From contig JAFLBZ010000016.1 in assembly GCA_017303715.1 (NCBI GenBank), positions 1-64,000 of the forward strand: a stretch of 64,000 nt of DNA. Reading direction: 5' to 3'. Source of the stretch: Rhodothermia bacterium. Its GTDB lineage: Bacteria > Bacteroidota > Rhodothermia > Rhodothermales > UBA2364. Shown here in pieces: positions 1-64,000 of this stretch (the first letter of the stretch is position 1; every line of letters starts with the position of its first letter). The notes beneath the pieces are model-generated. The model made no database searches, had not been told where the DNA came from, and saw nothing but the letters and a program-made list of their open reading frames with translations. Both the position numbers and the translations under genes were made by a program.

Positions 1-154
<154 letters not shown>

Positions 155-209
155 TTATGTTCATTAACACACAAAAGGTATAGCAAGAAGACTTCCTGCT
201 ATACCTATG

Positions 210-281
<72 letters not shown>

Positions 282-291
282 TTAAACGATG

Positions 292-364
292 AGCGGAAGA
301 CGGGATTCGAACCCGCGACATTCAGCTTGGAAGGCTGACGCTCTACCAACTGAGCTACTTCCGC
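292..364 (-). tRNA. tRNA-Gly (anticodon TCC)
   Basis: Minus-strand cloverleaf with a perfect 7-bp acceptor stem (GCGGAAG/CTTCCGC), D arm AGCTCAGTTGGTAGAGC, anticodon stem TCAGC/GCTGA around loop CTTCCAA (anticodon TCC) and T arm GGGTTCGAATCCC. CCA is not encoded. Third tRNA of the four-tRNA cluster. Confidence 0.96.
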
Positions 365-399
365 TTAATAACAACTGTTTAAATGCACTATTGTGCAGG

Positions 400-481
400 T
401 GGGCGGAGAAGGATTCGAACCTCCGAAAGCTTAGCTAGCAGATTTACAGTCTGCCCCCGTTGGCCACTTGGGTATCCGCCC
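400..481 (-). tRNA. tRNA-Tyr (anticodon GTA)
   Basis: An 82-nt class II tRNA on the minus strand with the long variable arm expected for Tyr. The acceptor stem is GGGCGGA/TCCGCCC. The anticodon loop CTGTAAA gives GTA. The T arm contains GGTTCGAATCC. Second in the cluster. Confidence 0.96.
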
Positions 482-511
482 TAATAAAAAGAACACCTTT
501 ATATTGAGGTG

Positions 512-584
512 AGCTGGCAATCGGACTCGAACCGATGACCTGCTGATTACAAATCAGCTGCTCTACCAACTGAGCTATGCCAGC
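512..584 (-). tRNA. tRNA-Thr (anticodon TGT)
   Basis: Minus-strand cloverleaf with acceptor stem GCTGGCA/TGCCAGC, D arm AGCTCAGTTGGTAGAGC, anticodon stem GCTGA/TCAGC around TTTGTAA (anticodon TGT) and T arm CGGTTCGAGTCCG. First gene of the tRNA-tuf unit, immediately after its promoter. Confidence 0.96.
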
Positions 585-601
585 ATTTTTCAAAGGACTT
601 T

Positions 602-631
602 AAGATAAAACTCCAACAGACCCAATGTCAA
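602..631 (-). promoter_or_regulatory. Promoter of the tRNA-tuf unit
   Basis: On the minus strand a consensus TTGACA (631-626) is followed after 18 bp by TATCTT (607-602), about 18 bp before the first tRNA. It resembles a housekeeping sigma-70 stable-RNA promoter rather than the TTTG/TAnnTTTG type seen before some protein genes here. No other promoter is visible before tuf, so the unit is probably one transcript. Confidence 0.7.
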
Positions 632-664
632 CCCTTTTCAACACTTTTTCCATTGTTTCACATT

Positions 665-985
665 TCAACCATATTCCAAACGTGGGGGGCAAAACACATC
701 TATAAATTTGCACGCAGAATGAGCATAACCACCATGTTTAGTATTAGACGGTATGACCACCATATCACCAGGCGTCATCTCCATCTCTTCTTCGCCCAAC
801 CTAAAGCGAAAAGCGCCTTCAACACAAATACCGATTTGCTCATGTTCGTGTGTGTGGAGAGGGACTTCGGCGAGGGCTTCAATCTCCCAAGAAACCAAAG
901 ACATGCGGTCACCGTGTACGATTTTTCCGTCATAACCAGAAAATGGATTGATGGACGTTTGGTTGTTTTTCGGGTAAAAAGGCAT
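665..985 (-). CDS. Small single-domain cupin protein
   Basis: A 106-residue protein made almost entirely of one cupin_2 beta-barrel. Cupin motif 1 is visible as HTHEHEQ followed by a glycine and motif 2 as PGDMVVIPSNTKHG, giving the His/Glu residues that usually bind one metal. A longer frame extends to 1045, but MPFYPKNNQ at 985 fits small cupins better. Substrate cannot be told from the fold; family members include sugar isomerases, dioxygenases and sensor proteins. It stands alone between the tRNA unit and a serine hydrolase, both on the same strand. Confidence 0.8.
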   Translation of the reverse strand: MPFYPKNNQTSINPFSGYDGKIVHGDRMSLVSWEIEALAEVPLHTHEHEQIGICVEGAFRFRLGEEEMEMTPGDMVVIPSNTKHGGYAHSACKFIDVFCPPRLEYG

Positions 986-1091
986 ACGATTATCCGAATT
1001 TGTGCAAAGGTATCTAAACAATATCAGGGAAGGGTAGTACCCCATAGAGGTGACAAGAACTGAGTACTACCCCTTCCGCCGATATGACCAA

Positions 1092-1109
1092 TTGATATAT
1101 ATATATCAA
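1092..1109. promoter_or_regulatory. Perfect 18-bp AT palindrome upstream of the cupin gene
   Basis: The sequence TTGATATATATATATCAA equals its own reverse complement. It lies about 107 bp upstream of the cupin start and downstream of the serine hydrolase stop, so it could be an operator for the cupin gene. An AT-rich chance palindrome cannot be excluded. Confidence 0.3.
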
Positions 1110-1221
1110 AAACTTTTGTGGCTCAGACTCAAAAAGTTATGAAGGACAACTAAATCATTTTTTTTTAAAAATACAATACAATAACACAAAAATCAATCAA
1201 AATAATGACAAGGTTTAATAA

Positions 1222-2565
1222 TTAATGTAAGGTGAGAACGGATTGGTAGATCAGTGTACCGAGATGGTCTGCGATTTTTTGATTACCGGCAGGCATTAAT
1301 TGTGTAAAGAATGTAAAGACTAATTTTTCTTGTGGATCAATGGCATAGATAGGGTAATAAGCGCTGCCCCATCCATAAGCATTTGCGGTTCCTATTCTGT
1401 TGCCGCTGCCGGCTTGTTCATTCACCCAGAAGCCAAGCCCAAAACCTTGTTTACGTCCCCATCCAATTTTGCTGTAAAAATCTCCCACTTGATTGGTTCG
1501 CATCATTTCCACAGATTTTGGAGACAACAATTGTACACCATCCAGTGAACCATTGTTGAGCAGCATGGAAATGAAGCGGGCATAGTCGTGTGCTGTAGAG
1601 AGCAATCCCGCACCACCGGAAAGACACCGCTTCGGGCCATTCAGGTACTGGCTACTTGCATTATCCTCGACAATTCGGAGGCCGTCATCGAACAGACCAT
1701 AAACGGGTGCAAATCTTCTGGCCTTCTCTTGCGACAACCAAAACCCGCTATCTTTCATCTTGAGTGGCTGAAAAATTTTTGTTTCAAAAAAGTGGTCTAA
1801 GGACATACCAGATGCAATTTCGACGACGCGCCCTAAAACATCGGTGGAGTAGCCATAAACCCACGACTCTCCGGGTTGCGCCTCTAAAGGCAAAACGGCC
1901 ATTCTTTCCACCACATCTCCAATTTTTTCTTTTCGATCTGCAAAAAACCAACCTGTAATTCCGGCGGCTTGCCAAGCCTCTGTACCCACTCCCCACCCAT
2001 ATCCCAAACCGGACGTATGGGTAAGCAGTTGAATAAGCGTAATGGGACGATTTGCGGGCTTGGTCAAGTACTTTTCTGTAGCATTTTTGTCAGGATTTGG
2101 ATAGGCCACCTTCATTTCTTTAAAGGCTGGTATGAACTTATGTAGGGGGTCGTTAAGGTCTAATTTCCCCTCCTCGTTCAGAATCATGATCGCAACCGTT
2201 GTTATGGCTTTGCTCATCGAAGCGATTCTAAAGATGGTATCTTCACGCATGGGTATTTTTGCGGTCTTATCGGCCATGCCATATGCTTTATGCCGTACCG
2301 TTTTCCCATCCCGTGCTACAAATAATACCGCACCCGCCAAGCGATTGTCCGCTATCTCTTTAAGAATCAAGCTATCCACTCTGGTCAACCGTTGCGCATC
2401 CATCCCCACTGATTCTGGGCTAACCGCATTGAAAGGAATTACGTCACCGGCTTTCGCTGAAGTTGTAACGGACGTTTTCTTTTGGTTCTTTACCGAGGGG
2501 CTTTGCGCGTCTGCTACACCAAAACCAATAAACAGAAGCAAAAGCAATAAAATGCGTGTGTACAT
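1222..2565 (-). CDS. Secreted serine hydrolase of the class C beta-lactamase family
   Basis: A 447-residue protein with a clear signal peptide (hydrophobic run ending ..GVADAQ) followed by the beta-lactamase/esterase fold of PF00144. The nucleophile motif SMSK (Ser116, Lys119) is in the expected 'IASMSKA' context. A YGYS element near residue 240 may supply the catalytic Tyr. Family members include esterases, D-aminopeptidases and penicillin-binding-like hydrolases; true resistance enzymes are a minority, so 'serine hydrolase' is safer than 'beta-lactamase'. It is the last gene of a minus-strand run after the half ALDH and DUF58 genes, 37 bp after DUF58, with a palindrome in that gap. Confidence 0.88.
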   Translation of the reverse strand: MYTRILLLLLLFIGFGVADAQSPSVKNQKKTSVTTSAKAGDVIPFNAVSPESVGMDAQRLTRVDSLILKEIADNRLAGAVLFVARDGKTVRHKAYGMADKTAKIPMREDTIFRIASMSKAITTVAIMILNEEGKLDLNDPLHKFIPAFKEMKVAYPNPDKNATEKYLTKPANRPITLIQLLTHTSGLGYGWGVGTEAWQAAGITGWFFADRKEKIGDVVERMAVLPLEAQPGESWVYGYSTDVLGRVVEIASGMSLDHFFETKIFQPLKMKDSGFWLSQEKARRFAPVYGLFDDGLRIVEDNASSQYLNGPKRCLSGGAGLLSTAHDYARFISMLLNNGSLDGVQLLSPKSVEMMRTNQVGDFYSKIGWGRKQGFGLGFWVNEQAGSGNRIGTANAYGWGSAYYPIYAIDPQEKLVFTFFTQLMPAGNQKIADHLGTLIYQSVLTLH

Positions 2566-2576
2566 ACTTTTAATGC

Positions 2577-2591
2577 TTGATCAGTGATCAA
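2577..2591. promoter_or_regulatory. 15-bp inverted repeat before the serine hydrolase
   Basis: TTGATCA-g-TGATCAA lies in the 37-bp gap between the DUF58 stop and the serine hydrolase ATG, 11 bp from the start codon. It could be an operator or, in a read-through mRNA, a hairpin near the ribosome entry site. No T-run follows on the minus strand, so it does not look like a terminator. Confidence 0.3.
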
Positions 2592-2602
2592 TTTATATAT
2601 GG

Positions 2603-3934
2603 TTAAATCAATCCACGAGCTTTTAACTCAAGGTATTTATTAATGGTCGCAACGGATAAATTTTGGGGCGGCGTAAGGATCGTATGAATGCCATACCGAT
2701 TCAGTTCACGTACAATTTCTCGTTTTTCGAACCGCACTTTCTCGGCAATGGTTTGTATGTAGATTTGTTCTACCTTTTGTGTCAAAGTTGTGGTGAGCGC
2801 GGTTAACTCGGTGTTTTCAAAAAAGATAACCACCACCAAATGTCTTTTGGCAAGGAGTTGTAGGTGCTTTAGCCGCCGCTTCATACCGGAGGCAGACTCA
2901 AAATTGGTATAGACCAAGAAGAGGCTTCTCTGGTGGATATGGTTCCGGGTATAGGTGTATAGCTTTTCAAAGTCGGACTCTTTAAAATCGGTTGTAAGTC
3001 TATACAATACATCCATAATCCGTTGAAGGTGCATTTTTTTGCGCTCTGCCGGAAGGATAAAGGGCTTCTCGTCGGAAAAGCAGACCAAGCCCGCTTTGTC
3101 TTGTTTGAGCATTGCGATATTAGAAATGACCAAACTTGTATTGATGGCATAATCCAGCAAGCTCATACACTCGAATGGCATCTCCATTGTCCGCCCAAGA
3201 TCTATCACACTAAACACTTGTTGTGCCTTTTCTTCCTCGTATTGGTTGACCATCAGGTCTGCACGTCGGGCGGTTGCTCGCCAATTTACGGTTCTCGGCT
3301 CGTCTCCGGGGACATAGGCACGGATTTGCTCAAAGTTCGTTGCACGTCCGATTTTACGGATGCGTTTAACGCCAGCCTCGGTCAGATGGTTTGAAATGGC
3401 GTAAAGCTCGAAATGACGCATCTGCAAAAAGGCGGGATAAACTGCTACGGAAGCCGCTTCTCCGATGCAGAACTTGCGTTGGACCAAGCCAAGTTGAGAA
3501 CTTGCGAACACATTTAGGACGCCAAATTCGTAACTCCCGCGTCGGAATGGTCTAAGTTGGTATGACCAGTTTTTTTCTTCACCACCAGATAGGGAAAAGC
3601 GGTGTAGAAAGTTTCTTTCCTGAAATTGAATGGGGATTTCGTCTATAACTTCGAGGGTGGTTGTAAAAGCATAACCATTTCTTACGCACAGCAGCACCGT
3701 ATTCAGGTCGCCATTCGAGAAGCGGGCGGGCAGGATCCGTACACCAGAGATGGCGTCTTTATTGGCGTATAGCAGAACCAACTCAAAGAGAACTAAGCCC
3801 AATACAAATAGCAGAAAGACTTTACCCAACGCATTAAATAAGGGGAAAAAATGGCCCAAGATCAAAAGTGAAACTGAAAAGCCAACAGCCCAATACAGAC
3901 GATAGGTAAAAAAGGTGTTACGAAGAATGTTCAT
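2603..3934 (-). CDS. DUF58 domain membrane protein
   Basis: A 443-residue protein with two N-terminal membrane helices (residues about 8-50) and a DUF58 region. The conserved stretch with ATNFEQIRAYVPGDEPRTVNW, then ATARRADLMVNQYEEE, then a vWA-like FSVIDLGRTM is typical. DUF58 proteins usually sit with MoxR ATPases and vWA proteins; no MoxR gene is in view. The start is the ATG at 3934, which overlaps the upstream stop as ATGA, indicating translational coupling with the half ALDH. Function of DUF58 is not established. Confidence 0.87.
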   Translation of the reverse strand: MNILRNTFFTYRLYWAVGFSVSLLILGHFFPLFNALGKVFLLFVLGLVLFELVLLYANKDAISGVRILPARFSNGDLNTVLLCVRNGYAFTTTLEVIDEIPIQFQERNFLHRFSLSGGEEKNWSYQLRPFRRGSYEFGVLNVFASSQLGLVQRKFCIGEAASVAVYPAFLQMRHFELYAISNHLTEAGVKRIRKIGRATNFEQIRAYVPGDEPRTVNWRATARRADLMVNQYEEEKAQQVFSVIDLGRTMEMPFECMSLLDYAINTSLVISNIAMLKQDKAGLVCFSDEKPFILPAERKKMHLQRIMDVLYRLTTDFKESDFEKLYTYTRNHIHQRSLFLVYTNFESASGMKRRLKHLQLLAKRHLVVVIFFENTELTALTTTLTQKVEQIYIQTIAEKVRFEKREIVRELNRYGIHTILTPPQNLSVATINKYLELKARGLI

Positions 3935-4803
3935 ACACCGATGGGATGCCAAGCTGTTTTAAATTCGATGAAGGGTAAAACGGTATAAAGAGATTGGTTT
4001 TCTTTATTGATCCATGATGTAGCGCCGTTGTCGTCATCGAAGTGGGTTCGTTTCATGTTTTGGGCGGCCCATTCGGTTGTTTTTTGCACCTCCGCCGGAT
4101 CGAATCCGAAGCCCGTAATTGCATTAACATCCATATGATTGGCCAGTGGTGCGATCAACTCCGAGCGTTTTCCGGTTAAGATATTGACCACGCCATTTGG
4201 AACATCGCTCACGCCGATGACCTCTGCAAAATCCAATGCCGTGAGAGGGGAAAGGGTATCGGCAACCAACACAGCCGTATTTCCAGAGAGGATTACGGGC
4301 ATTAGCACCGAAATCAATCCCGCCAATGGCGAAGAAGCTGGTGCAAAAACCGCCACCACGCCGGTTGGTTCGGGCGTGGTAAAGTTAAAAAACGGCGATG
4401 CAACTGGATTTACACTGCTCAGCACTTGGGCGTATTTATCTGCCCAACCAGCATACCAGAAGATCCGGTCAATGGCTGCATCAAGCTCGGCTTTGGCCTC
4501 TTTTGTGGACCAGCCCAGCCACGAAGTGAGCGTTTCCTCAAAGCCTTTCCGGCGTGTTTCGAGCATTTCGGCCATGCGGAACAAGATTTGGCTACGGTTA
4601 AATGCCGATCGTTTTGACCAGCCGGCTTGTGCTTTTCTGGCAGCAGAGACGGCATCACGCGCATCTTTTCGGGAGGCGTTTGGGTACGAAGCGATTAACT
4701 TCCCATCAGGATAGGTCTGGGGTTCTACATATCCACGTTCAGAGCGGACATAAGCGCCGTTAATATACATCTTATAGGTTTTGGGCACAGACAGTCGGGA
4801 CAT
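3931..4803 (-). CDS. Half-length aldehyde dehydrogenase family protein lacking the catalytic Cys
   Basis: A 290-residue protein resembling only the N-terminal, NAD-binding half of an aldehyde dehydrogenase. Visible are the N-terminal strand 'YINGAYVRS', the nucleotide-fold segment 'EPTGVVAVFAPASSPLAG' and 'VPNGVVNILTG'. The frame ends soon after the segment that normally precedes the ELGGK motif, and no FxNxGQxC active-site Cys or catalytic Glu is present. The tail 'EFKTAWHPIG' resembles short ALDH paralogues that accompany full-length ALDH in deoC operons of other phyla. So it may be a natural short family rather than a broken gene, but no full-length partner is in view. The start at 4803 (MSRLSVPK) is preferred over an upstream in-frame ATG that would overlap the divergent amidase promoter. 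Confidence 0.82.
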   Translation of the reverse strand: MSRLSVPKTYKMYINGAYVRSERGYVEPQTYPDGKLIASYPNASRKDARDAVSAARKAQAGWSKRSAFNRSQILFRMAEMLETRRKGFEETLTSWLGWSTKEAKAELDAAIDRIFWYAGWADKYAQVLSSVNPVASPFFNFTTPEPTGVVAVFAPASSPLAGLISVLMPVILSGNTAVLVADTLSPLTALDFAEVIGVSDVPNGVVNILTGKRSELIAPLANHMDVNAITGFGFDPAEVQKTTEWAAQNMKRTHFDDDNGATSWINKENQSLYTVLPFIEFKTAWHPIGV

Positions 4804-4918
4804 GATTGGTACGATTTTGATTGAACGTTGGAATATAGCCACATTCTTTATAGTTTCAAACCCTAAGAACATGCCCCAGTCCATTATCCAACATTATCCT
4901 TCATGCCCAATCAATCAC

Positions 4919-5701
4919 ATGCAAGAAATATTAAACGTTACCGCTGTTCAAACGGCGTTGCATTGGGAATCCCCAGCCGAGAACCGCAAAAAGCTTGCTG
5001 AAATTCTGGCGAGTAGCTCCACCCAATCGGATGTGGTTGTTTTACCCGAAATGTTTACGACGGGCTTTACCATGAATCCGCAGCCCTATGCCGAACAGAC
5101 CGATGGCCCGACCTTGGCGTGGATGCAACATCAGGCACAACAATTACAAGCGGCCCTTACAGGCAGTTTTATCGTTTCTGAACAGAACCGCTATTTTAAC
5201 CGCTTATTTTGGGTATTTCCGGATGGGCGGTTTGAAACTTATGACAAGCGGCATTTATTCAGGATGGCTGGTGAAGACGCCATTTATTCTGCCGGAAAAA
5301 AACAATTAATGGTCACTTGGAAGGGCTGGAAAATTCGCCCATTAATCTGTTATGATTTACGTTTTCCGGTTTGGAGTAGAAATATCGGAAACGCTTATGA
5401 TCTTCTTATTTATGTAGCCAATTGGCCGCAAGCACGGTCTTCGGCTTGGCGTACCTTGCTATCCGCCCGTGCAATAGAAAACCTATCGTATGTTATTGGA
5501 ATTAATAGAATTGGGGTGGATGGTTTAAGGATACCTTATAACGGAGATTCTTTAATTTTGGACTTCAAAGGCCAGGTTCTTTGGGACGGGCGCGACATCC
5601 ACACAACCGTTACATATCCGCTTTCGATCCGTGAACTTTCTGCGTTCCGCCATAAATTTCCGGCATACTTAGATGCGGATCATTTTAACATTATCTCTTA
5701 A
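4919..5701 (+). CDS. Nitrilase-superfamily omega-amidase (YafV/NIT2-like)
   Basis: A 260-residue carbon-nitrogen hydrolase. The catalytic triad is visible: Glu44 in 'VVLPEMFTTGF', Lys110 in 'YDKRHLF' and Cys144 in 'ICYDLRFPVWSRN'. The last motif with the downstream 'ANWP' is typical of the YafV/NIT2 branch, which hydrolyses 2-oxoglutaramate or 2-oxosuccinamate to the keto acid and ammonia. The reading frame is open upstream to 4781, but MQEILNVTAVQTAL at 4919 matches the usual N-terminus. It is transcribed divergently from the half ALDH and has no signal peptide. Confidence 0.87.
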   Translation: MQEILNVTAVQTALHWESPAENRKKLAEILASSSTQSDVVVLPEMFTTGFTMNPQPYAEQTDGPTLAWMQHQAQQLQAALTGSFIVSEQNRYFNRLFWVFPDGRFETYDKRHLFRMAGEDAIYSAGKKQLMVTWKGWKIRPLICYDLRFPVWSRNIGNAYDLLIYVANWPQARSSAWRTLLSARAIENLSYVIGINRIGVDGLRIPYNGDSLILDFKGQVLWDGRDIHTTVTYPLSIRELSAFRHKFPAYLDADHFNIIS

Positions 5702-5743
5702 TTCATTGGAATAAAATATTTTTAATAAATATGATTTTAGTAC

Positions 5744-5774
5744 TTGATTTAAGACAATCGTTTTTTTACTTTCG
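5744..5774 (+). promoter_or_regulatory. Candidate Bacteroidota-type promoter for the 28-aa peptide gene
   Basis: TTG (5744-5746) and TACTTTCG (5767-5774) are separated by 20 bp, close to the Bacteroidota -33/-7 pattern TTTG-N19-21-TAnnTTTG with one mismatch in the -7 box. It lies about 49 bp before a short frame that is followed by a terminator. Confidence 0.35.
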
Positions 5775-5822
5775 AGTTGTTCCCACACATATTGTTCTTT
5801 CCCACTAATTCTTCTAACCAAA

Positions 5823-5909
5823 ATGACCCAACAAACCAAAAGCATGCGGCTTATGTTCGTATGCGTGGGGTTCGTTGCAATCCTTATGCTGATTGTTTAC
5901 TCGGCATAA
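5823..5909 (+). CDS. 28-residue single-pass membrane peptide
   Basis: A very short frame that reads MTQQTKSMRLMFVCVGFVAI and then LMLIVYSA before TAA. It has a short polar N-terminus and one hydrophobic helix of about 20 residues, the layout of small inner-membrane proteins. Support comes from context: a promoter-like motif about 50 bp upstream and a strong intrinsic terminator about 75 bp downstream make a self-contained unit in an otherwise empty gap. No family is recognised. It could instead be the leader of an unrecognised small RNA. Confidence 0.4.
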   Translation: MTQQTKSMRLMFVCVGFVAILMLIVYSA

Positions 5910-5985
5910 GTTTTGTTCTCCGCACCCGAATTGTTTTGTCGTTTTGAAAGTTGTTCCTCTACCTCCCTCCTTTTTTCACAAACGA

Positions 5986-6026
5986 AAAGCCCCTTTAGTA
6001 TTTGCCAAAGGGGCTTTACTTTTTTA
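5986..6026 (+). terminator. Intrinsic terminator after the 28-aa peptide gene
   Basis: Perfect 11-bp stem AAAGCCCCTTT / AAAGGGGCTTT (5986-5996 and 6007-6017) with a 10-nt loop, then ACTTTTTT. The symmetrical A/T flanks mean it could also act on the minus strand, though the convergent GH13 gene ends 200 bp further on. Confidence 0.8.
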
Positions 6027-6229
6027 TGCGCTCTTGTAATACTTTATCCGCTCTTGTATGGTTATGCAGGCTTTGAGACGGTCAAATTTTGCACGCTATC
6101 AAGATCATGGTACGACATTAAGCCACGACGTTGTCAACTTTCTACCCTCAACCTTTACAGAGGCACAAATTGAAAGACCTCTTTATTCCTTTCACAACAA
6201 TTCCTTAAAACCCAAAACGCAAGTTTGAT
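6027..6229. other. Intergenic, no gene seen
   Basis: Two copies of 'CGCTCTTGTA' (near 6029 and 6051) are the only visible structure. No convincing coding frame, tRNA or promoter. It separates the terminator of the small peptide unit from the convergent GH13 stop. Confidence 0.5.
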
Positions 6230-8959
6230 TTAATCTTTTATCCATATCATGGCCGTTGTTGCTGGCAGTTGTATGTTTTGTATGCTCCCCCCTTTCAAGT
6301 TCGCATAGGTTCCTTTCAGACCCTTTACATAATCCACCTGTTGTCCATTGGCAATCAAGCGCCAATTTCCTTCTGGCAGCGTCTCTACGCGGATTGTATT
6401 ACCTACCTCGGCGGTATTGATCAGTACCAAAACCTGATCTTGGACGGTATAACCGAGCAAGTAGGGGTTTTCCGGCTTTAGGAATTTGTAGTAATTTGGT
6501 GGTGGTACTTTTCCACCAAATCGGAAGATTTTTCCTTTCTCGCTGAGGCGGAATCGGGTTAGTCCTTCCCAATAGGCTTGCATACCTTTAAAGTCGCACT
6601 TACAATTTGGGTCGTCCTTTTGCGATTTTCCAACATTTTCCCAGACAAACAAATTGGGGACAAGGGCATTATACGTATCTCCACGACCTTTCAGATATAT
6701 TTTCCCCATACGGGTTTCTTTAATTACCTGCCCACGCGAATCTGGCATAGCACCTTTACTCCGCATGAACTCGGTTCCGCCATGAACAACAATGGGGCCA
6801 AGCGAAGTAAAAAGCAAGGTAGCCGCAATTTTGAATGGTCCCTCATCCACCCCTTTCCGGCCATCCCAGTCTCTTGTGGCAAATTGGTCTGCCAGCGCCC
6901 AGTTGTCGTGGATGTCCAAATAATTTAGGCCGCGATTGGGGTCTCCTTCTTCAGGGAAACCATTGGTAAGGCTCAAGATGGCGCGATCTCTCTCCGTGGC
7001 ATTTCCACCGGCAAAGCCCCGATCGGTATGCTTGTTGTTGGGGTCGGAGGTTGGACCTTTGAAAGCATTTCGGGCATCATCTTGAAAGTAGGTAATCGGC
7101 GAATCGGCTTTATACCAGTCCCAATCAGGATTTTTACGAAATTCTGGATCGTTTGGGCTAATCCATGGTTCGCCATAGATGATCCAATCTGGCCCCATGG
7201 CTTGCTTAATTTTGTAGAGCGATTGCTCGTCGGTCATGCCCGCCAAATCAATCCGAACACCATCAGCACCAAATTCTTCGCGAAACATTTTGCATTGGTC
7301 AATAAGCCAGCGTTGCACCATCGGACGGTTTTCAGACTTGGTTTCATTTCCATACCCGCCGATGTGCCGAAAGTCTTTGGTTCGGTAATAATAGAGCATG
7401 TCTATGCCATTGAAGTTCATCGCCCAATGGTTGCCCTCCATATTCTCGCCCGTATGATTGAACACAAAATCCACAATAACGGCCATATCTTTATTGTGGA
7501 AGGCTTGAACGAGGTCGCGGAATTGCTCGCGTTCGCTACCGGATTCTGTATTTTTCTGACGGTATTTGCTTTCGATGGCCATAAAGTGTGTGATCCTATA
7601 TCCCCACTGATAATTTTCCTCGGAGACCCCTAAAGCCTTCATTACCGGATCATTTTGGAATGCTTCCTTCCAAACGGCATCTGGATAATGCAGGTATTCT
7701 TGCATGGGCATCAGGTGGACGGTATTTATCCCCGTTTTCACCAAATGATCAAAGCCAATGGGTGCGCCTTTGCTGTTTTTAAGACCGGGCTTAATCATGG
7801 CCGGAATGGTTCCTTTCAGCTCTTGGGAAACAGGCAGGAGCGTTGCAAAATCCTGCACATGCACCTCGTATGCAACAACATCTTCCATCTTCGGAATGCC
7901 CTTTTTGAGGGGCGAAGCGGGTTTTGTGGCTGGCCAAACGCGGCTTTTTCCAAAAGAGCCATCTTGTACACGCGAATAGGGGTCACTCACCAAATGATCG
8001 GACGGGAAGCCCGGCGTTTCCACGCCTTGTACCCAAAACATGTACCAAGTCCCCTTCAGGTTTCCGGGTTGTGTGGTTTCCCAGACACCGTTTTGGTCTT
8101 CCGACATGGGCACTTTGGCATACGGGACTTCGTCGGAGGAATTTCGATAGAGGTAGAGTGTTACGGCATCTGCTCTTGGGGCAAATAGACCGAAATACGT
8201 ATTGCTTTCGTCGGGCTTAATGTTTGCGCCAAGTGGTTTATCGGAATATAAATCGCGCCACCAGCCTTCAAAGTCTGCCCAAGATTTTAGTTTTTGTCCG
8301 GGCAGATTTACATAATAGACTTTTTTGCGGTTCAGGTCTTCTGAAGGAATTAATAGCGCATCTTTTGCATTTAGGGGAAGTACTTCTCTAATGGGAATTA
8401 GGCGGCCTTTCACGTCCGTAAGTGCCCATTGGTGTGGGTCTAAAGGACGTTTGGTACCTTCGCCCTGCACGTTGACATAGATTGCACGGCTGTTTCTTAG
8501 TTCCGCTTTTAGGGTTGGTGGTGTAACGCCTTTCATAAAAATAAGGTTACCGCCCTCTGCATTTGGTGCGGCGGTAAATGGATCGAGCCATATACCCTTA
8601 TTAATCCTAAATTTGAACGATGTACTGGGTGGAATGGTTTGCAAGTCGCGATTGACGACCGCGAGGTACCAAAGTTGCCCATTCTCATTTGTGGGTTTTA
8701 GCAACCACTTTGGATCGTCCATATTTTGATCCCAGCCTCGAAAAGCACCTGTGACCACCACTTTTTCGACGCTACTTTGCCCATAGCGGAGGGCGTCGAA
8801 TACAAAATAGGTGGTATCATTTTGGTGCAAATATCCATTTTGCCGCACCTCTTCCGTGAAGTCTGGAAAAGTGTGTGTCTGTGCATCAACATTCATAAAG
8901 GAAAGAAAAACAAGGATGTAGGCGGCGGCTTTCGGGGTGGTGAGGAAATTGCGCGTCAT
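6230..8959 (-). CDS. Secreted GH13 glycoside hydrolase, pullulanase-like
   Basis: A 909-residue alpha-glucan hydrolase with a signal peptide (ending ..FMNVDAQT). N-terminal starch-binding/CBM48-like domains cover about the first 350 residues. The GH13 catalytic barrel shows all four conserved regions: VDFVFNHT (about 495), GVRIDLAG with the Asp nucleophile (about 566), YGEPW with the Glu acid/base (about 592) and LDIHDNW (about 679). 'YQWGYRIT' near 450 resembles the YNWGYDP signature of type I pullulanases, so cleavage of alpha-1,6 branches is likely but not proven. No T9SS tail is present, suggesting a periplasmic location. A LacI-type operator lies 20 bp before the start; the hisG gene is divergent. 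Confidence 0.88.
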   Translation of the reverse strand: MTRNFLTTPKAAAYILVFLSFMNVDAQTHTFPDFTEEVRQNGYLHQNDTTYFVFDALRYGQSSVEKVVVTGAFRGWDQNMDDPKWLLKPTNENGQLWYLAVVNRDLQTIPPSTSFKFRINKGIWLDPFTAAPNAEGGNLIFMKGVTPPTLKAELRNSRAIYVNVQGEGTKRPLDPHQWALTDVKGRLIPIREVLPLNAKDALLIPSEDLNRKKVYYVNLPGQKLKSWADFEGWWRDLYSDKPLGANIKPDESNTYFGLFAPRADAVTLYLYRNSSDEVPYAKVPMSEDQNGVWETTQPGNLKGTWYMFWVQGVETPGFPSDHLVSDPYSRVQDGSFGKSRVWPATKPASPLKKGIPKMEDVVAYEVHVQDFATLLPVSQELKGTIPAMIKPGLKNSKGAPIGFDHLVKTGINTVHLMPMQEYLHYPDAVWKEAFQNDPVMKALGVSEENYQWGYRITHFMAIESKYRQKNTESGSEREQFRDLVQAFHNKDMAVIVDFVFNHTGENMEGNHWAMNFNGIDMLYYYRTKDFRHIGGYGNETKSENRPMVQRWLIDQCKMFREEFGADGVRIDLAGMTDEQSLYKIKQAMGPDWIIYGEPWISPNDPEFRKNPDWDWYKADSPITYFQDDARNAFKGPTSDPNNKHTDRGFAGGNATERDRAILSLTNGFPEEGDPNRGLNYLDIHDNWALADQFATRDWDGRKGVDEGPFKIAATLLFTSLGPIVVHGGTEFMRSKGAMPDSRGQVIKETRMGKIYLKGRGDTYNALVPNLFVWENVGKSQKDDPNCKCDFKGMQAYWEGLTRFRLSEKGKIFRFGGKVPPPNYYKFLKPENPYLLGYTVQDQVLVLINTAEVGNTIRVETLPEGNWRLIANGQQVDYVKGLKGTYANLKGGSIQNIQLPATTAMIWIKD

Positions 8960-8978
8960 AAAGCCGTTTGTTTAAAGG

Positions 8979-9000
8979 TGTAAGCGTTTACGCAAAATAA
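8979..9000 (-). promoter_or_regulatory. LacI-family-type operator abutting a -7 box, GH13 promoter
   Basis: Read towards the GH13 gene: TTATTTTG (9000-8993, one mismatch to TAnnTTTG) is followed immediately by CGTAAACGCTTACA (8992-8979). The 14-mer is a near-perfect palindrome of the CG-centred kind bound by LacI/GalR-family repressors. A repressor there would cover the transcription start. The same arrangement occurs at the alpha-amylase at 41.8 kb. Confidence 0.65.
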
Positions 9001-9121
9001 TGTCTTCGGCGTTTTTTCGCTAAGGAAATGTTGTGAATGTCGCCAAAAAAAGGGCGGTTCTGAATTAAGTTCCGTCTGGAAAAGATTTCCTCCTCCTTAC
9101 TTAACCAGTCCAATAGCAACC

Positions 9122-9973
9122 TTGATACGCCTTGCCATCCAAAAATCCGGACGACTAAGCGAAGACTCTTTAGCCTTGATCCGAGAATGTGGCATTGATT
9201 TGCCCGATACCAAAAATAAACTCCGGTGTGTAGCGCACAATTTTCCGGTAGAAATCCTCTTTTTGCGGGACGATGACATCCCCGGTTATGTAGCCGATGG
9301 AACCGCCGATCTTGGCATTGTGGGGCTGAATGTGGTAGCAGAAACCCAGAAATCGGTGGAAATTGCCGAGAAGTTAGGCTTTGGGAGTTGTCGTCTCTCC
9401 ATCGCTGTTCCGAGAGCCTTTACATGGACGGGTTTAGAGAGCCTGAATGGGAAACGCATTGCGACCTCTTATCCGAATGTTTTGCGGCAGTTCTTGACCC
9501 AATCTGGTATCGAGGCCAGTATTCATGAAATCAGTGGCTCGGTAGAAATTGCCCCTGGAATTGACCTTGCAGATGCGATCTGCGACTTGGTGAGTTCAGG
9601 TGGAACGCTATTGAGCAATGGTTTGAAAGAAGTTCAGGCAATTTTACCTTCCGAGGCCGTCATCATCCGCCATCCAGCACTTTCGGCAGAAAAATTGGAG
9701 GTGTTGGAAAAACTCAAATTCCGCATCCGGTCAGTCCACCGTGCAAAGCATGTAAAATATATTCTTCTGAACGTTCCAAACGAGCAGGTTCCAGAGGTCA
9801 TCAATTTGTTACCGGGCATGAAAAGCCCAACGGTTTTGCCCCTTGCCGTTTCCGGTTGGAGTTCGGTGCATTCCGTAATCCAAGAAGACCAATTTTGGGA
9901 TGTGATAGAGGGCCTCAAATCCGCCGGGGCACAAGGCATTTTGGTGGTTCCGATCGAGAAAATGATTTTGTGA
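9122..9973 (+). CDS. hisG: ATP phosphoribosyltransferase, long form
   Basis: First enzyme of histidine synthesis, joining ATP and PRPP. 283 residues: a two-lobed catalytic part (start IRLAIQKSGRL; 'GTADLGIVGLNVV'; 'ADAICDLVSSGGTL', the PRPP-binding element) and a C-terminal ACT-like regulatory domain ('SVHSVIQEDQFWDVIEGL', 'GAQGILVVPIEKM'). The long form works without HisZ and is normally feedback-inhibited by histidine. The start appears to be TTG at 9122, because no in-frame ATG precedes the conserved N-terminus. First gene of an eight-gene plus-strand run. Confidence 0.95.
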   Translation: MIRLAIQKSGRLSEDSLALIRECGIDLPDTKNKLRCVAHNFPVEILFLRDDDIPGYVADGTADLGIVGLNVVAETQKSVEIAEKLGFGSCRLSIAVPRAFTWTGLESLNGKRIATSYPNVLRQFLTQSGIEASIHEISGSVEIAPGIDLADAICDLVSSGGTLLSNGLKEVQAILPSEAVIIRHPALSAEKLEVLEKLKFRIRSVHRAKHVKYILLNVPNEQVPEVINLLPGMKSPTVLPLAVSGWSSVHSVIQEDQFWDVIEGLKSAGAQGILVVPIEKMIL

Positions 9974-10041
9974 TAGATGGCCTATTAAGACCAAGAACAT
10001 ACAACCAGCAGATAAAACGCTTGCTAACCTAACCTCATACC

Positions 10042-11919
10042 ATGAGAATAGTTATAAATCCTCCTCCAACATCATGGCCTACCCTTTTGACAAGACCAGC
10101 TTTGGATATAAAAGTCATCACAGAAAAAGTCTCGCCTATTTTGGAAGCCGTTCGGCGGGAAGGTGATGCGGCATTAAGGGGGTTCACAGAGCAATTCGAC
10201 GGGGTTGCACAACAAGATTTATTGGTACGGGAAGCCGAGTTTACCACCGCTATTCCGCAAGTCTCGCCCGAACTACAAGCCGCGATCCGAACGGCCCATG
10301 CCAATATTCGGGCTTTTCATGCAGCTCAATCCCAAAAAGTGCGTGAAATAGAGACCATGACGGGCGTGCGGTGTTGGCGCAAATCCTTGCCCATCGAAAA
10401 AGTGGGTTTGTACATTCCGGGTGGAACTGCACCCTTGTTTTCTACCTTGCTCATGCTGGGGATTCCGGCCAAATTAGCGGGTTGTAAAGAGATTGTATTG
10501 TGTACACCGCCTCAAAAAGACGGAAGCATACATCCAGCGATTCTATTTACCGCCCAACTTATTGGTATCCGTCAGGTGTATAAAGTGGGCGGAGCGCAAG
10601 CCATTGCTGCGATGGGATTTGGTACGGAAAGCATTCCAGCAGTTTATAAAATCTTAGGTCCGGGAAATGCTTATGTCACTGCTGCCAAACAGTTGATGCA
10701 ACAAGAGGGGGTGGCGATAGACCTACCGGCAGGCCCATCGGAAGTCGCTGTTTTTGCGGATGATACATCGAATCCCATTTTTGTGGCGGCAGACCTCCTG
10801 TCGCAGGCAGAACACGGCGCAGACAGTCAAGTCTTGCTTGTTTCTACCTCGATGGACATGATCCAAAAAATCCAAACCGAGGTAGAAGCCCAACTTGGCG
10901 CACTACCCCGCCGCGAAATGGCCGCTGCATCCTTGGAAAATAGCCTGCTGATACAGGTTAATACGGAAACCGAAGCAATGGCCTTGCTCAATGCTTATGC
11001 CCCCGAACACCTCATCTTGGCAACAGATCGCTCGTATGCACTTGCGGAACACGTTGTCCATGCAGGTTCGGTGTTTTTGGGACATTGGACACCCGAATCG
11101 GTGGGCGACTACGCCTCTGGAACCAACCATACCCTCCCAACGAACGGCTATGCACGAATGTACGCCGGAGTTTCGTTAGACACCTTTGTGCGCAAAGTCA
11201 CCTTCCAACACCTCACGCCGGAAGGCTTACAAAACATTGGAACAACGGTGGAGGTTATGGCCGCCGCCGAAGGCTTAGAAGCCCATAAATTGGCCGTTAG
11301 CCATCGTTTGAAGGCGCTCCCCACCATCCCAAAGGGTCACAGAACCGCCCTTGTTCAGCGCACAACCAATGAAACCGACATCCGCATTCATTTAAACTTG
11401 GATGGAACCGGGAAGGCAGACCTCCACACGGGATTGGGCTTTTTTGACCATATGTTGGAGCAGTTAGCAAGGCATGGCGGTTGCGACCTCTCGGTCTTGG
11501 TTCGCGGAGATTTGCATATAGACGAACACCATACCGTAGAAGACACCGGATTGGCACTTGGAACAGCGTTTTTGGAGGCATTGGGTGATAAACGCGGTAT
11601 CGAACGTTATGGATTTTTATTACCGATGGACGAAGCGTTGGCACAAGTAGCCCTTGATTTTTCCGGAAGGCCATGGCTGGTTTGGGATGTTCTCTTTGCG
11701 CGAGAACGGGTGGGTGATGTCCCCACCGAGATGTGGCATCACTTCTTTAAATCGTTCTGCGATACCGCAAAATGCAACCTCAATATCCAAGCCCGTGGCG
11801 ATAACGACCACCACCTTATCGAATCGGTTTTTAAGGCATTTGCCAAAGCCATCCGCATGGCCGTGCGTCGCGACCCTGCAAGGATGGACATTTTACCCAG
11901 CACAAAAGGTGTACTCTAA
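10042..11919 (+). CDS. hisD-hisB: Fused histidinol dehydrogenase / imidazoleglycerol-phosphate dehydratase
   Basis: One uninterrupted 625-codon frame carrying two his enzymes. Residues 1 to about 430 are HisD (final two oxidations, histidinol to histidine): '[11 protein letters not shown]', 'AEHGADSQV', the catalytic Glu322-His323 in 'APEHL' and the C-terminal '[15 protein letters not shown]'. Residues about 434-625 are the dehydratase (IGPD) part of HisB: '[14 protein letters not shown]', the metal motif '[10 protein letters not shown]' and '[17 protein letters not shown]'. The linker is only about ten residues ('[11 protein letters not shown]'). In many operons hisC lies between hisD and hisB, and many Bacteroidota HisB proteins start with a phosphatase domain; both are absent here. 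An internal start at the Met of 'MAAAEGLE' could in principle give a free dehydratase. Confidence 0.93.
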
Positions 11920-11943
11920 ACCTTTATTTAAATTAAACTTACC

Positions 11944-12528
11944 TTGAAGATCGCTTTAATTAAATACAATGCAGGAAACATCGTCTCTGTCATCAATGCG
12001 TTGAACAGGTTGGGGGTAGAGCCGCTTTGGACGAACGATCCTGAAGAAATCCAATCGGCAGATCGCGTCATTTTTCCGGGAGTTGGTGAAGCCCGCGCCT
12101 CCATGCAATCCGTCCAAGAAAATGGGATAGATCGGCTTTTGCTAACCCTCAAACAACCGGTTTTGGGGATTTGTGTAGGGCTTCAGCTCATGTGCCGCCA
12201 TTCCGAAGAAAACGACACGATGTGCTTGGGCATCTTTGATGTCTCTGTCCGGAAATTCCCGAATGTTTCCGAAAAAGTGCCGCAAAACGGCTGGAACAGC
12301 ATTGAAAACCTGTCTTCACCGCTCTTTTCTGGCATCAAAGAAGGTGCATATGTCTATTATAACAACAGTTATTATGCCGAGGCAGATCCGCAGGCCATTG
12401 CCACCACCACCTATGTTTTGCCTTTTAGTGGCGCACTCCACCGCGATAATTTCTACGCAGTTCAGTTCCATCCCGAAAAAAGCGGCCATGTGGGCGGGAT
12501 GATTTTGCAGAATTTTTTAAACCTCTAA
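11944..12528 (+). CDS. hisH: Imidazole glycerol phosphate synthase, glutaminase subunit
   Basis: Class I glutamine amidotransferase (194 residues) that supplies ammonia to HisF. The nucleophile Cys77 sits in 'LGICVGLQLM', and the His176/Glu178 pair in 'QFHPEKSG'. 'YNAGNIVSV' and 'FPGVGEA' are the usual N-terminal elements. The start is TTG at 11944, the second TTG start in this operon; the following codons read KIALIKYNAGN as in other HisH. It lies 24 bp after the hisD-hisB fusion. Confidence 0.94.
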   Translation: MKIALIKYNAGNIVSVINALNRLGVEPLWTNDPEEIQSADRVIFPGVGEARASMQSVQENGIDRLLLTLKQPVLGICVGLQLMCRHSEENDTMCLGIFDVSVRKFPNVSEKVPQNGWNSIENLSSPLFSGIKEGAYVYYNNSYYAEADPQAIATTTYVLPFSGALHRDNFYAVQFHPEKSGHVGGMILQNFLNL

Positions 12529-12537
12529 ACCAACGCC

Positions 12538-13254
12538 ATGCAAATCATTCCAGCCATAGATCTCATTGGTGGCAAATGCGTTCGACTTACGCAAGGCGAC
12601 TTTGCCCGCCAAAAAACCTACCACGACGATCCGCTTGAAGTAGCCAAAATGTTTGAAGATGCGGGCATCACCCGTTTGCATTTGGTGGATTTGGATGGCG
12701 CAAGACAAAAGCATATTGTTAACCATAAGATATTAGAAAATATAGTATTAAAGACTAAACTTATTGTGGATTTTGGTGGCGGGCTACAGTCCGAAGAAGA
12801 CCTAAAAATTGCTTTTTCTTCCGGTGCAGCCATGATTACGGGCGGAAGCATCGCCATCCGGAACCGCGCTATGTTTCTTGAGTGGTTGTCTGAATATGGG
12901 CCGGAGAAAATCATCCTTGGCGCCGATGCTAAAGATGGAAACGTGGCCGTGAGTGGTTGGCAGGATGTGACCGCAGTGCCCGTTTTACCTTTTATTCAAA
13001 GCTACCTCCAAGAAGGCATACAGCAAGTAATTTGTACCGACATTGCCAAAGATGGCGCAATGACTGGGCCGTCGTTTGAACTCTACAACACCCTAACGAC
13101 TGCTTGCAACGGGCTAAAACTGATTGCCAGTGGCGGTGTCACCACCCTCGAAGACCTCGAAAAACTACGAGAACAAGAGCTTCATGGCGCCATTATCGGA
13201 AAGGCGATTTATGAAGGAACTATCCAACTCCGCGACTTACAGCGGTTTTTTTGA
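12538..13254 (+). CDS. hisA: ProFAR isomerase
   Basis: (beta/alpha)8-barrel isomerase (238 residues) that opens the ribose ring of ProFAR. It begins 'MQIIPAIDLIGGKCVRLTQGD', has the phosphate-binding 'VDFGGGLQ' and 'ASGGVTTLEDL', and the catalytic Asp pair in 'PAIDL' and 'CTDIAKDGAMTGP'. ATG start 9 bp after hisH. Confidence 0.95.
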   Translation: MQIIPAIDLIGGKCVRLTQGDFARQKTYHDDPLEVAKMFEDAGITRLHLVDLDGARQKHIVNHKILENIVLKTKLIVDFGGGLQSEEDLKIAFSSGAAMITGGSIAIRNRAMFLEWLSEYGPEKIILGADAKDGNVAVSGWQDVTAVPVLPFIQSYLQEGIQQVICTDIAKDGAMTGPSFELYNTLTTACNGLKLIASGGVTTLEDLEKLREQELHGAIIGKAIYEGTIQLRDLQRFF

Positions 13255-13272
13255 TTCTGAAAAACGGAAATT

Positions 13273-14028
13273 ATGCTTACCAAACGCATTATCCCTTGTC
13301 TTGATGTAAAAGATGGGCGTACCGTCAAAGGGGTTAATTTCGTGGACTTGCGCGATGCCGGAGATGCCGTAGAATTGGCAGAAGCCTATGTGGAGCAAGG
13401 CGCGGACGAATTGGTTTTTTTAGACATTACCGCAACCCTTGAAAACAGAGGAACCTTGGTCTCGTTGGTGAAGCGCGTAGCAAAAGTACTCGACATTCCC
13501 TTTACCGTTGGTGGTGGGATAAATACCGCCGCAGATGCTTCCACGATGCTCTATGCCGGTGCAGACAAAGTATCGGTCAATTCCGCTGCCGTCCGAAATC
13601 CGGCCTTGGTCTCGGAAATCGCTCAACAGTTTGGTTCCCAATTTATTGTCGTGGCCATAGATGCCCGAAAATCTGGCGATGATTGGGTGGTTTATACCCA
13701 TGGTGGCCGAACACCAACCCAGCGCCGTGCATTGGAATGGGCCAAAGAAGTCGCTTCGCGGGGCGCGGGAGAAATCCTCTTGACCTCTATGGATCATGAC
13801 GGGACCAAAAACGGCTTTGCACTCGAATTGACAAGACTCCTTTCCACCAACTTAAACATTCCCGTCATTGCCTCGGGCGGAGCCGGAAAAAAGGAACATT
13901 TTACAGATGTATTCCGAGAAGGGGCTGCTGATGCTGCTTTGGCCGCCAGTATTTTCCACTTTGGCGAAATTCCCATTCCGGAACTCAAAGCCTTTCTTGC
14001 AGCAGCGGGCATTACCATGCGTCTATAA
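13273..14028 (+). CDS. hisF: Imidazole glycerol phosphate synthase, cyclase subunit
   Basis: Barrel enzyme (251 residues) that closes the imidazole ring and releases AICAR to purine synthesis. '[20 protein letters not shown]' at the start, 'LDITATLE', 'VGGGINT' and '[12 protein letters not shown]' are diagnostic; the catalytic Asp residues lie in 'CLDVKDG' and 'SMDHDGT'. It works with HisH, encoded two genes upstream. Confidence 0.96.
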
Positions 14029-14059
14029 GTGCATTCAATTAACGTCAACCAGAAACAAC

Positions 14060-14668
14060 ATGTTTAATATAGAAAAAATAGATTTCGGAAAATCAGACGG
14101 TTTGGTTCCAGCCATCGTTCAAGACGCAACCACCCGCAAGGTTCTCATGCTCGGCTACATGAATCAAGAGGCCGTGCAAAAAACTTTAGACACGGGCTTG
14201 GTCACGTTTTTCAGTCGGAGCAAAAGCCGGCTTTGGACGAAAGGAGAAGCCTCTGGAAATGTGCTTAACCTCGTCGAAATACGTTTAGACTGCGACCAAG
14301 ACACCTTACTCGTCACGGCAAAGCCCACTGGCCCTACTTGTCATACAGGGGAGGATACTTGCTGGGGCGAAGAAAATACTTCAGATAAATTATTGTTTTT
14401 ACGACATTTAGAATCTATTATTCATCAACGCAAAACGGCTTCTGGCGCCACATCTTATACCGCTTCACTCTTTGAAAAAGGTATCAATAAAATTGCGCAG
14501 AAAGTGGGAGAAGAAGCCGTAGAATTGGTGATTGAGGCCAAAGACCACAACGACGACTTGTTTAGAGGTGAGGCCGCCGACCTGCTCTTCCATCTTTTGG
14601 TGCTGCTCGAAGCCAAAAACATTCCCTTAAACGACGTCCTTGCTGTTTTGGAAGCACGTCATAAATAA
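14060..14668 (+). CDS. hisI: Bifunctional PR-AMP cyclohydrolase / PR-ATP pyrophosphatase
   Basis: HisIE fusion (202 residues) for steps 2 and 3 of the pathway. The cyclohydrolase half has 'VLMLGYMNQEAV', 'TFFSRSKSRLWTKGE' and the zinc motif 'DCDQDTLLV...GPTCHTGEDTC'. The pyrophosphatase half has 'KVGEEAVELVIEAK' and 'GEAADLLFHLLVLL', a MazG-like helical site. An upstream frame overlaps hisF, but ATG 14060 (MFNIEKIDF) is the natural start. Confidence 0.94.
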   Translation: MFNIEKIDFGKSDGLVPAIVQDATTRKVLMLGYMNQEAVQKTLDTGLVTFFSRSKSRLWTKGEASGNVLNLVEIRLDCDQDTLLVTAKPTGPTCHTGEDTCWGEENTSDKLLFLRHLESIIHQRKTASGATSYTASLFEKGINKIAQKVGEEAVELVIEAKDHNDDLFRGEAADLLFHLLVLLEAKNIPLNDVLAVLEARHK

Positions 14669-14702
14669 ACCCGTCACAAATAAACCCTTAGCCACCACAC
14701 CG

Positions 14703-16118
14703 ATGATCCTACAAACCGTTACCCAAACCTCCTTCGAGACCCTCCGATTTGTTGCCAAAGGCCAAACGTTTTCAGAGAACCTACGCCCTTTAGACGATTT
14801 TCAGGCGGAGGAAGGAGAAATTCAACGTTTTTCGCAAAACAACGATAAAGGTTGGTGGTTGGGATTGGGCGAGGCTCCAAGCACGCACACCTTACGGCGT
14901 GTCGTGAGGCAATTTGTTCACGCCTACAAAACCAAAATCAGCACACTTGGCTTGATGCTTCCCGAGGGTACGTTATTGGATGAAAAAGGCGCAATCCAAG
15001 CCATTACCGAGGGGTTTCTTTTGGGACTTTACGATTTGGGGCACTGGAAATCCGACCCCAAAAAAGTACTTCTAACCCAAGCAGCCTTGGTGGTCTCGGA
15101 TCTGGAAGCCGCAGAAGTGCCCTTCTCTTTGGGACAAATCTTGGCAGAAGCCACCATCGTAGGCATGTGCCTAATCAACGCACCGGCGAACCAACTTACC
15201 CCAAAAGACTTGGCGGATCAAGCCTGCTTCCTTGCCGAAAAAACCGGATTTTCGACCGAAGTTTATACCTTAGAAACCCTGAAACAAATGGGACTCGGCG
15301 GTATCGTGGCTGTAAATGCCGGAAGCCAACACGAGGCACATTTTATTCTGTGCCGATACGAGCCAGAAGCAGCCAAAACCACCATCGGGTTGGTGGGCAA
15401 GGGTGTTACGTTCGATACAGGCGGCATCAACCTGAAACCCAGCGAAAACATGTATATGATGAAGTGCGATATGGGCGGCGCTGCTGTTGTACTTTCCGCC
15501 ATAAGTGCCATTGCTGCCGCCAAACTGCCCATCCGCGTCATCGCCGCCATCCCTGCAACCGAGAACAAAACGGGGGCAAATGCCACACTCCCCGGCGATG
15601 TGATTACTTTATACAATGGTAAAACCGTGGAAGTGGAAGACACAGACGCCGAAGGCCGCTTGATTCTTGCCGATGCACTCGCCTATCTAATGAAACACCA
15701 CAAAACTGACTATCTACTTGATTTTGCAACCCTTACAGGCTCTTGTGTAATGGCTTTGGGGTATCATGCAGCGGGTTTATTTACCCCAAATGATCCCTTT
15801 GCCAACTTGCTTTCCGAAATCGGAGAGGCGTCTGGAGACCGCATCTGGCGCTTACCACTTTGGGACGTTTATGCGAAACAAATACAATCCGATATTGCAG
15901 ACCTTAAGAACCTTGGTGGTCGTCCGGCTGGCGCCATTACCGCTGCAAAGTTTTTAGAAGCCTTTACCGATAAACATCCGGCATGGGCGCATGTGGATGT
16001 AGCTGGCGTGGTATATGGTGATGGCCCCTTCGGAAAAATGCGCCATGCAACTGGCTATGGAACGCGGCTTGTGTTTGAATTGGCACGTCATTTGGCCCAA
16101 GATTCGGAAAACCTGTAA
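14703..16118 (+). CDS. pepA: M17 leucyl aminopeptidase
   Basis: A 471-residue cytosolic metallo-aminopeptidase. The C-terminal catalytic domain has 'VGKGVTFDTGGINLKPSENM' with a metal-binding Lys and Asp, the later Asp in 'MMKCDMGGAA', and 'VEDTDAEGRLILADALAY', a slight variant of the NTDAEGRL family signature. The N-terminal domain (about residues 1-160) is divergent, as is usual. ATG 14703 is 34 bp after hisIE, so co-transcription with his is likely though no metabolic link is obvious. No signal peptide. Confidence 0.93.
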   Translation: MILQTVTQTSFETLRFVAKGQTFSENLRPLDDFQAEEGEIQRFSQNNDKGWWLGLGEAPSTHTLRRVVRQFVHAYKTKISTLGLMLPEGTLLDEKGAIQAITEGFLLGLYDLGHWKSDPKKVLLTQAALVVSDLEAAEVPFSLGQILAEATIVGMCLINAPANQLTPKDLADQACFLAEKTGFSTEVYTLETLKQMGLGGIVAVNAGSQHEAHFILCRYEPEAAKTTIGLVGKGVTFDTGGINLKPSENMYMMKCDMGGAAVVLSAISAIAAAKLPIRVIAAIPATENKTGANATLPGDVITLYNGKTVEVEDTDAEGRLILADALAYLMKHHKTDYLLDFATLTGSCVMALGYHAAGLFTPNDPFANLLSEIGEASGDRIWRLPLWDVYAKQIQSDIADLKNLGGRPAGAITAAKFLEAFTDKHPAWAHVDVAGVVYGDGPFGKMRHATGYGTRLVFELARHLAQDSENL

Positions 16119-16129
16119 CCTTGAGCCTT

Positions 16130-16966
16130 ATGAAAACCTTTCCTGAAAAACTGCAAGAAGCCCAATCCGCTTGCAATAGCCTTTTGTGCGTGGGATTAGA
16201 CCCCGATCCGCATAAAATTCCACAACACCTTTTGGCGCGGTACGACGTTCCACAGGCCATATACCACTTTAATGCAGCCATTATTGAGGCTACACAAGCT
16301 TTTACAGCCGCTTTTAAACCCAACTTGGCCTTCTTTGAGGCATTGGGTGTACAAGGCTGGGCGGTTTTCAAAAAAACGTTGGATACCATACCGGCTGATA
16401 AATTGGTGATTGCAGACGCCAAACGCGGCGATATTGGCAATACAGCGCGTAAATATGCCGAGGCTTTTCTGGTACAATTCGATTGTGATGCCATCACCGT
16501 TTCCCCTTATATGGGTGCAGACTCGGTGTTACCATTTTTGGGATTTCCCGGAAAAGCCGCCTTTATTCTCGGACTCACCTCCAATCCGGGTGCGGATGAT
16601 TTTGAGAAACAAACGCTTATTGACAAGGATCAAGAACACAAACCGCTTTATCTCGCTGTTGCCCAAAAGGTAAAACGCTGGCAAGATAAGATGCCCGGAA
16701 CCGCTGGATTGGTGGTAGGGGCAACACAAGCAGTTGAGATGAGGGCTATCCGAGACGCAACACCAGAAATGCCTTTCCTGATTCCGGGTGTAGGTGTGCA
16801 AGGAGGCGACGTTCAGTTGGCCGTTGCTGCCGGAACGGCTAACGGCGGCTCGGTACTCATCAACGCCAGTCGAGGTATCTTATATGCTTCCTCCAAGCGT
16901 GACTTTGCCGAGGCCGCCGCCAAAGAAGCACAAAAATCGGCTAAGGCTATACCTTACGGCGCTTAA
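16130..16966 (+). CDS. pyrF: Orotidine 5'-phosphate decarboxylase, type 2
   Basis: Last step of UMP synthesis (278 residues). 'LCVGLDPDPHKIP' and 'VIADAKRGDIGNTA' identify the longer PyrF family typical of mycobacteria and Bacteroidota; the catalytic Lys98 lies in the DAKRGD motif. 'PGVGVQGGD' is the phosphate-binding loop. The start is the ATG at 16130; a TTG three codons earlier is in frame. It follows pepA by 11 bp, ends the his-pepA-pyrF run and overlaps the convergent asparaginase stop in the tetramer TTAA. Confidence 0.94.
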   Translation: MKTFPEKLQEAQSACNSLLCVGLDPDPHKIPQHLLARYDVPQAIYHFNAAIIEATQAFTAAFKPNLAFFEALGVQGWAVFKKTLDTIPADKLVIADAKRGDIGNTARKYAEAFLVQFDCDAITVSPYMGADSVLPFLGFPGKAAFILGLTSNPGADDFEKQTLIDKDQEHKPLYLAVAQKVKRWQDKMPGTAGLVVGATQAVEMRAIRDATPEMPFLIPGVGVQGGDVQLAVAAGTANGGSVLINASRGILYASSKRDFAEAAAKEAQKSAKAIPYGA

Positions 16967-17952
16967 TCCCACTCAAAAAGGTGCTTCGGAACCACCACAC
17001 GGGTTCCACTTTCGTCTGTCACGGTCATCTTATATCCCGGACGAAGGCCGTACCCGCCAACATTACCTTGGTTATCAATTGCTAAAAGCCCAAGTTGCTG
17101 GCCTTTGTGTTCCGGCCACAACCGAATAATGCGCTCCAAGGCTTTTTTGCAGGCCATTTCCGGCGAGTTTCCTTGCCGCATAAACTCTATGATGCTATGG
17201 CTTCCACAGGCACGCACCACCATCTCGCCCAACCCTGTCGCACTTGCTGCACCCACTTCGTTATCCACATAAAGCCCCGCCCCGATGATTGGTGAATCGC
17301 CCACACGCCCTTTCATTTTCCATGCTGCTCCGCTGGTGGTACAAGCACCGGAGAGCTGCCCATTCTGGTCTAAGGCCACCATCCCAATGGTATCGTGGTT
17401 TTCCGGCGAAATGGGTTTATAATTCGAGGTCTTGAGCCACTCCCGCCACGCCTCTTCAGCTTTTGGGGTAAGCAAATTTTCTTTTTTAAACCCTTGGGCC
17501 AGTGCAAACTCCAAGGCTCCATCGCCCACCAGCATCCAATGCGGGGTTTTCTCCATCACCAAGCGTGCAATTTGAATGGGGTGCATGATATGTTGTAAAT
17601 ACGCCACCGCACCGCAGCGCCCTTTTTCATCCATGATGCACGCATCTAAGGTCACATTTCCATCCCGATCCGGAAAGCCACCATATCCCACACTGCTATC
17701 GTTGGGATCGGCCTCAGTAATCATCACGCCTTGTTCTACGGCATCTAAGGCGCTCCCGCCTTTAGAAAGAATTTCCCATGCACGGTTATTGGCCGGTTGG
17801 TTGTCCCAAGTGGAGAGGATAATCGGTTTTCTTTCGCCCTTGATCGGGCTTATGCTCGCCCCCAAAGGCTTACAAGCCGCAAATGAGGCAAGACCCAAGC
17901 CCGCCAATTTTTGAATAAAGGATCGTCTTTTTTCTATCATAGGAATTTTCAA
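16963..17952 (-). CDS. Exported N4-(beta-N-acetylglucosaminyl)-L-asparaginase-like Ntn hydrolase
   Basis: A 329-residue Ntn hydrolase of the asparaginase-2 family. The autocleavage site is 'ENHDTIGMVALD' with Thr188 as new N-terminal nucleophile; 'GRVGDSPIIGAGLYVD' and 'SATGLGE' are substrate-binding elements of glycosylasparaginases. The N-terminus has a Tat-like twin arginine (KRRSFIQKL, Arg9-Arg10), a hydrophobic stretch and Cys27 in 'ASFAACK', so it may be a Tat-exported lipoprotein. A role in taking apart N-linked glycoasparagine is inferred from the family. Convergent with pyrF. Confidence 0.87.
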   Translation of the reverse strand: MKIPMIEKRRSFIQKLAGLGLASFAACKPLGASISPIKGERKPIILSTWDNQPANNRAWEILSKGGSALDAVEQGVMITEADPNDSSVGYGGFPDRDGNVTLDACIMDEKGRCGAVAYLQHIMHPIQIARLVMEKTPHWMLVGDGALEFALAQGFKKENLLTPKAEEAWREWLKTSNYKPISPENHDTIGMVALDQNGQLSGACTTSGAAWKMKGRVGDSPIIGAGLYVDNEVGAASATGLGEMVVRACGSHSIIEFMRQGNSPEMACKKALERIIRLWPEHKGQQLGLLAIDNQGNVGGYGLRPGYKMTVTDESGTRVVVPKHLFEWD

Positions 17953-18164
17953 GTTGTAAATGAAACAAAGTACTGAATATAAAATTCAATAAAACTCAAT
18001 CTTTAAAATACGATATAGCAGCCACAATTCCGCTTCTAAACAAGAACAAAATCAAGCAAGAGGCTAAATCGCTAAACCTTTCCCACAAAACGATCTCCAA
18101 AAAAGGCAAATAGGCACGTTTGTTGCGCCTTTTTTTGCATCGTCTCTCAAACACAACATTATAC

Positions 18165-20603
18165 ATGAACCAATTTTCCAACTTGCAAAACATTTCAGAT
18201 CAAGATCGAGAAATGATTCGTGACACCGAGCAGATGATGGGGCCAGAACCTTCAGAAATGGGCTTCATCAAGAACTTGTTCTGGGGAAGATTCCGAACGG
18301 AGTTGGTTTTGCCTTACCCACAAGAAAATCCATACGAGGCCGAGACCTTATCAAAATTGCTTCAGGAAGTTCGTGCCTACATGAAACACGAGCACCCAGC
18401 CAAGGAAATTGACAAAAACGAGGCAATCCCTTCTTGGTGTATAGACCGACTCTTCGAGATGGGGGTAATGGGCATGACCATTCCGAAAGAATTTGGAGGA
18501 TTGGGCTTGGGGGTTACCAGTTACAACAAGGTTTTAGAGGTCATTGGGGCCTATTGTGCAGCAACATCAGTGGTCGTTTCTGCTCATCAATCTATTGGGT
18601 GTAAAGCCTTGGTTTTATATGGTACTGACGCACAAAAAAAGGACTTCCTACCATTGATGGCACGTCAAAAACTTTCGGCATTTTGCCTGTCCGAACCCAA
18701 TGTGGGATGCGATGCAAATGGACAAGAGACCACTTGTACTTGGGATGAGGAAAAGGGCGTTTATGTCTTGAATGGCGAAAAAAAATGGAGTACTTCTGGG
18801 GCAATGGCCGGATTGTTTACGGTCTTGGCGCGCCAAACATTTGCAGATGGTACAGATGGGATTACGGCTTTGATTGTTACGCCAGACCTCGACGGGGTAT
18901 CGGTTTTTGAGCGTAACCGCTCTAAAGCTGGCGTTCGCGGCACTTGGCAAGCACGTATTCGTTTCACCAATGTGCAAGTTCCACGCCAAAATCTATTACA
19001 CCAAGAAGGCAAAGGACTCCAAGTGGCACTTTCCTGCCTGAACTATGGGCGCTGCACCCTCTCGGCGGGCATTACCGGTGCGGCCATTCGCGGCATGAAC
19101 CAAGCCATAAAATGGGGCCAAACCCGCCATCAATTCAAACGACCTTTGGCCGATTTCGAGTTGGTACAACAAAAAATAGCACGGATGTCTGCGCGTGCTT
19201 TTGCCATGGATGCACTGCTCTACCTCACAACAGGGCTATTAGACCGCAAAGCCCCCGACATCATGGTGGAAACCGCCGCCACCAAGGTTTTTTGTTCGGA
19301 AATGGGGAACCTCATCCTAAACGACGCCATGCAAATCATGGGTGGTGAGGGTTATATGACCGAGAACGAACTGGAACGCGCTTGGCGCGACGCCCGAATT
19401 TACCCCATCGTAGAAGGTGCAAATGAGGTGATGCTGTCCTTTATTTATGCTTATGGAAATAAACAACTTGCCTCACAACTATTAAGCATAAAAGAACGTA
19501 TTTTCTGGCAAAAGAAACAAAATACATTCCAGAACCTTTTGCGCATTGTACCCGCATTTTTTACGCCCACTGTTTGGCAAACTGCCGTGCCTTTGGGTGC
19601 AGAAGTTATCTTGGGTCTCAGAAAAAAAGCGCCTCATATCCCCACCAAACATCCCGAACTGCAACCCTTTGCCGTCCGATTAGCCCGCTTGATTACAGAA
19701 CACGGCTATCACGTAAAAAAAGTGGGCTTTGTTCACCAAGAAAAAATCGTTACCCGACAAGCCTTGCAAGCTCGATTGGCCGAGAATGCCATTTATTTAT
19801 TTGCACTTTCGGCTTGTCTCTCAAAAATGGAAGCCCTACGCAACCAATCGGCTTCTGGCATTGAATTTGAACGGGATTGGGCTGCTTTTACCCATTTTTT
19901 CGACCTTGCAACGCTTCACATTTCTCAAAACACAGAAGCCCTGATCGAAAATGCAGACCATTCCATGCACCACGCTGCTAAAATGGCGGGACAATATGTG
20001 GAAACCTTGCCCATTGGGCAATTTGTGCTTCCAGAAAGAAAGCCCTTTACACCAGAGAAGCCACACCCCCCGGTCGCCCATTCAAGTACGCCTCCACATT
20101 CAACCAAATCCGTTACGCCAGATATCCCAACAGAACCACCGACAGATGAAGCACAGATAGCGCAAGAGGATTTGTATTATCCCATCGTTGCAAAACAAGA
20201 ACCGGTCTCTACTTCCGGAATTAACTGGCAAACCACAGCATTGAGTACCAAACACACACCAACGAAAGAAAAAGAACGGAATACCCAAAAAACAAAGGTC
20301 GCACATGCCGTTTGGCAACCTTCCAAACGCCATCTCGCTGAAAACGAACCCCAGCCGCTTTCCCAAGGTTTACTGCAACCTGTGTTAGACACCTTCCTTG
20401 AACCACCAAAAACCGATGCAGTCAAGTTTTCCGAAACAATTGCCGTCTCTTTTCCGCCCCAATTTTTGTCCAAAATAGACCAATCAGGAACCGCTTCGGA
20501 AAATGACAAGACTGACTTCAATACAGAAGATCACCCCCTTGAATGGCTGGACAAACCAACACCGGAAATTTTGTCTTCGCCGATTTCTCCAGTGTGGGAT
20601 TGA
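18165..20603 (+). CDS. Acyl-CoA dehydrogenase with long disordered C-terminal tail
   Basis: An 812-residue flavoenzyme of the VLCAD/ACAD9-like branch. The N-terminal helical domain, the middle beta domain ('FCLSEPNVGCDA', 'KKWSTSGAMAG') and the FAD-binding C-terminal domain ('QIMGGEGYM') are present. The catalytic base is probably Glu417 in 'PIVEGANEVM'. A helical extension runs to about residue 620. Beyond that come about 190 residues rich in Pro, Thr, Ser, Glu and Lys, with 'WQTTAL' and 'WLDKP' islands, that match no domain I know. Acts in fatty-acid beta-oxidation. Start ATG 18165 is preferred over an upstream in-frame Met. Confidence 0.88.
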   Translation: MNQFSNLQNISDQDREMIRDTEQMMGPEPSEMGFIKNLFWGRFRTELVLPYPQENPYEAETLSKLLQEVRAYMKHEHPAKEIDKNEAIPSWCIDRLFEMGVMGMTIPKEFGGLGLGVTSYNKVLEVIGAYCAATSVVVSAHQSIGCKALVLYGTDAQKKDFLPLMARQKLSAFCLSEPNVGCDANGQETTCTWDEEKGVYVLNGEKKWSTSGAMAGLFTVLARQTFADGTDGITALIVTPDLDGVSVFERNRSKAGVRGTWQARIRFTNVQVPRQNLLHQEGKGLQVALSCLNYGRCTLSAGITGAAIRGMNQAIKWGQTRHQFKRPLADFELVQQKIARMSARAFAMDALLYLTTGLLDRKAPDIMVETAATKVFCSEMGNLILNDAMQIMGGEGYMTENELERAWRDARIYPIVEGANEVMLSFIYAYGNKQLASQLLSIKERIFWQKKQNTFQNLLRIVPAFFTPTVWQTAVPLGAEVILGLRKKAPHIPTKHPELQPFAVRLARLITEHGYHVKKVGFVHQEKIVTRQALQARLAENAIYLFALSACLSKMEALRNQSASGIEFERDWAAFTHFFDLATLHISQNTEALIENADHSMHHAAKMAGQYVETLPIGQFVLPERKPFTPEKPHPPVAHSSTPPHSTKSVTPDIPTEPPTDEAQIAQEDLYYPIVAKQEPVSTSGINWQTTALSTKHTPTKEKERNTQKTKVAHAVWQPSKRHLAENEPQPLSQGLLQPVLDTFLEPPKTDAVKFSETIAVSFPPQFLSKIDQSGTASENDKTDFNTEDHPLEWLDKPTPEILSSPISPVWD

Positions 20604-20713
20604 AATTTCGCTCTTTGAGAGAACCGTTATTGACCAATTTTCACCTATACCTTATTAATTAATGCCCATACATAAAGCAAGACCAAATAAACCTTAATCC
20701 TTATTAAATCCAG

Positions 20714-21955
20714 ATGTCTCTCCACAGCCAAATACGTAACCGTTATGCGTTTCCAGATACGCCCGCAATCGAATTAAGAGCCTTCACACATGGCCTTATG
20801 CCCAAGACGGTCCCAAAGATGATGCAGCAATTTGCAGAAGACTGGCAAAAATATGGCGTGGATGCGTGGAACCACATCCCAAACCACTGGAAGCCAGCTG
20901 CTAACGAAAAGGTGGGCTGGTGGAATTTGCCCGATTATTTGGGGGATGCCTTTATTGCACCTTTGCTCCATGCTCCCTTAGGAACCTGCATTATGATGCC
21001 CAATGCCCACACCGCAATAACGGGTCTCATGAGTTGCAACCATCTTTTTGAAACCCGAAAGAAAGTGGTGGTCTCTGCGGATGCCTTCCCATCAGCCTTG
21101 TTCCCGATATACCAATGGGCAGAACTTTATGGCTTGCATATAGAAGTGGTTCCCCTTGCACCAGACGGATTTACCGATCAAAAAGCCATTCTAACGGCCA
21201 TTTCCACCGATACCGCCTTGGTGGTACTCACCCATGTAGGCTTTACCACAAGCGAAGTCCTTTCCCACGACTTTGTACGCGAAGTCGCACAAAAAACCCA
21301 CCACAATGGCGGTCTATTGGTCGTGGACGGCTACCATGCAACTGGTGCCGTTCCGACCTATGTGGAGGAAATGGAAGCCGATTTCTACGTGGGTGGCTTG
21401 CTCAAAGAAGCCTCTGGTTCCTCTGGAAATGGGTATCTCTACATCCGTCCTGAATTAGACCTTAAACCTCGAACGGCGGGTTGGTTTGCCGATGCCGAAC
21501 CTTTTTCCTTTAACCATACACCCATGTGGCATCCGCAAGTCAGAAGGCGTTTTTTAGGTGGAACAACCGCAGTCGCACCGCTATACCACGCCGTCGAAGG
21601 GCTTAAAATCCTTCTAGAAATGGGGATTCCAGCGGTGCGCCAATACTCCTTAGCCCTCACGGAACATGCCTTGATGCGGGCAAAAGAACTCCACCTGCGT
21701 CTCCGATCTCCAATGCAAGACACAAATCGAGGCCCAATGGTGATTCTCGAAATGGAACACGCCGATAAAATGTGTCACTTTTTGAAACAACATGGTCTCT
21801 TTACCGATAGCCGGAAAGGGCAATTATTGCGCTTTGCCCCTTTTGTTTGGAACCATGATACCGAATTAGACCGACTCTTTGATGTACTCGGAAGCGCTTT
21901 AAAATCAAAAACTTATCTCCAAACAGAACTCGCCTCCGAAGGCCCCGTCACCTAA
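20714..21955 (+). CDS. Class V aminotransferase-fold PLP enzyme, kynureninase-like
   Basis: A 413-residue fold-type I PLP enzyme. The PLP Lys is probably Lys231 in 'GGLLKEASGSSGNGYLYI'; the ring-stacking and Asp/His motif is 'VVDGYHATGAVPTYVEE', resembling the 'D..HA.G..P' pattern of kynureninase. 'MMPNAHTAITGLMSC' is the phosphate-binding segment. No other kynurenine-pathway gene is near, so kynureninase activity is uncertain; a cysteine desulfurase-like or other class V role remains possible. It stands alone, followed by AT-rich hairpins and a terminator-like hairpin. Confidence 0.75.
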   Translation: MSLHSQIRNRYAFPDTPAIELRAFTHGLMPKTVPKMMQQFAEDWQKYGVDAWNHIPNHWKPAANEKVGWWNLPDYLGDAFIAPLLHAPLGTCIMMPNAHTAITGLMSCNHLFETRKKVVVSADAFPSALFPIYQWAELYGLHIEVVPLAPDGFTDQKAILTAISTDTALVVLTHVGFTTSEVLSHDFVREVAQKTHHNGGLLVVDGYHATGAVPTYVEEMEADFYVGGLLKEASGSSGNGYLYIRPELDLKPRTAGWFADAEPFSFNHTPMWHPQVRRRFLGGTTAVAPLYHAVEGLKILLEMGIPAVRQYSLALTEHALMRAKELHLRLRSPMQDTNRGPMVILEMEHADKMCHFLKQHGLFTDSRKGQLLRFAPFVWNHDTELDRLFDVLGSALKSKTYLQTELASEGPVT

Positions 21956-22011
21956 ATCCTTGTTTTATTAAAACAATATTTTGGAAATATTCGAGACGAA
22001 AACAGAAGACC

Positions 22012-22044
22012 TTTTGTGTTTTTGGTTTGATTGTTGTATATTTT
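22012..22044 (+). promoter_or_regulatory. Bacteroidota-type promoter of the SurA/PpiD-like gene
   Basis: TTTTG (22012-22016), 20 bp, then TATATTTT (22037-22044), close to TTTG-N19-21-TAnnTTTG. Transcription would start near 22051, about 95 bp before the start codon and just before a terminator-like hairpin. Confidence 0.45.
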
Positions 22045-22056
22045 AAAACTGTACCG

Positions 22057-22088
22057 ATCCGGCGAATGTCCCGACACGCCGGATTTTT
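22057..22088 (+). terminator. Terminator-like hairpin in the leader of the SurA/PpiD-like gene
   Basis: ATCCGGCG (22057-22064) pairs perfectly with CGCCGGAT (22077-22084); the TGT/ACA inside can extend it, and TTTTT follows. It may end the upstream PLP-enzyme transcript. If the promoter at 22012-22044 is real, it lies downstream of that start site and would act as an attenuator. Confidence 0.6.
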
Positions 22089-22145
22089 AGCGTTTTTGCA
22101 AACAAAACAGACCCCCCTTTTTTTAGGTTAAGCTGAGGTTTTTCT

Positions 22146-24221
22146 ATGGGTGTCATGAACAAAATGCGGGAAAGTACCGCAGTCATCCTTTGGATATTGG
22201 TTATTGCATTTGGTGGAATCTGGGTATTCACGGACTCCGGTGCAATGGATGTAATTGGGCGAGGCAATGCCCTAAATGTTGCAACGGTGGATGGCGAGCC
22301 GATTGAGCGCGAGCAATTCCAAAACTTGCTGAACAACTACATTCAACAAGCGCAACAAAATGGCCAAGAAGTTACACAGGCCATGCGTGACCAATACAGT
22401 GACTTGGTTTTTAATGCCTTAATTGAGCGCAAACTCCGCGAGCGCGAGATGAAAAAATTGGGCATACAAGTAACCGATCAAGAAGTTATTAATATGGTTT
22501 TTGGCGCTACGCCAGACCCCATCGTCCTGCAATCTTTTAGTGACGGCAAAGGCGGGATTAACCGTACCGCACTCAAAAACTTTTGGGAAAACCCGGAACG
22601 CCGTCCACAAGTGCTGCAAATCCAAGACTATCTCCGCGAAAAACGTGCGCAGGAGAAATTGGACAAACTCCTTGAAGCAACCGTTCGAGTCTCGGACTCT
22701 GACATCGTTGACGAATATCTACGCCGCAACCAAACCTATTCCGCAGAATATATTGCGTTGCGATATGCCGATATTCAGGACAAATCTGTTCCCGTAACCG
22801 ATGCCGATCTCCGAGCATATTACAACAAGAACAAAGAAGAGTTCAAACGCAAAAAGTCGTATTCTTTCCTCTTTGCCAGTAAAGAAACGTCGGCAACTCC
22901 TGCCGATAGTGCCCGCGTAAAAAATGAAATGGCCACACTCCGTGAGTCGTTTGCAAATGCCAAGGACTATGCCAGTTTCTTTACACAGAACACGGCTTTT
23001 GCTCCATTCGACTCTACCTACCGCGACAAGACGCAGTTTGGCCCCGTTCTGGCAAATACACTTTTTGCCAATCCAACTGTTGGAACGGTTATAGGCCCCG
23101 TTGCCGATGCTGGCGCTTTCCACTTAGTAAAGATTCTTGGCGTAAAGTCCGAACCCGCCTTTACCGCACGCGCCAGCCACATCTTGGTTGAACAAGAAGC
23201 GAAGGCAAAAGAACTTATGGCGCAATTAAAAGCAGGTGGCGATTTTGCGGCCCTTGCCAAAGCCAACTCAAAAGACCCAGGATCAGGACAAAATGGTGGT
23301 GATCTGGGCGAAGCACCTACTGCCAATTATGTCCCAGAGTTCAGAAATGCCATAGAAACGGCTCCACTGAACCAAGTCATCGGGCCTGTCAAAACACAAT
23401 TTGGATTCCACATCATTAAAGTTGCCTCACGGACGGCAACCACCTCGTCGAGACTTAAAGTTGCGGACTTTATGCGCTCCATTGATGTGGGAGCAGAAGC
23501 GGTGGATCGTATCCGTAAAGGAATGGAAGACTTCCAGTACTTTGCAACAGAGGCAAATGACTTTAGAGGCGAGGCCAAAAAGCAAAAACTTCAGGTTCAA
23601 ACCACTTCGGTTGAGGAAGGTGCCAACACCATCCCGTTGCTTGGCCCCAGCCGTGCAATCATGAACTTCCTCGCAACAGCCAAACCGAACCAAGTCAGTG
23701 ATGTGGTGGAGTTAGACGGCAAAATGGTGGTCGTACAACTGCTCGAAACCAAGCCAGAGGGCTTTAAGTCGGTGGAAGAACTAAAAACCGTTTTAGAACC
23801 GCGTGCCCGAAACGAAAAGAAAAAGAATATGCTTGAGGAGCGCTTCCGCAATGCAATGGCTAAAAATGGTTTTGGCAACAACTTAGCCCAAGCCTTAAAA
23901 ACCAATGTGAATACCGCAACCGACCTTACAGCAAACAATGCACTCATCCAAACATTAGGCCGCGAACCAAAATTTGTTGGGGCCTTAAGTGCCTTGAAGC
24001 CCGGACAATCAAGTGGAGCTATCGTTGGGGAAAACGGCGTCTATGTCGTGAAGTTGACAAGTAAAGGCAACTTTAGCGCCAGTACCATGAAGCCCGATGA
24101 AAAAGCACAAATTCTACAAACCCTGCGCCAACAAGGCTTACAACAAGTAAAAACCCGCTGGATGGAACAGTTGCGCGAAAAAGCCGAGATTGAGGACTTT
24201 AGAAGTACTTTCAACCTTTAA
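22146..24221 (+). CDS. Membrane-anchored parvulin-type peptidyl-prolyl isomerase (PpiD/SurA-like)
   Basis: A 691-residue periplasmic folding factor held by one N-terminal membrane helix (residues about 12-30). After the helix comes a SurA_N-like chaperone domain ('VATVDGEPIEREQFQNLLNN'), then a parvulin domain near residues 340-430 ('ASHILVEQEAKAKELMAQL', 'DPGSGQNGGDLG', 'TQFGFHIIKV') and a C-terminal helical region. The layout matches PpiD, which helps outer-membrane and secreted proteins leave the Sec channel. 'MGVMNKM' offers two starts (22146 and 22155). Confidence 0.9.
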   Translation: MGVMNKMRESTAVILWILVIAFGGIWVFTDSGAMDVIGRGNALNVATVDGEPIEREQFQNLLNNYIQQAQQNGQEVTQAMRDQYSDLVFNALIERKLREREMKKLGIQVTDQEVINMVFGATPDPIVLQSFSDGKGGINRTALKNFWENPERRPQVLQIQDYLREKRAQEKLDKLLEATVRVSDSDIVDEYLRRNQTYSAEYIALRYADIQDKSVPVTDADLRAYYNKNKEEFKRKKSYSFLFASKETSATPADSARVKNEMATLRESFANAKDYASFFTQNTAFAPFDSTYRDKTQFGPVLANTLFANPTVGTVIGPVADAGAFHLVKILGVKSEPAFTARASHILVEQEAKAKELMAQLKAGGDFAALAKANSKDPGSGQNGGDLGEAPTANYVPEFRNAIETAPLNQVIGPVKTQFGFHIIKVASRTATTSSRLKVADFMRSIDVGAEAVDRIRKGMEDFQYFATEANDFRGEAKKQKLQVQTTSVEEGANTIPLLGPSRAIMNFLATAKPNQVSDVVELDGKMVVVQLLETKPEGFKSVEELKTVLEPRARNEKKKNMLEERFRNAMAKNGFGNNLAQALKTNVNTATDLTANNALIQTLGREPKFVGALSALKPGQSSGAIVGENGVYVVKLTSKGNFSASTMKPDEKAQILQTLRQQGLQQVKTRWMEQLREKAEIEDFRSTFNL

Positions 24222-24243
24222 TCCTCCCAAAATCTTTGTTCCG

Positions 24244-24274
24244 AAAACTCCGGTCGCTTGATCGGAGTTTTTTT
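24244..24274 (+). terminator. Intrinsic terminator after the PpiD-like gene
   Basis: AAAACTCCG (24244-24252) pairs with CGGAGTTTT (24263-24271), and the T-run continues to 24274. It lies 23 bp after the stop codon. Confidence 0.85.
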
Positions 24275-24323
24275 GTTATACCATTATGTTGATTTGGGTA
24301 TTTTTCTTTAACGTATTATGTAT

Positions 24324-24331
24324 TATATTTG
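24324..24331 (+). promoter_or_regulatory. -7 box (TATATTTG) before the TonB receptor
   Basis: An exact TAnnTTTG box 48 bp before the ATG at 24379; a good -33 TTTG at normal distance is not seen. It argues that translation starts at 24379 and not at an upstream in-frame ATG at 24286. Confidence 0.4.
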
Positions 24332-24378
24332 AAGACCTACCTAATTTGGACTTCCCCCAAACCTCAAACCCAAACAAC

Positions 24379-27297
24379 ATGATTCCAGTAAACTTGAGCG
24401 CCTTTAACAGGCAAGCTATTCTATTCTTTGTCTTCTCGCTATTCCTCTCCTCAACGGCATGGGCGCAAACAACCCTGACGGGAAAAGTAACCGATGCTGG
24501 TTCGGGGCAACCCTTACCGGGTGTAACCCTTTTGGTTGTAGGCAAGCAAATTGGCGCCGTAACCGGTACAGATGGCAACTACCGACTTTCTATTGCAACA
24601 GGATCTTATCAGATCCGTGCCAGTTTCGTAGGGTATAAAACACAAGTTATCTCTACCACCGTAAAAGCTGGCAAGAATGTTCTAGATGTTACTCTGCAAG
24701 AAGATCTAATCGGTAGTGATGAGGTTGTAGTACTTGGAACACGCCGTGACGACCGTGTGGTGACCGACTCTCCCGTCCCGATTGATGTAATTACGCCACG
24801 TGAATTGCAATCAACCGGAGCAACCGAGACCATGCAAGTCCTCCAAGCAATGGTTCCTTCCTACAATGCACCGCAATCCTCCATCACCGACGGTACGGAC
24901 CACATTAAGGTGGCCACACTGCGCGGCTTGGCTCCCGACCAAATGTTGGTATTGGTTAATGGAAAACGCCAACATACAAGCGCACTCGTAAACGTGAATG
25001 GCTCGGTAGGTCGTGGTTCTACGGGTATTGACATGAACTCAATTCCTGCCAGCATTATTGAACGTGTTGAGGTACTACGCGACGGTGCGGCGGCACAATA
25101 CGGCTCAGATGCCATTGCGGGTGTGATCAACCTTGTGCTGAAGCAGAAAAAAGGCTTGGATGTGCGGGTAAATGCAGGACAATACCTCTCCAACGAAGTG
25201 CGTGGTTATACCGAAAGCGAAGGAAACCGCTTAGACATTAACGGAAACCTTGCAAAAGATGCCAGCGGAAATGTTTTGGATGCCGCCGGAACGTATAACT
25301 GGGACGGTGCAAACGAAACCGGAACCAAAAGAATTGGCGGTTCGTCACAAGAAACCGTTGCACGTAGTGACGGACAAGCGATAGACCTAAACCTCGGTTA
25401 TGGTTTGGGACTCGGCGAAAATGGCTCGCTCTATATTGCAGCCAATTTTGTGGACAAAGCACATGCAAGCCGCGCTGGATTAGACCCCCGCCGGAACTAT
25501 TTTGGGATCAATGCGGACGGAACCCTGAACACCAGCCAAACCGCAGGAACGGACGATGCACGGGAAGCGACCTTTGATCGCAACAACTTCTGGTATGGTA
25601 ATGGCGAACAAACCGGCTTAAGCTTGTTCTTTAATGGCAACATGCCCGTAGGCTCTAACGGGGCAAACCTCTATGCGTTTGGGGGTTACAGCAACCGAGA
25701 AGGCTTGACGGGATGCTTTTTCCGGCCTGCGAGTGATAACCGTACCCTTCGTAATCTTTATCCAAACGGATTCCTACCAAAGATCAATGGCTTGGTGACA
25801 GACTACACCCTCACGGGTGGCTTTAAAGGCACCTTGGGGAATTGGAGCTATGACCTGAGTGAGAAATTTGGCTCCAATACCTTGCGCTTCAACATGAAAG
25901 ACGTGGCAAACGTAACCTATGGCGCTACGTCTCCTACCGAAATTGATTCCGGTGCTTTATCCTTTGCACAAGCAACAACCAATTTAGACCTCTATCGCCA
26001 AGTCAATGTTGGCACCGCCTCACCACTTTCCGTTGCATTGGGCGGCGAATTTCGCTGGGAGAACTACCAAATCCTCCAAGGTGAAGAAGTTTCGTACAAA
26101 GACGGCGGCCAAAAGGTCTTGGATGGCCCAAACAAAGGTGCTGCAGCGGCGGTAGGTTGCCAATGCTTCCCCGGATTTGCACCCAACAGCCTCTCCGATG
26201 CCAAGCGCAACAGTTTTGGCGCTTATGCCGATCTTGAGAACAACGTTACCGACAAAATCCTCCTCAGCCTTGCAGGACGTTTTGAGAACTATAGCGATTT
26301 TGGCTCGAACTTCTCCGGTAAATTCGCAACCAAGATTGACATTACCGAAAACCTCGGTCTTCGTGGCGCCGTCAGCACGGGATTCCGTGCACCCTCTTTG
26401 CAACAACAATACTTTACCACCATTTCCACCAACTTTATCAATGGCGTTCCATTTGAAGTTGGAACCTTTACCGTAGATTCTCCTGTTGCAAAAGCCTTAG
26501 GAGCAACCGAACTCAAGCCAGAGACCTCTTTTAACTTGAGCGCAGGGATTACCTACAATGCAGGCAATTTTGCCATTACGGTTGACGCTTATCAGATAGA
26601 CATCAAAGACCGGATTACCTTTACCGAGAACTTTACCGGAACAACCGTTCAAAACTTCCTCGCCACCAAAAACATCAATGCAAACGGTGGGCGGTTCTTT
26701 ACAAATGCCATTGACACCCGTACACAAGGCTTGGACGTAACCGCACGATATGCCACCCAAGCTGGCTCTGGTAAACTCCGTGTTTCCGCTGCATTAAACT
26801 TCAATCAGACGGAAATCACCAATGCCGGAACAGACCCTAACAACCCCTTCTTGCGCTACATTCCGGCTACGGCTGGCCTAAAAGCCCTTGGATTTACGGC
26901 ACTCATTGGTCGTCAGCGTCTAAATGACTTTGAAGACGCCCAGCCTTCCAACAAACAAACCCTGACCTTGCAGTACGACGTAAACAACCTTGGCTTTACG
27001 CTCCGCGCCATCCGTTACGGCGAAGTGACCTCCCTCGCTGCCGATGCACCGGACAAAACCACCGGATTTAACCCACGTGACCAAGTATTCTCGGCCAAAA
27101 CCTTGTTTGATGCCGAGGTGAACTACAAATTCCGTCGCGGTGCCCAACTCTCCGTAGGTTCAAACAACCTCTTGGATGTCTATCCAGATAAAGTTTGGAA
27201 GGTGGACAGCAACAGCGGGATTTTGCCCTATAGCGCCTTCTCGCCATTTGGCTTCATGGGTCGTTATGTCTATACCCGCCTGAGCTACTCCCTCTAA
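24379..27297 (+). CDS. TonB-dependent outer-membrane receptor
   Basis: A 972-residue receptor: signal peptide ending 'SSTAWAQ', a carboxypeptidase-regulatory-like domain (about 25-115; 'GKVTDAGSGQPLPGVTLLV', 'GNYRLSI'), a plug ('DSPVPIDVITPRELQ', 'VATLRGLAPDQMLVLVNGKR', 'GAAAQYGSDAIAGVINLVLK') and a beta-barrel ending 'YTRLSYSL'. The ligand is unknown; no SusD partner is encoded next to it, so it is a stand-alone receptor and not a classical SusC. Imports a substrate using TonB-ExbBD energy. It is flanked on both sides by terminators, so it is a single-gene unit. Confidence 0.92.
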   Translation: MIPVNLSAFNRQAILFFVFSLFLSSTAWAQTTLTGKVTDAGSGQPLPGVTLLVVGKQIGAVTGTDGNYRLSIATGSYQIRASFVGYKTQVISTTVKAGKNVLDVTLQEDLIGSDEVVVLGTRRDDRVVTDSPVPIDVITPRELQSTGATETMQVLQAMVPSYNAPQSSITDGTDHIKVATLRGLAPDQMLVLVNGKRQHTSALVNVNGSVGRGSTGIDMNSIPASIIERVEVLRDGAAAQYGSDAIAGVINLVLKQKKGLDVRVNAGQYLSNEVRGYTESEGNRLDINGNLAKDASGNVLDAAGTYNWDGANETGTKRIGGSSQETVARSDGQAIDLNLGYGLGLGENGSLYIAANFVDKAHASRAGLDPRRNYFGINADGTLNTSQTAGTDDAREATFDRNNFWYGNGEQTGLSLFFNGNMPVGSNGANLYAFGGYSNREGLTGCFFRPASDNRTLRNLYPNGFLPKINGLVTDYTLTGGFKGTLGNWSYDLSEKFGSNTLRFNMKDVANVTYGATSPTEIDSGALSFAQATTNLDLYRQVNVGTASPLSVALGGEFRWENYQILQGEEVSYKDGGQKVLDGPNKGAAAAVGCQCFPGFAPNSLSDAKRNSFGAYADLENNVTDKILLSLAGRFENYSDFGSNFSGKFATKIDITENLGLRGAVSTGFRAPSLQQQYFTTISTNFINGVPFEVGTFTVDSPVAKALGATELKPETSFNLSAGITYNAGNFAITVDAYQIDIKDRITFTENFTGTTVQNFLATKNINANGGRFFTNAIDTRTQGLDVTARYATQAGSGKLRVSAALNFNQTEITNAGTDPNNPFLRYIPATAGLKALGFTALIGRQRLNDFEDAQPSNKQTLTLQYDVNNLGFTLRAIRYGEVTSLAADAPDKTTGFNPRDQVFSAKTLFDAEVNYKFRRGAQLSVGSNNLLDVYPDKVWKVDSNSGILPYSAFSPFGFMGRYVYTRLSYSL

Positions 27298-27313
27298 GCG
27301 GTAATGTGCTTGT

Positions 27314-27350
27314 AAAAAAGGGGTTTAGCGGCAGTTAAGCCCCTTTTTTT
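27314..27350 (+). terminator. Intrinsic terminator after the TonB receptor
   Basis: AAAAAAGGGGTTTA pairs with TTAAGCCCCTTTTTTT across a short GCGGCAG loop, ending in seven Ts. It lies 17 bp after the stop. Confidence 0.9.
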
Positions 27351-27414
27351 GTATTTTGTAATTTTTGATTTTCATTGTAGATTTAATTTTCTTTTACCTC
27401 AAATTTCTTCTTTC

Positions 27415-29211
27415 ATGAAACGCACGTACCGCCTTTTTGTCCTCCCGTTGTTTATTGGCTTGTTGTTGATCTCCGGTCTTACCCCAATTAAGCATCAACC
27501 ACTAACGCCTTATGCCGTACCCGATCCGGTTCGTGGGGAAAAAGGCATGGTGGTATCCGCACATCCAGAGGCAACAAAAGCCGGACTCGATATACTGCAA
27601 AAAGGTGGAAATGCCGTAGATGCAGCGGTGGCAACCGGATTTGCCCTAGCAGTGGTTTATCCCGTTGCCGGAAACATTGGCGGCGGCGGCTTTATGGTCA
27701 TCCGAGACAAAAATGGAAAATCCACCTCTTTCGATTACCGCGAAAAAGCGCCGGAAGCCGCCACCCGCGACATGTTTTTGGATGAAAAAGGGAATTTTGT
27801 CGCGACCCGCAGCACCAAAGGCTATTTGGCAAATGGCGTCCCCGGTGCTGTAGCGGGCATGTTACAAGCCCATGCCAAACAAGGTAAACTCCCGCTTTCG
27901 GCGGTCTTGGCTCCCGCAATCCGCTTGGCTTCTATGGGTTGGCGCCTCACCGAGCAAGATGCCGATATGTTCAACCACTTTTATAAGGACTTTGCTGAGT
28001 TCAAATCCACGGCCAAGTATTTCACAAAAGGCAGCCCTGAAAAACCATATTCAGCGGGCGAATTGTTCACCCAAAAAGACTTGGCGCTAACACTCCGACG
28101 CATACAGATCAAAGGCCATGATGGGTTTTATAAAGGTCCCACTGCCGATCTTCTTGTGGCCGAAATGAAACGCGGCGGCGGACTAATTACCCACAAAGAC
28201 CTTGCATCCTATCAAGCCCAAGAACGTGAGGTAGTTACAGGTACATATCGCGGATACAAAATCATCTCGATGGCCCCGCCATCATCGGGCGGCATTGCCC
28301 TTATGCAACTCCTAAATGCCGTAGAGCCTTATGATATCAAAGAAATGGGCTTCCGTTCTAGTGAACTGATCCACTTAGAAGCAGAAGCCATGCGGCGTGT
28401 TTATGCAGATCGGGCAGAATGGCTCGGAGACCCCGACTTTTTCAACGTCCCACAAAAAGGCTTAATCGCAAAACGCTACATGCAAGAACGGATGAAAACC
28501 TTCGATCCACAAAAGGCAACACCAAGCGCACAAGTAAAATACGGGAACCCCGCCATGGGAGAATCTACCGAGACCACCCATTATTCGGTTGTGGACAAAG
28601 ACGGGAATGCAGTAGCGGTTACCACTACCATCAACGGTGCTTTCGGGAATTTTGTCGTGGTTGATGGTGCAGGTTTTTTCCTAAACAACGAGATGGACGA
28701 CTTTTCGGCCAAACCGGGCACACCGAATATGTTTGGCGTAATTGGCGGCGAGGCCAATGCTATACAGCCACATAAACGTATGTTGTCTTCAATGACCCCC
28801 ACGATCGTCGCAGACCCCGAAGGCCGCTTGTTCATGGTTGCCGGTTCTCCGGGCGGCTCCACCATCATCACTACCGTTTATCAGGTGATTACCAACGTAA
28901 TAGATCATGGCATGAACATTGCCGAGGCCGTTTCGGTGCCGCGTATTCATCACCAATGGCTACCAGAAGTCTTGTTCCACGAAAAGTGGGCATTCCCCAT
29001 AGATGTCTCAAAAAACTTAGAAAGCAAAGGCTGGAAACTCTCCCAACGTGCCGGAACCAGTGGGATGGCGGATTGCATTTTGATCACCCACGAAACCATC
29101 TCCACAAAAACAGACCCCAGTGGTATTAATACGAACCAAGCGAAAACACAAAAACGGGTATATTGGGGCGGTGCCGATCCACGCGGACAAAGTTTGGCCT
29201 TGGGCTACTAA
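27415..29211 (+). CDS. ggt: Gamma-glutamyltransferase, periplasmic
   Basis: A 598-residue Ntn hydrolase that cleaves gamma-glutamyl bonds (glutathione and conjugates). N-terminal signal segment with a hydrophobic run ending near 'ISGLTP'. The proenzyme site is 'ESTETTHYSVVD', with Thr387 the expected new N-terminus and Glu instead of the more usual Gln before it. 'GGNAVDAAVATGFALAV', 'GNIGGGGFMV' and 'SGGIALMQLLN' are substrate-pocket motifs, and 'GFFLNNEMDDF' and 'GSPGGSTIITTV' lie in the small subunit. The start at 27415 (MKRTYRLF) gives the proper signal peptide. Confidence 0.94.
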   Translation: MKRTYRLFVLPLFIGLLLISGLTPIKHQPLTPYAVPDPVRGEKGMVVSAHPEATKAGLDILQKGGNAVDAAVATGFALAVVYPVAGNIGGGGFMVIRDKNGKSTSFDYREKAPEAATRDMFLDEKGNFVATRSTKGYLANGVPGAVAGMLQAHAKQGKLPLSAVLAPAIRLASMGWRLTEQDADMFNHFYKDFAEFKSTAKYFTKGSPEKPYSAGELFTQKDLALTLRRIQIKGHDGFYKGPTADLLVAEMKRGGGLITHKDLASYQAQEREVVTGTYRGYKIISMAPPSSGGIALMQLLNAVEPYDIKEMGFRSSELIHLEAEAMRRVYADRAEWLGDPDFFNVPQKGLIAKRYMQERMKTFDPQKATPSAQVKYGNPAMGESTETTHYSVVDKDGNAVAVTTTINGAFGNFVVVDGAGFFLNNEMDDFSAKPGTPNMFGVIGGEANAIQPHKRMLSSMTPTIVADPEGRLFMVAGSPGGSTIITTVYQVITNVIDHGMNIAEAVSVPRIHHQWLPEVLFHEKWAFPIDVSKNLESKGWKLSQRAGTSGMADCILITHETISTKTDPSGINTNQAKTQKRVYWGGADPRGQSLALGY

Positions 29212-29225
29212 GCCCCAATCAGCGC

Positions 29226-29274
29226 AATGGAGGTTTTGTTTAGCGCTTTTTCGTGCAGTAGAACCTCCATTTTT
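29226..29274 (+). terminator. Hairpin terminator after ggt
   Basis: AATGGAGGTT (29226-29235) pairs with AACCTCCATT (29262-29271), followed by TTT. The loop is 26 nt and contains a smaller GCGC/GTGC-like element. Confidence 0.65.
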
Positions 29275-29606
29275 CGTACTTACAAGCCCCGACATCCTCG
29301 AATGGTACACACGGGCAGCCCGCGGAAAAATCGGCAAGCGTAAGGATGACTTCCGTTATACCCTGCCGGCTTACACCCATATCTTTTTAGGACGTCACCC
29401 CGATGGGCTGGCTATATGATCGTTAAAACGTGCTGTTTCTGTTATGATGCCGCGCCCACGATGGGGCTATACTGCTCGCTGGAGACAACTTTCTAGGATG
29501 CCAAGGTTGTGGAGAAATTTACGAAATTGCGCAACTTAAAGTGTTTTCGGAGAGAACAGGTCTGTTATTGAAAGTTCCCCCGAATGGTAAAATGTGCAAT
29601 AAGAGT
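29275..29606. other. Intergenic, possible remnant of a decayed coding region
   Basis: No intact gene. Protein-like pieces occur in different plus-strand frames: a frame ending 'THIFLGRHPDGLAI' at about 29418, a 26-codon frame from ATG 29416 with 'CCFCYDAAPTMGLYCSLETTF', and a third frame from about 29499 with 'CQGCGEIYEIAQLKVFSERTG'. The paired cysteines hint at a frameshifted zinc-ribbon-like protein, but no family is recognised. GC and codon texture do not settle it. Confidence 0.3.
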
Positions 29607-30596
29607 TTATGGCTTGGGTATGGTTTGTTGAATAGGGTCTATAGTGGCTTTGTTCTGAGAAAGGAGCATTTCAGCAGTTTGGCCATAATGGTCAGTTTGT
29701 TGGGGTTTAGCCCCGGCCTTCAAGAGTTTTTCCATCATGGCTTTGTTTTGCTGAATAGCGGCAAGGTGCAGTGCTGTTCCGCCTTGCCAGCCCTCGGTAT
29801 TGTTGCGGTTGGGGTCTGCACCCGCAGCTAAGAGTATGTCCACCACTTGGGACTTGTTCACCCGAACAGCGGCCATGAGGGCGGTATAACCGGTTGCATT
29901 TACGGCATTGGGATTGGCTCCTTCTTTTAAGAGGCGCTGCACCAATGCAACATTACCTTGATATGCAGCAGAAACAAGAGGCGGCGTGCTTTTTCCATGC
30001 CCTACATTCGGATTAGCTCCGGCATCCAGCAGTAAATTGGTGGTGGCCACATGACTACGTTGCAGGGCAAATTGTAGGGCCGTGTTGCCCGTAACATCTG
30101 TAGCTTCCAAGAAAGGTTTATCCTTTAAAAGTTGCTCCACAACATAAGCATTTCCCGACTTTGCGCCCATCATCAGCGGAGTCCGTCCCCAAGGATCCTT
30201 GACGTCCACAAAAGGGTTATACGCCAACATGCGCGACACAATTCGGGTACGCCCATAGGCCGCTGCTTGTACCAACGGAATAAAACCATCGGAAAAGACT
30301 TGGTCTGGCTTAGCACCATGTAGCATCAAAAGGTTAGTCGGTTGGAAGAAGTTCTTCTGGATGCCCATTCGCCATGCTGCGCCATCTGCAACATCCGGCT
30401 TCATACCCGCTTCTAAGAACCACTGAATTTCCTCCATGCGGTAAGCTGCAAAGGTTTCCAGAAACGCTTCTTCGGTAAAGGGAATTTTTTTGGCCTCCAA
30501 ATTTGCCCGAGCACGCTCTGGAGAGGGTTTCTCAGCACACGCTGAAAATAAAAAGCCGATCAAAAAAATTAAGGGGAAGGTTCGCAGATACATCAC
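29607..30596 (-). CDS. Ankyrin-repeat lipoprotein
   Basis: A 329-residue protein with a lipoprotein signal (lipobox 'LFSAC', Cys20) followed by about six to seven ankyrin repeats, with clear 'GRTPLMMGAKSGN', 'GNTALQFALQ', 'GYTALMAAV' and 'GGTALHLAAIQQN' helices and 'LLDAGANPN'-type turns. Ankyrin arrays bind protein partners; the partner is unknown. Probably anchored to a membrane on the periplasmic face. It stands alone, convergent with ggt. Confidence 0.9.
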   Translation of the reverse strand: MMYLRTFPLIFLIGFLFSACAEKPSPERARANLEAKKIPFTEEAFLETFAAYRMEEIQWFLEAGMKPDVADGAAWRMGIQKNFFQPTNLLMLHGAKPDQVFSDGFIPLVQAAAYGRTRIVSRMLAYNPFVDVKDPWGRTPLMMGAKSGNAYVVEQLLKDKPFLEATDVTGNTALQFALQRSHVATTNLLLDAGANPNVGHGKSTPPLVSAAYQGNVALVQRLLKEGANPNAVNATGYTALMAAVRVNKSQVVDILLAAGADPNRNNTEGWQGGTALHLAAIQQNKAMMEKLLKAGAKPQQTDHYGQTAEMLLSQNKATIDPIQQTIPKP

Positions 30597-30832
30597 GTAG
30601 GCCGTTTTTGATAACTCACAAAGTGATAAAATACAGGTTTATTCCCTTCATCAAAGGTGGATTCGTGTAGAAGACGTTGGTTCTTCGAAAAACAACCAGT
30701 AACTTCAGGAATAATTACACTTGATAAACACAAAAATACGTTTTGGCATCTTAGAACTTTGGGTAGCCCAAATCTATAAAGCCGTTTTTTAATGGATCTA
30801 TCTCAATTCAATTAGCATCTATTGGTAAGGCC

Positions 30833-31801
30833 GTGTCTTTTAAGTCTCTGATAAAACCTATACTCACCCTCTGTTGTTTGTTTTCCTTAATCTGGTTTAT
30901 CCACTGGGATCAGATTGTGAACACCATATATCAAGCCGATTGGCGGTTTGCTGGTGCGGCTTTGGCCCTATTGGGTCTAAACATCTATTTGCAAGCCACC
31001 ATTTGGCAAAGGTTGGTTTGCCGGCTTTATCCAGACGAGCGTTTTACACATTCTTTAGGGGCGATTTTGGTTGGGCAATCTCTTGGTTTATTTACACCAG
31101 CTCGTTTAGGCGATTTTATTGGTCGTGCTTATTATTTGGAACACAGCAACAAATGGGAATTGGCGGCACTCACGGGCGTTCAGCAAATTATTGCCTTGGC
31201 GTGTTATATTGGCTTTGGAATCCCTGCTTTGCTCTATTTTTTGCTCCTTCAATTTAAGCTATCCACCTACCTTTGGTATTTGTTGTTGGTGATGGGTGTT
31301 GGGGCTTTGCTGCTTTTGGTCACGATTCTGTTGCATCCACGTGCGGTTTATCGCTTTATTGTTGGCCGCTTCCCGTATCCGCATGTGCTAAAAACGTTTG
31401 GTTTTTTGCGCCACCTCTCGTTGCAAGATGTGTATAAATTATTTGGGCTTACAACGGTTCGGTATGCTGTTTTTTCTTTGCAGTGCCTTCTAATTTTATA
31501 TGGATTCGGGGCACAAATTGATTGGAAAGATGCCCTTATTGCCATTGTTTTGTTCTTTTATGCAAATAGCGTTATTCCTTCGCCTGCATTGGCGGGGTTG
31601 GGGATTAGAGAAGGCTCGGCTGTATTCTTTTTGGGCTTCTTTGGGGTTCCGGCAGCTATTGCCTTTAGTACCTCACTTTTGTTATATGTTGTGAATATCC
31701 TGACCCCAGCAGCAATGGGCTTGCCACTGATTTTCCGGCTTAAACTGAATGGCCAAATGCAGACAAAGGCCAATCTTGAAAAAGTTACCACATCTTCATG
31801 A
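30833..31801 (+). CDS. Multi-pass membrane protein of the LPG-synthase TM (flippase-like) family
   Basis: A 322-residue protein with about eight predicted membrane helices, matching the lysylphosphatidylglycerol-synthase transmembrane / UPF0104 family ('LGLFTPARLGDFIGRAYYLE', 'PSPALAGLGIREGSAVFFLG'). In MprF this domain flips lipids; stand-alone members are often encoded beside glycosyltransferases and may move lipid-linked sugars. Start is GTG at 30833. Its stop overlaps the GT2 start as ATGA, so the two are translationally coupled. Confidence 0.85.
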   Translation: MSFKSLIKPILTLCCLFSLIWFIHWDQIVNTIYQADWRFAGAALALLGLNIYLQATIWQRLVCRLYPDERFTHSLGAILVGQSLGLFTPARLGDFIGRAYYLEHSNKWELAALTGVQQIIALACYIGFGIPALLYFLLLQFKLSTYLWYLLLVMGVGALLLLVTILLHPRAVYRFIVGRFPYPHVLKTFGFLRHLSLQDVYKLFGLTTVRYAVFSLQCLLILYGFGAQIDWKDALIAIVLFFYANSVIPSPALAGLGIREGSAVFFLGFFGVPAAIAFSTSLLLYVVNILTPAAMGLPLIFRLKLNGQMQTKANLEKVTTSS

Positions 31802-32943
31802 CCTTGTTTTTAATTTTGTTCTGTCTGTTTACTGTTTTTTATATTGTTTTAATGCTGCTCTTCGCGTATGGATTTCGGAAGGCCATTAAAACGTATGTCC
31901 CTCACCAAATGTCGGAGGCAAACAGACCCTTTGTATCGGTGGTCATTGCAGCAAGGAACGAAGCAGAAAATATACTGCTCTGTTTGCACCGCATTTTCGC
32001 AAACCACTATCCCGCCGATCGTTTTGAGGTTATCGTTGTCAACGACGACTCAAGCGATGCAACAGCCGGAATAGTGGAAGGATTGCGGTTGGAGTATCCC
32101 AACCTACACCTATTGCATATGCCAGAGAATGTAGTACGAACAAGGGCACATAAAAAAAAGGCTTTAGAGAAAGGGGTACTCCATGCCAAAGGCGATCTTA
32201 TTCTTACAACTGATGCAGATTGTGCCGTGCCTCTACATTGGATCGAGACCATGGCAGCCACTTTTGACGAACATACCGCCTTTGTTTCTGGCCCAGTCGC
32301 TTTTAGACGTAAGTATAATTTTTTTCAGGACATGCAGGCATTAGAATTCCTTGGATTGGTGGCCGTTGGCGGGGGAGCAATTGGGTTGAACCGCCCAAAT
32401 TTGGCCAATGGTGCGAATGTAGCCTACCGTAAAAGCGTGTTTTTAGCGATCAAAGGCTTCGACGGAATTGACCATCTTACCTCAGGCGATGACGAGATGT
32501 TGATGCAGAAAATTGCAGCTACTGGCCATTGGCGAGTTCGCTTTTGCCCATCCCATAAAGCGTTGGTTCGGACGGATCCCGTTCCCAGCCTTGGCGCACT
32601 AATTCAGCAGCGCAAGCGTTGGGCCTCAAAAGGAGCTTTATACCCAAATAAAGGCTATGTCGCCGTTATTGTGTCGGTCTATATGTTTTTTGCGTTTTTT
32701 CTGATGGCTTTGCTCTCCCTGCTATGGCGTCCAGATGCTTTAGCCACACTTTGTCTCGCGTTATTGGGTAAAATCTTGGCAGAAGGCGCTTTGCTTGGAC
32801 AAGCAACATGGCAGTGGCGTCAGCGGCGGCTTTTGGTGTATTTCTTGCCTGAACAACTGATCCATATCCCGTATGTGGTTTTGATTGGCTTAGTATCCCA
32901 ATTTGGTGGGTATCAATGGAAAGGACGGCGTATTGATCGGTAA
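31798..32943 (+). CDS. Membrane-bound family 2 glycosyltransferase
   Basis: A 381-residue processive-type GT2. An N-terminal membrane helix is followed by the GT-A domain: 'VSVVIAARNEAENI', the nucleotide-sugar Asp in 'VVNDDSSD', DxD-type 'TTDAD', 'SGDDEMLM' and the acceptor motif 'QQRKRW'. Two or three helices close the protein. It probably transfers a sugar to a lipid or exported polymer together with the coupled flippase-like protein. Confidence 0.9.
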   Translation: MTLFLILFCLFTVFYIVLMLLFAYGFRKAIKTYVPHQMSEANRPFVSVVIAARNEAENILLCLHRIFANHYPADRFEVIVVNDDSSDATAGIVEGLRLEYPNLHLLHMPENVVRTRAHKKKALEKGVLHAKGDLILTTDADCAVPLHWIETMAATFDEHTAFVSGPVAFRRKYNFFQDMQALEFLGLVAVGGGAIGLNRPNLANGANVAYRKSVFLAIKGFDGIDHLTSGDDEMLMQKIAATGHWRVRFCPSHKALVRTDPVPSLGALIQQRKRWASKGALYPNKGYVAVIVSVYMFFAFFLMALLSLLWRPDALATLCLALLGKILAEGALLGQATWQWRQRRLLVYFLPEQLIHIPYVVLIGLVSQFGGYQWKGRRIDR

Positions 32944-32993
32944 AACTTTTGTTCTGAAGCGTATCACGTACCCAAAAACACCATGTAGGTACG

Positions 32994-33012
32994 GCCTTGC
33001 CCCAAGGCTTTT
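32994..33012 (+). terminator. Short hairpin after the GT2 gene
   Basis: GCCTTG-CCC-CAAGGC followed by TTTT. The 6-bp stem is short but GC-rich; it lies 51 bp after the stop. Confidence 0.45.
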
Positions 33013-33127
33013 CCCTGTGTCAAAATGGAATGGATTCTGTATTGTTTAGGATTCTTGCGAATGAGACCAACAGCCTATGGCTGTGTCTTTAGAAAGCATA
33101 ATTTTATTCAGCATGAAAAAGAAAGGC

Positions 33128-33137
33128 TAAGCGCTTA
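33128..33137. promoter_or_regulatory. TAAGCGCTTA palindrome before the polysaccharide deacetylase
   Basis: The 10-bp core equals the centre of the amylase operator at 41.8 kb, but the flanks (C and A instead of G and C) do not extend the match. It could be a weak site of the same regulator or chance. Confidence 0.25.
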
Positions 33138-33222
33138 ACCCGCTCTTGATTTTTGTATGTTAGTGTGAATGTCTTTGCTTTCTAAGCAGTTGTACATTCT
33201 CCATTTTGTCGGTATTCCTTTA

Positions 33223-33861
33223 ATGTTTAATATATTCGCTACACAAACCGTTCGTTTTTTACCCCGATTCTATCCAGATATTTTGTGGCATGTTTCTACG
33301 AAAGAAAAAGTCCTCTATATCACCATAGATGATGGGCCAACGGCTTCATGCACGGGTGTTTTGGCAGAAATCTTGGAAAAATTTAACGCCAAGGCGACTT
33401 TTTTCTTGATTGGCCAAAATATTGAATCGGAACCCAGCCTTGTTCGTGAACTTATGCACGCTGGTCATACCTTAGGCCAGCATTCCTACTCCCACCCGAA
33501 TGCTTGGCAACTGCCCAGCATACAAATGGTGGAGGAAATGATTCGGGCTACAAAGTCTTTAGAAGAGGTTACTGGCGAGCGGGTAAAGTGGATGCGTCCG
33601 CCTTATGGCCGTTTTACACCTACTATGCGCCAATGGTGTGTCGAAAATCAACAAAAATTGGTTATGTGGGATATCTTGCCAGCAGATTATATGCCCTCTG
33701 TTTCGGAGGAAGACATTAGCCAACACGTTTGCCGCTACGCCCGAAAAGGCTCGGTGGTACTGCTACACGATAATCCCAAAGTTTTTCATAAAACACCGGA
33801 AGCCCTCCGTGCCATCCTTTCAAAACTTAAGGACGAGGGGTGGCGTTTCTCGGCATTATAA
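33223..33861 (+). CDS. Polysaccharide deacetylase (NodB / CE4 family)
   Basis: A 212-residue deacetylase that removes N- or O-acetyl groups from a polysaccharide. The five CE4 motifs are readable: 'ITIDDGPT' (Asp36, Asp37), 'HSYSHPN' (His87, His91 metal ligands), 'RPPYGRF' (about 125), 'WDILPADY' and 'VLLHDN'. ATG 33223 ('MFNIFATQTVRFLP') fits better than the in-frame ATG at 33169. No obvious signal peptide, so a cytosolic or membrane-associated location is possible. It follows the flippase/GT2 pair and may belong to the same envelope-glycan task. Confidence 0.88.
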   Translation: MFNIFATQTVRFLPRFYPDILWHVSTKEKVLYITIDDGPTASCTGVLAEILEKFNAKATFFLIGQNIESEPSLVRELMHAGHTLGQHSYSHPNAWQLPSIQMVEEMIRATKSLEEVTGERVKWMRPPYGRFTPTMRQWCVENQQKLVMWDILPADYMPSVSEEDISQHVCRYARKGSVVLLHDNPKVFHKTPEALRAILSKLKDEGWRFSAL

Positions 33862-33900
33862 ACCGTTTGTATCCTTATCCAGACGTTAACCCGATCAAAA

Positions 33901-35943
33901 ATGAAAAATCTACGCTGGTTAGGCATTTTTATGTTATGGATGAGCAATACGCTGCTCATGGCGCAACCCATGACCATAACAGACCGACTTCCTGACGGCT
34001 TGCTGGGGCGTCCAGAGCTTCAGGACATTGTAGCGGCACAAGCAGAACGTAATGCCCAAAAAATTTTCCCACTTCTGACGTCCAAAACACCTGCAATCCG
34101 TGCAAGGGCTGCCTTTTCATTGGCTTCCATCCAAGATAGCTTGGCAACACCTTTGTTATTGGCACTCTTAAAAGATCCAGTCTCCAGTGTGAGGGCTGAT
34201 GTCGCTTTTGCATTAGGCCAAACAGCAGATTCTACGGTAAGCAATGCTTTATTAATGGCTTTTGCACAGGAGAAAGACGCCAATGTCCGTCAAAGATTAT
34301 TGGAAGCTTTGGGCAAAAAAGGGAGTCGTTCTTCGCTTGTAGAAGTAGCTTCTTTGGTATTGCCCGCAACGCTATTGCATTACCAAGCACTTGCCATTGC
34401 CCGATACGGACTCCGTGGACATCACCATCCAAAGGCCGTTCAGAAACTTATGGATGGTCTTCGGGCAACAAGTCCCGAATTACGCCAAAATGCAGCCTAT
34501 TATTTCGGGCGCGTGCGTCAAACAACGGCTTGGGTCTTTGTGGCCGACCAAGTGCGCGACATATTTGACCGGCTCAATCAGAACGACCCCGCTTTGATGT
34601 ACCTAGCTGCAGGATTGGGCCGTTTAAACGATCCGCAAGATTTGGTGCGCCTCCGGAAAATCAGTGTGGCATCTCCAGATTGGCGTATTCGGTACAATGC
34701 CGTTATGGCTTTTGCAGGAAGGGCACAAGACGAAGTCGTACAACAAGCGCTTTTTACTTCCCTGAGCGACCAAAACGAGCATGTGCGGATGGCGGCGGCT
34801 ACCGTACTTATGCGCACTTCACAACTTTCGCCAAGCTTCGATTTTGACCGTAGGAAGGGCTATTTTTTCCAATATCCGGAAGATTTTCGGGTGTCAGGCT
34901 TGTTTTTACCACTTTTTGCGGCAACGGAACCAACCGTAATCCGCACATGGCTTCAGGATGCTGCCACAACCACAGAGGCCAAGCGAATTGGCTTGGGGGC
35001 ACTTGGCAGAGCAACCGACCAAGATTCGTGGCAATATTTGTCCCAAGCCACCCAAGCCGAAAACCAGACTGTGGCCACAGCGGCCTTCGAGGCTTTGGCT
35101 TCGCGGTGGCGTAGTCATAAACCAGACTCTCTCCGTACCGAGGCTTATTTTTCAGTCATCCAACAAGCCTTAAGCCGTAAAAAACTCCCCTTGAGTTATG
35201 CTGCGGTGGGTCTTCTTGCGGACAAGCGGTTTAAACCATTTGGCAGTGTAAATGTATTGCTTGGTGTGTTTAAGGAGGCCAACCTACCGAATGAACTTGA
35301 GGTTGCAACCGAAGCACTCGCTTCATTAGGAAAATTAGGTGATACAGCAGCCCTACCACTCCTCCGAGAAACTACAGAACATCCACATCAGGTCATACGC
35401 GAAGCCGCCACCCGCGCGCTTCAAAACTTAACGGGCGAAAAAAGAGCCACAACAGCCAAGCGTACACCGAACGAGCGGCCTATAGATTGGGAATTTCTTA
35501 AAAAAGTGGGCAACAACCCAACCTTACGTTTTGAGACCAATAAAGGCGTTTTTCATGCCCATCTACTCACCGAGCAAGCACCGCAAACCGTGCAAACAAT
35601 CTTGCAACTGGTAGCGGAAGGGCGATATAGCGCCAATACATGGCATCGAGTGGTGAGCAATTTTGTCATTCAGGCAGGCGATATACAACACGCCGGCGGG
35701 TTTGGTGGCCCCGATTTTTCCATCCGCAGCGAGTTTACACGAGTCCCCTATCAGCGGGGAACATTGGGAATGGCCAGTGCCGGAAAGGACACCGAAGGCT
35801 CCCAGTTTTTTGTCACCCATTCCATGCAACCCCATTTAGACGGAAATTATACCGCCTTTGGCTATGTGCCAGAACGCGAATGGCCTGTGGTGGATGCGAT
35901 CTTACAAGGAGATGTCATCCAAAAAATCGTATGGGTTCGCTAA
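33901..35943 (+). CDS. Secreted HEAT-repeat / cyclophilin fusion protein
   Basis: A 680-residue protein. A signal peptide (ending 'LLMAQP') is followed by about 500 residues of HEAT-like repeats ('PAIRARAAFSLASIQD', 'SSVRADVAFALGQ', 'EHVRMAAATVLMR', 'QVIREAATRALQNL') and a C-terminal cyclophilin domain (about 540-680: 'FETNKGVFHAHLLTEQAP', 'NTWHRVVSNFVIQAGD', 'SQFFVTHSMQPHLDG'). The Trp of the usual 'PWLDG' is His here. HEAT arrays present binding surfaces, so this is probably a periplasmic folding factor with its own client platform. Confidence 0.88.
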   Translation: MKNLRWLGIFMLWMSNTLLMAQPMTITDRLPDGLLGRPELQDIVAAQAERNAQKIFPLLTSKTPAIRARAAFSLASIQDSLATPLLLALLKDPVSSVRADVAFALGQTADSTVSNALLMAFAQEKDANVRQRLLEALGKKGSRSSLVEVASLVLPATLLHYQALAIARYGLRGHHHPKAVQKLMDGLRATSPELRQNAAYYFGRVRQTTAWVFVADQVRDIFDRLNQNDPALMYLAAGLGRLNDPQDLVRLRKISVASPDWRIRYNAVMAFAGRAQDEVVQQALFTSLSDQNEHVRMAAATVLMRTSQLSPSFDFDRRKGYFFQYPEDFRVSGLFLPLFAATEPTVIRTWLQDAATTTEAKRIGLGALGRATDQDSWQYLSQATQAENQTVATAAFEALASRWRSHKPDSLRTEAYFSVIQQALSRKKLPLSYAAVGLLADKRFKPFGSVNVLLGVFKEANLPNELEVATEALASLGKLGDTAALPLLRETTEHPHQVIREAATRALQNLTGEKRATTAKRTPNERPIDWEFLKKVGNNPTLRFETNKGVFHAHLLTEQAPQTVQTILQLVAEGRYSANTWHRVVSNFVIQAGDIQHAGGFGGPDFSIRSEFTRVPYQRGTLGMASAGKDTEGSQFFVTHSMQPHLDGNYTAFGYVPEREWPVVDAILQGDVIQKIVWVR

Positions 35944-35963
35944 GTAACTTTCACATAACTTGT

Positions 35964-35987
35964 CTTTCTAAACCCATGATTAGAAAG
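35964..35987. terminator. Hairpin between convergent genes
   Basis: CTTTCTA / TAGAAAG with a 10-nt loop between the HEAT-cyclophilin and DUF1569 stops. There is no good T-run on either strand, so terminator function is uncertain. Confidence 0.3.
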
Positions 35988-36002
35988 GATTTACACTAAA
36001 TA

Positions 36003-36461
36003 TTATACCCCGAATTGGGTTAGGTGATGGTCTAAGTGCTTATAAAACAGGTTGTTCCATTCGGTGATGCTCAATTTGCCGAAGGACAAAGACTCTTTTT
36101 GATCAAAGTAGCTTTCGCCCAATTCAACCGTTTTGTTCAGGTAGTCAATCATTCGATTCTTTTCCGTTTCAAAATTTCTATCATCGCCGATCACAAACAT
36201 TGGTGCGGTACGGAGGTTTCTTTTATAAGGGGTCTCCCCAACGACGGTTTGTTTGGCGAAAAGTTGTATAAAAAAGCGCATGAGGGCATTGGGCTTAGGA
36301 TGCTTGTTCTCATAAGCCATCTCGTAGGAAACATTGCAATGGGCCAGCATTTGTGTCGCATTCATTTTGCCCCATTGTGGTTGTGAGGCGGGTGTTAACT
36401 GGTTGAGGCGTTGCAAAAGTTGATCTGTTACTTCACGGGTAAAAATATTGGGTAAAGGCAT
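36003..36461 (-). CDS. DUF1569 (DinB-like) protein
   Basis: A 152-residue helical protein with the pattern 'KMNATQMLAHC', 'FIQLFAKQTVVGETPYKRN' and the C-terminal 'HLDHHLTQFGV'. The spaced His residues are where the DinB/YfiT superfamily binds a metal. Biochemical role unknown; relatives include thiol-dependent transferases. The start at 36461 (MPLPNIF) is preferred to 36485. Confidence 0.8.
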   Translation of the reverse strand: MPLPNIFTREVTDQLLQRLNQLTPASQPQWGKMNATQMLAHCNVSYEMAYENKHPKPNALMRFFIQLFAKQTVVGETPYKRNLRTAPMFVIGDDRNFETEKNRMIDYLNKTVELGESYFDQKESLSFGKLSITEWNNLFYKHLDHHLTQFGV

Positions 36462-36734
36462 GGTACAAAAGGTTAAGGAAAACAAAAGTTGTGTGCATCA
36501 TGGGTTAAAAAACGTTTTTCGTCCAAAAACATGATACACAGATGGGTTGACAGAACAATTAAGTTATTAAAAAATTTAGGTATCCGATTTTAAATTATTG
36601 TTATTAAATGAATTAGCGCATTCGGATGGCCTGATTCCCCGTCCATACAAGAAGCCATATGGAAACCATTTCGTTTGAAGTGGGTCTTATTATCTTTAAA
36701 CCTTCCCACAATCTTGACCTATACCCAATCTCAG

Positions 36735-38438
36735 ATGCGGATCCTTATTTGCTTTGTATTATTGATGATTTCCGGTGTGTATGCCCAATCCCCCAATCGT
36801 TTTTTCTCGGTAGTCCGTAAAGAATTAAATGGTGAACGAGCGTTTGAAACCGTCTCATTTGTGGAAAAACGCTGGCGCTTAGCGGGCAATACTGGATTCA
36901 ATGAAAGCATTAACCACATCGAAGAGAAGCTCAAAGTGGCTGGATTTGTATTAGAAGCCAAGGCAAAACCAACAAACCGTTTGCGGTATCGGATTGAAAA
37001 GAGGCCGCTACAAAAACCTACATGGGAGCTAGTTTCTGCGAGTGTCACCATAGATGGAACAGATAAACCCCTGTTAGACTTTACGACCAACCGCAATATG
37101 GTGGCCATCAACTCGGCTTCTACACCTCCAGAGGGCCTTCTCGCGGAAGTGGTCTATGTGGGTAAAGGCCAAGCGACAGACTTCGAGGGGAAGGAGGTTT
37201 CCGGTAAAATTGTCTTTGGAGAGGGCAGTTTATTTGGCTTATACCAGAGGGCCATATCACGCGGGGCGATTGGGGTGATGGCCTATGGCTTGCCAAGTTA
37301 TACCCAACCAGAAAAAAACATCCATTCTATACAATTTGGAAGCATTCCGATGAGTACCGCTGGAGATCAAAAGTGGGGGATTTTGCTTTCGTATCATGCA
37401 CGAAATCGGATCATGGATGCCATAAATCGTGGCAATGCGAAACTCCATGTAAAAATAGCCACCAAGTCTTATAATGCGGAGGAACTGACAGTGGTGGCCG
37501 AGGTTCTGGGGAGAGAAAAACCCGATGAACGATTTGTATTTAGTGCGCATGTGCAAGAACCGGGCGCAAATGATAACGCTTCGGGCGTCGGAACATTGTT
37601 GGAAATGGCGCGGACAACTGCACAATTAGTAAAAAAAGGAACCTATAAACCCAATAGAACCCTTACCTTTTTGTGGGGTGACGAAATCGTCTCCACCAAT
37701 CGATACATCCGCGAAGACACCTTGCGGGCACGCGGAATCCGGTGGGGCATGAGCTTAGACATGGTCGGCGAAGATACCGCTAAAACCGGCGGCTCGTTCC
37801 TGATCGAGAAAATGCCAGACCCCTCGGCAGTTTGGACACGGGGAGAGGATAAACATACCGAATGGGGTGGACGACCACTCAAAATATCGGAGATTGTACC
37901 CCATTATTTTAATGACTTTGTGATAGATATTTGTAAACAACAAGGCAAATTCGCAAATTGGGCGGTTAATACCAATCCGTTTGAAGGAGGAAGTGACCAT
38001 ACGCCGTTCTTAGAAGCCAAAAAACCGGGCTTATTGCTCTGGCACTTTACCGACCAATTTTATCATACCGATGGCGACCGACTGGAGATGGTTTCGCCCA
38101 AAACCTTGCAAAATGTAGGGACGTGTGCTTTGGTTACGGCGCTAACCCTCACAACGGCTAATCAGCAAACCGTTCGAAATGCGGCGCTGATGATGGTAAA
38201 TACTGCCCACAAGAGGCTTAACACCGAGTTTGCCCTCTCAAAGGCAGCCATTCAAAGTGGAAAAAAACATGAAGACGAGCAGTTGATCTTAGAAACATGG
38301 CGGGATTATTATATAAATAGCATCGAAAAGTTGACCGATATGCTCAATTTGCCTGTCTCTGCTGCTACCTCCCAACAAATCCGAGCCGCTCAAGAAAACA
38401 TCAAGCAGTTTACAAAGGAAAAATTAAGCCAATGGTAA
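36735..38438 (+). CDS. Secreted M28-family metallopeptidase with altered active site
   Basis: A 567-residue protein: signal peptide ('ICFVLLMISGVYAQS'), a PA-like insert (about 130-250, 'LAEVVYVGKGQATDFEGKEV') and the M28 fold. Candidate zinc ligands are His272, Asp280 ('GANDNASGVG'), Glu317, Asp342 ('SLDMVGED') and His422 ('SDHTPF'). The usual HxD is HVQ (Gln274), and the Glu-Glu pair is Asp316-Glu317, so the general base is Asp in place of Glu. Activity may be changed. A C-terminal helical region (about 480-567) follows. The start at 36735 gives the signal peptide. Confidence 0.82.
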   Translation: MRILICFVLLMISGVYAQSPNRFFSVVRKELNGERAFETVSFVEKRWRLAGNTGFNESINHIEEKLKVAGFVLEAKAKPTNRLRYRIEKRPLQKPTWELVSASVTIDGTDKPLLDFTTNRNMVAINSASTPPEGLLAEVVYVGKGQATDFEGKEVSGKIVFGEGSLFGLYQRAISRGAIGVMAYGLPSYTQPEKNIHSIQFGSIPMSTAGDQKWGILLSYHARNRIMDAINRGNAKLHVKIATKSYNAEELTVVAEVLGREKPDERFVFSAHVQEPGANDNASGVGTLLEMARTTAQLVKKGTYKPNRTLTFLWGDEIVSTNRYIREDTLRARGIRWGMSLDMVGEDTAKTGGSFLIEKMPDPSAVWTRGEDKHTEWGGRPLKISEIVPHYFNDFVIDICKQQGKFANWAVNTNPFEGGSDHTPFLEAKKPGLLLWHFTDQFYHTDGDRLEMVSPKTLQNVGTCALVTALTLTTANQQTVRNAALMMVNTAHKRLNTEFALSKAAIQSGKKHEDEQLILETWRDYYINSIEKLTDMLNLPVSAATSQQIRAAQENIKQFTKEKLSQW

Positions 38439-38580
38439 TGGCGGTCTCTATAAGGTGATGAACACATCACATCTGTTTTTAAATTAACAACTTACGCCGT
38501 AAAATAAGATCAAATAGCCCAATGACTTGGAGCGGGGTTTAGACTAAACCAAGCACCAAGATAACCGCTTAAAAAAGGGT

Positions 38581-39117
38581 ATGGCAAAGACCATTTTATA
38601 CATTGCCACCAGTTTAGATGGCTTTATTGCACGACCAGATGGCGCTTTAGACTGGCTGACCTCGATTCCTAACCCAGCAATTGGCGACTATGGTTATACG
38701 GAACTTTTAACAAGCATCGGAGCAACCATTATGGGGCGTTTGACTTATGACCAAATCATCGGTTTTGGCATTGACTGGCCATATACTGGCATGAAAACCT
38801 ATGTGGTGACAAAAAATAAGGAACTGGAAATTAAAAGTCCTGACACGGTTCTGTTAACCGATAATATTAAGGCGTTTGTGGTCAGTCTAAAGGCAAAATC
38901 CCAAAAAGATATTTGGCTGGTTGGTGGAGGAAAACTTGTTACTGCTTTTATAAATCAAGGTCTTATAGACAAAATGATCCTTACGATAATCCCTAAAACT
39001 ATTGGAGAAGGGATACCTCTATTTGCAGGGAAACCCAAAGAAAGAACATGGAAACTTGTAGATTCAAAATCGTTTGATACCGGCGTTGTGAATTTGGTGT
39101 ATGAAAAAATAGATTAA
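38581..39117 (+). CDS. Dihydrofolate reductase-like (RibD C-terminal domain) protein
   Basis: A 178-residue reductase of the RibD_C/DHFR fold family: 'IATSLDGFIARPDGALDWL', 'GATIMGRLTYDQI' and 'DIWLVGGGKLV' for NADPH binding. Such stand-alone proteins (YyaP/YwjB-like) are widespread, and their substrates are mostly unknown. A short GGTTTA/TAAACC hairpin lies about 30 bp upstream. Confidence 0.85.
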   Translation: MAKTILYIATSLDGFIARPDGALDWLTSIPNPAIGDYGYTELLTSIGATIMGRLTYDQIIGFGIDWPYTGMKTYVVTKNKELEIKSPDTVLLTDNIKAFVVSLKAKSQKDIWLVGGGKLVTAFINQGLIDKMILTIIPKTIGEGIPLFAGKPKERTWKLVDSKSFDTGVVNLVYEKID

Positions 39118-39439
39118 AGCGCCTGTACTTGATCGAAAAGGGCAAACCGAGTCCCAGCAGGGCGACTTATTTATAGAAAACCGTGCTTTATGAAAAATTA
39201 TAGCCTCAGCCGGGCGACATCTTAAAATGATGAGGGCGTATCTGATCTTAACAGAAACCACGCCCGTCGCCGGATTTTTACAAGAGACGCCCTACCAAAC
39301 AAGGATGATGTAAGAAATCTCGTGGTTGAATACTTGAAGGAAATCAGGCTAAAATTGTAGTAACCAATTCGTTTAAGAACTTTACTTTCCCGTATGAATA
39401 ATCCTTCACCAATAATGGATAAACTTTAGCCATCCTTCA
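39118..39439. repeat. Intergenic with decayed copies of the dispersed repeat
   Basis: Two worn copies of the element whose intact form reads AGCCCCGTAGGGG followed by a CATCTTCATAGAAA-type segment: at 39150-39192 ('GTCCCAGCAGGGCGACTTAT', then TTATAGAAAACCG) and 39201-39240 ('CTCAGCCGGGCGACATCTTA'). No coding frame is convincing. It lies 2 kb before the first well-preserved repeat locus. Confidence 0.5.
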
Positions 39440-40198
39440 CTACCTTAGTTTTTCTGGCGCAACGGCATGTATCAACGCACGCGCCAAAGCGCGGGTAGGG
39501 TCAATGGTCTTTACGCCTTCGATGTCAGATTCTGGTATTCCAATCGGAAGTTCTGTGCAGCCAAGGATAACGGCCTCGGCTCCTTTTTTGCGTAAATGAC
39601 GGAGTGAACGGAGAAGATTTTCGCGGGCTTGAGGATGAACCGGATTTGAAATGGCTTTAATCCCAAATTGTGGGTCATAAATGGCCGCCTCAACGCCATC
39701 CTGAACGTTATCATCCGGCGGCAAAAATTCAAACCCTGCACCAACGAGGGCTTGCTCAAAAAGCCGATTGCGTTTGGTTGCCCAAGTGGAAATAGCACCC
39801 ACTTTTTTTATTTCAGGGTATTGTTTTTGTATATACTTGACGGTTTCTTCGATCATGCTTAAGAGACGCAAACCGTGACCTTCTGCTGCCAATCGGTCTC
39901 TCAATACCCCAAAAATCACCGAAACATGGGCCGTAATACAAGGAACACTGGCTACCGAAGCCCCAACACGTTGAAGGTGCATCAAAACATCCCACATCGG
40001 TAGAACCGGATTTGGCTTAGAACTGTCGCGGATGTAGGTTGCACGGTCGGGTATGCGGTCTGCATAAGACAAAAGTGCAACAGCAGGATGGTCTTGGTCA
40101 CAGGTGGCTACTGTTTCTTCAATAATTTTATGGAATAAATCTGCGCCGGCAGCAGGGCCAAGACCACCTAAAATGCCAATAATTTTTTGATCGCTCAT
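39440..40198 (-). CDS. Aspartate/glutamate racemase family protein
   Basis: A 252-residue cofactor-independent amino-acid racemase-like protein. 'IGILGGLGPAAGADLFHKI' is the family start. The first catalytic Cys is Cys87 in 'PCITAH' (commonly CNTAH), the second in 'LGCTELPI'. The Asn-to-Ile change next to Cys87 suggests a substrate different from classical aspartate racemase. It is divergent from the MarR gene, with a long inverted repeat between them. Confidence 0.87.
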   Translation of the reverse strand: MSDQKIIGILGGLGPAAGADLFHKIIEETVATCDQDHPAVALLSYADRIPDRATYIRDSSKPNPVLPMWDVLMHLQRVGASVASVPCITAHVSVIFGVLRDRLAAEGHGLRLLSMIEETVKYIQKQYPEIKKVGAISTWATKRNRLFEQALVGAGFEFLPPDDNVQDGVEAAIYDPQFGIKAISNPVHPQARENLLRSLRHLRKKGAEAVILGCTELPIGIPESDIEGVKTIDPTRALARALIHAVAPEKLR

Positions 40199-40277
40199 TT
40201 AATGCTTCTAAAAAGGCTATGGTTGTGTAGTTCATTTTGGGTTAAGAGCACGATATAAATTAATGATGTATTCTTTA

Positions 40278-40314
40278 TTTGATTAAGTTTTTAAAACATA
40301 ACAACTTAATCAAA
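40278..40314. promoter_or_regulatory. 12-bp inverted repeat between racemase and MarR genes
   Basis: TTTGATTAAGTT (40278-40289) and AACTTAATCAAA (40303-40314) are exact inverted copies, 13 bp apart, in the 253-bp gap between two divergent genes. The MarR regulator is the obvious candidate to bind it. There is no T-run, so it is unlikely to be a terminator. Confidence 0.5.
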
Positions 40315-40370
40315 CTATTAACCATCAATAATTGAATAACCGACCACTAACACCAAAGAAAATTAGTTAT

Positions 40371-40382
40371 GTGTTGCAACAC
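40371..40382. promoter_or_regulatory. 12-bp palindrome upstream of marR
   Basis: GTGTTGCAACAC, a perfect palindrome 70 bp before the MarR start codon. A possible second operator; too short to be sure. Confidence 0.3.
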
Positions 40383-40451
40383 GATACGCCCTTAAGCGTT
40401 TCTGGTTTGTTTTGTTTTAGGGTTCTAAATGCTTAAGGTAAGAAAAAAACA

Positions 40452-40994
40452 ATGGGCAAAATTTTAGCCAGACGGATAAAACAACAAAAATTTAGCTCGC
40501 CCGAACAAGAGGCGCTGCTAAATTTATTGGTGGCTTCGGGGCATATCCGTACCCTCTTAGATAAAATATACACCCAGCACGGAATTACCCATGGACAATA
40601 TAATGTCTTGCGGATCCTGCGCGGTGTATATCCAAATGGCTATCCCCGTTGCGATATCATTGAACGCATGTTGGAGCCATCCCCAGATGTAACTCGCTTG
40701 ATTGACCGCTTGCTAAAAGCGGGATTGGTCCAAAGAAAAGCCTCTAAATCCGATAAACGGCTCTCTGTTGCTGTTATCACCCAAGCCGGATTAGCACTTT
40801 TGGCGGAGATGGATGCACTTTTGGAGGCGACACATCAGTTTTTTTCACAATTGCTTACACCGGAAGAGTGTCTCCAATTTTCTGCATTGTGCGAAAAAAT
40901 CTACGCATGGACGCTCGAAGAAAGCCAATTTGCCGAAGCCGTTCCGATATCCCTGAAAAAAGCCTTGTTGACTCCAGAAGAAAAAACCTCATAG
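40452..40994 (+). CDS. MarR-family transcription regulator
   Basis: A 180-residue winged-helix protein. The helix-turn-helix region is 'GYPRCDIIERMLEPSPDVTR' with 'LIDRLLKAGLVQRK' as recognition helix and 'ASKSDKRLSVAVITQAG' as wing, flanked by dimerisation helices. MarR proteins usually repress a divergent or own gene and respond to small aromatic or oxidising ligands. It probably controls the divergent racemase through the inverted repeats in the gap. Confidence 0.88.
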   Translation: MGKILARRIKQQKFSSPEQEALLNLLVASGHIRTLLDKIYTQHGITHGQYNVLRILRGVYPNGYPRCDIIERMLEPSPDVTRLIDRLLKAGLVQRKASKSDKRLSVAVITQAGLALLAEMDALLEATHQFFSQLLTPEECLQFSALCEKIYAWTLEESQFAEAVPISLKKALLTPEEKTS

Positions 40995-41161
40995 ATCAAT
41001 GTGCGTCTCAAATGCCCACAATCACTCGAATAATACCATTAGCTTCATACGTGCGTCATTAATTCTTTCTTCAAGCGTGAATTGTGGGGGTTAATCAGGC
41101 TATCGCTATAATGGATTACAACACTTGCATAGACACCAAGTGCAAAAATTTTTCTTTTTGA

Positions 41162-41700
41162 AATTAATCCCATGCTTCAGTGTGGGGTTGTTTGCGACGG
41201 ATAACACCTTCGGCTGTAGCCATGATAAGCACAGTTCCAGCGAGGTCACATCTTCATAGAAATCCGTTTCCAAGTCACGATCCAGACCCGTAGGGGGGAC
41301 ATCTTCATAGAAAAACGTCATCAAACGCACGGCATACACGTTGGGGATCGTTCAGGGCTAAAGCCCAATGCTATTCGGGGCCTACTACTCTGCCCTAAAG
41401 GACGGGTTTAATATCACATTATGCGTAATTCTTGCTTGATGCCTCCGCCCTAACCGACGACGCTATTGTGGCATTTAGCTTTGTTTTTGCTTGCTTTACG
41501 TCTCTATTTAGAATAGCGGAGTTGTCATAATGTTTATTAACCACATGCTTCAGCGTGGGGTTTTGTGAAACGGCCACCACTTTCGATTTTAGCCATGACG
41601 AAGCACAGCGGGGCGGCATCTTCCTACGTCGAGGAATAACTGACTGTGCATAGCTGAATACCACGGCCTCTCCGCCCTGAAGGACGGCGGTGCGGTAATG
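41162..41700 (+). repeat. Modular hairpin-rich repeat, locus 1
   Basis: No real gene in this 800-bp gap. Modules in order: R1 (hairpin around 'CATGCTTCAGTGTGGGG', then GGATAACACCTTCGGCT and a TAGCCATGA end), two copies of the R2 unit ('ACCCGTAGGGGGGACATCTT', then CATAGAAA), R3 (41329-41411, with GTTCAGGGCTAAAGCCC and GCCCTAAAGGACGG), R4 ('GCTTGCTTTACGTCTCTATT'), a second R1 from about 41539 and a worn R2. Frames inside give peptides such as 'NPTLKHG' that recur at every locus and reflect the repeat, not protein conservation. Confidence 0.75.
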
Positions 41701-41793
41701 ACCATGTCTGATCTAATTCTAATTTCATCTTTGTTAAAAATACAAGAAAGGTCGGTATAAAAAATTGGTTATCGCAATAGATTTTCTTAAATT

Positions 41794-41813
41794 TATAATT
41801 GTAAGCGCTTACA
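41794..41813 (+). promoter_or_regulatory. TATAAT box with overlapping LacI-type operator, alpha-amylase promoter
   Basis: TATAAT (41794-41799; as an 8-mer TATAATTG) runs directly into TGTAAGCGCTTACA (41800-41813), a perfect 14-bp palindrome with the central CG typical of LacI/GalR-family operators. A bound repressor would cover the start site. Translation begins at 41842. The match to the site before the GH13 gene at 9 kb is 12 of 14 bases in the same position relative to the -7 box. Confidence 0.7.
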
Positions 41814-41841
41814 CTACTTGAATCTTGTCCTTTTACATAAA

Positions 41842-44289
41842 ATGAAACGAATCTTTTTCCTCATAGCCTACCTTTTGTATCTCCCCTCCCAACTCTCCGC
41901 ACAAGACGTCCTGCTACAGGGTTTCTATTGGAATGTTCATCCGGGTGATTTGTCTAAGAAAAATAGTGGCGGGGTATGGTGGGACTCGTTATCCACCGTA
42001 GCGCCACAATTGGCTGCAGCTGGATTTAAGACGGTTTGGATTCCATCTCCAGCCAAAGGAACTGGTGGAACCGCCGATATGGGATATGGCATCAACGATT
42101 ATTATGACCTCGGCAATTTTAGCAACCGGATTTCAGGTGCTTTCCGTACCCGATTTGGGAACAAAGCACAACTGTTGAATATGGTTTCTACCGTTAAAGG
42201 AAATGGGTTGAAGGTGATGGTGGATGTGGTCTTGAACCACCGTTTTGGGGGAGATGCGGCTGCGCCACACGTTTGTAATCCACAACTTAATAGCGACCAA
42301 TACACCATTTTCACCCCATCCAGTGGCCGTTTTCCCGGGCAGCCTGACCACTTTAATCCCACTTATCCCCACTGTGACGTAAACGGCCCATACCACAACG
42401 CCATTTTTGGGCAAGACATTGGGTATTTCGCCAATATAGACCAATCCCCACCACCCGGTGGATGGTATTTTGGGCCACATAATGTGGGAACTGTTGCCGA
42501 TTCGCTCATTACTTGGGGACGTTGGTTGATGAATGACATTGGCTTCGACGAAATGCGGATTGACGCCGTAAAACATATTGAGCCAGGGTTCTTAGCGCCT
42601 TTCCTTGTAGAAACGAAAAATGGTACACAGCCTTATACCGTTGGTGAATTTTATGATGGCGACTTGGGTGCTCTAAAAAGCTACCTAAACGAAGTAAACA
42701 CCTTTAATAGCGTTTATGGCTCAAAAAAGAAAAATGCCAGTCTTTCCCTCTTCGACTTTAACATGTATTTTGGTCTAAAGTCCTTACTTAATGATGGCAC
42801 TGGCGGCTATAATACATGGAATCTCAATACGCTGGGACTAAATTTTAATGGCGTACATGGCGACAATGTGGTAACCTTTATTGAGAACCACGACTTTGAC
42901 CGAGGCGGGTACAAAGATGCTTCAGACATTAGGGATCCAGACTATAACCCAACTTGCACGGGCGTTGGATATTCTAAATCGGGGCTTTCCTGCTTAAAGT
43001 ACTTCACCCAAGCCGATCATGACCCTGTATTTCGCGACAAGCACATGGGATATGCCTTCTTAATGGCGCTCCCGCCTCGCCCAATGGTTTTTTGGAAAGA
43101 TTATTGGTGGTATGGGTTTAAAGATGAGATTGACTGGCTCATGAACCTCCGGCGGACGATGGCAACAGGGTACGCTACACCGGTTGCAAGCCTTAATCCG
43201 TGGTTTGGCGTCGAAGGTTACGATAGCAGCAACCATGGCGGCAATATGTTTGCGATGAAGCGCGATGGGATGATGTTTGCCCTCAACGACCGTGCAGACA
43301 AACAAGCAGCCGTTTGGGTGGATACGCCTTGGGCAAATGTGGAATTAAAAGATTACTCCGATTCGTTTATGTTTCTTACCAATCCGGCTTTTGGCGATAA
43401 ACGATCACTCATGAAAGCAGAGCCGCGCAATTATGCATGGTATGCACCCACCGGACGTTACCCCTTACCGAATAATGAAGCCGCCCCAAGTTTCACGGTG
43501 ACGGCTGCCGAGGGCGGTAAACTCCATTTTGTAGTCCTTCGCGCCTCCGATCTGGCCAATTTTGAGGTTGGTGGAAGTCCTTTACAACCCGGTGACGAAA
43601 TTGCGGTTCTCGGCCCTAAAGATGCCTCCGGTAAGACTGGCATTGCAGGACTTGGGCGCGTAGGCCAAAGCGTGCGCTGGGATGGTGAGAACGACATGCT
43701 CATCGAGGTCTTGGGTAATGGGACGGCAGACAACAACAATGGTCGCTTAAAAGCCGGGGACGACCTCCGCTTCGTCATTCGGAAGCAAAGCACAGGTCAA
43801 CAATTTTTGACCCAAACCATCACTTGGTTGGCAGATGCCACCGACTTTACCTTTAAGGCCAAACGGCCTAAGTCCCGTGGGGCACAAAGTTTTGGATTAA
43901 AGGTGAACAATGCAGCGGGTAAGTACAATATGGGTGCAATTTCCGTAATTTCTGCCTTCACCACCAGTGTAGCAACCGCCAAAGATGCGCCAGAGGCTAT
44001 AGACACCAAATTGCTGGTAGAAAAAGCGTTGTTATATCCCGCCTACCCGAATCCTTTTAATCCCTCCACCACCCTCTCGTTTGCACTCGCCACCACGCAA
44101 ACGGTTACCTTAGAACTATTTAACACCCTCGGACAGCGCGTTCAAACATTGTTTAACGGTTCCGTTCCGGCCGGCGAACGCCAGGATATTCGGGTGAATG
44201 CAACAAGCCTGCCTTCAGGAACCTACATCGCACGATTGGTAACAGCGGACGGCTTAGTTCGGGCACAATCCTTAATCCTAATGAAATAA
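41842..44289 (+). CDS. Secreted GH13 alpha-amylase with T9SS sorting domain
   Basis: An 815-residue enzyme. Signal peptide ('FFLIAYLLYLPSQLSAQ'), then a GH13 barrel with 'DVVLNH' (about 128), nucleophile Asp241 in 'MRIDAVKHI', acid/base Glu269 in 'TVGEFYD' and 'ENHD' (about 349-352). Residues about 550-730 form beta-rich accessory domains. The last about 80 residues ('LYPAYPNPFNPSTTLSFALA' through 'GTYIARLVT') are a type A T9SS C-terminal signal, so the enzyme should be exported across the outer membrane and anchored or released. ATG 41842 is chosen over an in-frame TTG at 41818 that lies just after the operator. It probably breaks starch outside the cell. Confidence 0.92.
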   Translation: MKRIFFLIAYLLYLPSQLSAQDVLLQGFYWNVHPGDLSKKNSGGVWWDSLSTVAPQLAAAGFKTVWIPSPAKGTGGTADMGYGINDYYDLGNFSNRISGAFRTRFGNKAQLLNMVSTVKGNGLKVMVDVVLNHRFGGDAAAPHVCNPQLNSDQYTIFTPSSGRFPGQPDHFNPTYPHCDVNGPYHNAIFGQDIGYFANIDQSPPPGGWYFGPHNVGTVADSLITWGRWLMNDIGFDEMRIDAVKHIEPGFLAPFLVETKNGTQPYTVGEFYDGDLGALKSYLNEVNTFNSVYGSKKKNASLSLFDFNMYFGLKSLLNDGTGGYNTWNLNTLGLNFNGVHGDNVVTFIENHDFDRGGYKDASDIRDPDYNPTCTGVGYSKSGLSCLKYFTQADHDPVFRDKHMGYAFLMALPPRPMVFWKDYWWYGFKDEIDWLMNLRRTMATGYATPVASLNPWFGVEGYDSSNHGGNMFAMKRDGMMFALNDRADKQAAVWVDTPWANVELKDYSDSFMFLTNPAFGDKRSLMKAEPRNYAWYAPTGRYPLPNNEAAPSFTVTAAEGGKLHFVVLRASDLANFEVGGSPLQPGDEIAVLGPKDASGKTGIAGLGRVGQSVRWDGENDMLIEVLGNGTADNNNGRLKAGDDLRFVIRKQSTGQQFLTQTITWLADATDFTFKAKRPKSRGAQSFGLKVNNAAGKYNMGAISVISAFTTSVATAKDAPEAIDTKLLVEKALLYPAYPNPFNPSTTLSFALATTQTVTLELFNTLGQRVQTLFNGSVPAGERQDIRVNATSLPSGTYIARLVTADGLVRAQSLILMK

Positions 44290-44299
44290 ACGTCATTCG

Positions 44300-44350
44300 C
44301 CGGAAGTGTCTAAATGGTAGCAGACACCCACAGATGCTTCCGGTTTTTTT
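44300..44350 (+). terminator. Terminator after alpha-amylase
   Basis: CCGGAAG (44300-44306) pairs with CTTCCGG (44337-44343), with an inner GTGTC/GACAC stem, then seven Ts. The next gene starts 25 bp later, so some read-through or a separate promoter must serve it. Confidence 0.75.
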
Positions 44351-44375
44351 GCAACAAAATAAACGTGTTTCATAG

Positions 44376-45356
44376 ATGAAAAAAATATTACTACTTTTGT
44401 TGTTATTGCCGGTCACCTTACTGGCACAGCCCGTGGTAGATGGGCAAGGCGGAGATCCCTGCTATAAATCACAAGGAACTTTTAGCGGGAGCAATGGCAC
44501 ATTTGGAGATTGGGGCGTAAAAGAAGTACAGGCGTGTACGCACAGCCAAACGTTGTATATATTCCTGAAAGGAGCCGTTAATCCTACGGGCTATCACGAT
44601 ATTCTGGTGTTTATTAATGCCACCGACAAGACGGGGGGGATTCCAGCGGGTGCTGCGGGCGAAATTCCAGCCGGAAACGACGGCCTCTCCCCTTTCAATA
44701 AATATGCTTTCCCGCTTTCAAATCCCATCGAAACGGATTATGGTGTTCGTCTGACGGCTGATGCGGCAAATTTAAAAGGCTATGTGAGCCATATCAATTA
44801 TTTGACAGGCAATACAGATGCGTATCTGGGAGAAGTAACGTATGGCGGTACGGCAGTAACGTATAGTGGAATGACGTTTGCGCACGTACAAGCCGCCAGC
44901 ATGAGCGCCGCGACGGGTGGATTTGAACTTGCATTGCCGTATAGCCTTTGGGGTTCCGGAGTGGGTGCACAGTTCCAACTGTATGTGGTGTATGGTAACG
45001 AAAATGGCAATGTGTATTCAGTTGCTTCCGGAACCATCCAAACGCCATTATTTAGCGGAACCGCAACGGCCACCGAGCGTGATGAAGTACCAACCACCGC
45101 CACCTTAGAGGTGTACCCCAATCCATTTAATCCAGAAGCCACCACCCGCTTTTCGGTTCCCCAAACACAGACCGTGCAAGTGGCGCTGTATAATGCCTTG
45201 GGGCAAAAACTGAAAACCCTCTATACAGGAACCGCGGTTGCAGGCCAAAATATTGAGGCACGGATCTCTGGCAATAACCTGCAAAGTGGGGTATATTACC
45301 TGAAACTGACCGGAAATTCTGTTTCCCAAACACGGGTGGTTTCCTTGATCAAATAA
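44376..45356 (+). CDS. Secreted protein with T9SS sorting domain, function unknown
   Basis: A 326-residue cargo protein: signal peptide ('ILLLLLLLPVTLLAQP'), a beta-rich body of about 220 residues with 'GDWGVKEVQACTHSQTLYIF' and 'HDILVFINATDKTGG', and a C-terminal 'LEVYPNPFNPEATTRFSV' through 'GVYYLKLTG' sorting domain. The body looks like a beta-sandwich, perhaps carbohydrate-binding given the amylase upstream; that is inference from position. No catalytic motif is seen. Confidence 0.82.
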   Translation: MKKILLLLLLLPVTLLAQPVVDGQGGDPCYKSQGTFSGSNGTFGDWGVKEVQACTHSQTLYIFLKGAVNPTGYHDILVFINATDKTGGIPAGAAGEIPAGNDGLSPFNKYAFPLSNPIETDYGVRLTADAANLKGYVSHINYLTGNTDAYLGEVTYGGTAVTYSGMTFAHVQAASMSAATGGFELALPYSLWGSGVGAQFQLYVVYGNENGNVYSVASGTIQTPLFSGTATATERDEVPTTATLEVYPNPFNPEATTRFSVPQTQTVQVALYNALGQKLKTLYTGTAVAGQNIEARISGNNLQSGVYYLKLTGNSVSQTRVVSLIK

Positions 45357-45396
45357 AGAGACCTCCTTTTCTCAAACAACCTAAACACAAACAATT

Positions 45397-46488
45397 ATGA
45401 AAAAGATCGTTACAACTGCCTTGTTTCTCGCTGCCTTTACGGTGAACGCTTGGGCGCAGGATGTTGGATTTGAAGGCACTCCACAAATTCAAATGAATAT
45501 TAATGGCACAACAAATTGGCAAAATCCTCCGCTTACTAGTTTCTCGCCACCAACAATGTCATCTACCTCTACATTAAAAATAGTGGACGCTGGTGCAAAT
45601 ATATACAAAAATTCAAGTGGGGGGTATGATGTTACAGGCGTTACTTTTAAATATAGAGTGTATCCTAATGGAGGAAGTGCCCCTGCCTATACAACTCAGT
45701 CGTTGAATTTTGACAACCAATGGGGAACTGGTTGGCCAAAACAGTATTGGGACTACAACGGAACCGGAAGTACTGCTTTAGACATTAACTTGCTTTCTTT
45801 TGTTTCAGGTCCTTCTCTTACATACAGGATTGACGTTCAGTTTTCGTTAAATTGGACAGGGACAGGAGGCCCAGGTACAATAGATGGGTCCACTTATACA
45901 GGGACGTTTAATGTGGATAGTAGCCTCCCCATCTCCCTTGCGTCTTTCACCGGAACATCCAACGAAGACAAAGCGACCTTGAACTGGGTAACGATGAGCG
46001 AGCTAAACAGCGACCACTTTGATGTGGAGCACTCGGCCAATGGCAGTGCATGGAAAAAAGTGGGAACAGTACAAGCCGCTGGCAACAGCATTGACCTCCG
46101 CAACTATAGCTACACCGTAGAAGGCTTGCAAGTGGGTACGCACAGCTTCCGCCTGAAAAGCGTGGACAAAAACGGCGATATTCGCTATACTGCTTCTGTA
46201 CAGTTAAACGTAGAAGTTCCAGGCCAATATGTGCTGTATCCGGCTTATCCCAACCCGTTCAATCCTTCTACCACCATTACTTTTGCAGTAGCTACCCGTC
46301 AAGCAGTGAAGGCAGAAGTGTTTAATGCGTTGGGCCAAAAAGTCCAGACGCTCTTTAATGGAACGCTCGAAGCCAATGTGCCGCAAATCGCCAAGTTTGA
46401 TGCCGCTGGCTTGCAAAGCGGTATGTACATTGTTCGCGTTTCGGGTGCTAATTTCAAAGCAACCCAAAACGTGACCTTGCTTAAATAA
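45397..46488 (+). CDS. Secreted protein with Fn3-like and T9SS sorting domains
   Basis: A 363-residue cargo protein: signal peptide ('TALFLAAFTVNAWAQ'), a divergent 150-residue N-terminal domain with lower-GC codon use than its neighbours, a fibronectin-III-like segment common in T9SS proteins ('LNWVTMSELNSDHFDVEHSA', 'HSFRLKSVDKNGDI') and a sorting domain ('LYPAYPNPFNPSTTITFAVA'). Its tail is clearly related to that of the amylase two genes upstream. It lies 40 bp after the previous gene, so the two are probably co-transcribed. Confidence 0.83.
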   Translation: MKKIVTTALFLAAFTVNAWAQDVGFEGTPQIQMNINGTTNWQNPPLTSFSPPTMSSTSTLKIVDAGANIYKNSSGGYDVTGVTFKYRVYPNGGSAPAYTTQSLNFDNQWGTGWPKQYWDYNGTGSTALDINLLSFVSGPSLTYRIDVQFSLNWTGTGGPGTIDGSTYTGTFNVDSSLPISLASFTGTSNEDKATLNWVTMSELNSDHFDVEHSANGSAWKKVGTVQAAGNSIDLRNYSYTVEGLQVGTHSFRLKSVDKNGDIRYTASVQLNVEVPGQYVLYPAYPNPFNPSTTITFAVATRQAVKAEVFNALGQKVQTLFNGTLEANVPQIAKFDAAGLQSGMYIVRVSGANFKATQNVTLLK

Positions 46489-46513
46489 GCTGGAAATAAA
46501 ATTTCCGTCCAGC

Positions 46514-46548
46514 AACCGGAGGTGATTTATTCCCCTCCGGTTTTTTTT
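46514..46548 (+). terminator. Terminator after the amylase/T9SS-cargo cluster
   Basis: AACCGGAGG (46514-46522) pairs with CCTCCGGTT (46534-46542), followed by a run of Ts to 46548. Confidence 0.88.
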
Positions 46549-46579
46549 ATGTATGTCTGTGTATGGCCGAAGAACTCTC

Positions 46580-47310
46580 ATCTCCGCCCTGAAGGATGGA
46601 TTTAACATAGCTTTAGGTATTTTTTTTGCGTGATTTACGGCGCTATTCAGGCGGACGGCCTTATGTTGGCTTTCTGTCTCTTTGCTGTTGTGCGACATAG
46701 CCACATGCTCCCCAACTTAAAATTAACCCCATGCTTCAGCGTGGGGTTGCGTGGAACGGATAACACGTTCGGCTTTAACCATGACGAAGCAAAGCCGCAT
46801 CGGGGGACATCTTCATAGAAATTCGCTCCAAGGCACAATCCAGCCCCGTAGGGGGGACATCTTCATAGAAAAACGGCATCAAACGCAAAGCCCAGCCCCG
46901 TAGGGGTGGCATCTTCGTAGAAAGCCGTCATCAAACGCAAAGCCCAGCCCCGTAGGGGTGGCATCTTCGTAGAAAGCCGTCATCAAACGCAAAGCCCAGC
47001 CCCGTAGGGGGGACATCTTCGTAGAAAGCCGTCATCAAACGACGGCATACACGTTGGGGATCGTTCAGGGCTAAAGCCCAATCTTATTCGGGGCCTACTA
47101 CTCCGCCCTAAAGGACGGAGTTATTGTCTTGCTTACTTTCCGGCTCTGTGATGATCGGCGAGCCTTTTTGTTTTTGGTGCTCATATCTCCGCCTGCTTTA
47201 CGGCTCTACTCAGCGGGGCGGCGTTGCCAAATGCTTTCCGGCATCATAATAACCCCATGCTTCAACGTGAGGTTGCGTGGAACGGATAACACGTCCGGCT
47301 TTAGCCATGA
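46580..47310 (+). repeat. Modular hairpin-rich repeat, locus 2
   Basis: The longest copy of the family, filling most of a 0.93-kb gene-free gap. Order: R3 end ('CTCCGCCCTGAAGGATGG'), R4, R1 with a perfect-looking hairpin (46725-46748, AACCCCATGC-TTCA-GCGTGGGGTT), an R2 tandem array (about 46800-47041), R3 (47042-47124, nearly identical to locus 1), R4 ('GCTTTACGGCTCTACTCAG') and a second R1 (47251-47310). No reading frame spans it. Same orientation as loci 1 and 3. Confidence 0.8.
46841..47041 (+). repeat. 52-bp tandem repeat array (R2), nearly four copies
   Basis: Units start at 46841, 46893, 46945 and 46997 (the last is cut at 45 bp). Each begins CAGCCCCGTAGGGG, a small hairpin, continues with G(G/A)CATCTTC(G/A)TAGAAA and ends CATCAAACGCAAAGCC. 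Units differ at only a few positions, implying recent expansion. A worn fifth unit precedes them at about 46800-46840. There are no unique spacers. Confidence 0.92.
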
Positions 47311-47475
47311 GGTGGAAATGAGGATAACTTCAAGGAGTCAATCTCTTTAATAACAACAATTTAAAGTTAGAAGTCTGTGTTAAGACAAAATATTACCACC
47401 GCTCTCTCATAACATAAAGATCGAACGGTGGCCAAGCCTCAGACGATGCATCAAAATAGAATATCCGTTAAACCC
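47311..47475. other. Intergenic tail, no gene seen
   Basis: AT-rich stretch between repeat locus 2 and the convergent outer-membrane protein stop; no terminator with a clear stem is visible. Confidence 0.4.
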
Positions 47476-49845
47476 TCAAAAATCAAACCGATAGCCAAGT
47501 GCAATGCGGGTATAGTCGAAAAAGCGCAGGGTGGATACATCCAAAAAGAGATCTGCATTACCATACCTAAAACTGCCTCCGAGCATCAAGTTAACCCCGG
47601 AGAAAGCATCTCGGCCACCTCCAACAGCGTCTTTAACCAACCGAACACCATATCCCACGCCCAAATAAGGCTCCACAGCGCGGGCTTGGCGATAGGGCAG
47701 CCCGACAACCGCATTCAACGTCCCGCCCAATCCACTACGTGCTCCGGTGTTATAAACCACCTCTGGCACCACTTTGATCATGGATCCGGTTAGTCCAAAC
47801 CACGCTTGTACGCCAAGATGAAGTCCGTTTTGGTTATTTCCCATGCCTAATCCGCCCAAAACGCGGCCTTCCTTAAACTTGATACTGCGTTTGGCAACAA
47901 CGGGTACGGAGAAATGGGTGCTATCTGCTACGGTTTTCACATCCAAAACATCACTTTTTTGTTGCGTATCTTGCTTAACCTCTTGTTTTGGTGAGATGAC
48001 ACTTGTGGGGAGGTTTGTGCTAACGACCTCTTTTGGCATCTCGTTATACCGAAGGATGGTCGGCGATTGGCTGATGATGACCTTCCTTTGCAGCGTATCG
48101 CGCTTCACCAATTCGGTTTGCAAGGAGTCAACTTTTCGTTCCAATAGTTTTAGCTTTCTTAATAGATCCGGTGGTGTTAATTGAGATGGTGTTTCGCCTA
48201 CTGGCCGAAAGGTGGACGGTGTTTTCCCAAAACGGATATAGATTTCTCCATCTTCCAACACGGGTAAAGTGATCACTCTGGTTTCTTGGTTTGGCTGAAC
48301 CTCCACTTTTTGTACGGTCGGTGTCGAGGATGGCTTCGGTGTTGTGGCATCTGCGGCACGATCAACCGCTTTTGGGCCTGCTGATGGAAGGGTTGGTGGG
48401 GTGATTGGCGTAACAGGTACGGCATCGTGTAAGGCACGGGTTTCTTGTAGTGTTTTCTGGAGTTGAACCGAGGCTAAAGAGTCCCCACGTGCTTCCGCAC
48501 GCCCAATAGCACTTTCGAGAGCTTGCATCCTTGCTTCATACGAAGCCCTCATGACGCTCATTTCCTCTTCCCAAGCTTTTTCTGTGGCCAAGCGTTCTGA
48601 TTCGGATTGGTCTTTTCGGATGACATTGGGTCGGCTTGGCTTCCGGCCAATATTCAGGTTAATTCCCGCATGATACATCCAATTGGTTTTGAGTTGATCT
48701 GGCTGGCCTAAGTCATCAAGGTCTTGATTACTTGCCAATATAGCCCTTACGCCACCATTCAGTGCAATAAACCGCCCAACAGGAACAGTTATGCCGCCCC
48801 CGCCCATAACAAAAGGTGTATCGTCTGGTCTAAACCCATTTTTACCGACGTAGGTGTCACCAACGTCTAACATTCCACCACCTAAGGCTAAGTAGGGTGT
48901 AATACCCATGCCTTCATTTAAACGGAAGTTTAGTTCGCCGCCATACATCCGTAGATCGTCTTTTTTCCAAGTCTCATCCTGAATCCCCTGCCAATAAAAG
49001 CCCCTCAGCCCAAACAAAGGCCCGAAGTTTAGACCCGCATTAGCACCTGCTACACGGGTACTCCGGAAGGGTAAGTCCTCCGAGAAGTCCAGTTTCCCCA
49101 AAAACGCATGAGCGGGCACACTTAGGCCGGAGAATCCACCGGAAAATTGCTGCATCATCTCCCGATCCACCTTTGTCAGTTGTCCAGATTTTCGCCCGCC
49201 CAAATACAAAGCAAATGAGGCTCCAGCACCCCAATGCTGGAAGTTTCTACGTTCGGTGGTTCCGGTATTGATTTCCAATTCATCCAAGGTTTGTGCATCC
49301 ACAAAAGTGGCGAGCGGATTAAGCCGAAAAGCGGTATTTCGGGCATAAATCGAGAAGGTAAGCCGATCAATGGAGCGAAGGGTGAGGCCGCCTCCCACAT
49401 TCAAAAAAATGGAAGATCGGTCGTTCTCGTCAGACGGTTTGAAGGTTTGCACACCCGCGCCAAGGGTTAGAAAAGGGAGGACATTCCCCCGCATTAAATT
49501 AAAGCGCAAATCCCCACCCATCTTCTTATAGGCCAACGTTTGCGTTCCCAATTCGTTTTTTTGAAACGCAGTTAGTCCAGTGACTTTAGCCCAATCGGTT
49601 TCTATTTTATTATTCCAAAGGTATTGCGCACGAAGCTCTACAAACTCCCCAAATCCAAATCCAACTTGCCCGCCCACTAATGGAGCGTTGCGTAATCCGA
49701 GGCCTGGATCCCATCGAACATATTCCACCGAAGGGGAAAGGGTATAGCTTAGCCCAGATACCTGCGCCGTTAGGTCAATACGTGCCAGGAGCAAGCCAAT
49801 TAAAGTTAATAATAACAGTGATTTATAATAGGTAATATTTTTCAT
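47476..49845 (-). CDS. Large composite outer-membrane protein: barrels plus coiled coil
   Basis: A 789-residue protein. Signal peptide (ending 'LTAQ'), two successive beta-barrel-like regions (about 28-210 and 225-415, each with alternating 'GxGxFxxLxAxY' strands), a coiled coil (about 415-475, 'ERLATEKAWEEEMSVMRASY'), a Pro/Thr-rich linker, a second short coiled coil ('LLRKLKLLERKVDSLQTEL') and a final barrel-like region (about 690-789) ending 'IALGYRFDF' with the terminal Phe expected of outer-membrane proteins. No known family covers the whole. It may be a structural protein linking membrane and periplasm. Confidence 0.72.
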   Translation of the reverse strand: MKNITYYKSLLLLTLIGLLLARIDLTAQVSGLSYTLSPSVEYVRWDPGLGLRNAPLVGGQVGFGFGEFVELRAQYLWNNKIETDWAKVTGLTAFQKNELGTQTLAYKKMGGDLRFNLMRGNVLPFLTLGAGVQTFKPSDENDRSSIFLNVGGGLTLRSIDRLTFSIYARNTAFRLNPLATFVDAQTLDELEINTGTTERRNFQHWGAGASFALYLGGRKSGQLTKVDREMMQQFSGGFSGLSVPAHAFLGKLDFSEDLPFRSTRVAGANAGLNFGPLFGLRGFYWQGIQDETWKKDDLRMYGGELNFRLNEGMGITPYLALGGGMLDVGDTYVGKNGFRPDDTPFVMGGGGITVPVGRFIALNGGVRAILASNQDLDDLGQPDQLKTNWMYHAGINLNIGRKPSRPNVIRKDQSESERLATEKAWEEEMSVMRASYEARMQALESAIGRAEARGDSLASVQLQKTLQETRALHDAVPVTPITPPTLPSAGPKAVDRAADATTPKPSSTPTVQKVEVQPNQETRVITLPVLEDGEIYIRFGKTPSTFRPVGETPSQLTPPDLLRKLKLLERKVDSLQTELVKRDTLQRKVIISQSPTILRYNEMPKEVVSTNLPTSVISPKQEVKQDTQQKSDVLDVKTVADSTHFSVPVVAKRSIKFKEGRVLGGLGMGNNQNGLHLGVQAWFGLTGSMIKVVPEVVYNTGARSGLGGTLNAVVGLPYRQARAVEPYLGVGYGVRLVKDAVGGGRDAFSGVNLMLGGSFRYGNADLFLDVSTLRFFDYTRIALGYRFDF

Positions 49846-50189
49846 ATGATTGGTGGTTATAAGGTGTATATGAGAGAAGCGACTTTAAGAGCCATTATAA
49901 TACATTCTTCGCAGTTGAAAAACCGGAAAATTTCGGTTTAGTGTAGTGTCTTATTTGCTATTCATGTAGTAAAAATCCCTACACTTCACCGCAACTTCGC
50001 TAATGGATTTATTATTTTTATAGAATAATCAAGTAAGCTGATGACGACTATGATCCACCGCAGAAATTTATATTATCCGAGAAGTAAATGATATTTATTT
50101 GTAACAACTCAAATAGGTTGTATTGCATTTAGAACCCATGACTCACATAGGCTTAACTTATTAGGCTCACCGGTGTTTGTCGTGGGCAT
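49846..50189. other. Intergenic, no gene seen
   Basis: Contains a TATAAT-like box on the minus strand about 60 bp before the large outer-membrane protein gene and a small AAACCG/CGGTTT hairpin (49920-49939). No coding frame or RNA gene is recognised. Confidence 0.4.
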
Positions 50190-50223
50190 AAAAAAAGCGA
50201 CCTCATGAACATGAAGCCGCTTT
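50190..50223 (-). terminator. Terminator after the cyclophilin gene
   Basis: On the minus strand AAAGCG pairs with CGCTTT, and the inner TTCATG/CATGA arms extend the stem; seven Ts follow. It lies 20 bp after the stop. Confidence 0.8.
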
Positions 50224-50241
50224 ATAAGAACTCGATTTGAA

Positions 50242-50754
50242 TCAGTCCACTTCTTGGATCGAAACCTGAACAATCTGATCCCCTTGTTCAATTTCATCCA
50301 CCACCTCCACCTTACCTGAGGTCACCTTTCCAAAAACCGTATGCTTTCCATTTAACCAAGGGGTTTGGATATGGGTGATAAAGAATTGGCTACCGTTAGT
50401 ACGTGGCCCCGCATTTGCCATCGAGATCACGCCGGGTTCATGTACCAACGGGTTTCCTGTAAACTCATCCTCAAAGCGATAGCCTGGGCCACCACGTCCG
50501 GTTCCAGTAGGATCTCCCCCCTGAACCATAAAATCGGGAATTACGCGGTGGAAGATGGTTCCATTATAAAACCCTTCCCGCGCTAAGAACACGAAATTAT
50601 TGACGGTTTTGGGCGCATACGCAGGATAAAGTTCCAATTCGATATTGCCCTTCGAGGTTTCGATCGTGGCGAGATACTTTTTTTCCACATCAATGGCCAT
50701 TTCCGGCGCAGCGTCCCATTGTGGGAAGTCCTTTTTACCAAAAAGATTAAACAT
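50242..50754 (-). CDS. Cyclophilin-type peptidyl-prolyl isomerase
   Basis: A 170-residue isomerase without a signal peptide, so cytosolic. '[19 protein letters not shown]' carries the catalytic Arg, '[20 protein letters not shown]' the hydrophobic proline pocket with its Trp. A short N-terminal extension (about 25 residues, '[19 protein letters not shown]') precedes the fold. It has its own terminator. Confidence 0.93.
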
Positions 50755-50824
50755 GTAGCTTTTATTTTGTGTAAAGGGATTGACCTAAGCGGTCAAAAAC
50801 ACACGAAAATACGGCACGGATCAA

Positions 50825-51229
50825 CTATTCTACAAGATCTGCACGGACAGTCAACACAGGCGAGGCGGCTTTTGTTGCATCGTATGTTGGAGCAAGTTGC
50901 ACAAATGTAATTCGATAGCCCATGACCACAATACTTTGATAATGATTGGCTCCGGCGTCAGTAGAAAACAGGGAGAATGTTTTTTCTTGGCCATCAGGCG
51001 TTCTCAATATCAACTTCAACTCGGCAACACCCTCCCAGAAACACTGGACGTCCGGTGCGCACCGAGAATCCGCCACCACCTTGTCGAAGTATAATCGGGC
51101 ATTTGCGGGCAACGTGGCCGCTTCTTTGGGCTTCAGCAAATACTCGTCTCCATGTTGCGTTTTGAAGGTATTACAACCGGTGATGGATAAGGCCAAGAGT
51201 AAGAAAAAAGGTAGTGCAGTTGTCTTCAT
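50825..51229 (-). CDS. Small lipoprotein, function unknown
   Basis: A 134-residue protein with a lipoprotein signal (lipobox 'SITGC', Cys19). The mature part is a beta-rich domain with two Cys ('DSRCAPDVQCFWEGVAELKL') that probably form a disulfide; this 'RCP..V.C.W.G' pattern is common in small exported proteins of unknown role. The start at 51229 (MKTTALPF) is chosen over 51277 because it begins the signal peptide. Confidence 0.78.
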   Translation of the reverse strand: MKTTALPFFLLLALSITGCNTFKTQHGDEYLLKPKEAATLPANARLYFDKVVADSRCAPDVQCFWEGVAELKLILRTPDGQEKTFSLFSTDAGANHYQSIVVMGYRITFVQLAPTYDATKAASPVLTVRADLVE

Positions 51230-51430
51230 ATATGTAATTCCTTGTTTTCCCTGATACACCCGATGAAGCAAGCACACCTATTTGCGCGAGATATGTATTG
51301 GTTAAATCCTACTAACCTCAACCAACGGCCTCCACCTTGTCTCCCCAACGGGGGTTTTAGTGCTCAACTTGCTACCGGTTTATGGCAAGTTTCCGGCTAC
51401 GACTTTTACAAAATAAACTCGATACAAATG

Positions 51431-52405
51431 TTATTTTAATCGGAATTGCGCCGTAAACTGGTGTAACTTCCCAGCCGAAGACCAGTTGTTGTAGCCATAG
51501 TCTAAACGAAACTGGGCGATTTTTATCCCGAAGCCCACACCTAATCCTGCCATATCCAGCCGATTCCGAACCCGTAGCATCTCGTTCCGGAGTGGATTAT
51601 ATCCTAAGCGGAAATTCATGGCCGTTCCTAACCGAAATTCCCCTCCAATACTAAAGTGATTCAAGACACGACGCGCCGTAATGGCCTGCTCTTGCTCCCA
51701 TTCCAACAAGTTATAGGCCATCACCGAGAGGGTAAAAGGCATGTATTTTAGCTTTTGCGATACCCCAATACGTAGATCGGTGGGCAATTCATCGGCTGTT
51801 TCTCCTAAATTGTCTAAGGTTTTTCCTACATTCAGCATACTGGCACTGGCCGTAAATCCGCCCTCGTCGTTATGGTAAACCACGCCAAGATCGGCAGCAA
51901 CTGCACTTGCGCGGTATTCTGCAATGCGAGACCAAATGCCATGTACATTCATCCCGTAACGAAGACGGGAAGAATAATCACGAGAGATTCCAGCCGTTAT
52001 CGCGACATCACCCGCCGAGAAGAATGGCCCTATACACGATGCGTATTCGTTGCCGTCTGGACACGCCTCCTCTAGTGCGCCATAATCCATTGCCCGTAAC
52101 CCAACAGCCACCGTACCCACTTTAGGCAAATGATGGGCATAAGCGCCAGATGTTGAGCGTGCATCTGCAAGGTAAAGCAGTGCAGATGCCGACAACACGC
52201 CCGCCGAAGACGGCTCTAAAGTGGCGGGATTGTAGAAAAAGGTATTTACATCCCCACTCATTCCGGCATATGCGCCTCCCATCGCCATTGCCCGCGCCGA
52301 GGGTTCAATACGAAGAAATGAAAAACTGGTGGGCTGGAGGCTAGGTTGAGCGCTTAAGACGAAAGGGAAAAGGAAAAAAAGCAGGGCGAACAAGGTGCGC
52401 TTCAT
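51431..52405 (-). CDS. porQ: Type IX secretion system protein PorQ
   Basis: A 324-residue outer-membrane beta-barrel of the PorV/FadL-like family. Signal peptide ('FALLFFLFPFVLSAQ') and the typical order 'EPSARAMAMGGAYAGMSGDV', 'FFYNPATLE', 'YAHHLPKVGTVAVGLRAMDY', 'LGYNPLRNEM' and 'VGFGIKIAQFRLDYG' match PorQ. PorQ works with PorU, PorV and PorZ in the attachment complex that removes the sorting domain and anchors cargo on the surface. It fits the four T9SS cargo proteins in this window. Confidence 0.85.
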   Translation of the reverse strand: MKRTLFALLFFLFPFVLSAQPSLQPTSFSFLRIEPSARAMAMGGAYAGMSGDVNTFFYNPATLEPSSAGVLSASALLYLADARSTSGAYAHHLPKVGTVAVGLRAMDYGALEEACPDGNEYASCIGPFFSAGDVAITAGISRDYSSRLRYGMNVHGIWSRIAEYRASAVAADLGVVYHNDEGGFTASASMLNVGKTLDNLGETADELPTDLRIGVSQKLKYMPFTLSVMAYNLLEWEQEQAITARRVLNHFSIGGEFRLGTAMNFRLGYNPLRNEMLRVRNRLDMAGLGVGFGIKIAQFRLDYGYNNWSSAGKLHQFTAQFRLK

Positions 52406-52647
52406 GGGCTTGGTGCTTTAAAAGTGAACAAATATTAATGTGTAACAAGCACCATGAGAGGTTGTTTTTGACAGGTCATGTTATGATTTTGGGATAAAAT
52501 TGCATTTACAACCCATCGAAATCCATCTGGTTCCAAAAAAGCTGTAAGCCTGCGACCATTTCAAAACAAATCAACATCGCAATTAACCGATTTTAAACGT
52601 ATCTTAAGCCCTGCAACCATAAGTTCCGGTACTTGCCCTTCAAAGCG

Positions 52648-54144
52648 ATGCCACAACCCAACAATGGCCCCATGAAGACCGATTATAGCACCTTTACTCC
52701 TGCTCCCCCCTATGTTACTGGAGGTTTAGCCCCTTTTACGCCCACACAAGCTATGCCTTGGAACCGAGAAAGGGTGATGCACTTGCTTAGGCGGACAGGT
52801 TTCGGTGCTACACCCAGTGATGTTAATGCTTTTTTAGGCCAATCACCCTTAGAAGCGGTTAATCAGATTGTGAACAACGCGCTTAACCGTCCGCTTCCAA
52901 CAGCACCCACTTGGGCTACCACAGGCTTCCCTGCCTCAACGGCAACACAGGCAGAGAAGGACACCTACAATACCAATGCCCGCAACTGGCTTTATGAATA
53001 CCAGAACACATGGTATAAAGAAATGCGTGGTGGCACCTTGCGGGAAAAAATGACGCTATTTTGGAGCAATCATTTTGTGACGGCCTATGGTAACTATCTT
53101 AACAATGGCCCCTTTGGATATCAGTACATAGATTTACTTAGGCGATATGCCTTGGGGAATTTTACGGGCTTTGTACGTGAAGTTGGTAAACTCCCGGCCA
53201 TGCTCTATTATTTGAATGGCCGGGATAATCGCAAGGGTGCGCCAAACGAGAACTATGCCCGTGAGTTGTTAGAACTCTTCACGATGGGGATTGGTCATTA
53301 TACCCAAGAAGATATTGTCCAAGTGGCCAAAGCCCTCACCGGATGGCAAGTAAATACCCAAACCCTAAGTTCCTTCTTGAACAGTACACGTTTTGAGACT
53401 GGGAACAAAACCATCTTTGGCAAAACGGGTGCATGGGGTTATGACGACGTAATATACCTGATCTTCTCGGAGCGGAAAACAGAAGCGGCACGCTTCATCT
53501 GTGGTAAACTCTACAAGTTTTTTGTTTACCACATTCCGAATGACGAAATTGTCAATCAATTGGCAGACCTGTTTATTGCAAACAATTTCGAGATCGCACC
53601 CGTTTTGCGTACCCTCTTTGCTAGTACGCACTTCTTTGAATCGGCTTTTATTGGAGCGAAATACAAAAGCCCGACCGAGCTTACCCTTGGCCTTTTTAAT
53701 GAAGTTGGGCTTCCCACCTTCTCCGAAGCCAATTATACGTCTATTATCCGAACGTATATGAACCGTGCAGACCAAATGCTCATGTCGCCACCCAATGTGG
53801 CCGGATGGCCGGAGTATCGTTCATGGATTTCCGCCAATGCGTTAGCCAGACGCTGGGACTTGTTGGGCATTTTGACCTTAGGAACAAAAACCATCCCAGC
53901 GCTTCCGGTAAAGATTTTCGCTTTGGGATTGCCCAATATCGGAGACCCTTACGAACTTGCCTTCGAGATGGCCAACCGCTTGGTTTCCGTCCCGTTTCCA
54001 TCCTCCGAGAAAACCGCTTTGGGACTCAAATTATTGGATGGAATGCCTGATTATGAGTGGTCTATCAATGCCTCTACTGCCGAGAGTAAACTTAAAAACT
54101 ACTTACGGTATTTGGTTCGTTTACCAGAATTTCAGTTGTGTTGA
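52648..54144 (+). CDS. DUF1800 protein
   Basis: A 498-residue helical protein with the family signatures 'MHLLRRTGFGATPSDV', 'EKMTLFWSNHFVT', 'NENYARELLELFTMGIGHYT' and 'MSPPNVAGWPEYRSWI'. DUF1800 genes are almost always next to a DUF1501 gene, as here; function is unknown. No signal peptide is apparent and the first 40 residues are Pro-rich. Start may be 52648 or the Met at 52672. It lies 40 bp before the DUF1501 gene. Confidence 0.88.
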   Translation: MPQPNNGPMKTDYSTFTPAPPYVTGGLAPFTPTQAMPWNRERVMHLLRRTGFGATPSDVNAFLGQSPLEAVNQIVNNALNRPLPTAPTWATTGFPASTATQAEKDTYNTNARNWLYEYQNTWYKEMRGGTLREKMTLFWSNHFVTAYGNYLNNGPFGYQYIDLLRRYALGNFTGFVREVGKLPAMLYYLNGRDNRKGAPNENYARELLELFTMGIGHYTQEDIVQVAKALTGWQVNTQTLSSFLNSTRFETGNKTIFGKTGAWGYDDVIYLIFSERKTEAARFICGKLYKFFVYHIPNDEIVNQLADLFIANNFEIAPVLRTLFASTHFFESAFIGAKYKSPTELTLGLFNEVGLPTFSEANYTSIIRTYMNRADQMLMSPPNVAGWPEYRSWISANALARRWDLLGILTLGTKTIPALPVKIFALGLPNIGDPYELAFEMANRLVSVPFPSSEKTALGLKLLDGMPDYEWSINASTAESKLKNYLRYLVRLPEFQLC

Positions 54145-54184
54145 TCCCTTCTTTTCCTTTCCAAACGTTCAATATTCAAATTAT

Positions 54185-55837
54185 ATGTGCAATTCTCATA
54201 CAAAAGACTCCCAAAAGAATAAAGCTGAAGAAGGCCGCTTTGGTGATGCACTGGCCCACGGCGAAGCCCACACCAATGACCACGTCCGTTGGACACGTCG
54301 CGACTTCTTGTATCGGGTGGGAGCAGCCTCCCTAGGTGCAAGCCTAATGATGAGCGGATTACCCGTTCGTGCATATGGCGGGAGCAACCTCTTGGAACGT
54401 CTATCGCTCCTTAATACCGACAAGATTCTCGTTATTATTCAGTTGAATGGCGGGAACGACGGCTTAAATACTGTAATTCCAGTCACTAACGACCGCTATT
54501 ACAGCAACCGCCCAAACATTGGTATCAAGGCCGCAGATTCCATCAAGCTATCCACCGAATACCACATCCACAAATCTTTGACCAACCTCCAAAATGCTTG
54601 GGGCAACGACGAAATGGCCGTTTTGCACTCGGTGGGCTATCCTTCCCCCAATTTATCGCACTTCCGAGCAACCGATATTTGGGTTTCTGGAAGTGGTTCC
54701 AACGACTATTGGGAGGATGGTTGGATGGGGAGAAGTTTGGATGCCGAGTATCCTGAATACAAAAACAACCCAACCCCTTATCCGCTGGCGGTTCAGATTG
54801 GCTCCGTTGCTTCTATGCTCTTTCGTGGGCCTGATACCGCCATGGGGCTTTCGGTTTCGGATCCAGCCGAGTTTTACCGCATCGTCTCTGGTGGGTCGGT
54901 CTATGATCCCCAGAATGTCCCTGCAACACATTATGGGACGGAGCTCTCATATGTCCGCTCTGTCGCCAATGATTCTGTCGTCTATGGGACAGCACTCAAA
55001 ACCTCCTACGACAAAACAAAGTCTAACGTTACGTATCCTTCTAATAGCTTTGCCGGAAGTTTAGCGATTGTCTCCCGCCTTATCCGAGGAGAATTGGGCG
55101 CACGTATCTACCACGTCTCTTTAGGCGGTTTCGATACGCACGCCGCGCAGACCAACACCCATGCAAGCCTCCTCACCCAATTGGGCGATGCCGTAAAAGC
55201 CTTCACCGACGAGCTTAATGCCGCCGGTTACGGAGACCGTGTCCTCTCCATGACGTTTTCGGAATTTGGCCGACGTGTAAAAGAAAATGGTTCTGCCGGA
55301 ACCGATCATGGGACTGCCGCACCAATGTTTTTATTTGGAAAAGGCGTAAATGGCGGCTTTTTTGGAACTGGGCCAGACTTGGTGAACTTGGATGCAGGCG
55401 GAAACATCAAGTACAGCACAGACTTCCGAGCCGTGTATGGCACTATTCTGCTTAATTGGTTTGGAATGTCCGTTACCGAAGTGCAACAAATTCTTGGTTT
55501 ATCATCGTTTTCCGTTGGAAATTACCTCCCCTCGTTGGTGGCAACCTCGACCAATGAAGACCAACCAATACCCAATGCCATCACCCTTGAACAAAACTTC
55601 CCAAATCCTTTCCAAGAAATTACCACCATCCGCTATCATTTGCGCCAGCCAATGAAGGCAACGGTTCGCGTTTTTGACCTAAACGGACGTGCGATTGCAA
55701 AACTCACAGACCAATTCCAAAGCGCTGGCACTCACGAACTTCAGTTTAATGGAGATTGGTTGCCCAATGGCCGCTATATTGTGCGTTTAGAAACCCCGAT
55801 TGGGGGCACTTCCAAACAAATGACCATCAGCCGATAG
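54185..55837 (+). CDS. DUF1501 protein with Tat signal and T9SS sorting domain
   Basis: A 550-residue protein with a sulfatase/alkaline-phosphatase-like fold family assignment (DUF1501: 'VIIQLNGGNDGLNTVIPV', 'YHVSLGGFDTHAAQ', 'FSEFGRRVKENGSAGTDHG'). The N-terminus has a twin-arginine signal 'TRRDFLYRVGAASLGASLM' after a long polar leader. The C-terminus (about 465-550, 'LEQNFPNPFQEITTIRYHLR' to 'GRYIVRLET') is a T9SS sorting domain. So it should fold in the cytoplasm, cross by Tat and leave by T9SS. ATG 54185 is the natural start. Confidence 0.88.
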   Translation: MCNSHTKDSQKNKAEEGRFGDALAHGEAHTNDHVRWTRRDFLYRVGAASLGASLMMSGLPVRAYGGSNLLERLSLLNTDKILVIIQLNGGNDGLNTVIPVTNDRYYSNRPNIGIKAADSIKLSTEYHIHKSLTNLQNAWGNDEMAVLHSVGYPSPNLSHFRATDIWVSGSGSNDYWEDGWMGRSLDAEYPEYKNNPTPYPLAVQIGSVASMLFRGPDTAMGLSVSDPAEFYRIVSGGSVYDPQNVPATHYGTELSYVRSVANDSVVYGTALKTSYDKTKSNVTYPSNSFAGSLAIVSRLIRGELGARIYHVSLGGFDTHAAQTNTHASLLTQLGDAVKAFTDELNAAGYGDRVLSMTFSEFGRRVKENGSAGTDHGTAAPMFLFGKGVNGGFFGTGPDLVNLDAGGNIKYSTDFRAVYGTILLNWFGMSVTEVQQILGLSSFSVGNYLPSLVATSTNEDQPIPNAITLEQNFPNPFQEITTIRYHLRQPMKATVRVFDLNGRAIAKLTDQFQSAGTHELQFNGDWLPNGRYIVRLETPIGGTSKQMTISR

Positions 55838-55951
55838 GCCCTCCTGACGAAGTGTTTTTCAAAGAATAACCAACTTTTTTCAAAAACAGAACCCGAACAC
55901 GGTAACGAAGTATTTTTGGTTTGATTTTATAAGACCAAGCTAAGGTTTCCG

Positions 55952-56575
55952 GTGTCAACAACGAACGATAATTCAGGTCATATTCCTTTTTGGGCGGAAC
56001 TCAGCCGCAAAGCGGTGCATCTTAGCTCGTTGGGCATCTCGGCATTTGTATGGGTGTGGGGAGCGGCCTTGGCCCTCAAAATTTTGATTCCACTGTTTCT
56101 TTTATTCCTTCTGGGAGATGTTTTGCGGGCAAAATCTGCTTATTTCAGGACGTTAATAGACCATACAATGGCCTTCATGATGCGAGACTTTGAGTTGGTT
56201 CCCAATAAACTAATCATCAATGGGGCAACATGGGTATTGTTAGGGGCCGTATTAACGTTCTCTATTTTCCCCAAAGACATTGCCCTTGCTGCGTTTAGCA
56301 TTTTGATCTTAGGAGATGCCTTTGCCGCCATCATTGGCCGCTTGTACGGCAAAACACCCTTGGGAAATACCGGAAAAAGTGTTGAAGGCAGTCTCGCTTT
56401 TGTCTTTTTTTCCTGCTTGGTCTATCCCTTGGTTCCAAACCTTGGCTTCTCCCCTTTGTTATTTACCATCCTCATAGCCGCAGTTGTGGAAGCACTCCCC
56501 CTCCCTTTGGATGACAATATTCGTATCCCACTTGTGGCCGGAAGTGTACTTTGGCTCTTGCAATCCGCTGTGTAA
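55952..56575 (+). CDS. Dolichol kinase-like / CTP-dependent lipid kinase
   Basis: A 207-residue membrane protein with about six helices and the SEC59/DGK1/VTE5 pattern: 'ELSRKAVHLSS' near the N-terminus, 'ILGDAFAAIIGRLYGKTPLG' and 'KSVEGSLAFVFFS', then 'EALPLPLDDN'. Family members phosphorylate polyprenols, phytol or diacylglycerol with CTP. Start is GTG at 55952. A TATTTTTG box (55911-55918) lies 34 bp upstream. The lipase start follows its stop after 2 bp. Confidence 0.85.
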   Translation: MSTTNDNSGHIPFWAELSRKAVHLSSLGISAFVWVWGAALALKILIPLFLLFLLGDVLRAKSAYFRTLIDHTMAFMMRDFELVPNKLIINGATWVLLGAVLTFSIFPKDIALAAFSILILGDAFAAIIGRLYGKTPLGNTGKSVEGSLAFVFFSCLVYPLVPNLGFSPLLFTILIAAVVEALPLPLDDNIRIPLVAGSVLWLLQSAV

Positions 56576-56577
56576 AC

Positions 56578-57414
56578 ATGCTTCTTCCCAGACTTTCGCC
56601 CTTTCCACAACCCAAATTATACCATTTCACGATGCCCGTAATGTTGATGCACGGTATGGGGCTTATGGGGACAATAGGGCGGAGAGGCATGTTAGACCCT
56701 GTCGCCCTCTATTTGCGGCTTCATGGTTGCATGGCATTTGCGCCCAATGTTGCACCCTACCACCATACCGAAACGCGGGCATTGGCATGGAAAAACCATC
56801 TCCTCCACATTCTGGATGAAACCAAGAGCGATAAAATACACCTGATTGCACATTCTTTGGGAGGTTTAGATGCACGCTTCTTGGTGAGCAAATTGGAAAT
56901 GGCGCCTCATGTAGCCCAAATAACCACTATCGCAACGCCACATCTTGGCTCATACTTGGCAACGTTCTTTCTAAAAAAACCGGCCTTCCTTTCTCATACC
57001 ATGGTACGGTTCTTGAACTTTACGGGGCAATACAGCCTCCCCGACGCCCCGTCGAATGCCCTAAAAGTGCTGCAACAACTCACGCCCGAATACATGATCA
57101 ACCACTTTAATGTGGACGTTCAAGATCATCCAGAGGTGGTTTATCGCTCCATTGCAGCGCGTGCCGGTAAAAATACGCCTGAACCCATTTCTCCGCTCCT
57201 TTTTACCCAAAACCGCATTCTTTATGGCCAAGAAGGAGAAAATGACGGCTTGGTATCGGTAAAAAGTGCGATCTGGCGCGGTTTCTCCGAGACCATAGAA
57301 GCAGATCATCTTACCCATATTGCCATTGCACCCAAAAACAAAAAACAAAAAATGCTATCGCGTTACCTTAATTGGGTCATCGAGGCAGACAAACAAGCCA
57401 TGTCAAACCGCTAA
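56578..57414 (+). CDS. Alpha/beta-hydrolase lipase
   Basis: A 278-residue class 2 lipase-like hydrolase. The oxyanion turn is 'VMLMHGMGLMG', nucleophile Ser93 in 'IAHSLGGLDAR', the acid Asp223 in 'ENDGLVSVKSA' and His244 in 'ADHLTHI'. 'TIATPHLGSYLA' is typical of triacylglycerol lipases and PHA depolymerases. No clear signal peptide. It begins 2 bp after the lipid kinase stop, so the pair probably shares an mRNA and a lipid theme. Confidence 0.86.
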   Translation: MLLPRLSPFPQPKLYHFTMPVMLMHGMGLMGTIGRRGMLDPVALYLRLHGCMAFAPNVAPYHHTETRALAWKNHLLHILDETKSDKIHLIAHSLGGLDARFLVSKLEMAPHVAQITTIATPHLGSYLATFFLKKPAFLSHTMVRFLNFTGQYSLPDAPSNALKVLQQLTPEYMINHFNVDVQDHPEVVYRSIAARAGKNTPEPISPLLFTQNRILYGQEGENDGLVSVKSAIWRGFSETIEADHLTHIAIAPKNKKQKMLSRYLNWVIEADKQAMSNR

Positions 57415-57580
57415 ACCGACCTGTCCATGTGCCCACTTTTCGCCGTTGTCGAGAAATAAATTTTATTGCACTCATCGCATATTTGCACCATTCTTTTTTG
57501 CGATTGCTTATATTAGAACTTTATGGTTCTTGTCCCAATATCCTACGGGACTTAACTTTCCCTTAAATGGAATTCCAACA

Positions 57581-58390
57581 ATGAACGGAACCGTCATGCC
57601 GGAAATTTTAACGCGCCGTAAAACAGATCAACAGCGCCGATCCGACCCACTTGGGAGGCTCGAACAATTTTATCATGCTGCTAAAAAGGGTGAATGGAGC
57701 ATCAAAGATTTGCCTTGGGAAAATGCAGATCCGGTGCCCCGTGTAGAAAGTGAGCGCTGGCGTATTGTTTGGGCAAGCGTGGTGCAACAACAATTACAAG
57801 CAGACATTATTGCTGTAGAAGCCGCTTCAAACCTCTTGGTGGACGTAACCGAGTTCGAGGCACGCATGTATTATTCCACGATGGTGAGTGACGAGGCCCG
57901 ACACTGTGAAGCATGGACTAAATTAGCCCATATGTTAGACCCCGTTGAGGCGCATAACCCTTATCTGGCTGAAATGGGTGATATCTTCCGTGAAGAAAAA
58001 GGCTTGGAAAACCGCGTACTTGCCTTCCAAGTATGCTTTGAGGGAGCCGCCATTTATGCATTCAAAGAAATCTCGGCAGCTGCGCACCAAACCATTTTGG
58101 GGGATATGGCAACGCGATTAATCAGGGACGATAGCATCCACCACAATTCCGGTGTTGCTTATGCGGCCTACCTCCTCTCGAAAGTACCCGAATCACAAAA
58201 GAAGGACTTGCACAAGACCCTAAAACGCTACGCCCCGTTGTATGTTGAAAGCACCCTCTGGAAGCCCAAAGCCCGTCAGTGGGTGGCACGCTTCACCGCA
58301 CAACGCGACCGCGAATTGCTCCATCGGAACCAAGTTCTCATCAATAAAGCCGTGCTGGGGCTTGGACTTGGGCCAGTTTTCGACATCTAA
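57581..58390 (+). CDS. Ferritin-like di-iron protein (R2/oxygenase-like)
   Basis: A 269-residue four-helix protein. Metal ligands can be followed: Glu in 'DIIAVEAASNLL', 'EFEARMYYSTMVSDEARHCE' (E..H), Glu in 'CFEGAAIYAFKE' and 'RDDSIHHNSG' near 190. The order resembles ribonucleotide-reductase R2-like oxidases and other di-iron oxygenases. The substrate is unknown. ATG 57581 is chosen because the upstream frame reaches into the lipase gene. It stands alone and ends with a terminator. Confidence 0.78.
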   Translation: MNGTVMPEILTRRKTDQQRRSDPLGRLEQFYHAAKKGEWSIKDLPWENADPVPRVESERWRIVWASVVQQQLQADIIAVEAASNLLVDVTEFEARMYYSTMVSDEARHCEAWTKLAHMLDPVEAHNPYLAEMGDIFREEKGLENRVLAFQVCFEGAAIYAFKEISAAAHQTILGDMATRLIRDDSIHHNSGVAYAAYLLSKVPESQKKDLHKTLKRYAPLYVESTLWKPKARQWVARFTAQRDRELLHRNQVLINKAVLGLGLGPVFDI

Positions 58391-58413
58391 TGCCATTTTA
58401 TGCGCATTTCAAG

Positions 58414-58446
58414 CCTCCGTTCCTTATTTAAGGGGCGGAGGTTTTT
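58414..58446 (+). terminator. Terminator after the di-iron protein
   Basis: CCTCCG (58414-58419) pairs with CGGAGG (58436-58441), with an inner CCTT/AAGG stem, followed by TTTTT. Confidence 0.8.
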
Positions 58447-58546
58447 CTATAGAGGAATGTTTTTTTATTTGGAAGTGTATTCAATTAAATGTATCTTGTT
58501 ACTACAAGTAAATACATGACTTTATCTAATTTCTTGACAAAACACG

Positions 58547-59347
58547 ATGGTACAACATTTCACAGGCGATCTTTTGGCGCTGCTCATTGGCCTTTCTTTA
58601 GGTCTTATTGGTGGTGGCGGGTCTATTCTAACCGTACCGGTTTTGGTTTATGTTATGGGTATAAACCCAGTTATTTCAACAGCTTATTCCCTTTTTATTG
58701 TAGGCAGTACTTCCTTGGTTGGTGCGGTGGACTATGCCAAAAAGAATTTAATTGACTTCAGAACAGCAGCCGTTTTCGCATTGCCATCTTTTCTGGCTGT
58801 TTTTTTGGTACGAAAGTACGTCGTACCTGCCATTCCAGACGTCTTGTTCAGCCTTGGTGGATTTACATTGACGCGGGAAATTGCTCTTATGGTCTTATTT
58901 GCGGTCATCATGCTTGGGGCTGCATTCTCCATGATTTTCAGTTCAACAGCAAAAGAAAGTACGGCCACAGGGTCGTTCAATTACCCGCTGATAATGTTTG
59001 AGGGCTTGGTGGTTGGGGCCGTAACGGGGTTGGTAGGTGCTGGCGGAGGCTTCCTGATTATTCCGGCATTGGTACTCTTGGCGAATCTGCCTATGAAAAA
59101 AGCCGTCGGAACCTCCCTTCTGATTATTGCCGTAAAATCTCTTTTTGGTTTTATGGGGGATGTGATGAACCTGCCCACCATAGATTGGCAACTATTGCTC
59201 ACATTTACCCTATTTGCCTCCATTGGAATTTTCGCCGGAAGTTATTTATCCAAATACGTTGCTCCGGCCTCTCTTAAAAAAGGTTTTGGCTGGTTTATTG
59301 TGGTGATGGCGGTTTATATTCTGGTAAAGGAACTCTTGCTAAAATAG
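58547..59347 (+). CDS. TauE/SafE (TSUP) family membrane permease
   Basis: A 266-residue protein with about eight membrane helices and the repeated family motif 'GLIGGGGSILTVPVLV' and 'GLVGAGGGFLIIPALV' at the start of each half. The family exports sulfite, sulfonates or other sulfur anions. No sulfur gene is beside it, though sufBCD begins 0.7 kb further on the opposite strand. Substrate unknown. Confidence 0.9.
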   Translation: MVQHFTGDLLALLIGLSLGLIGGGGSILTVPVLVYVMGINPVISTAYSLFIVGSTSLVGAVDYAKKNLIDFRTAAVFALPSFLAVFLVRKYVVPAIPDVLFSLGGFTLTREIALMVLFAVIMLGAAFSMIFSSTAKESTATGSFNYPLIMFEGLVVGAVTGLVGAGGGFLIIPALVLLANLPMKKAVGTSLLIIAVKSLFGFMGDVMNLPTIDWQLLLTFTLFASIGIFAGSYLSKYVAPASLKKGFGWFIVVMAVYILVKELLLK

Positions 59348-59552
59348 CGTATGTTCCTTTTTTTCCACATACTCGTGCTGCTGTGCGCTTAGGCGAAAAG
59401 ATTATTGTTCAGGTGGTGGGAAGAGCTTGGCTTCGACTACGCCCAGCCAACTACCGGGCCTCTAAAATATGCAGGGGTTATATAAAAGCCGTTCTACAGA
59501 AAAATTAAGCGATAATACTTTTTACACAACCCCGACATAACAATTAAAATCC
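59348..59552. other. Intergenic, no gene seen
   Basis: No frame or RNA gene is recognised between the TSUP gene and repeat locus 3. A weak likeness to worn repeat material begins near 59440. Confidence 0.35.
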
Positions 59553-59935
59553 TTTTCCAACGCACGGCATACACGCTGGCATCGTTCAGGGCTAAAGCCC
59601 CTTTTGCTATAGGTTGTTCTCACCTCCGGCCTAAAGGACGAAGTTAATATTTTGCTTCACTTTTCATCTCTGGCAAGCTATTGCTTTTGGGTTGCGCTCA
59701 CCCTCGCCCTAAAGGACGGAGATAATGTAGCATTTGGCTTTCTTTTTACTTGCTTTACGTCTCTATTCAGACGAACCGTGTTACCAGATGCTTTCTGGCA
59801 TTATAGTAACCGTGGGGTTTCGTGCAATGGCTCCCACCTTCGGCTTTAGCCATGACGAATCACGCCCCAGCCTCGAAGGAGTGGCATCATAATAAAAACC
59901 CGTTCCCAACGCACGGCATACACGCTGTGTGATCG
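59553..59935 (+). repeat. Modular hairpin-rich repeat, locus 3
   Basis: More diverged copy of the family: R3 ('CACGGCATACACGCTGG', GTTCAGGGCTAAAGCCC, GCCTAAAGGACG), a second R3 end ('CGCCCTAAAGGACGGAG'), R4 ('CTTGCTTTACGTCTCTATTC'), R1 with the left hairpin arm and loop deleted (AACC directly joined to GTGGGGTT), one worn R2 ('CCCCAGCCTCGAAGGAGTGG') and the start of a new R3 at about 59912. Same orientation as loci 1 and 2. Confidence 0.75.
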
Positions 59936-59965
59936 GAATCATATGTTTAGGATATGGAGAAATCC

Positions 59966-60002
59966 AAAAAAAGCCCTGAAACAACAAGGTTTTCAGGGCT
60001 TT
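59966..60002 (-). terminator. Terminator of the suf operon
   Basis: Minus-strand 12-bp stem AAAGCCCTGAAA / TTTCAGGGCTTT with a 9-nt loop, then a T-run. It lies 40 bp after the sufD stop. Confidence 0.9.
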
Positions 60003-60041
60003 GGGGGTAAGGGAGGGGAAAGACCTAAGACGGACTTCTTT

Positions 60042-61355
60042 TTAAATCCGGTCTGCGATACGTGCGTTCCAATCCTCGCGCAACGCCTCTAAAGTGATTT
60101 TCCCGGTTACGTCGCCCGCAAACGCAATGAGCAACATTTTCTTTGCAGCGGCCTCATTTAATCCACGGGCACGCAAATAGAACAAAGCTTCGTTGTCCAT
60201 TTTTCCGGTTGCAGCCCCATGCGAGCATTTGACATCATCGGCATAAATTTCCAATTCGGGCTTGGTGTAAATTCGCGCTTCGTCCGAGGTCAAGATAGTT
60301 TTATTGGACTGATAGGCATTTGTTTTCTGGGCGTCCTGACGTACCATAATCTTGCCATTAAAAACGCCAGTTGATTTTCCACCCAAAATATGCTTATAGG
60401 ACTCATTAGACGCGCAATTGGGGCAAGCGTGATCCACAAAAGTAGCATTATCAACGTGCATATTCCCTTGGGTCACGACAACGGCATTTAGGTTAGTTTC
60501 ACAAAACTCGGCATTGGGCAGATAATTTTGGTTGTTCCGCACCTCTTTACCGGAAAGCGTCAGCACATTTGTTGAAAAAACCGAACCTGTTTCTTGCTGA
60601 CTGGCAAGGGTATGGTGCTCTTTTGTATCCTCGCCCACATCCTGAAGGAGATGATAGGACACTTGTGCGTGTTCTGCAATCCTCCATTCCGAGACCATAT
60701 TCACAAAGGAAGCCGTTGCGGAAAGCGCGATTCGGCTCTCCACGATACGAATTGAAGCGCCCGAATCCACTACAACCAACATACGCGGCTGGACGAATGC
60801 ATCATTGGCCACGTTCACCAAGTTTACGATGTGCAGAATGGGCGCTACCATCTTGCCGGCCTTCACTTGTACCAACAGGCCATCGGTCAATAAGGCTGTA
60901 TTTATCGCTACAAAAGCATCTTCAGCGGGATTCGCGATTTGATCAAAGTACCGCAGAGCTTGTTCATTCCCAGCGCGGAGCGCATCCGCAAGGGGTTCAA
61001 TGTTCACACCATTCGGTATTGCGTCTAATTTTGACAGGTGTGGCGAATAAGTCCCATTGATCAAAACCACCACCAAGCCATCCATTTCAGGAAGTGCAAG
61101 CGAAGCTATCGTGGCCGCATCTGGAGGCTCCGCCGGAAGCGCGACAAGGTCTTGTTCTAAGGCAAAATTACGGAAGGGTGAATATTTATATCGTTCGGAT
61201 TTTGTCTTTGGAAAGCCACTTCCCAGAAAAGACGTTAAGGCACGCCTTTGAAGTTCGGGTAAAGGCAGCCGTGTGGCTTCGGCGGCAAACCGATCCATTA
61301 ACTGTTGTTCAAGCGTGGGTATGGACATTGTTTCCGTTTGGGTCATTTCATTCAT
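60042..61355 (-). CDS. sufD: Fe-S cluster assembly protein SufD
   Basis: A 437-residue beta-helix scaffold protein that pairs with SufB and SufC. It starts with the helical SufD N-domain ('QRRALTSFLGSGFPKTKSERYK' region) and has the C-terminal family pattern 'ILTSDEARIYTKPELEIYAD', 'DDVKCSHGAATGKMD' and 'FYLRARGLNEAAAKKMLL'. 'KYSPFRNF' and 'NYLPNAEFCETNLN' also fit. Start at 61355 (MNEMTQ), 21 bp after sufC. Confidence 0.93.
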   Translation of the reverse strand: MNEMTQTETMSIPTLEQQLMDRFAAEATRLPLPELQRRALTSFLGSGFPKTKSERYKYSPFRNFALEQDLVALPAEPPDAATIASLALPEMDGLVVVLINGTYSPHLSKLDAIPNGVNIEPLADALRAGNEQALRYFDQIANPAEDAFVAINTALLTDGLLVQVKAGKMVAPILHIVNLVNVANDAFVQPRMLVVVDSGASIRIVESRIALSATASFVNMVSEWRIAEHAQVSYHLLQDVGEDTKEHHTLASQQETGSVFSTNVLTLSGKEVRNNQNYLPNAEFCETNLNAVVVTQGNMHVDNATFVDHACPNCASNESYKHILGGKSTGVFNGKIMVRQDAQKTNAYQSNKTILTSDEARIYTKPELEIYADDVKCSHGAATGKMDNEALFYLRARGLNEAAAKKMLLIAFAGDVTGKITLEALREDWNARIADRI

Positions 61356-61376
61356 GGTTTTATCCCGCAACTGCGT

Positions 61377-62138
61377 TTAGGCGGCCTCAAGGGCTAATTC
61401 CTCTTTGATCCAGTCGTATCCTTTTTCTTCAAGTTCTAAGGCCAATTCCTTGGTTCCGGACTTAACAATGCGGCCATTTACCAAGACGTGTACAAAGTCC
61501 GGTACAATGTATTCAAGCAATCGTTGGTAGTGGGTAATGACCAAAAAAGACCGTTTGGCACTCCGCAAGGCATTTACGCCATTGGCCACAATACGTAGCG
61601 CATCAATATCCAACCCAGAGTCAGTCTCGTCCAAAACAGCGAGTTTTGGTTCTAACAAAGCCATCTGAAAGATTTCGTTTCTTTTTTTCTCACCACCAGA
61701 GAAGCCTTCGTTCACAGCGCGATTGGTCAGGCTTTCCTTCATTTCCACCATGGCCTGTTTTTCTTTGATTAACTTCAGGAAGGCGGCGCCGGACAATGGT
61801 TCTTGGGAACGATACTTCCGAACACTATTTACCGACTCCCGCAGGAAGGTCATCATATTAACGCCGGGGAGTTCGACAGGGTACTGAAATGCCAAGAACA
61901 AGCCTTCACAAGCGCGTTCATCCGGTTCCATTTCTAATAATGCTTGTCCGTCAAACAAAACCGTTCCTTCCGTCACCTCGTATTCTTCTCGCCCCGCCAA
62001 GACCGAAGCCAAGGTGCTTTTGCCAGAGCCATTTGGCCCCATAATGGCATGAACTTCTCCGGGCTGGATATTCAGGTTTACCCCGCGTAGTATTTCGTGC
62101 CCCTCAACTGCGGCATGAAGGTTTTGAATTTCTAACAT
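61377..62138 (-). CDS. sufC: Fe-S cluster assembly ATPase SufC
   Basis: A 253-residue ABC-type ATPase. Walker A '[16 protein letters not shown]', Q-loop '[10 protein letters not shown]', signature '[13 protein letters not shown]', Walker B '[12 protein letters not shown]' and the switch His in '[10 protein letters not shown]' are all intact and SufC-specific. Drives conformational change of the SufBC2D complex during cluster assembly. ATG start at 62138. Confidence 0.96.
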
Positions 62139-62312
62139 GGTTTATTTTTAAGTTTGATTGTTTTTTTCTATTCTGCCAACGTGGTGGCTAAACCGTCCAA
62201 ACGGTAACTGTTATTGGGCACGCCATGCCACAAAAGCATGGGCTGTGCTTTGATAATGGTTTGCAAAAGCAGTATAATTCAGCATGAATTTTTGCCATAC
62301 GTAGAGCGAGGC
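62139..62312 (-). other. 174-bp gap between sufB and sufC
   Basis: Unusually long for this operon type. On the minus strand it holds 'AGCCCATGC' and 'GCATGGCG' arms that could pair, but there is no T-run and no coding frame of note. Confidence 0.4.
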
Positions 62313-63776
62313 TTAGCCAACAGAGCCTTCCAATTCGATCGCCAAAAGTTTCTGCGCCTCTACCGCAAATTCCATCGGTAGTTTTGCAAGAATTTCCTTC
62401 ACAAAACCATTTACAATCAATTTTATGGCGGCTTCTTCGCTTAATCCCCGTTGTTGGCAGTAAAAAATCTGGTCTTCTCCTACTTTGGAAGTGGTTGCTT
62501 CGTGTTCTACCTTTCCGGAATTGTTCAGGATTTCGATATAGGGGAAGGTATGTGCCCCACAACGATCGCCAAGCAGCATAGAATCGCACTGGGAGAAGTT
62601 CCGAGCATTTGCCGCATTTTTCCCGATTCGAACCAAGCCTCTATAAGCATTCTGACTTCTACCCGCCGAAATCCCTTTCGAGATAATGGTGGAGGAAGTG
62701 TTTTTGCCCAGATGGATCATTTTCGTTCCGGTATCGGCTTGTTGGTATCCTTTTGTAAATGCGACCGAGTAAAATTCCCCTACACTATGATCGCCCTTCA
62801 AGATTACGGAAGGATATTTCCAGGTAATAGCAGAGCCTGTTTCGAGCTGTGTCCAAGAAATTTTGGCGTGACTGCCTTCGCATATCCCACGTTTGGTGAC
62901 GAAGTTATAAATCCCGCCTTTGCCTTCTTTATCCCCCGGATACCAGTTTTGGATGGTAGAATATTTAACCTCGGCATCCTTCATCGCAATAATCTCCACC
63001 ACTGCGGCATGGAGCTGGTTTTCGTCGCGTTGAGGTGCAGTGCAACCCTCCAGATACGACACATAAGAACCTTCTTCTGCCACAATCAAAGTGCGTTCAA
63101 ACTGTCCGGTTCCGGCCTCGTTGATTCTGAAATAAGTTGAAAGTTCCATCGGGCAACGCACACCTTTCGGGATATAACAGAAAGAGCCATCAGAGAAAAC
63201 GGCGGAATTGAGTGCGGCATAAAAGTTATCGGTATAAGGGACAACAGCGCCAAGATACTGCTGCACGAGTTCGGGGTACTTCTCGACGGCCTCGCCGAAA
63301 GAGCAGAAAATGATTCCCAATTCTGCCAATTTTTCTTTGAATGTGGTATGCACCGAGACGGAATCCATTACCACATCCACCGCTACCCCCATCAAACGCT
63401 CTTGCTCCATCAACGGAATTCCAAGCCGCTCGAAGGTTCTGAGTAATTCGGGATCTACTTCGTCGAGGCTATTGTATTTGGGTTTACTTTTGGGTGCAGA
63501 GTAATAACTGATGGCCTGAAAATCGGGCAGGTTATATTTTAACAACGGCCATGTAGGATATTTTTCAGGGCTATTGTCTAATAATGATACAAAATGGCGA
63601 AATGCTTTGAGACGCCAAGCCAAGAGCCATGCGGGTTCTCCTTTTTTAGAAGAGATCAACCTCACAGTATCTTCTGTTAGGCCAGCAGGCGCGGTTTCGG
63701 CATCAATCTCGGTAACAAATCCCCACTCATATTCGCGGTCGGCAACTTCGTGAAGGATGGCAGTATCACTCGTCAT
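62313..63776 (-). CDS. sufB: Fe-S cluster assembly protein SufB
   Basis: A 487-residue scaffold on which clusters are built. '[15 protein letters not shown]', '[19 protein letters not shown]', '[20 protein letters not shown]', '[10 protein letters not shown]', '[20 protein letters not shown]', 'QCDSMLLGD' and '[11 protein letters not shown]' are SufB hallmarks, with the conserved cluster-related Cys residues in the later segments. First visible gene of sufBCD; sufS and sufU/E may lie beyond 64000 or elsewhere. Confidence 0.96.
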
Positions 63777-64000
63777 AAGGCTTGGTTTAGGGCTATATAA
63801 GGGCCGTGCTTATTTATATTCAGTCTAAAATAACAGTCACAAACCAATTTCGTTCCATGAAGAATAGGAAAAAGTTGCGGCTCGGTGTAGGGAAAACACT
63901 TACACCTCTACTTACTCTTTGTCAATATCCGCCAAAAAAGTGGCCTTGTGCAGACCTCAACATGAAATTATTATCCACATAGGATGAGATTGGTACAAAA
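63777..64000. other. Upstream region of sufB, no gene seen
   Basis: AT-rich stretch with TTATTTTAG and TATATA-like boxes on the minus strand, which could include the suf promoter, but no clear -33/-7 pair or Rrf2/SufR-type operator was found. No coding frame. Confidence 0.35.

What the first reader, a model, noticed from the sequence alone, without database searches (positions are those of the whole stretch)
46580..47310. Modular repeat family with conserved cyclic order and several small hairpins
At three loci the modules R1 (CATGCTTCAGCGTGGGG hairpin), R2 (CCCCGTAGGGG hairpin), R3 (GGGCTAAAGCCC and CCGCCCTAAAGGACGG hairpins) and R4 follow the same order, and the loci are cut at different points of the R1-R2-R3-R4 cycle. 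That suggests growth by rolling or unequal copying of a roughly 0.35-kb unit. The hairpins resemble REP elements mobilised in trans by RAYT/IS200-type transposases, but the multi-module organisation is more complex than a simple REP or BIME. No transposase is in the window.
Basis: partly seen in the sequence, partly recalled or inferred. Interest (0 to 1): 0.6.

Follow-up and report, generated by a model that had tools for sequence, protein, structure and literature searches.

The report
Hairpin arrays of a single-strand transposase
A bacterial genome carries about forty intergenic arrays built from the same small hairpin modules in a fixed cyclic order, and the same kinds of modules surround a little-studied single-strand DNA transposase gene in other Bacteroidota, so the arrays are most likely transposase-less relatives of that element.

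Summary
Module profiles find 404 copies in about 41 intergenic arrays. The order R1>R2(n)>R3a>R3b(n)>(R4)>R1 is nearly deterministic (R1>R2 42/44, R3a>R3b 57/58, R4>R1 39/40), orientation within an array is nearly always uniform, and arrays start and stop at different points of the cycle. Amplification is species-specific: the R2 core occurs 80 times here (reversed control 1), against 0 and 4 in two congeners. R2 and R3a match, in opposite orientations, hairpin units flanking TnpA_Y1 'subclass 1.2' genes across Bacteroidota (247 units in 62 kb beside the genes, 19 in 242 kb farther away; layout IIFF-tnpA-IIFF). R2-class stems covary across species while loop and tail stay fixed. In two other genomes a subclass-1.2-like gene adjoins an R3a-R3b series; one shows the R1-R1b-tnpA-R3a-R3b-R1 cycle. 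The window's genome has one such gene, on another contig, beside a sister repeat type. Subclass 1.2 was published as lacking REP-like repeats. Best reading: tnpA-less composite arrays of this system, spread in trans and expanded locally; transposase action is inferred. Not a canonical GTAG-foot REP/RAYT pair.

The parts
46583..47310 (+). Array B (the finding): R3b 46583-46605, R1+R1b 46724-46788, R2 x5 46799-47041, R3a 47042-47091, R3b 47102-47140, R4 47194-47247, R1+R1b 47250-47310; between two convergent genes
   Evidence: module profiles, sequence, gene context
41165..41602 (+). Array A: R1, R2 x2, R3a, R3b x2, R4, R1; a further R3b-like hairpin at about 41673
   Evidence: module profiles, sequence
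59564..59914 (+). Array C: R3a, R3b x2, R4, R1, R2; between two convergent genes
   Evidence: module profiles, sequence
46843..47041 (+). Four head-to-tail R2 units, about 52 bp each: CCCC-GTA-GGGG hairpin plus tail (T/G)G(G/A)CATCTTC(G/A)TAGAAA; the forward (F) unit of the system
   Evidence: tandem spacing 52 bp; foreign tnpA-flank profile hits R2 on the same strand; stem covariation across species
47042..47091 (-). R3a: an inverted (I) unit, GGGC-TTTA-GCCCTGAACGAT when read on the minus strand
   Evidence: foreign tnpA-flank profile hits R3a on the opposite strand in 41 of 42 cases

Best explanation
The arrays are non-autonomous, tnpA-less composite arrays of a REP-like system that belongs to TnpA_Y1 subclass 1.2 (a one-tyrosine HUH nuclease of the IS200/IS605 superfamily). 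The complete element looks like [..I I F F] tnpA [I I F F..], where F and I are hairpin units of about 50 bp in forward and inverted orientation. In the window's genome the tnpA-less cycle is R1, R1b, R2(n) (forward) followed by R3a, R3b(n) (inverted), then R4. Shown: the cyclic order; the species-specific amplification; the sequence relationship of R2 and R3a to units beside subclass-1.2 tnpA genes elsewhere; covarying stems with fixed loop and tail for the R2 class; higher similarity within than between arrays. Inferred: TnpA reads the hairpin loop and the fixed tail on single-stranded DNA, cleaves beside hairpins and moves F..I segments in trans to intergenic sites; landed segments lengthen and shorten by unequal recombination or slippage, which keeps the cycle but leaves arrays cut at different points; recombination between arrays then rearranges the chromosome.
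For: Near-deterministic order and uniform orientation. 80 R2 cores against a control of 1, and 0 and 4 in congeners. R2-type motif beside subclass-1.2 tnpA genes of named Bacteroidota: 126 in 91 kb near, 2 in 241 kb far; looser unit 247 in 62 kb against 19 in 242 kb, nearest upstream unit F in 51/54 and nearest downstream unit I in 39/45 loci. A profile made only from those foreign flanks hits R2 on the same strand 112 times and R3a on the opposite strand 41/42 times. Stem covariation. Own tnpA flanked by 53-bp units of the same plan, dispersed in 19 copies, one followed by sequence resembling the start of tnpA (L272). Two loci reached through the R3b pattern alone hold a tnpA-like gene with R3a-R3b directly downstream; in G296 with the whole R1-R1b-tnpA-R3a-R3b cycle. 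All nine sampled genomes with four or more R3b-type copies have a subclass-1.2 match, 175/394 overall.
Against: No cleavage, binding or transposition data. The only Y1 gene found now in this genome sits beside a sister repeat type, not beside R1-R4, so the enzyme that moved these arrays may be lost or hidden in assembly gaps. R1, R3b and R4 are tied to tnpA by two loci only, and few of 115 tnpA loci show such hairpins nearby. G060 has 11 R2-type cores and no TnpA match. No empty site was found; array flanks are not collinear in the congeners.
Confidence: 0.62

Rival explanations
1. The arrays descend from an old tnpA locus but are now a passive satellite: tandem growth by slippage and unequal crossing-over, dispersal by ectopic recombination and rearrangement, with no transposase acting on them.
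For: Within-array similarity exceeds between-array similarity; all eight arrays tested sit at junctions not collinear with G002; no cognate tnpA for R1-R4 found in the genome.
Against: About 41 dispersed intergenic sites with mostly unrelated flanks are hard to reach by recombination alone; short arrays with few modules also occur at separate sites; amplification is confined to one species of the genus.
Confidence: 0.25
2. Canonical REP/BIME elements mobilised by an ordinary RAYT (TnpA_REP, groups 1-5).
For: Intergenic hairpin repeats in high copy, mostly facing gene 3' ends, GTAG present in the unit.
Against: The only Y1 gene has Y---Q--HH and scores above the IS200/IS605 cut-off and below the REP-associated transposase cut-off; no GT[AG]G at the hairpin foot.
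Confidence: 0.05
3. The hairpins are RNA elements (terminators, mRNA stabilisers or a structured non-coding RNA) kept for function.
For: Arrays lie between convergent genes in 15 of 34 fully flanked cases and face gene 3' ends on 51 of 76 sides; the R2-class stem covaries across species.
Against: No Rfam family; no compensatory changes in R1, R1b, R3a or R3b stems within the genome; short stems, strongly variable copy number, absent from congeners.
Confidence: 0.05
4. Assembly artefact or contamination.
For: Several contigs end inside arrays (C25, C37, C39, C45, C46, C50, C51).
Against: Most arrays are internal to contigs with genes on both sides; genome rated 100% complete with 0.01% contamination.
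Confidence: 0.02

Closest known systems
TnpA_Y1 subclass 1.2 (Quentin et al. 2018, PMC6006769)
   Same: The gene in this genome and its 80 relatives carry the Y---Q--HH signature (72 of 80), length about 154 aa, Bacteroidota distribution.
   Different: The paper gives 'no' for REP sequences and says generally without IS200 terminal structures; here hairpin units flank many members on both sides and are amplified elsewhere. Many members here have DHTH instead of the published DH[IV]H (54 of 80).
REP/BIME/REPIN with RAYT (TnpA_REP); REPtrons
   Same: Hairpin repeats around a single-copy Y1 gene, with copies dispersed in intergenic DNA, inverted units, and loops such as TTTA that matter in one tested REP system (PMC8266576).
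   Different: No GT[AG]G foot; enzyme of class 1, not class 2; five module types in a strict cyclic order and arrays up to 1.5 kb.
IS200/IS605 insertion sequences and their miniature derivatives
   Same: Protein family (NF033573 above cut-off; PDB 2f4f and 2xm3 matches), hairpins close to both gene ends.
   Different: Single tnpA copy, many hairpins per side, inverted with respect to each other, no unique left and right end found.
TIRtrons/TIRYT (PMC3733652)
   Same: Y1 transposase gene between inverted repeats whose copies form repeat families.
   Different: Described for other Y1 groups; no composite cyclic arrays reported in the passages read.

Membership tests
TnpA_Y1 subclass 1.2 (gene on C61) | Y motif Y---Q--HH | tested here: met
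   YIMSQPEHH in the C61 protein
TnpA_Y1 subclass 1.2 (gene on C61) | HuH motif DH[IV]H | tested here: not met
   DHTH instead; the same in 54 of 80 relatives, of which 8 have DHIH and 6 DHVH
TnpA_Y1 subclass 1.2 (gene on C61) | short protein of about 148 aa, WQ motif, low genomic copy number | tested here: met
   154 aa, SWQDGYG, one copy
TnpA_Y1 subclass 1.2 (gene on C61) | placement in the subclass by phylogeny or the authors' own profiles | not tested
   assignment rests on motifs; the authors' profiles were not available
REP/BIME mobilised by RAYT (TnpA_REP) | GT[AG]G tetranucleotide at the 5' foot of the hairpin | tested here: not met
   GTA lies in the loop and GTAG in the 3' tail
REP/BIME mobilised by RAYT (TnpA_REP) | class-2 transposase with Y---NP | tested here: not met
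   Y---Q--HH; REP_Tyr_transpos model 32.4 bits against a cut-off of 80
REP/BIME mobilised by RAYT (TnpA_REP) | intergenic, high copy number, hairpin-forming | tested here: met
   hairpin supported by covariation for the R2 class
IS200/IS605 insertion sequence | TnpA of the IS200/IS605 family | tested here: met
   NF033573 75.3 bits, cut-off 55
IS200/IS605 insertion sequence | several near-identical complete copies with defined left and right ends | tested here: not met
   a single tnpA copy in the genome; no downstream hairpin beside it
IS200/IS605-like single-strand transposition | strand-specific cleavage at hairpins by TnpA | not testable with these tools
   needs a biochemical assay

The most novel reading that the evidence does not exclude
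TnpA_Y1 subclass 1.2 runs its own, undescribed repeat system: composite arrays of alternating hairpin units are both its cis sites and its product. tnpA sits at the forward/inverted junction, and the whole cycle, with or without tnpA, is copied through a circular or rolling single-strand intermediate, giving arrays with a fixed cyclic order and arbitrary ends.
Probability: 0.3. Interest if true: 0.78.

Novelty: new variant of a known kind. Interest (0 to 1): 0.62.

Why it matters
Subclass 1.2 of the Y1 HUH proteins was described in 2018 as related to IS200 but without IS properties and without repeats, so its role was open. A recurrent, covarying hairpin unit placed at a short, regular distance on both sides of the gene, and amplified elsewhere in some genomes, gives it candidate substrates and makes the question testable with a few oligonucleotides and a purified protein. 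The arrays also sit at non-collinear chromosome junctions in all eight cases tested, so they may shape gene order in these bacteria, and they break draft assemblies.

Tried and rejected
Rfam scan: only tRNAs, no known RNA family. A GC-skew and gene-strand test of array orientation against replication direction was inconclusive, because skew is weak and inconsistent between segments; neighbouring arrays on a contig agree in orientation in 10 of 13 pairs, only p=0.046. Covariation inside the genome for R1, R1b, R3a and R3b: none above shuffles. Empty sites in congeners: not obtained, because the flanking genes of the arrays are not adjacent there. A search of open papers for the unit sequences gave only unrelated hits; a search for IS200, Bacteroidetes, palindromic repeats and hairpins gave the two BMC Genomics papers and general work. 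Subscription literature was not searchable. Array ends at module edges were considered as evidence for a cut site but not used, because the profile boundaries are themselves module edges. TTTA/TAAA hairpins beside tnpA in general: present in a few loci only. No structure was predicted; the protein's family is clear from sequence.

Full report
WHAT IS THERE. Three arrays lie in intergenic regions at 41165-41602, 46583-47310 and 59564-59914. A DNA search with array B finds 117 pieces on about 30 contigs. I fetched the places and built iterated profiles of five modules seeded from array B. They give 404 modules (R2 128, R3b 112, R1 63, R3a 59, R4 42) in about 41 arrays of 73 to 1469 bp. Transitions in array orientation: R1>R2 42 of 44; R2>R2 68 and R2>R3a 42 of 113; R3a>R3b 57 of 58; R3b>R3b 45, >R4 31, >R1 14, >R3a 11; R4>R1 39 of 40. 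Orientation is the same within almost every array. Start and end modules vary.

HOW IT VARIES. R2 repeats every 51-52 bp; R3b repeats at 42, 55 or 79-80 bp. Modules of one array resemble each other more than those of other arrays (R1 0.955 vs 0.819, R3a 0.941 vs 0.797, R4 0.932 vs 0.794, R2 0.838 vs 0.768), which points to local duplication or conversion. Flanks of different arrays are mostly unrelated. Gene 3' ends face the arrays on 51 of 76 sides (p=0.004), and 15 of 34 fully flanked arrays lie between convergent genes.

WHERE IT OCCURS. Array DNA gives one 39-bp hit in one congener and none in the other, nor in the other genomes of the same order that were searched. The R2 core pattern GTAG-N7-ATCTTNNTAG occurs 80 times in this genome (reversed control 1), 11 times in G060, 6 in G159, 4 in congener G002, and at most 3 times in any other of 394 sampled genomes of the phylum. 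The R3b pattern occurs 72 times here (control 0), and 21, 10, 8, 8, 8, 5, 5 and 4 times in eight others. All nine genomes with at least four copies have a match to the subclass-1.2 TnpA, against 175 of 394 overall (Fisher p 6e-4).

THE TRANSPOSASE LINK. The genome has one Y1_Tnp gene, C61:417-881, 154 aa. It carries DHTH, WQ and YIMSQPEHH; NCBIfam puts it above the cut-off of IS200/IS605 TnpA and below that of REP-associated transposase. Y---Q--HH is the signature of TnpA_Y1 subclass 1.2, which Quentin et al. 2018 (PMC6006769) describe as mostly from Cyanobacteria and Bacteroidetes, low copy, generally without typical IS200 terminal structures, with 'no' in the REP column. Upstream of the gene lie tandem 53-bp units GGAGCGTAGCTCTGACATCATCGTAGAT, the same plan as R2 with another stem. 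Units of this type occur 19 times at about seven places; at C19 (L272) one is followed by sequence resembling the first 30 or so bases of tnpA, and on C41 forward and inverted units alternate in blocks.

Eighty relatives from named genomes (nearly all Bacteroidota) served as a test set. The motif 'GC-rich 4-bp stem, 3-5-nt loop, ATCTTNNTAG within 24 nt', taken from R2 and seen again in the first flanks I read, occurs 126 times in 91 kb within 600 nt of the genes and twice in 241 kb more than 1.2 kb away. With a looser unit, 247 lie within 400 nt (62 kb) and 19 in 242 kb far away. The nearest upstream unit is forward in 51 of 54 loci and the nearest downstream unit inverted in 39 of 45, at median distances of 33 and 19 nt, and blocks alternate outward: IIFF-tnpA-IIFF (p 3e-12 and 5e-7). 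Units are commoner beside the DHTH branch than beside other branches.

A profile built only from those foreign flank units, run on the arrays of the window's genome, hits R2 on the same strand 112 times and R3a on the opposite strand 41 of 42 times. So R2 is the forward unit and R3a the inverted unit, in the same order as around tnpA. R1, R3b and R4 are hardly found this way. For R1 and R3b the evidence is two loci reached through the R3b pattern without using tnpA. In G181 an R3a-R3b series (GGGCTAAAGCCC ... CTCCGTCCTAAAGGACGGAGTTATTG) starts directly after a tnpA-like reading frame with the HH....EEY C-terminal motif. In G296 the order is TTAAC-hairpin (R1 class), GGCTTTAGCC (R1b), a tnpA-like gene (this copy looks frameshifted), GGGCTAAAGCCC (R3a), CACGTCATAAATGACGTGGTTA (R3b class), R1, R1b, R3a and so on. 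The stems differ from the window's; order, loops and some flanking letters agree. Such hairpins were not common beside tnpA in a wider sample of 115 loci, so this link rests on few loci.

HAIRPINS. For 51 R2-class units from many genomes, chosen without any condition on the stem, the four stem pairs are 93.6% paired (shuffled 61.6%), with 54 both-side changes (shuffled 17) and covariation score 0.753 (shuffled 0.209; 0/500), while GTA and ATCTT..TAG are fixed. Choosing on GTA and ATCTT..TAG makes those columns invariant by construction; the stem columns were free. Within the genome the R1, R1b, R3a and R3b stems show no compensatory changes, as expected of decaying copies.

REARRANGEMENT. The two congeners are collinear with each other through the regions homologous to the window's array flanks, but none of eight arrays tested (three in the window, three on C38, two on C14) has both flanks adjacent in G002. 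Among non-array gene junctions in the same stretches about 17 of 22 are kept (hand count from the match tables; two of the five breaks may be contig ends). Fisher p is 2e-4. In some cases one flank gene has no match at all, so this shows non-collinearity, not a mechanism.

MECHANISM. Inferred from the known chemistry of Y1 HUH enzymes (IS608, ISDra2, TnpA_REP; PMC8266576), which read loops or irregularities of single-strand hairpins and choose cleavage sites through a guide tetranucleotide. In one Marinomonas REP system the wild-type loop is TTTA and loop and GTAG changes were tested for their effect on cleavage, which parallels the TTTA and GTA loops here, but that is a resemblance, not a test. 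I propose trans-mobilisation of F..I segments followed by local tandem expansion. Local expansion and recombination alone, seeded from an old tnpA locus, is the main rival.

LIMITS. No cleavage data, no empty site, no second strain. The enzyme now in the genome has a different sister repeat type. The literature search covered open-access papers only.

Noticed in passing
window about 59478-59535; also beside arrays in L032, L033, L036, L045, L051 and in L273: A separate element of about 57 bp with inverted ends, GGGTTGTGTAAAAAG ... AATAAGCGATAACACTTTTTGCACAACC, sits next to several arrays.
   Followed up: partly
L275 (C4), L276 (C1), L277 (C9), L054:5433 (C14): A dispersed element with two R2-like units between conserved left and right flanks of roughly 150 bp each; its left flank also borders the array in L059 and its right flank the array in L042.
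   Followed up: partly
G291 and G310 (L329-L333): R3b-type hairpins occur as inverted pairs about 185 bp apart, like REPIN doublets, in two genomes of another family.
   Followed up: no
L262 (G060 C3:173.7-174.4 kb): A composite array of forward and inverted R2-type units with a period of about 317 bp, two copies, in a genome where no subclass-1.2 TnpA was matched.
   Followed up: partly
L046 (C61) and L270 (C41): The tnpA of this genome lies between its hairpin units and a fragment resembling the end of a formylglycine-generating-enzyme-type gene, followed by a large multidomain GTPase-like gene; a similar fragment borders the repeat array on C41 (read by eye).
   Followed up: no
L047 (C2:229.3 kb and 231.5 kb): Two arrays with 97.5% identical left flanks over 240 bp, a segmental duplication that includes array DNA.
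   Followed up: no
ends of contigs C25, C37, C39, C45, C46, C50, C51: Contigs end in or close to arrays, so the arrays limit this assembly and their true lengths and number are underestimated.
   Followed up: no
window 210-584: Four tRNA genes on the minus strand.
   Followed up: no
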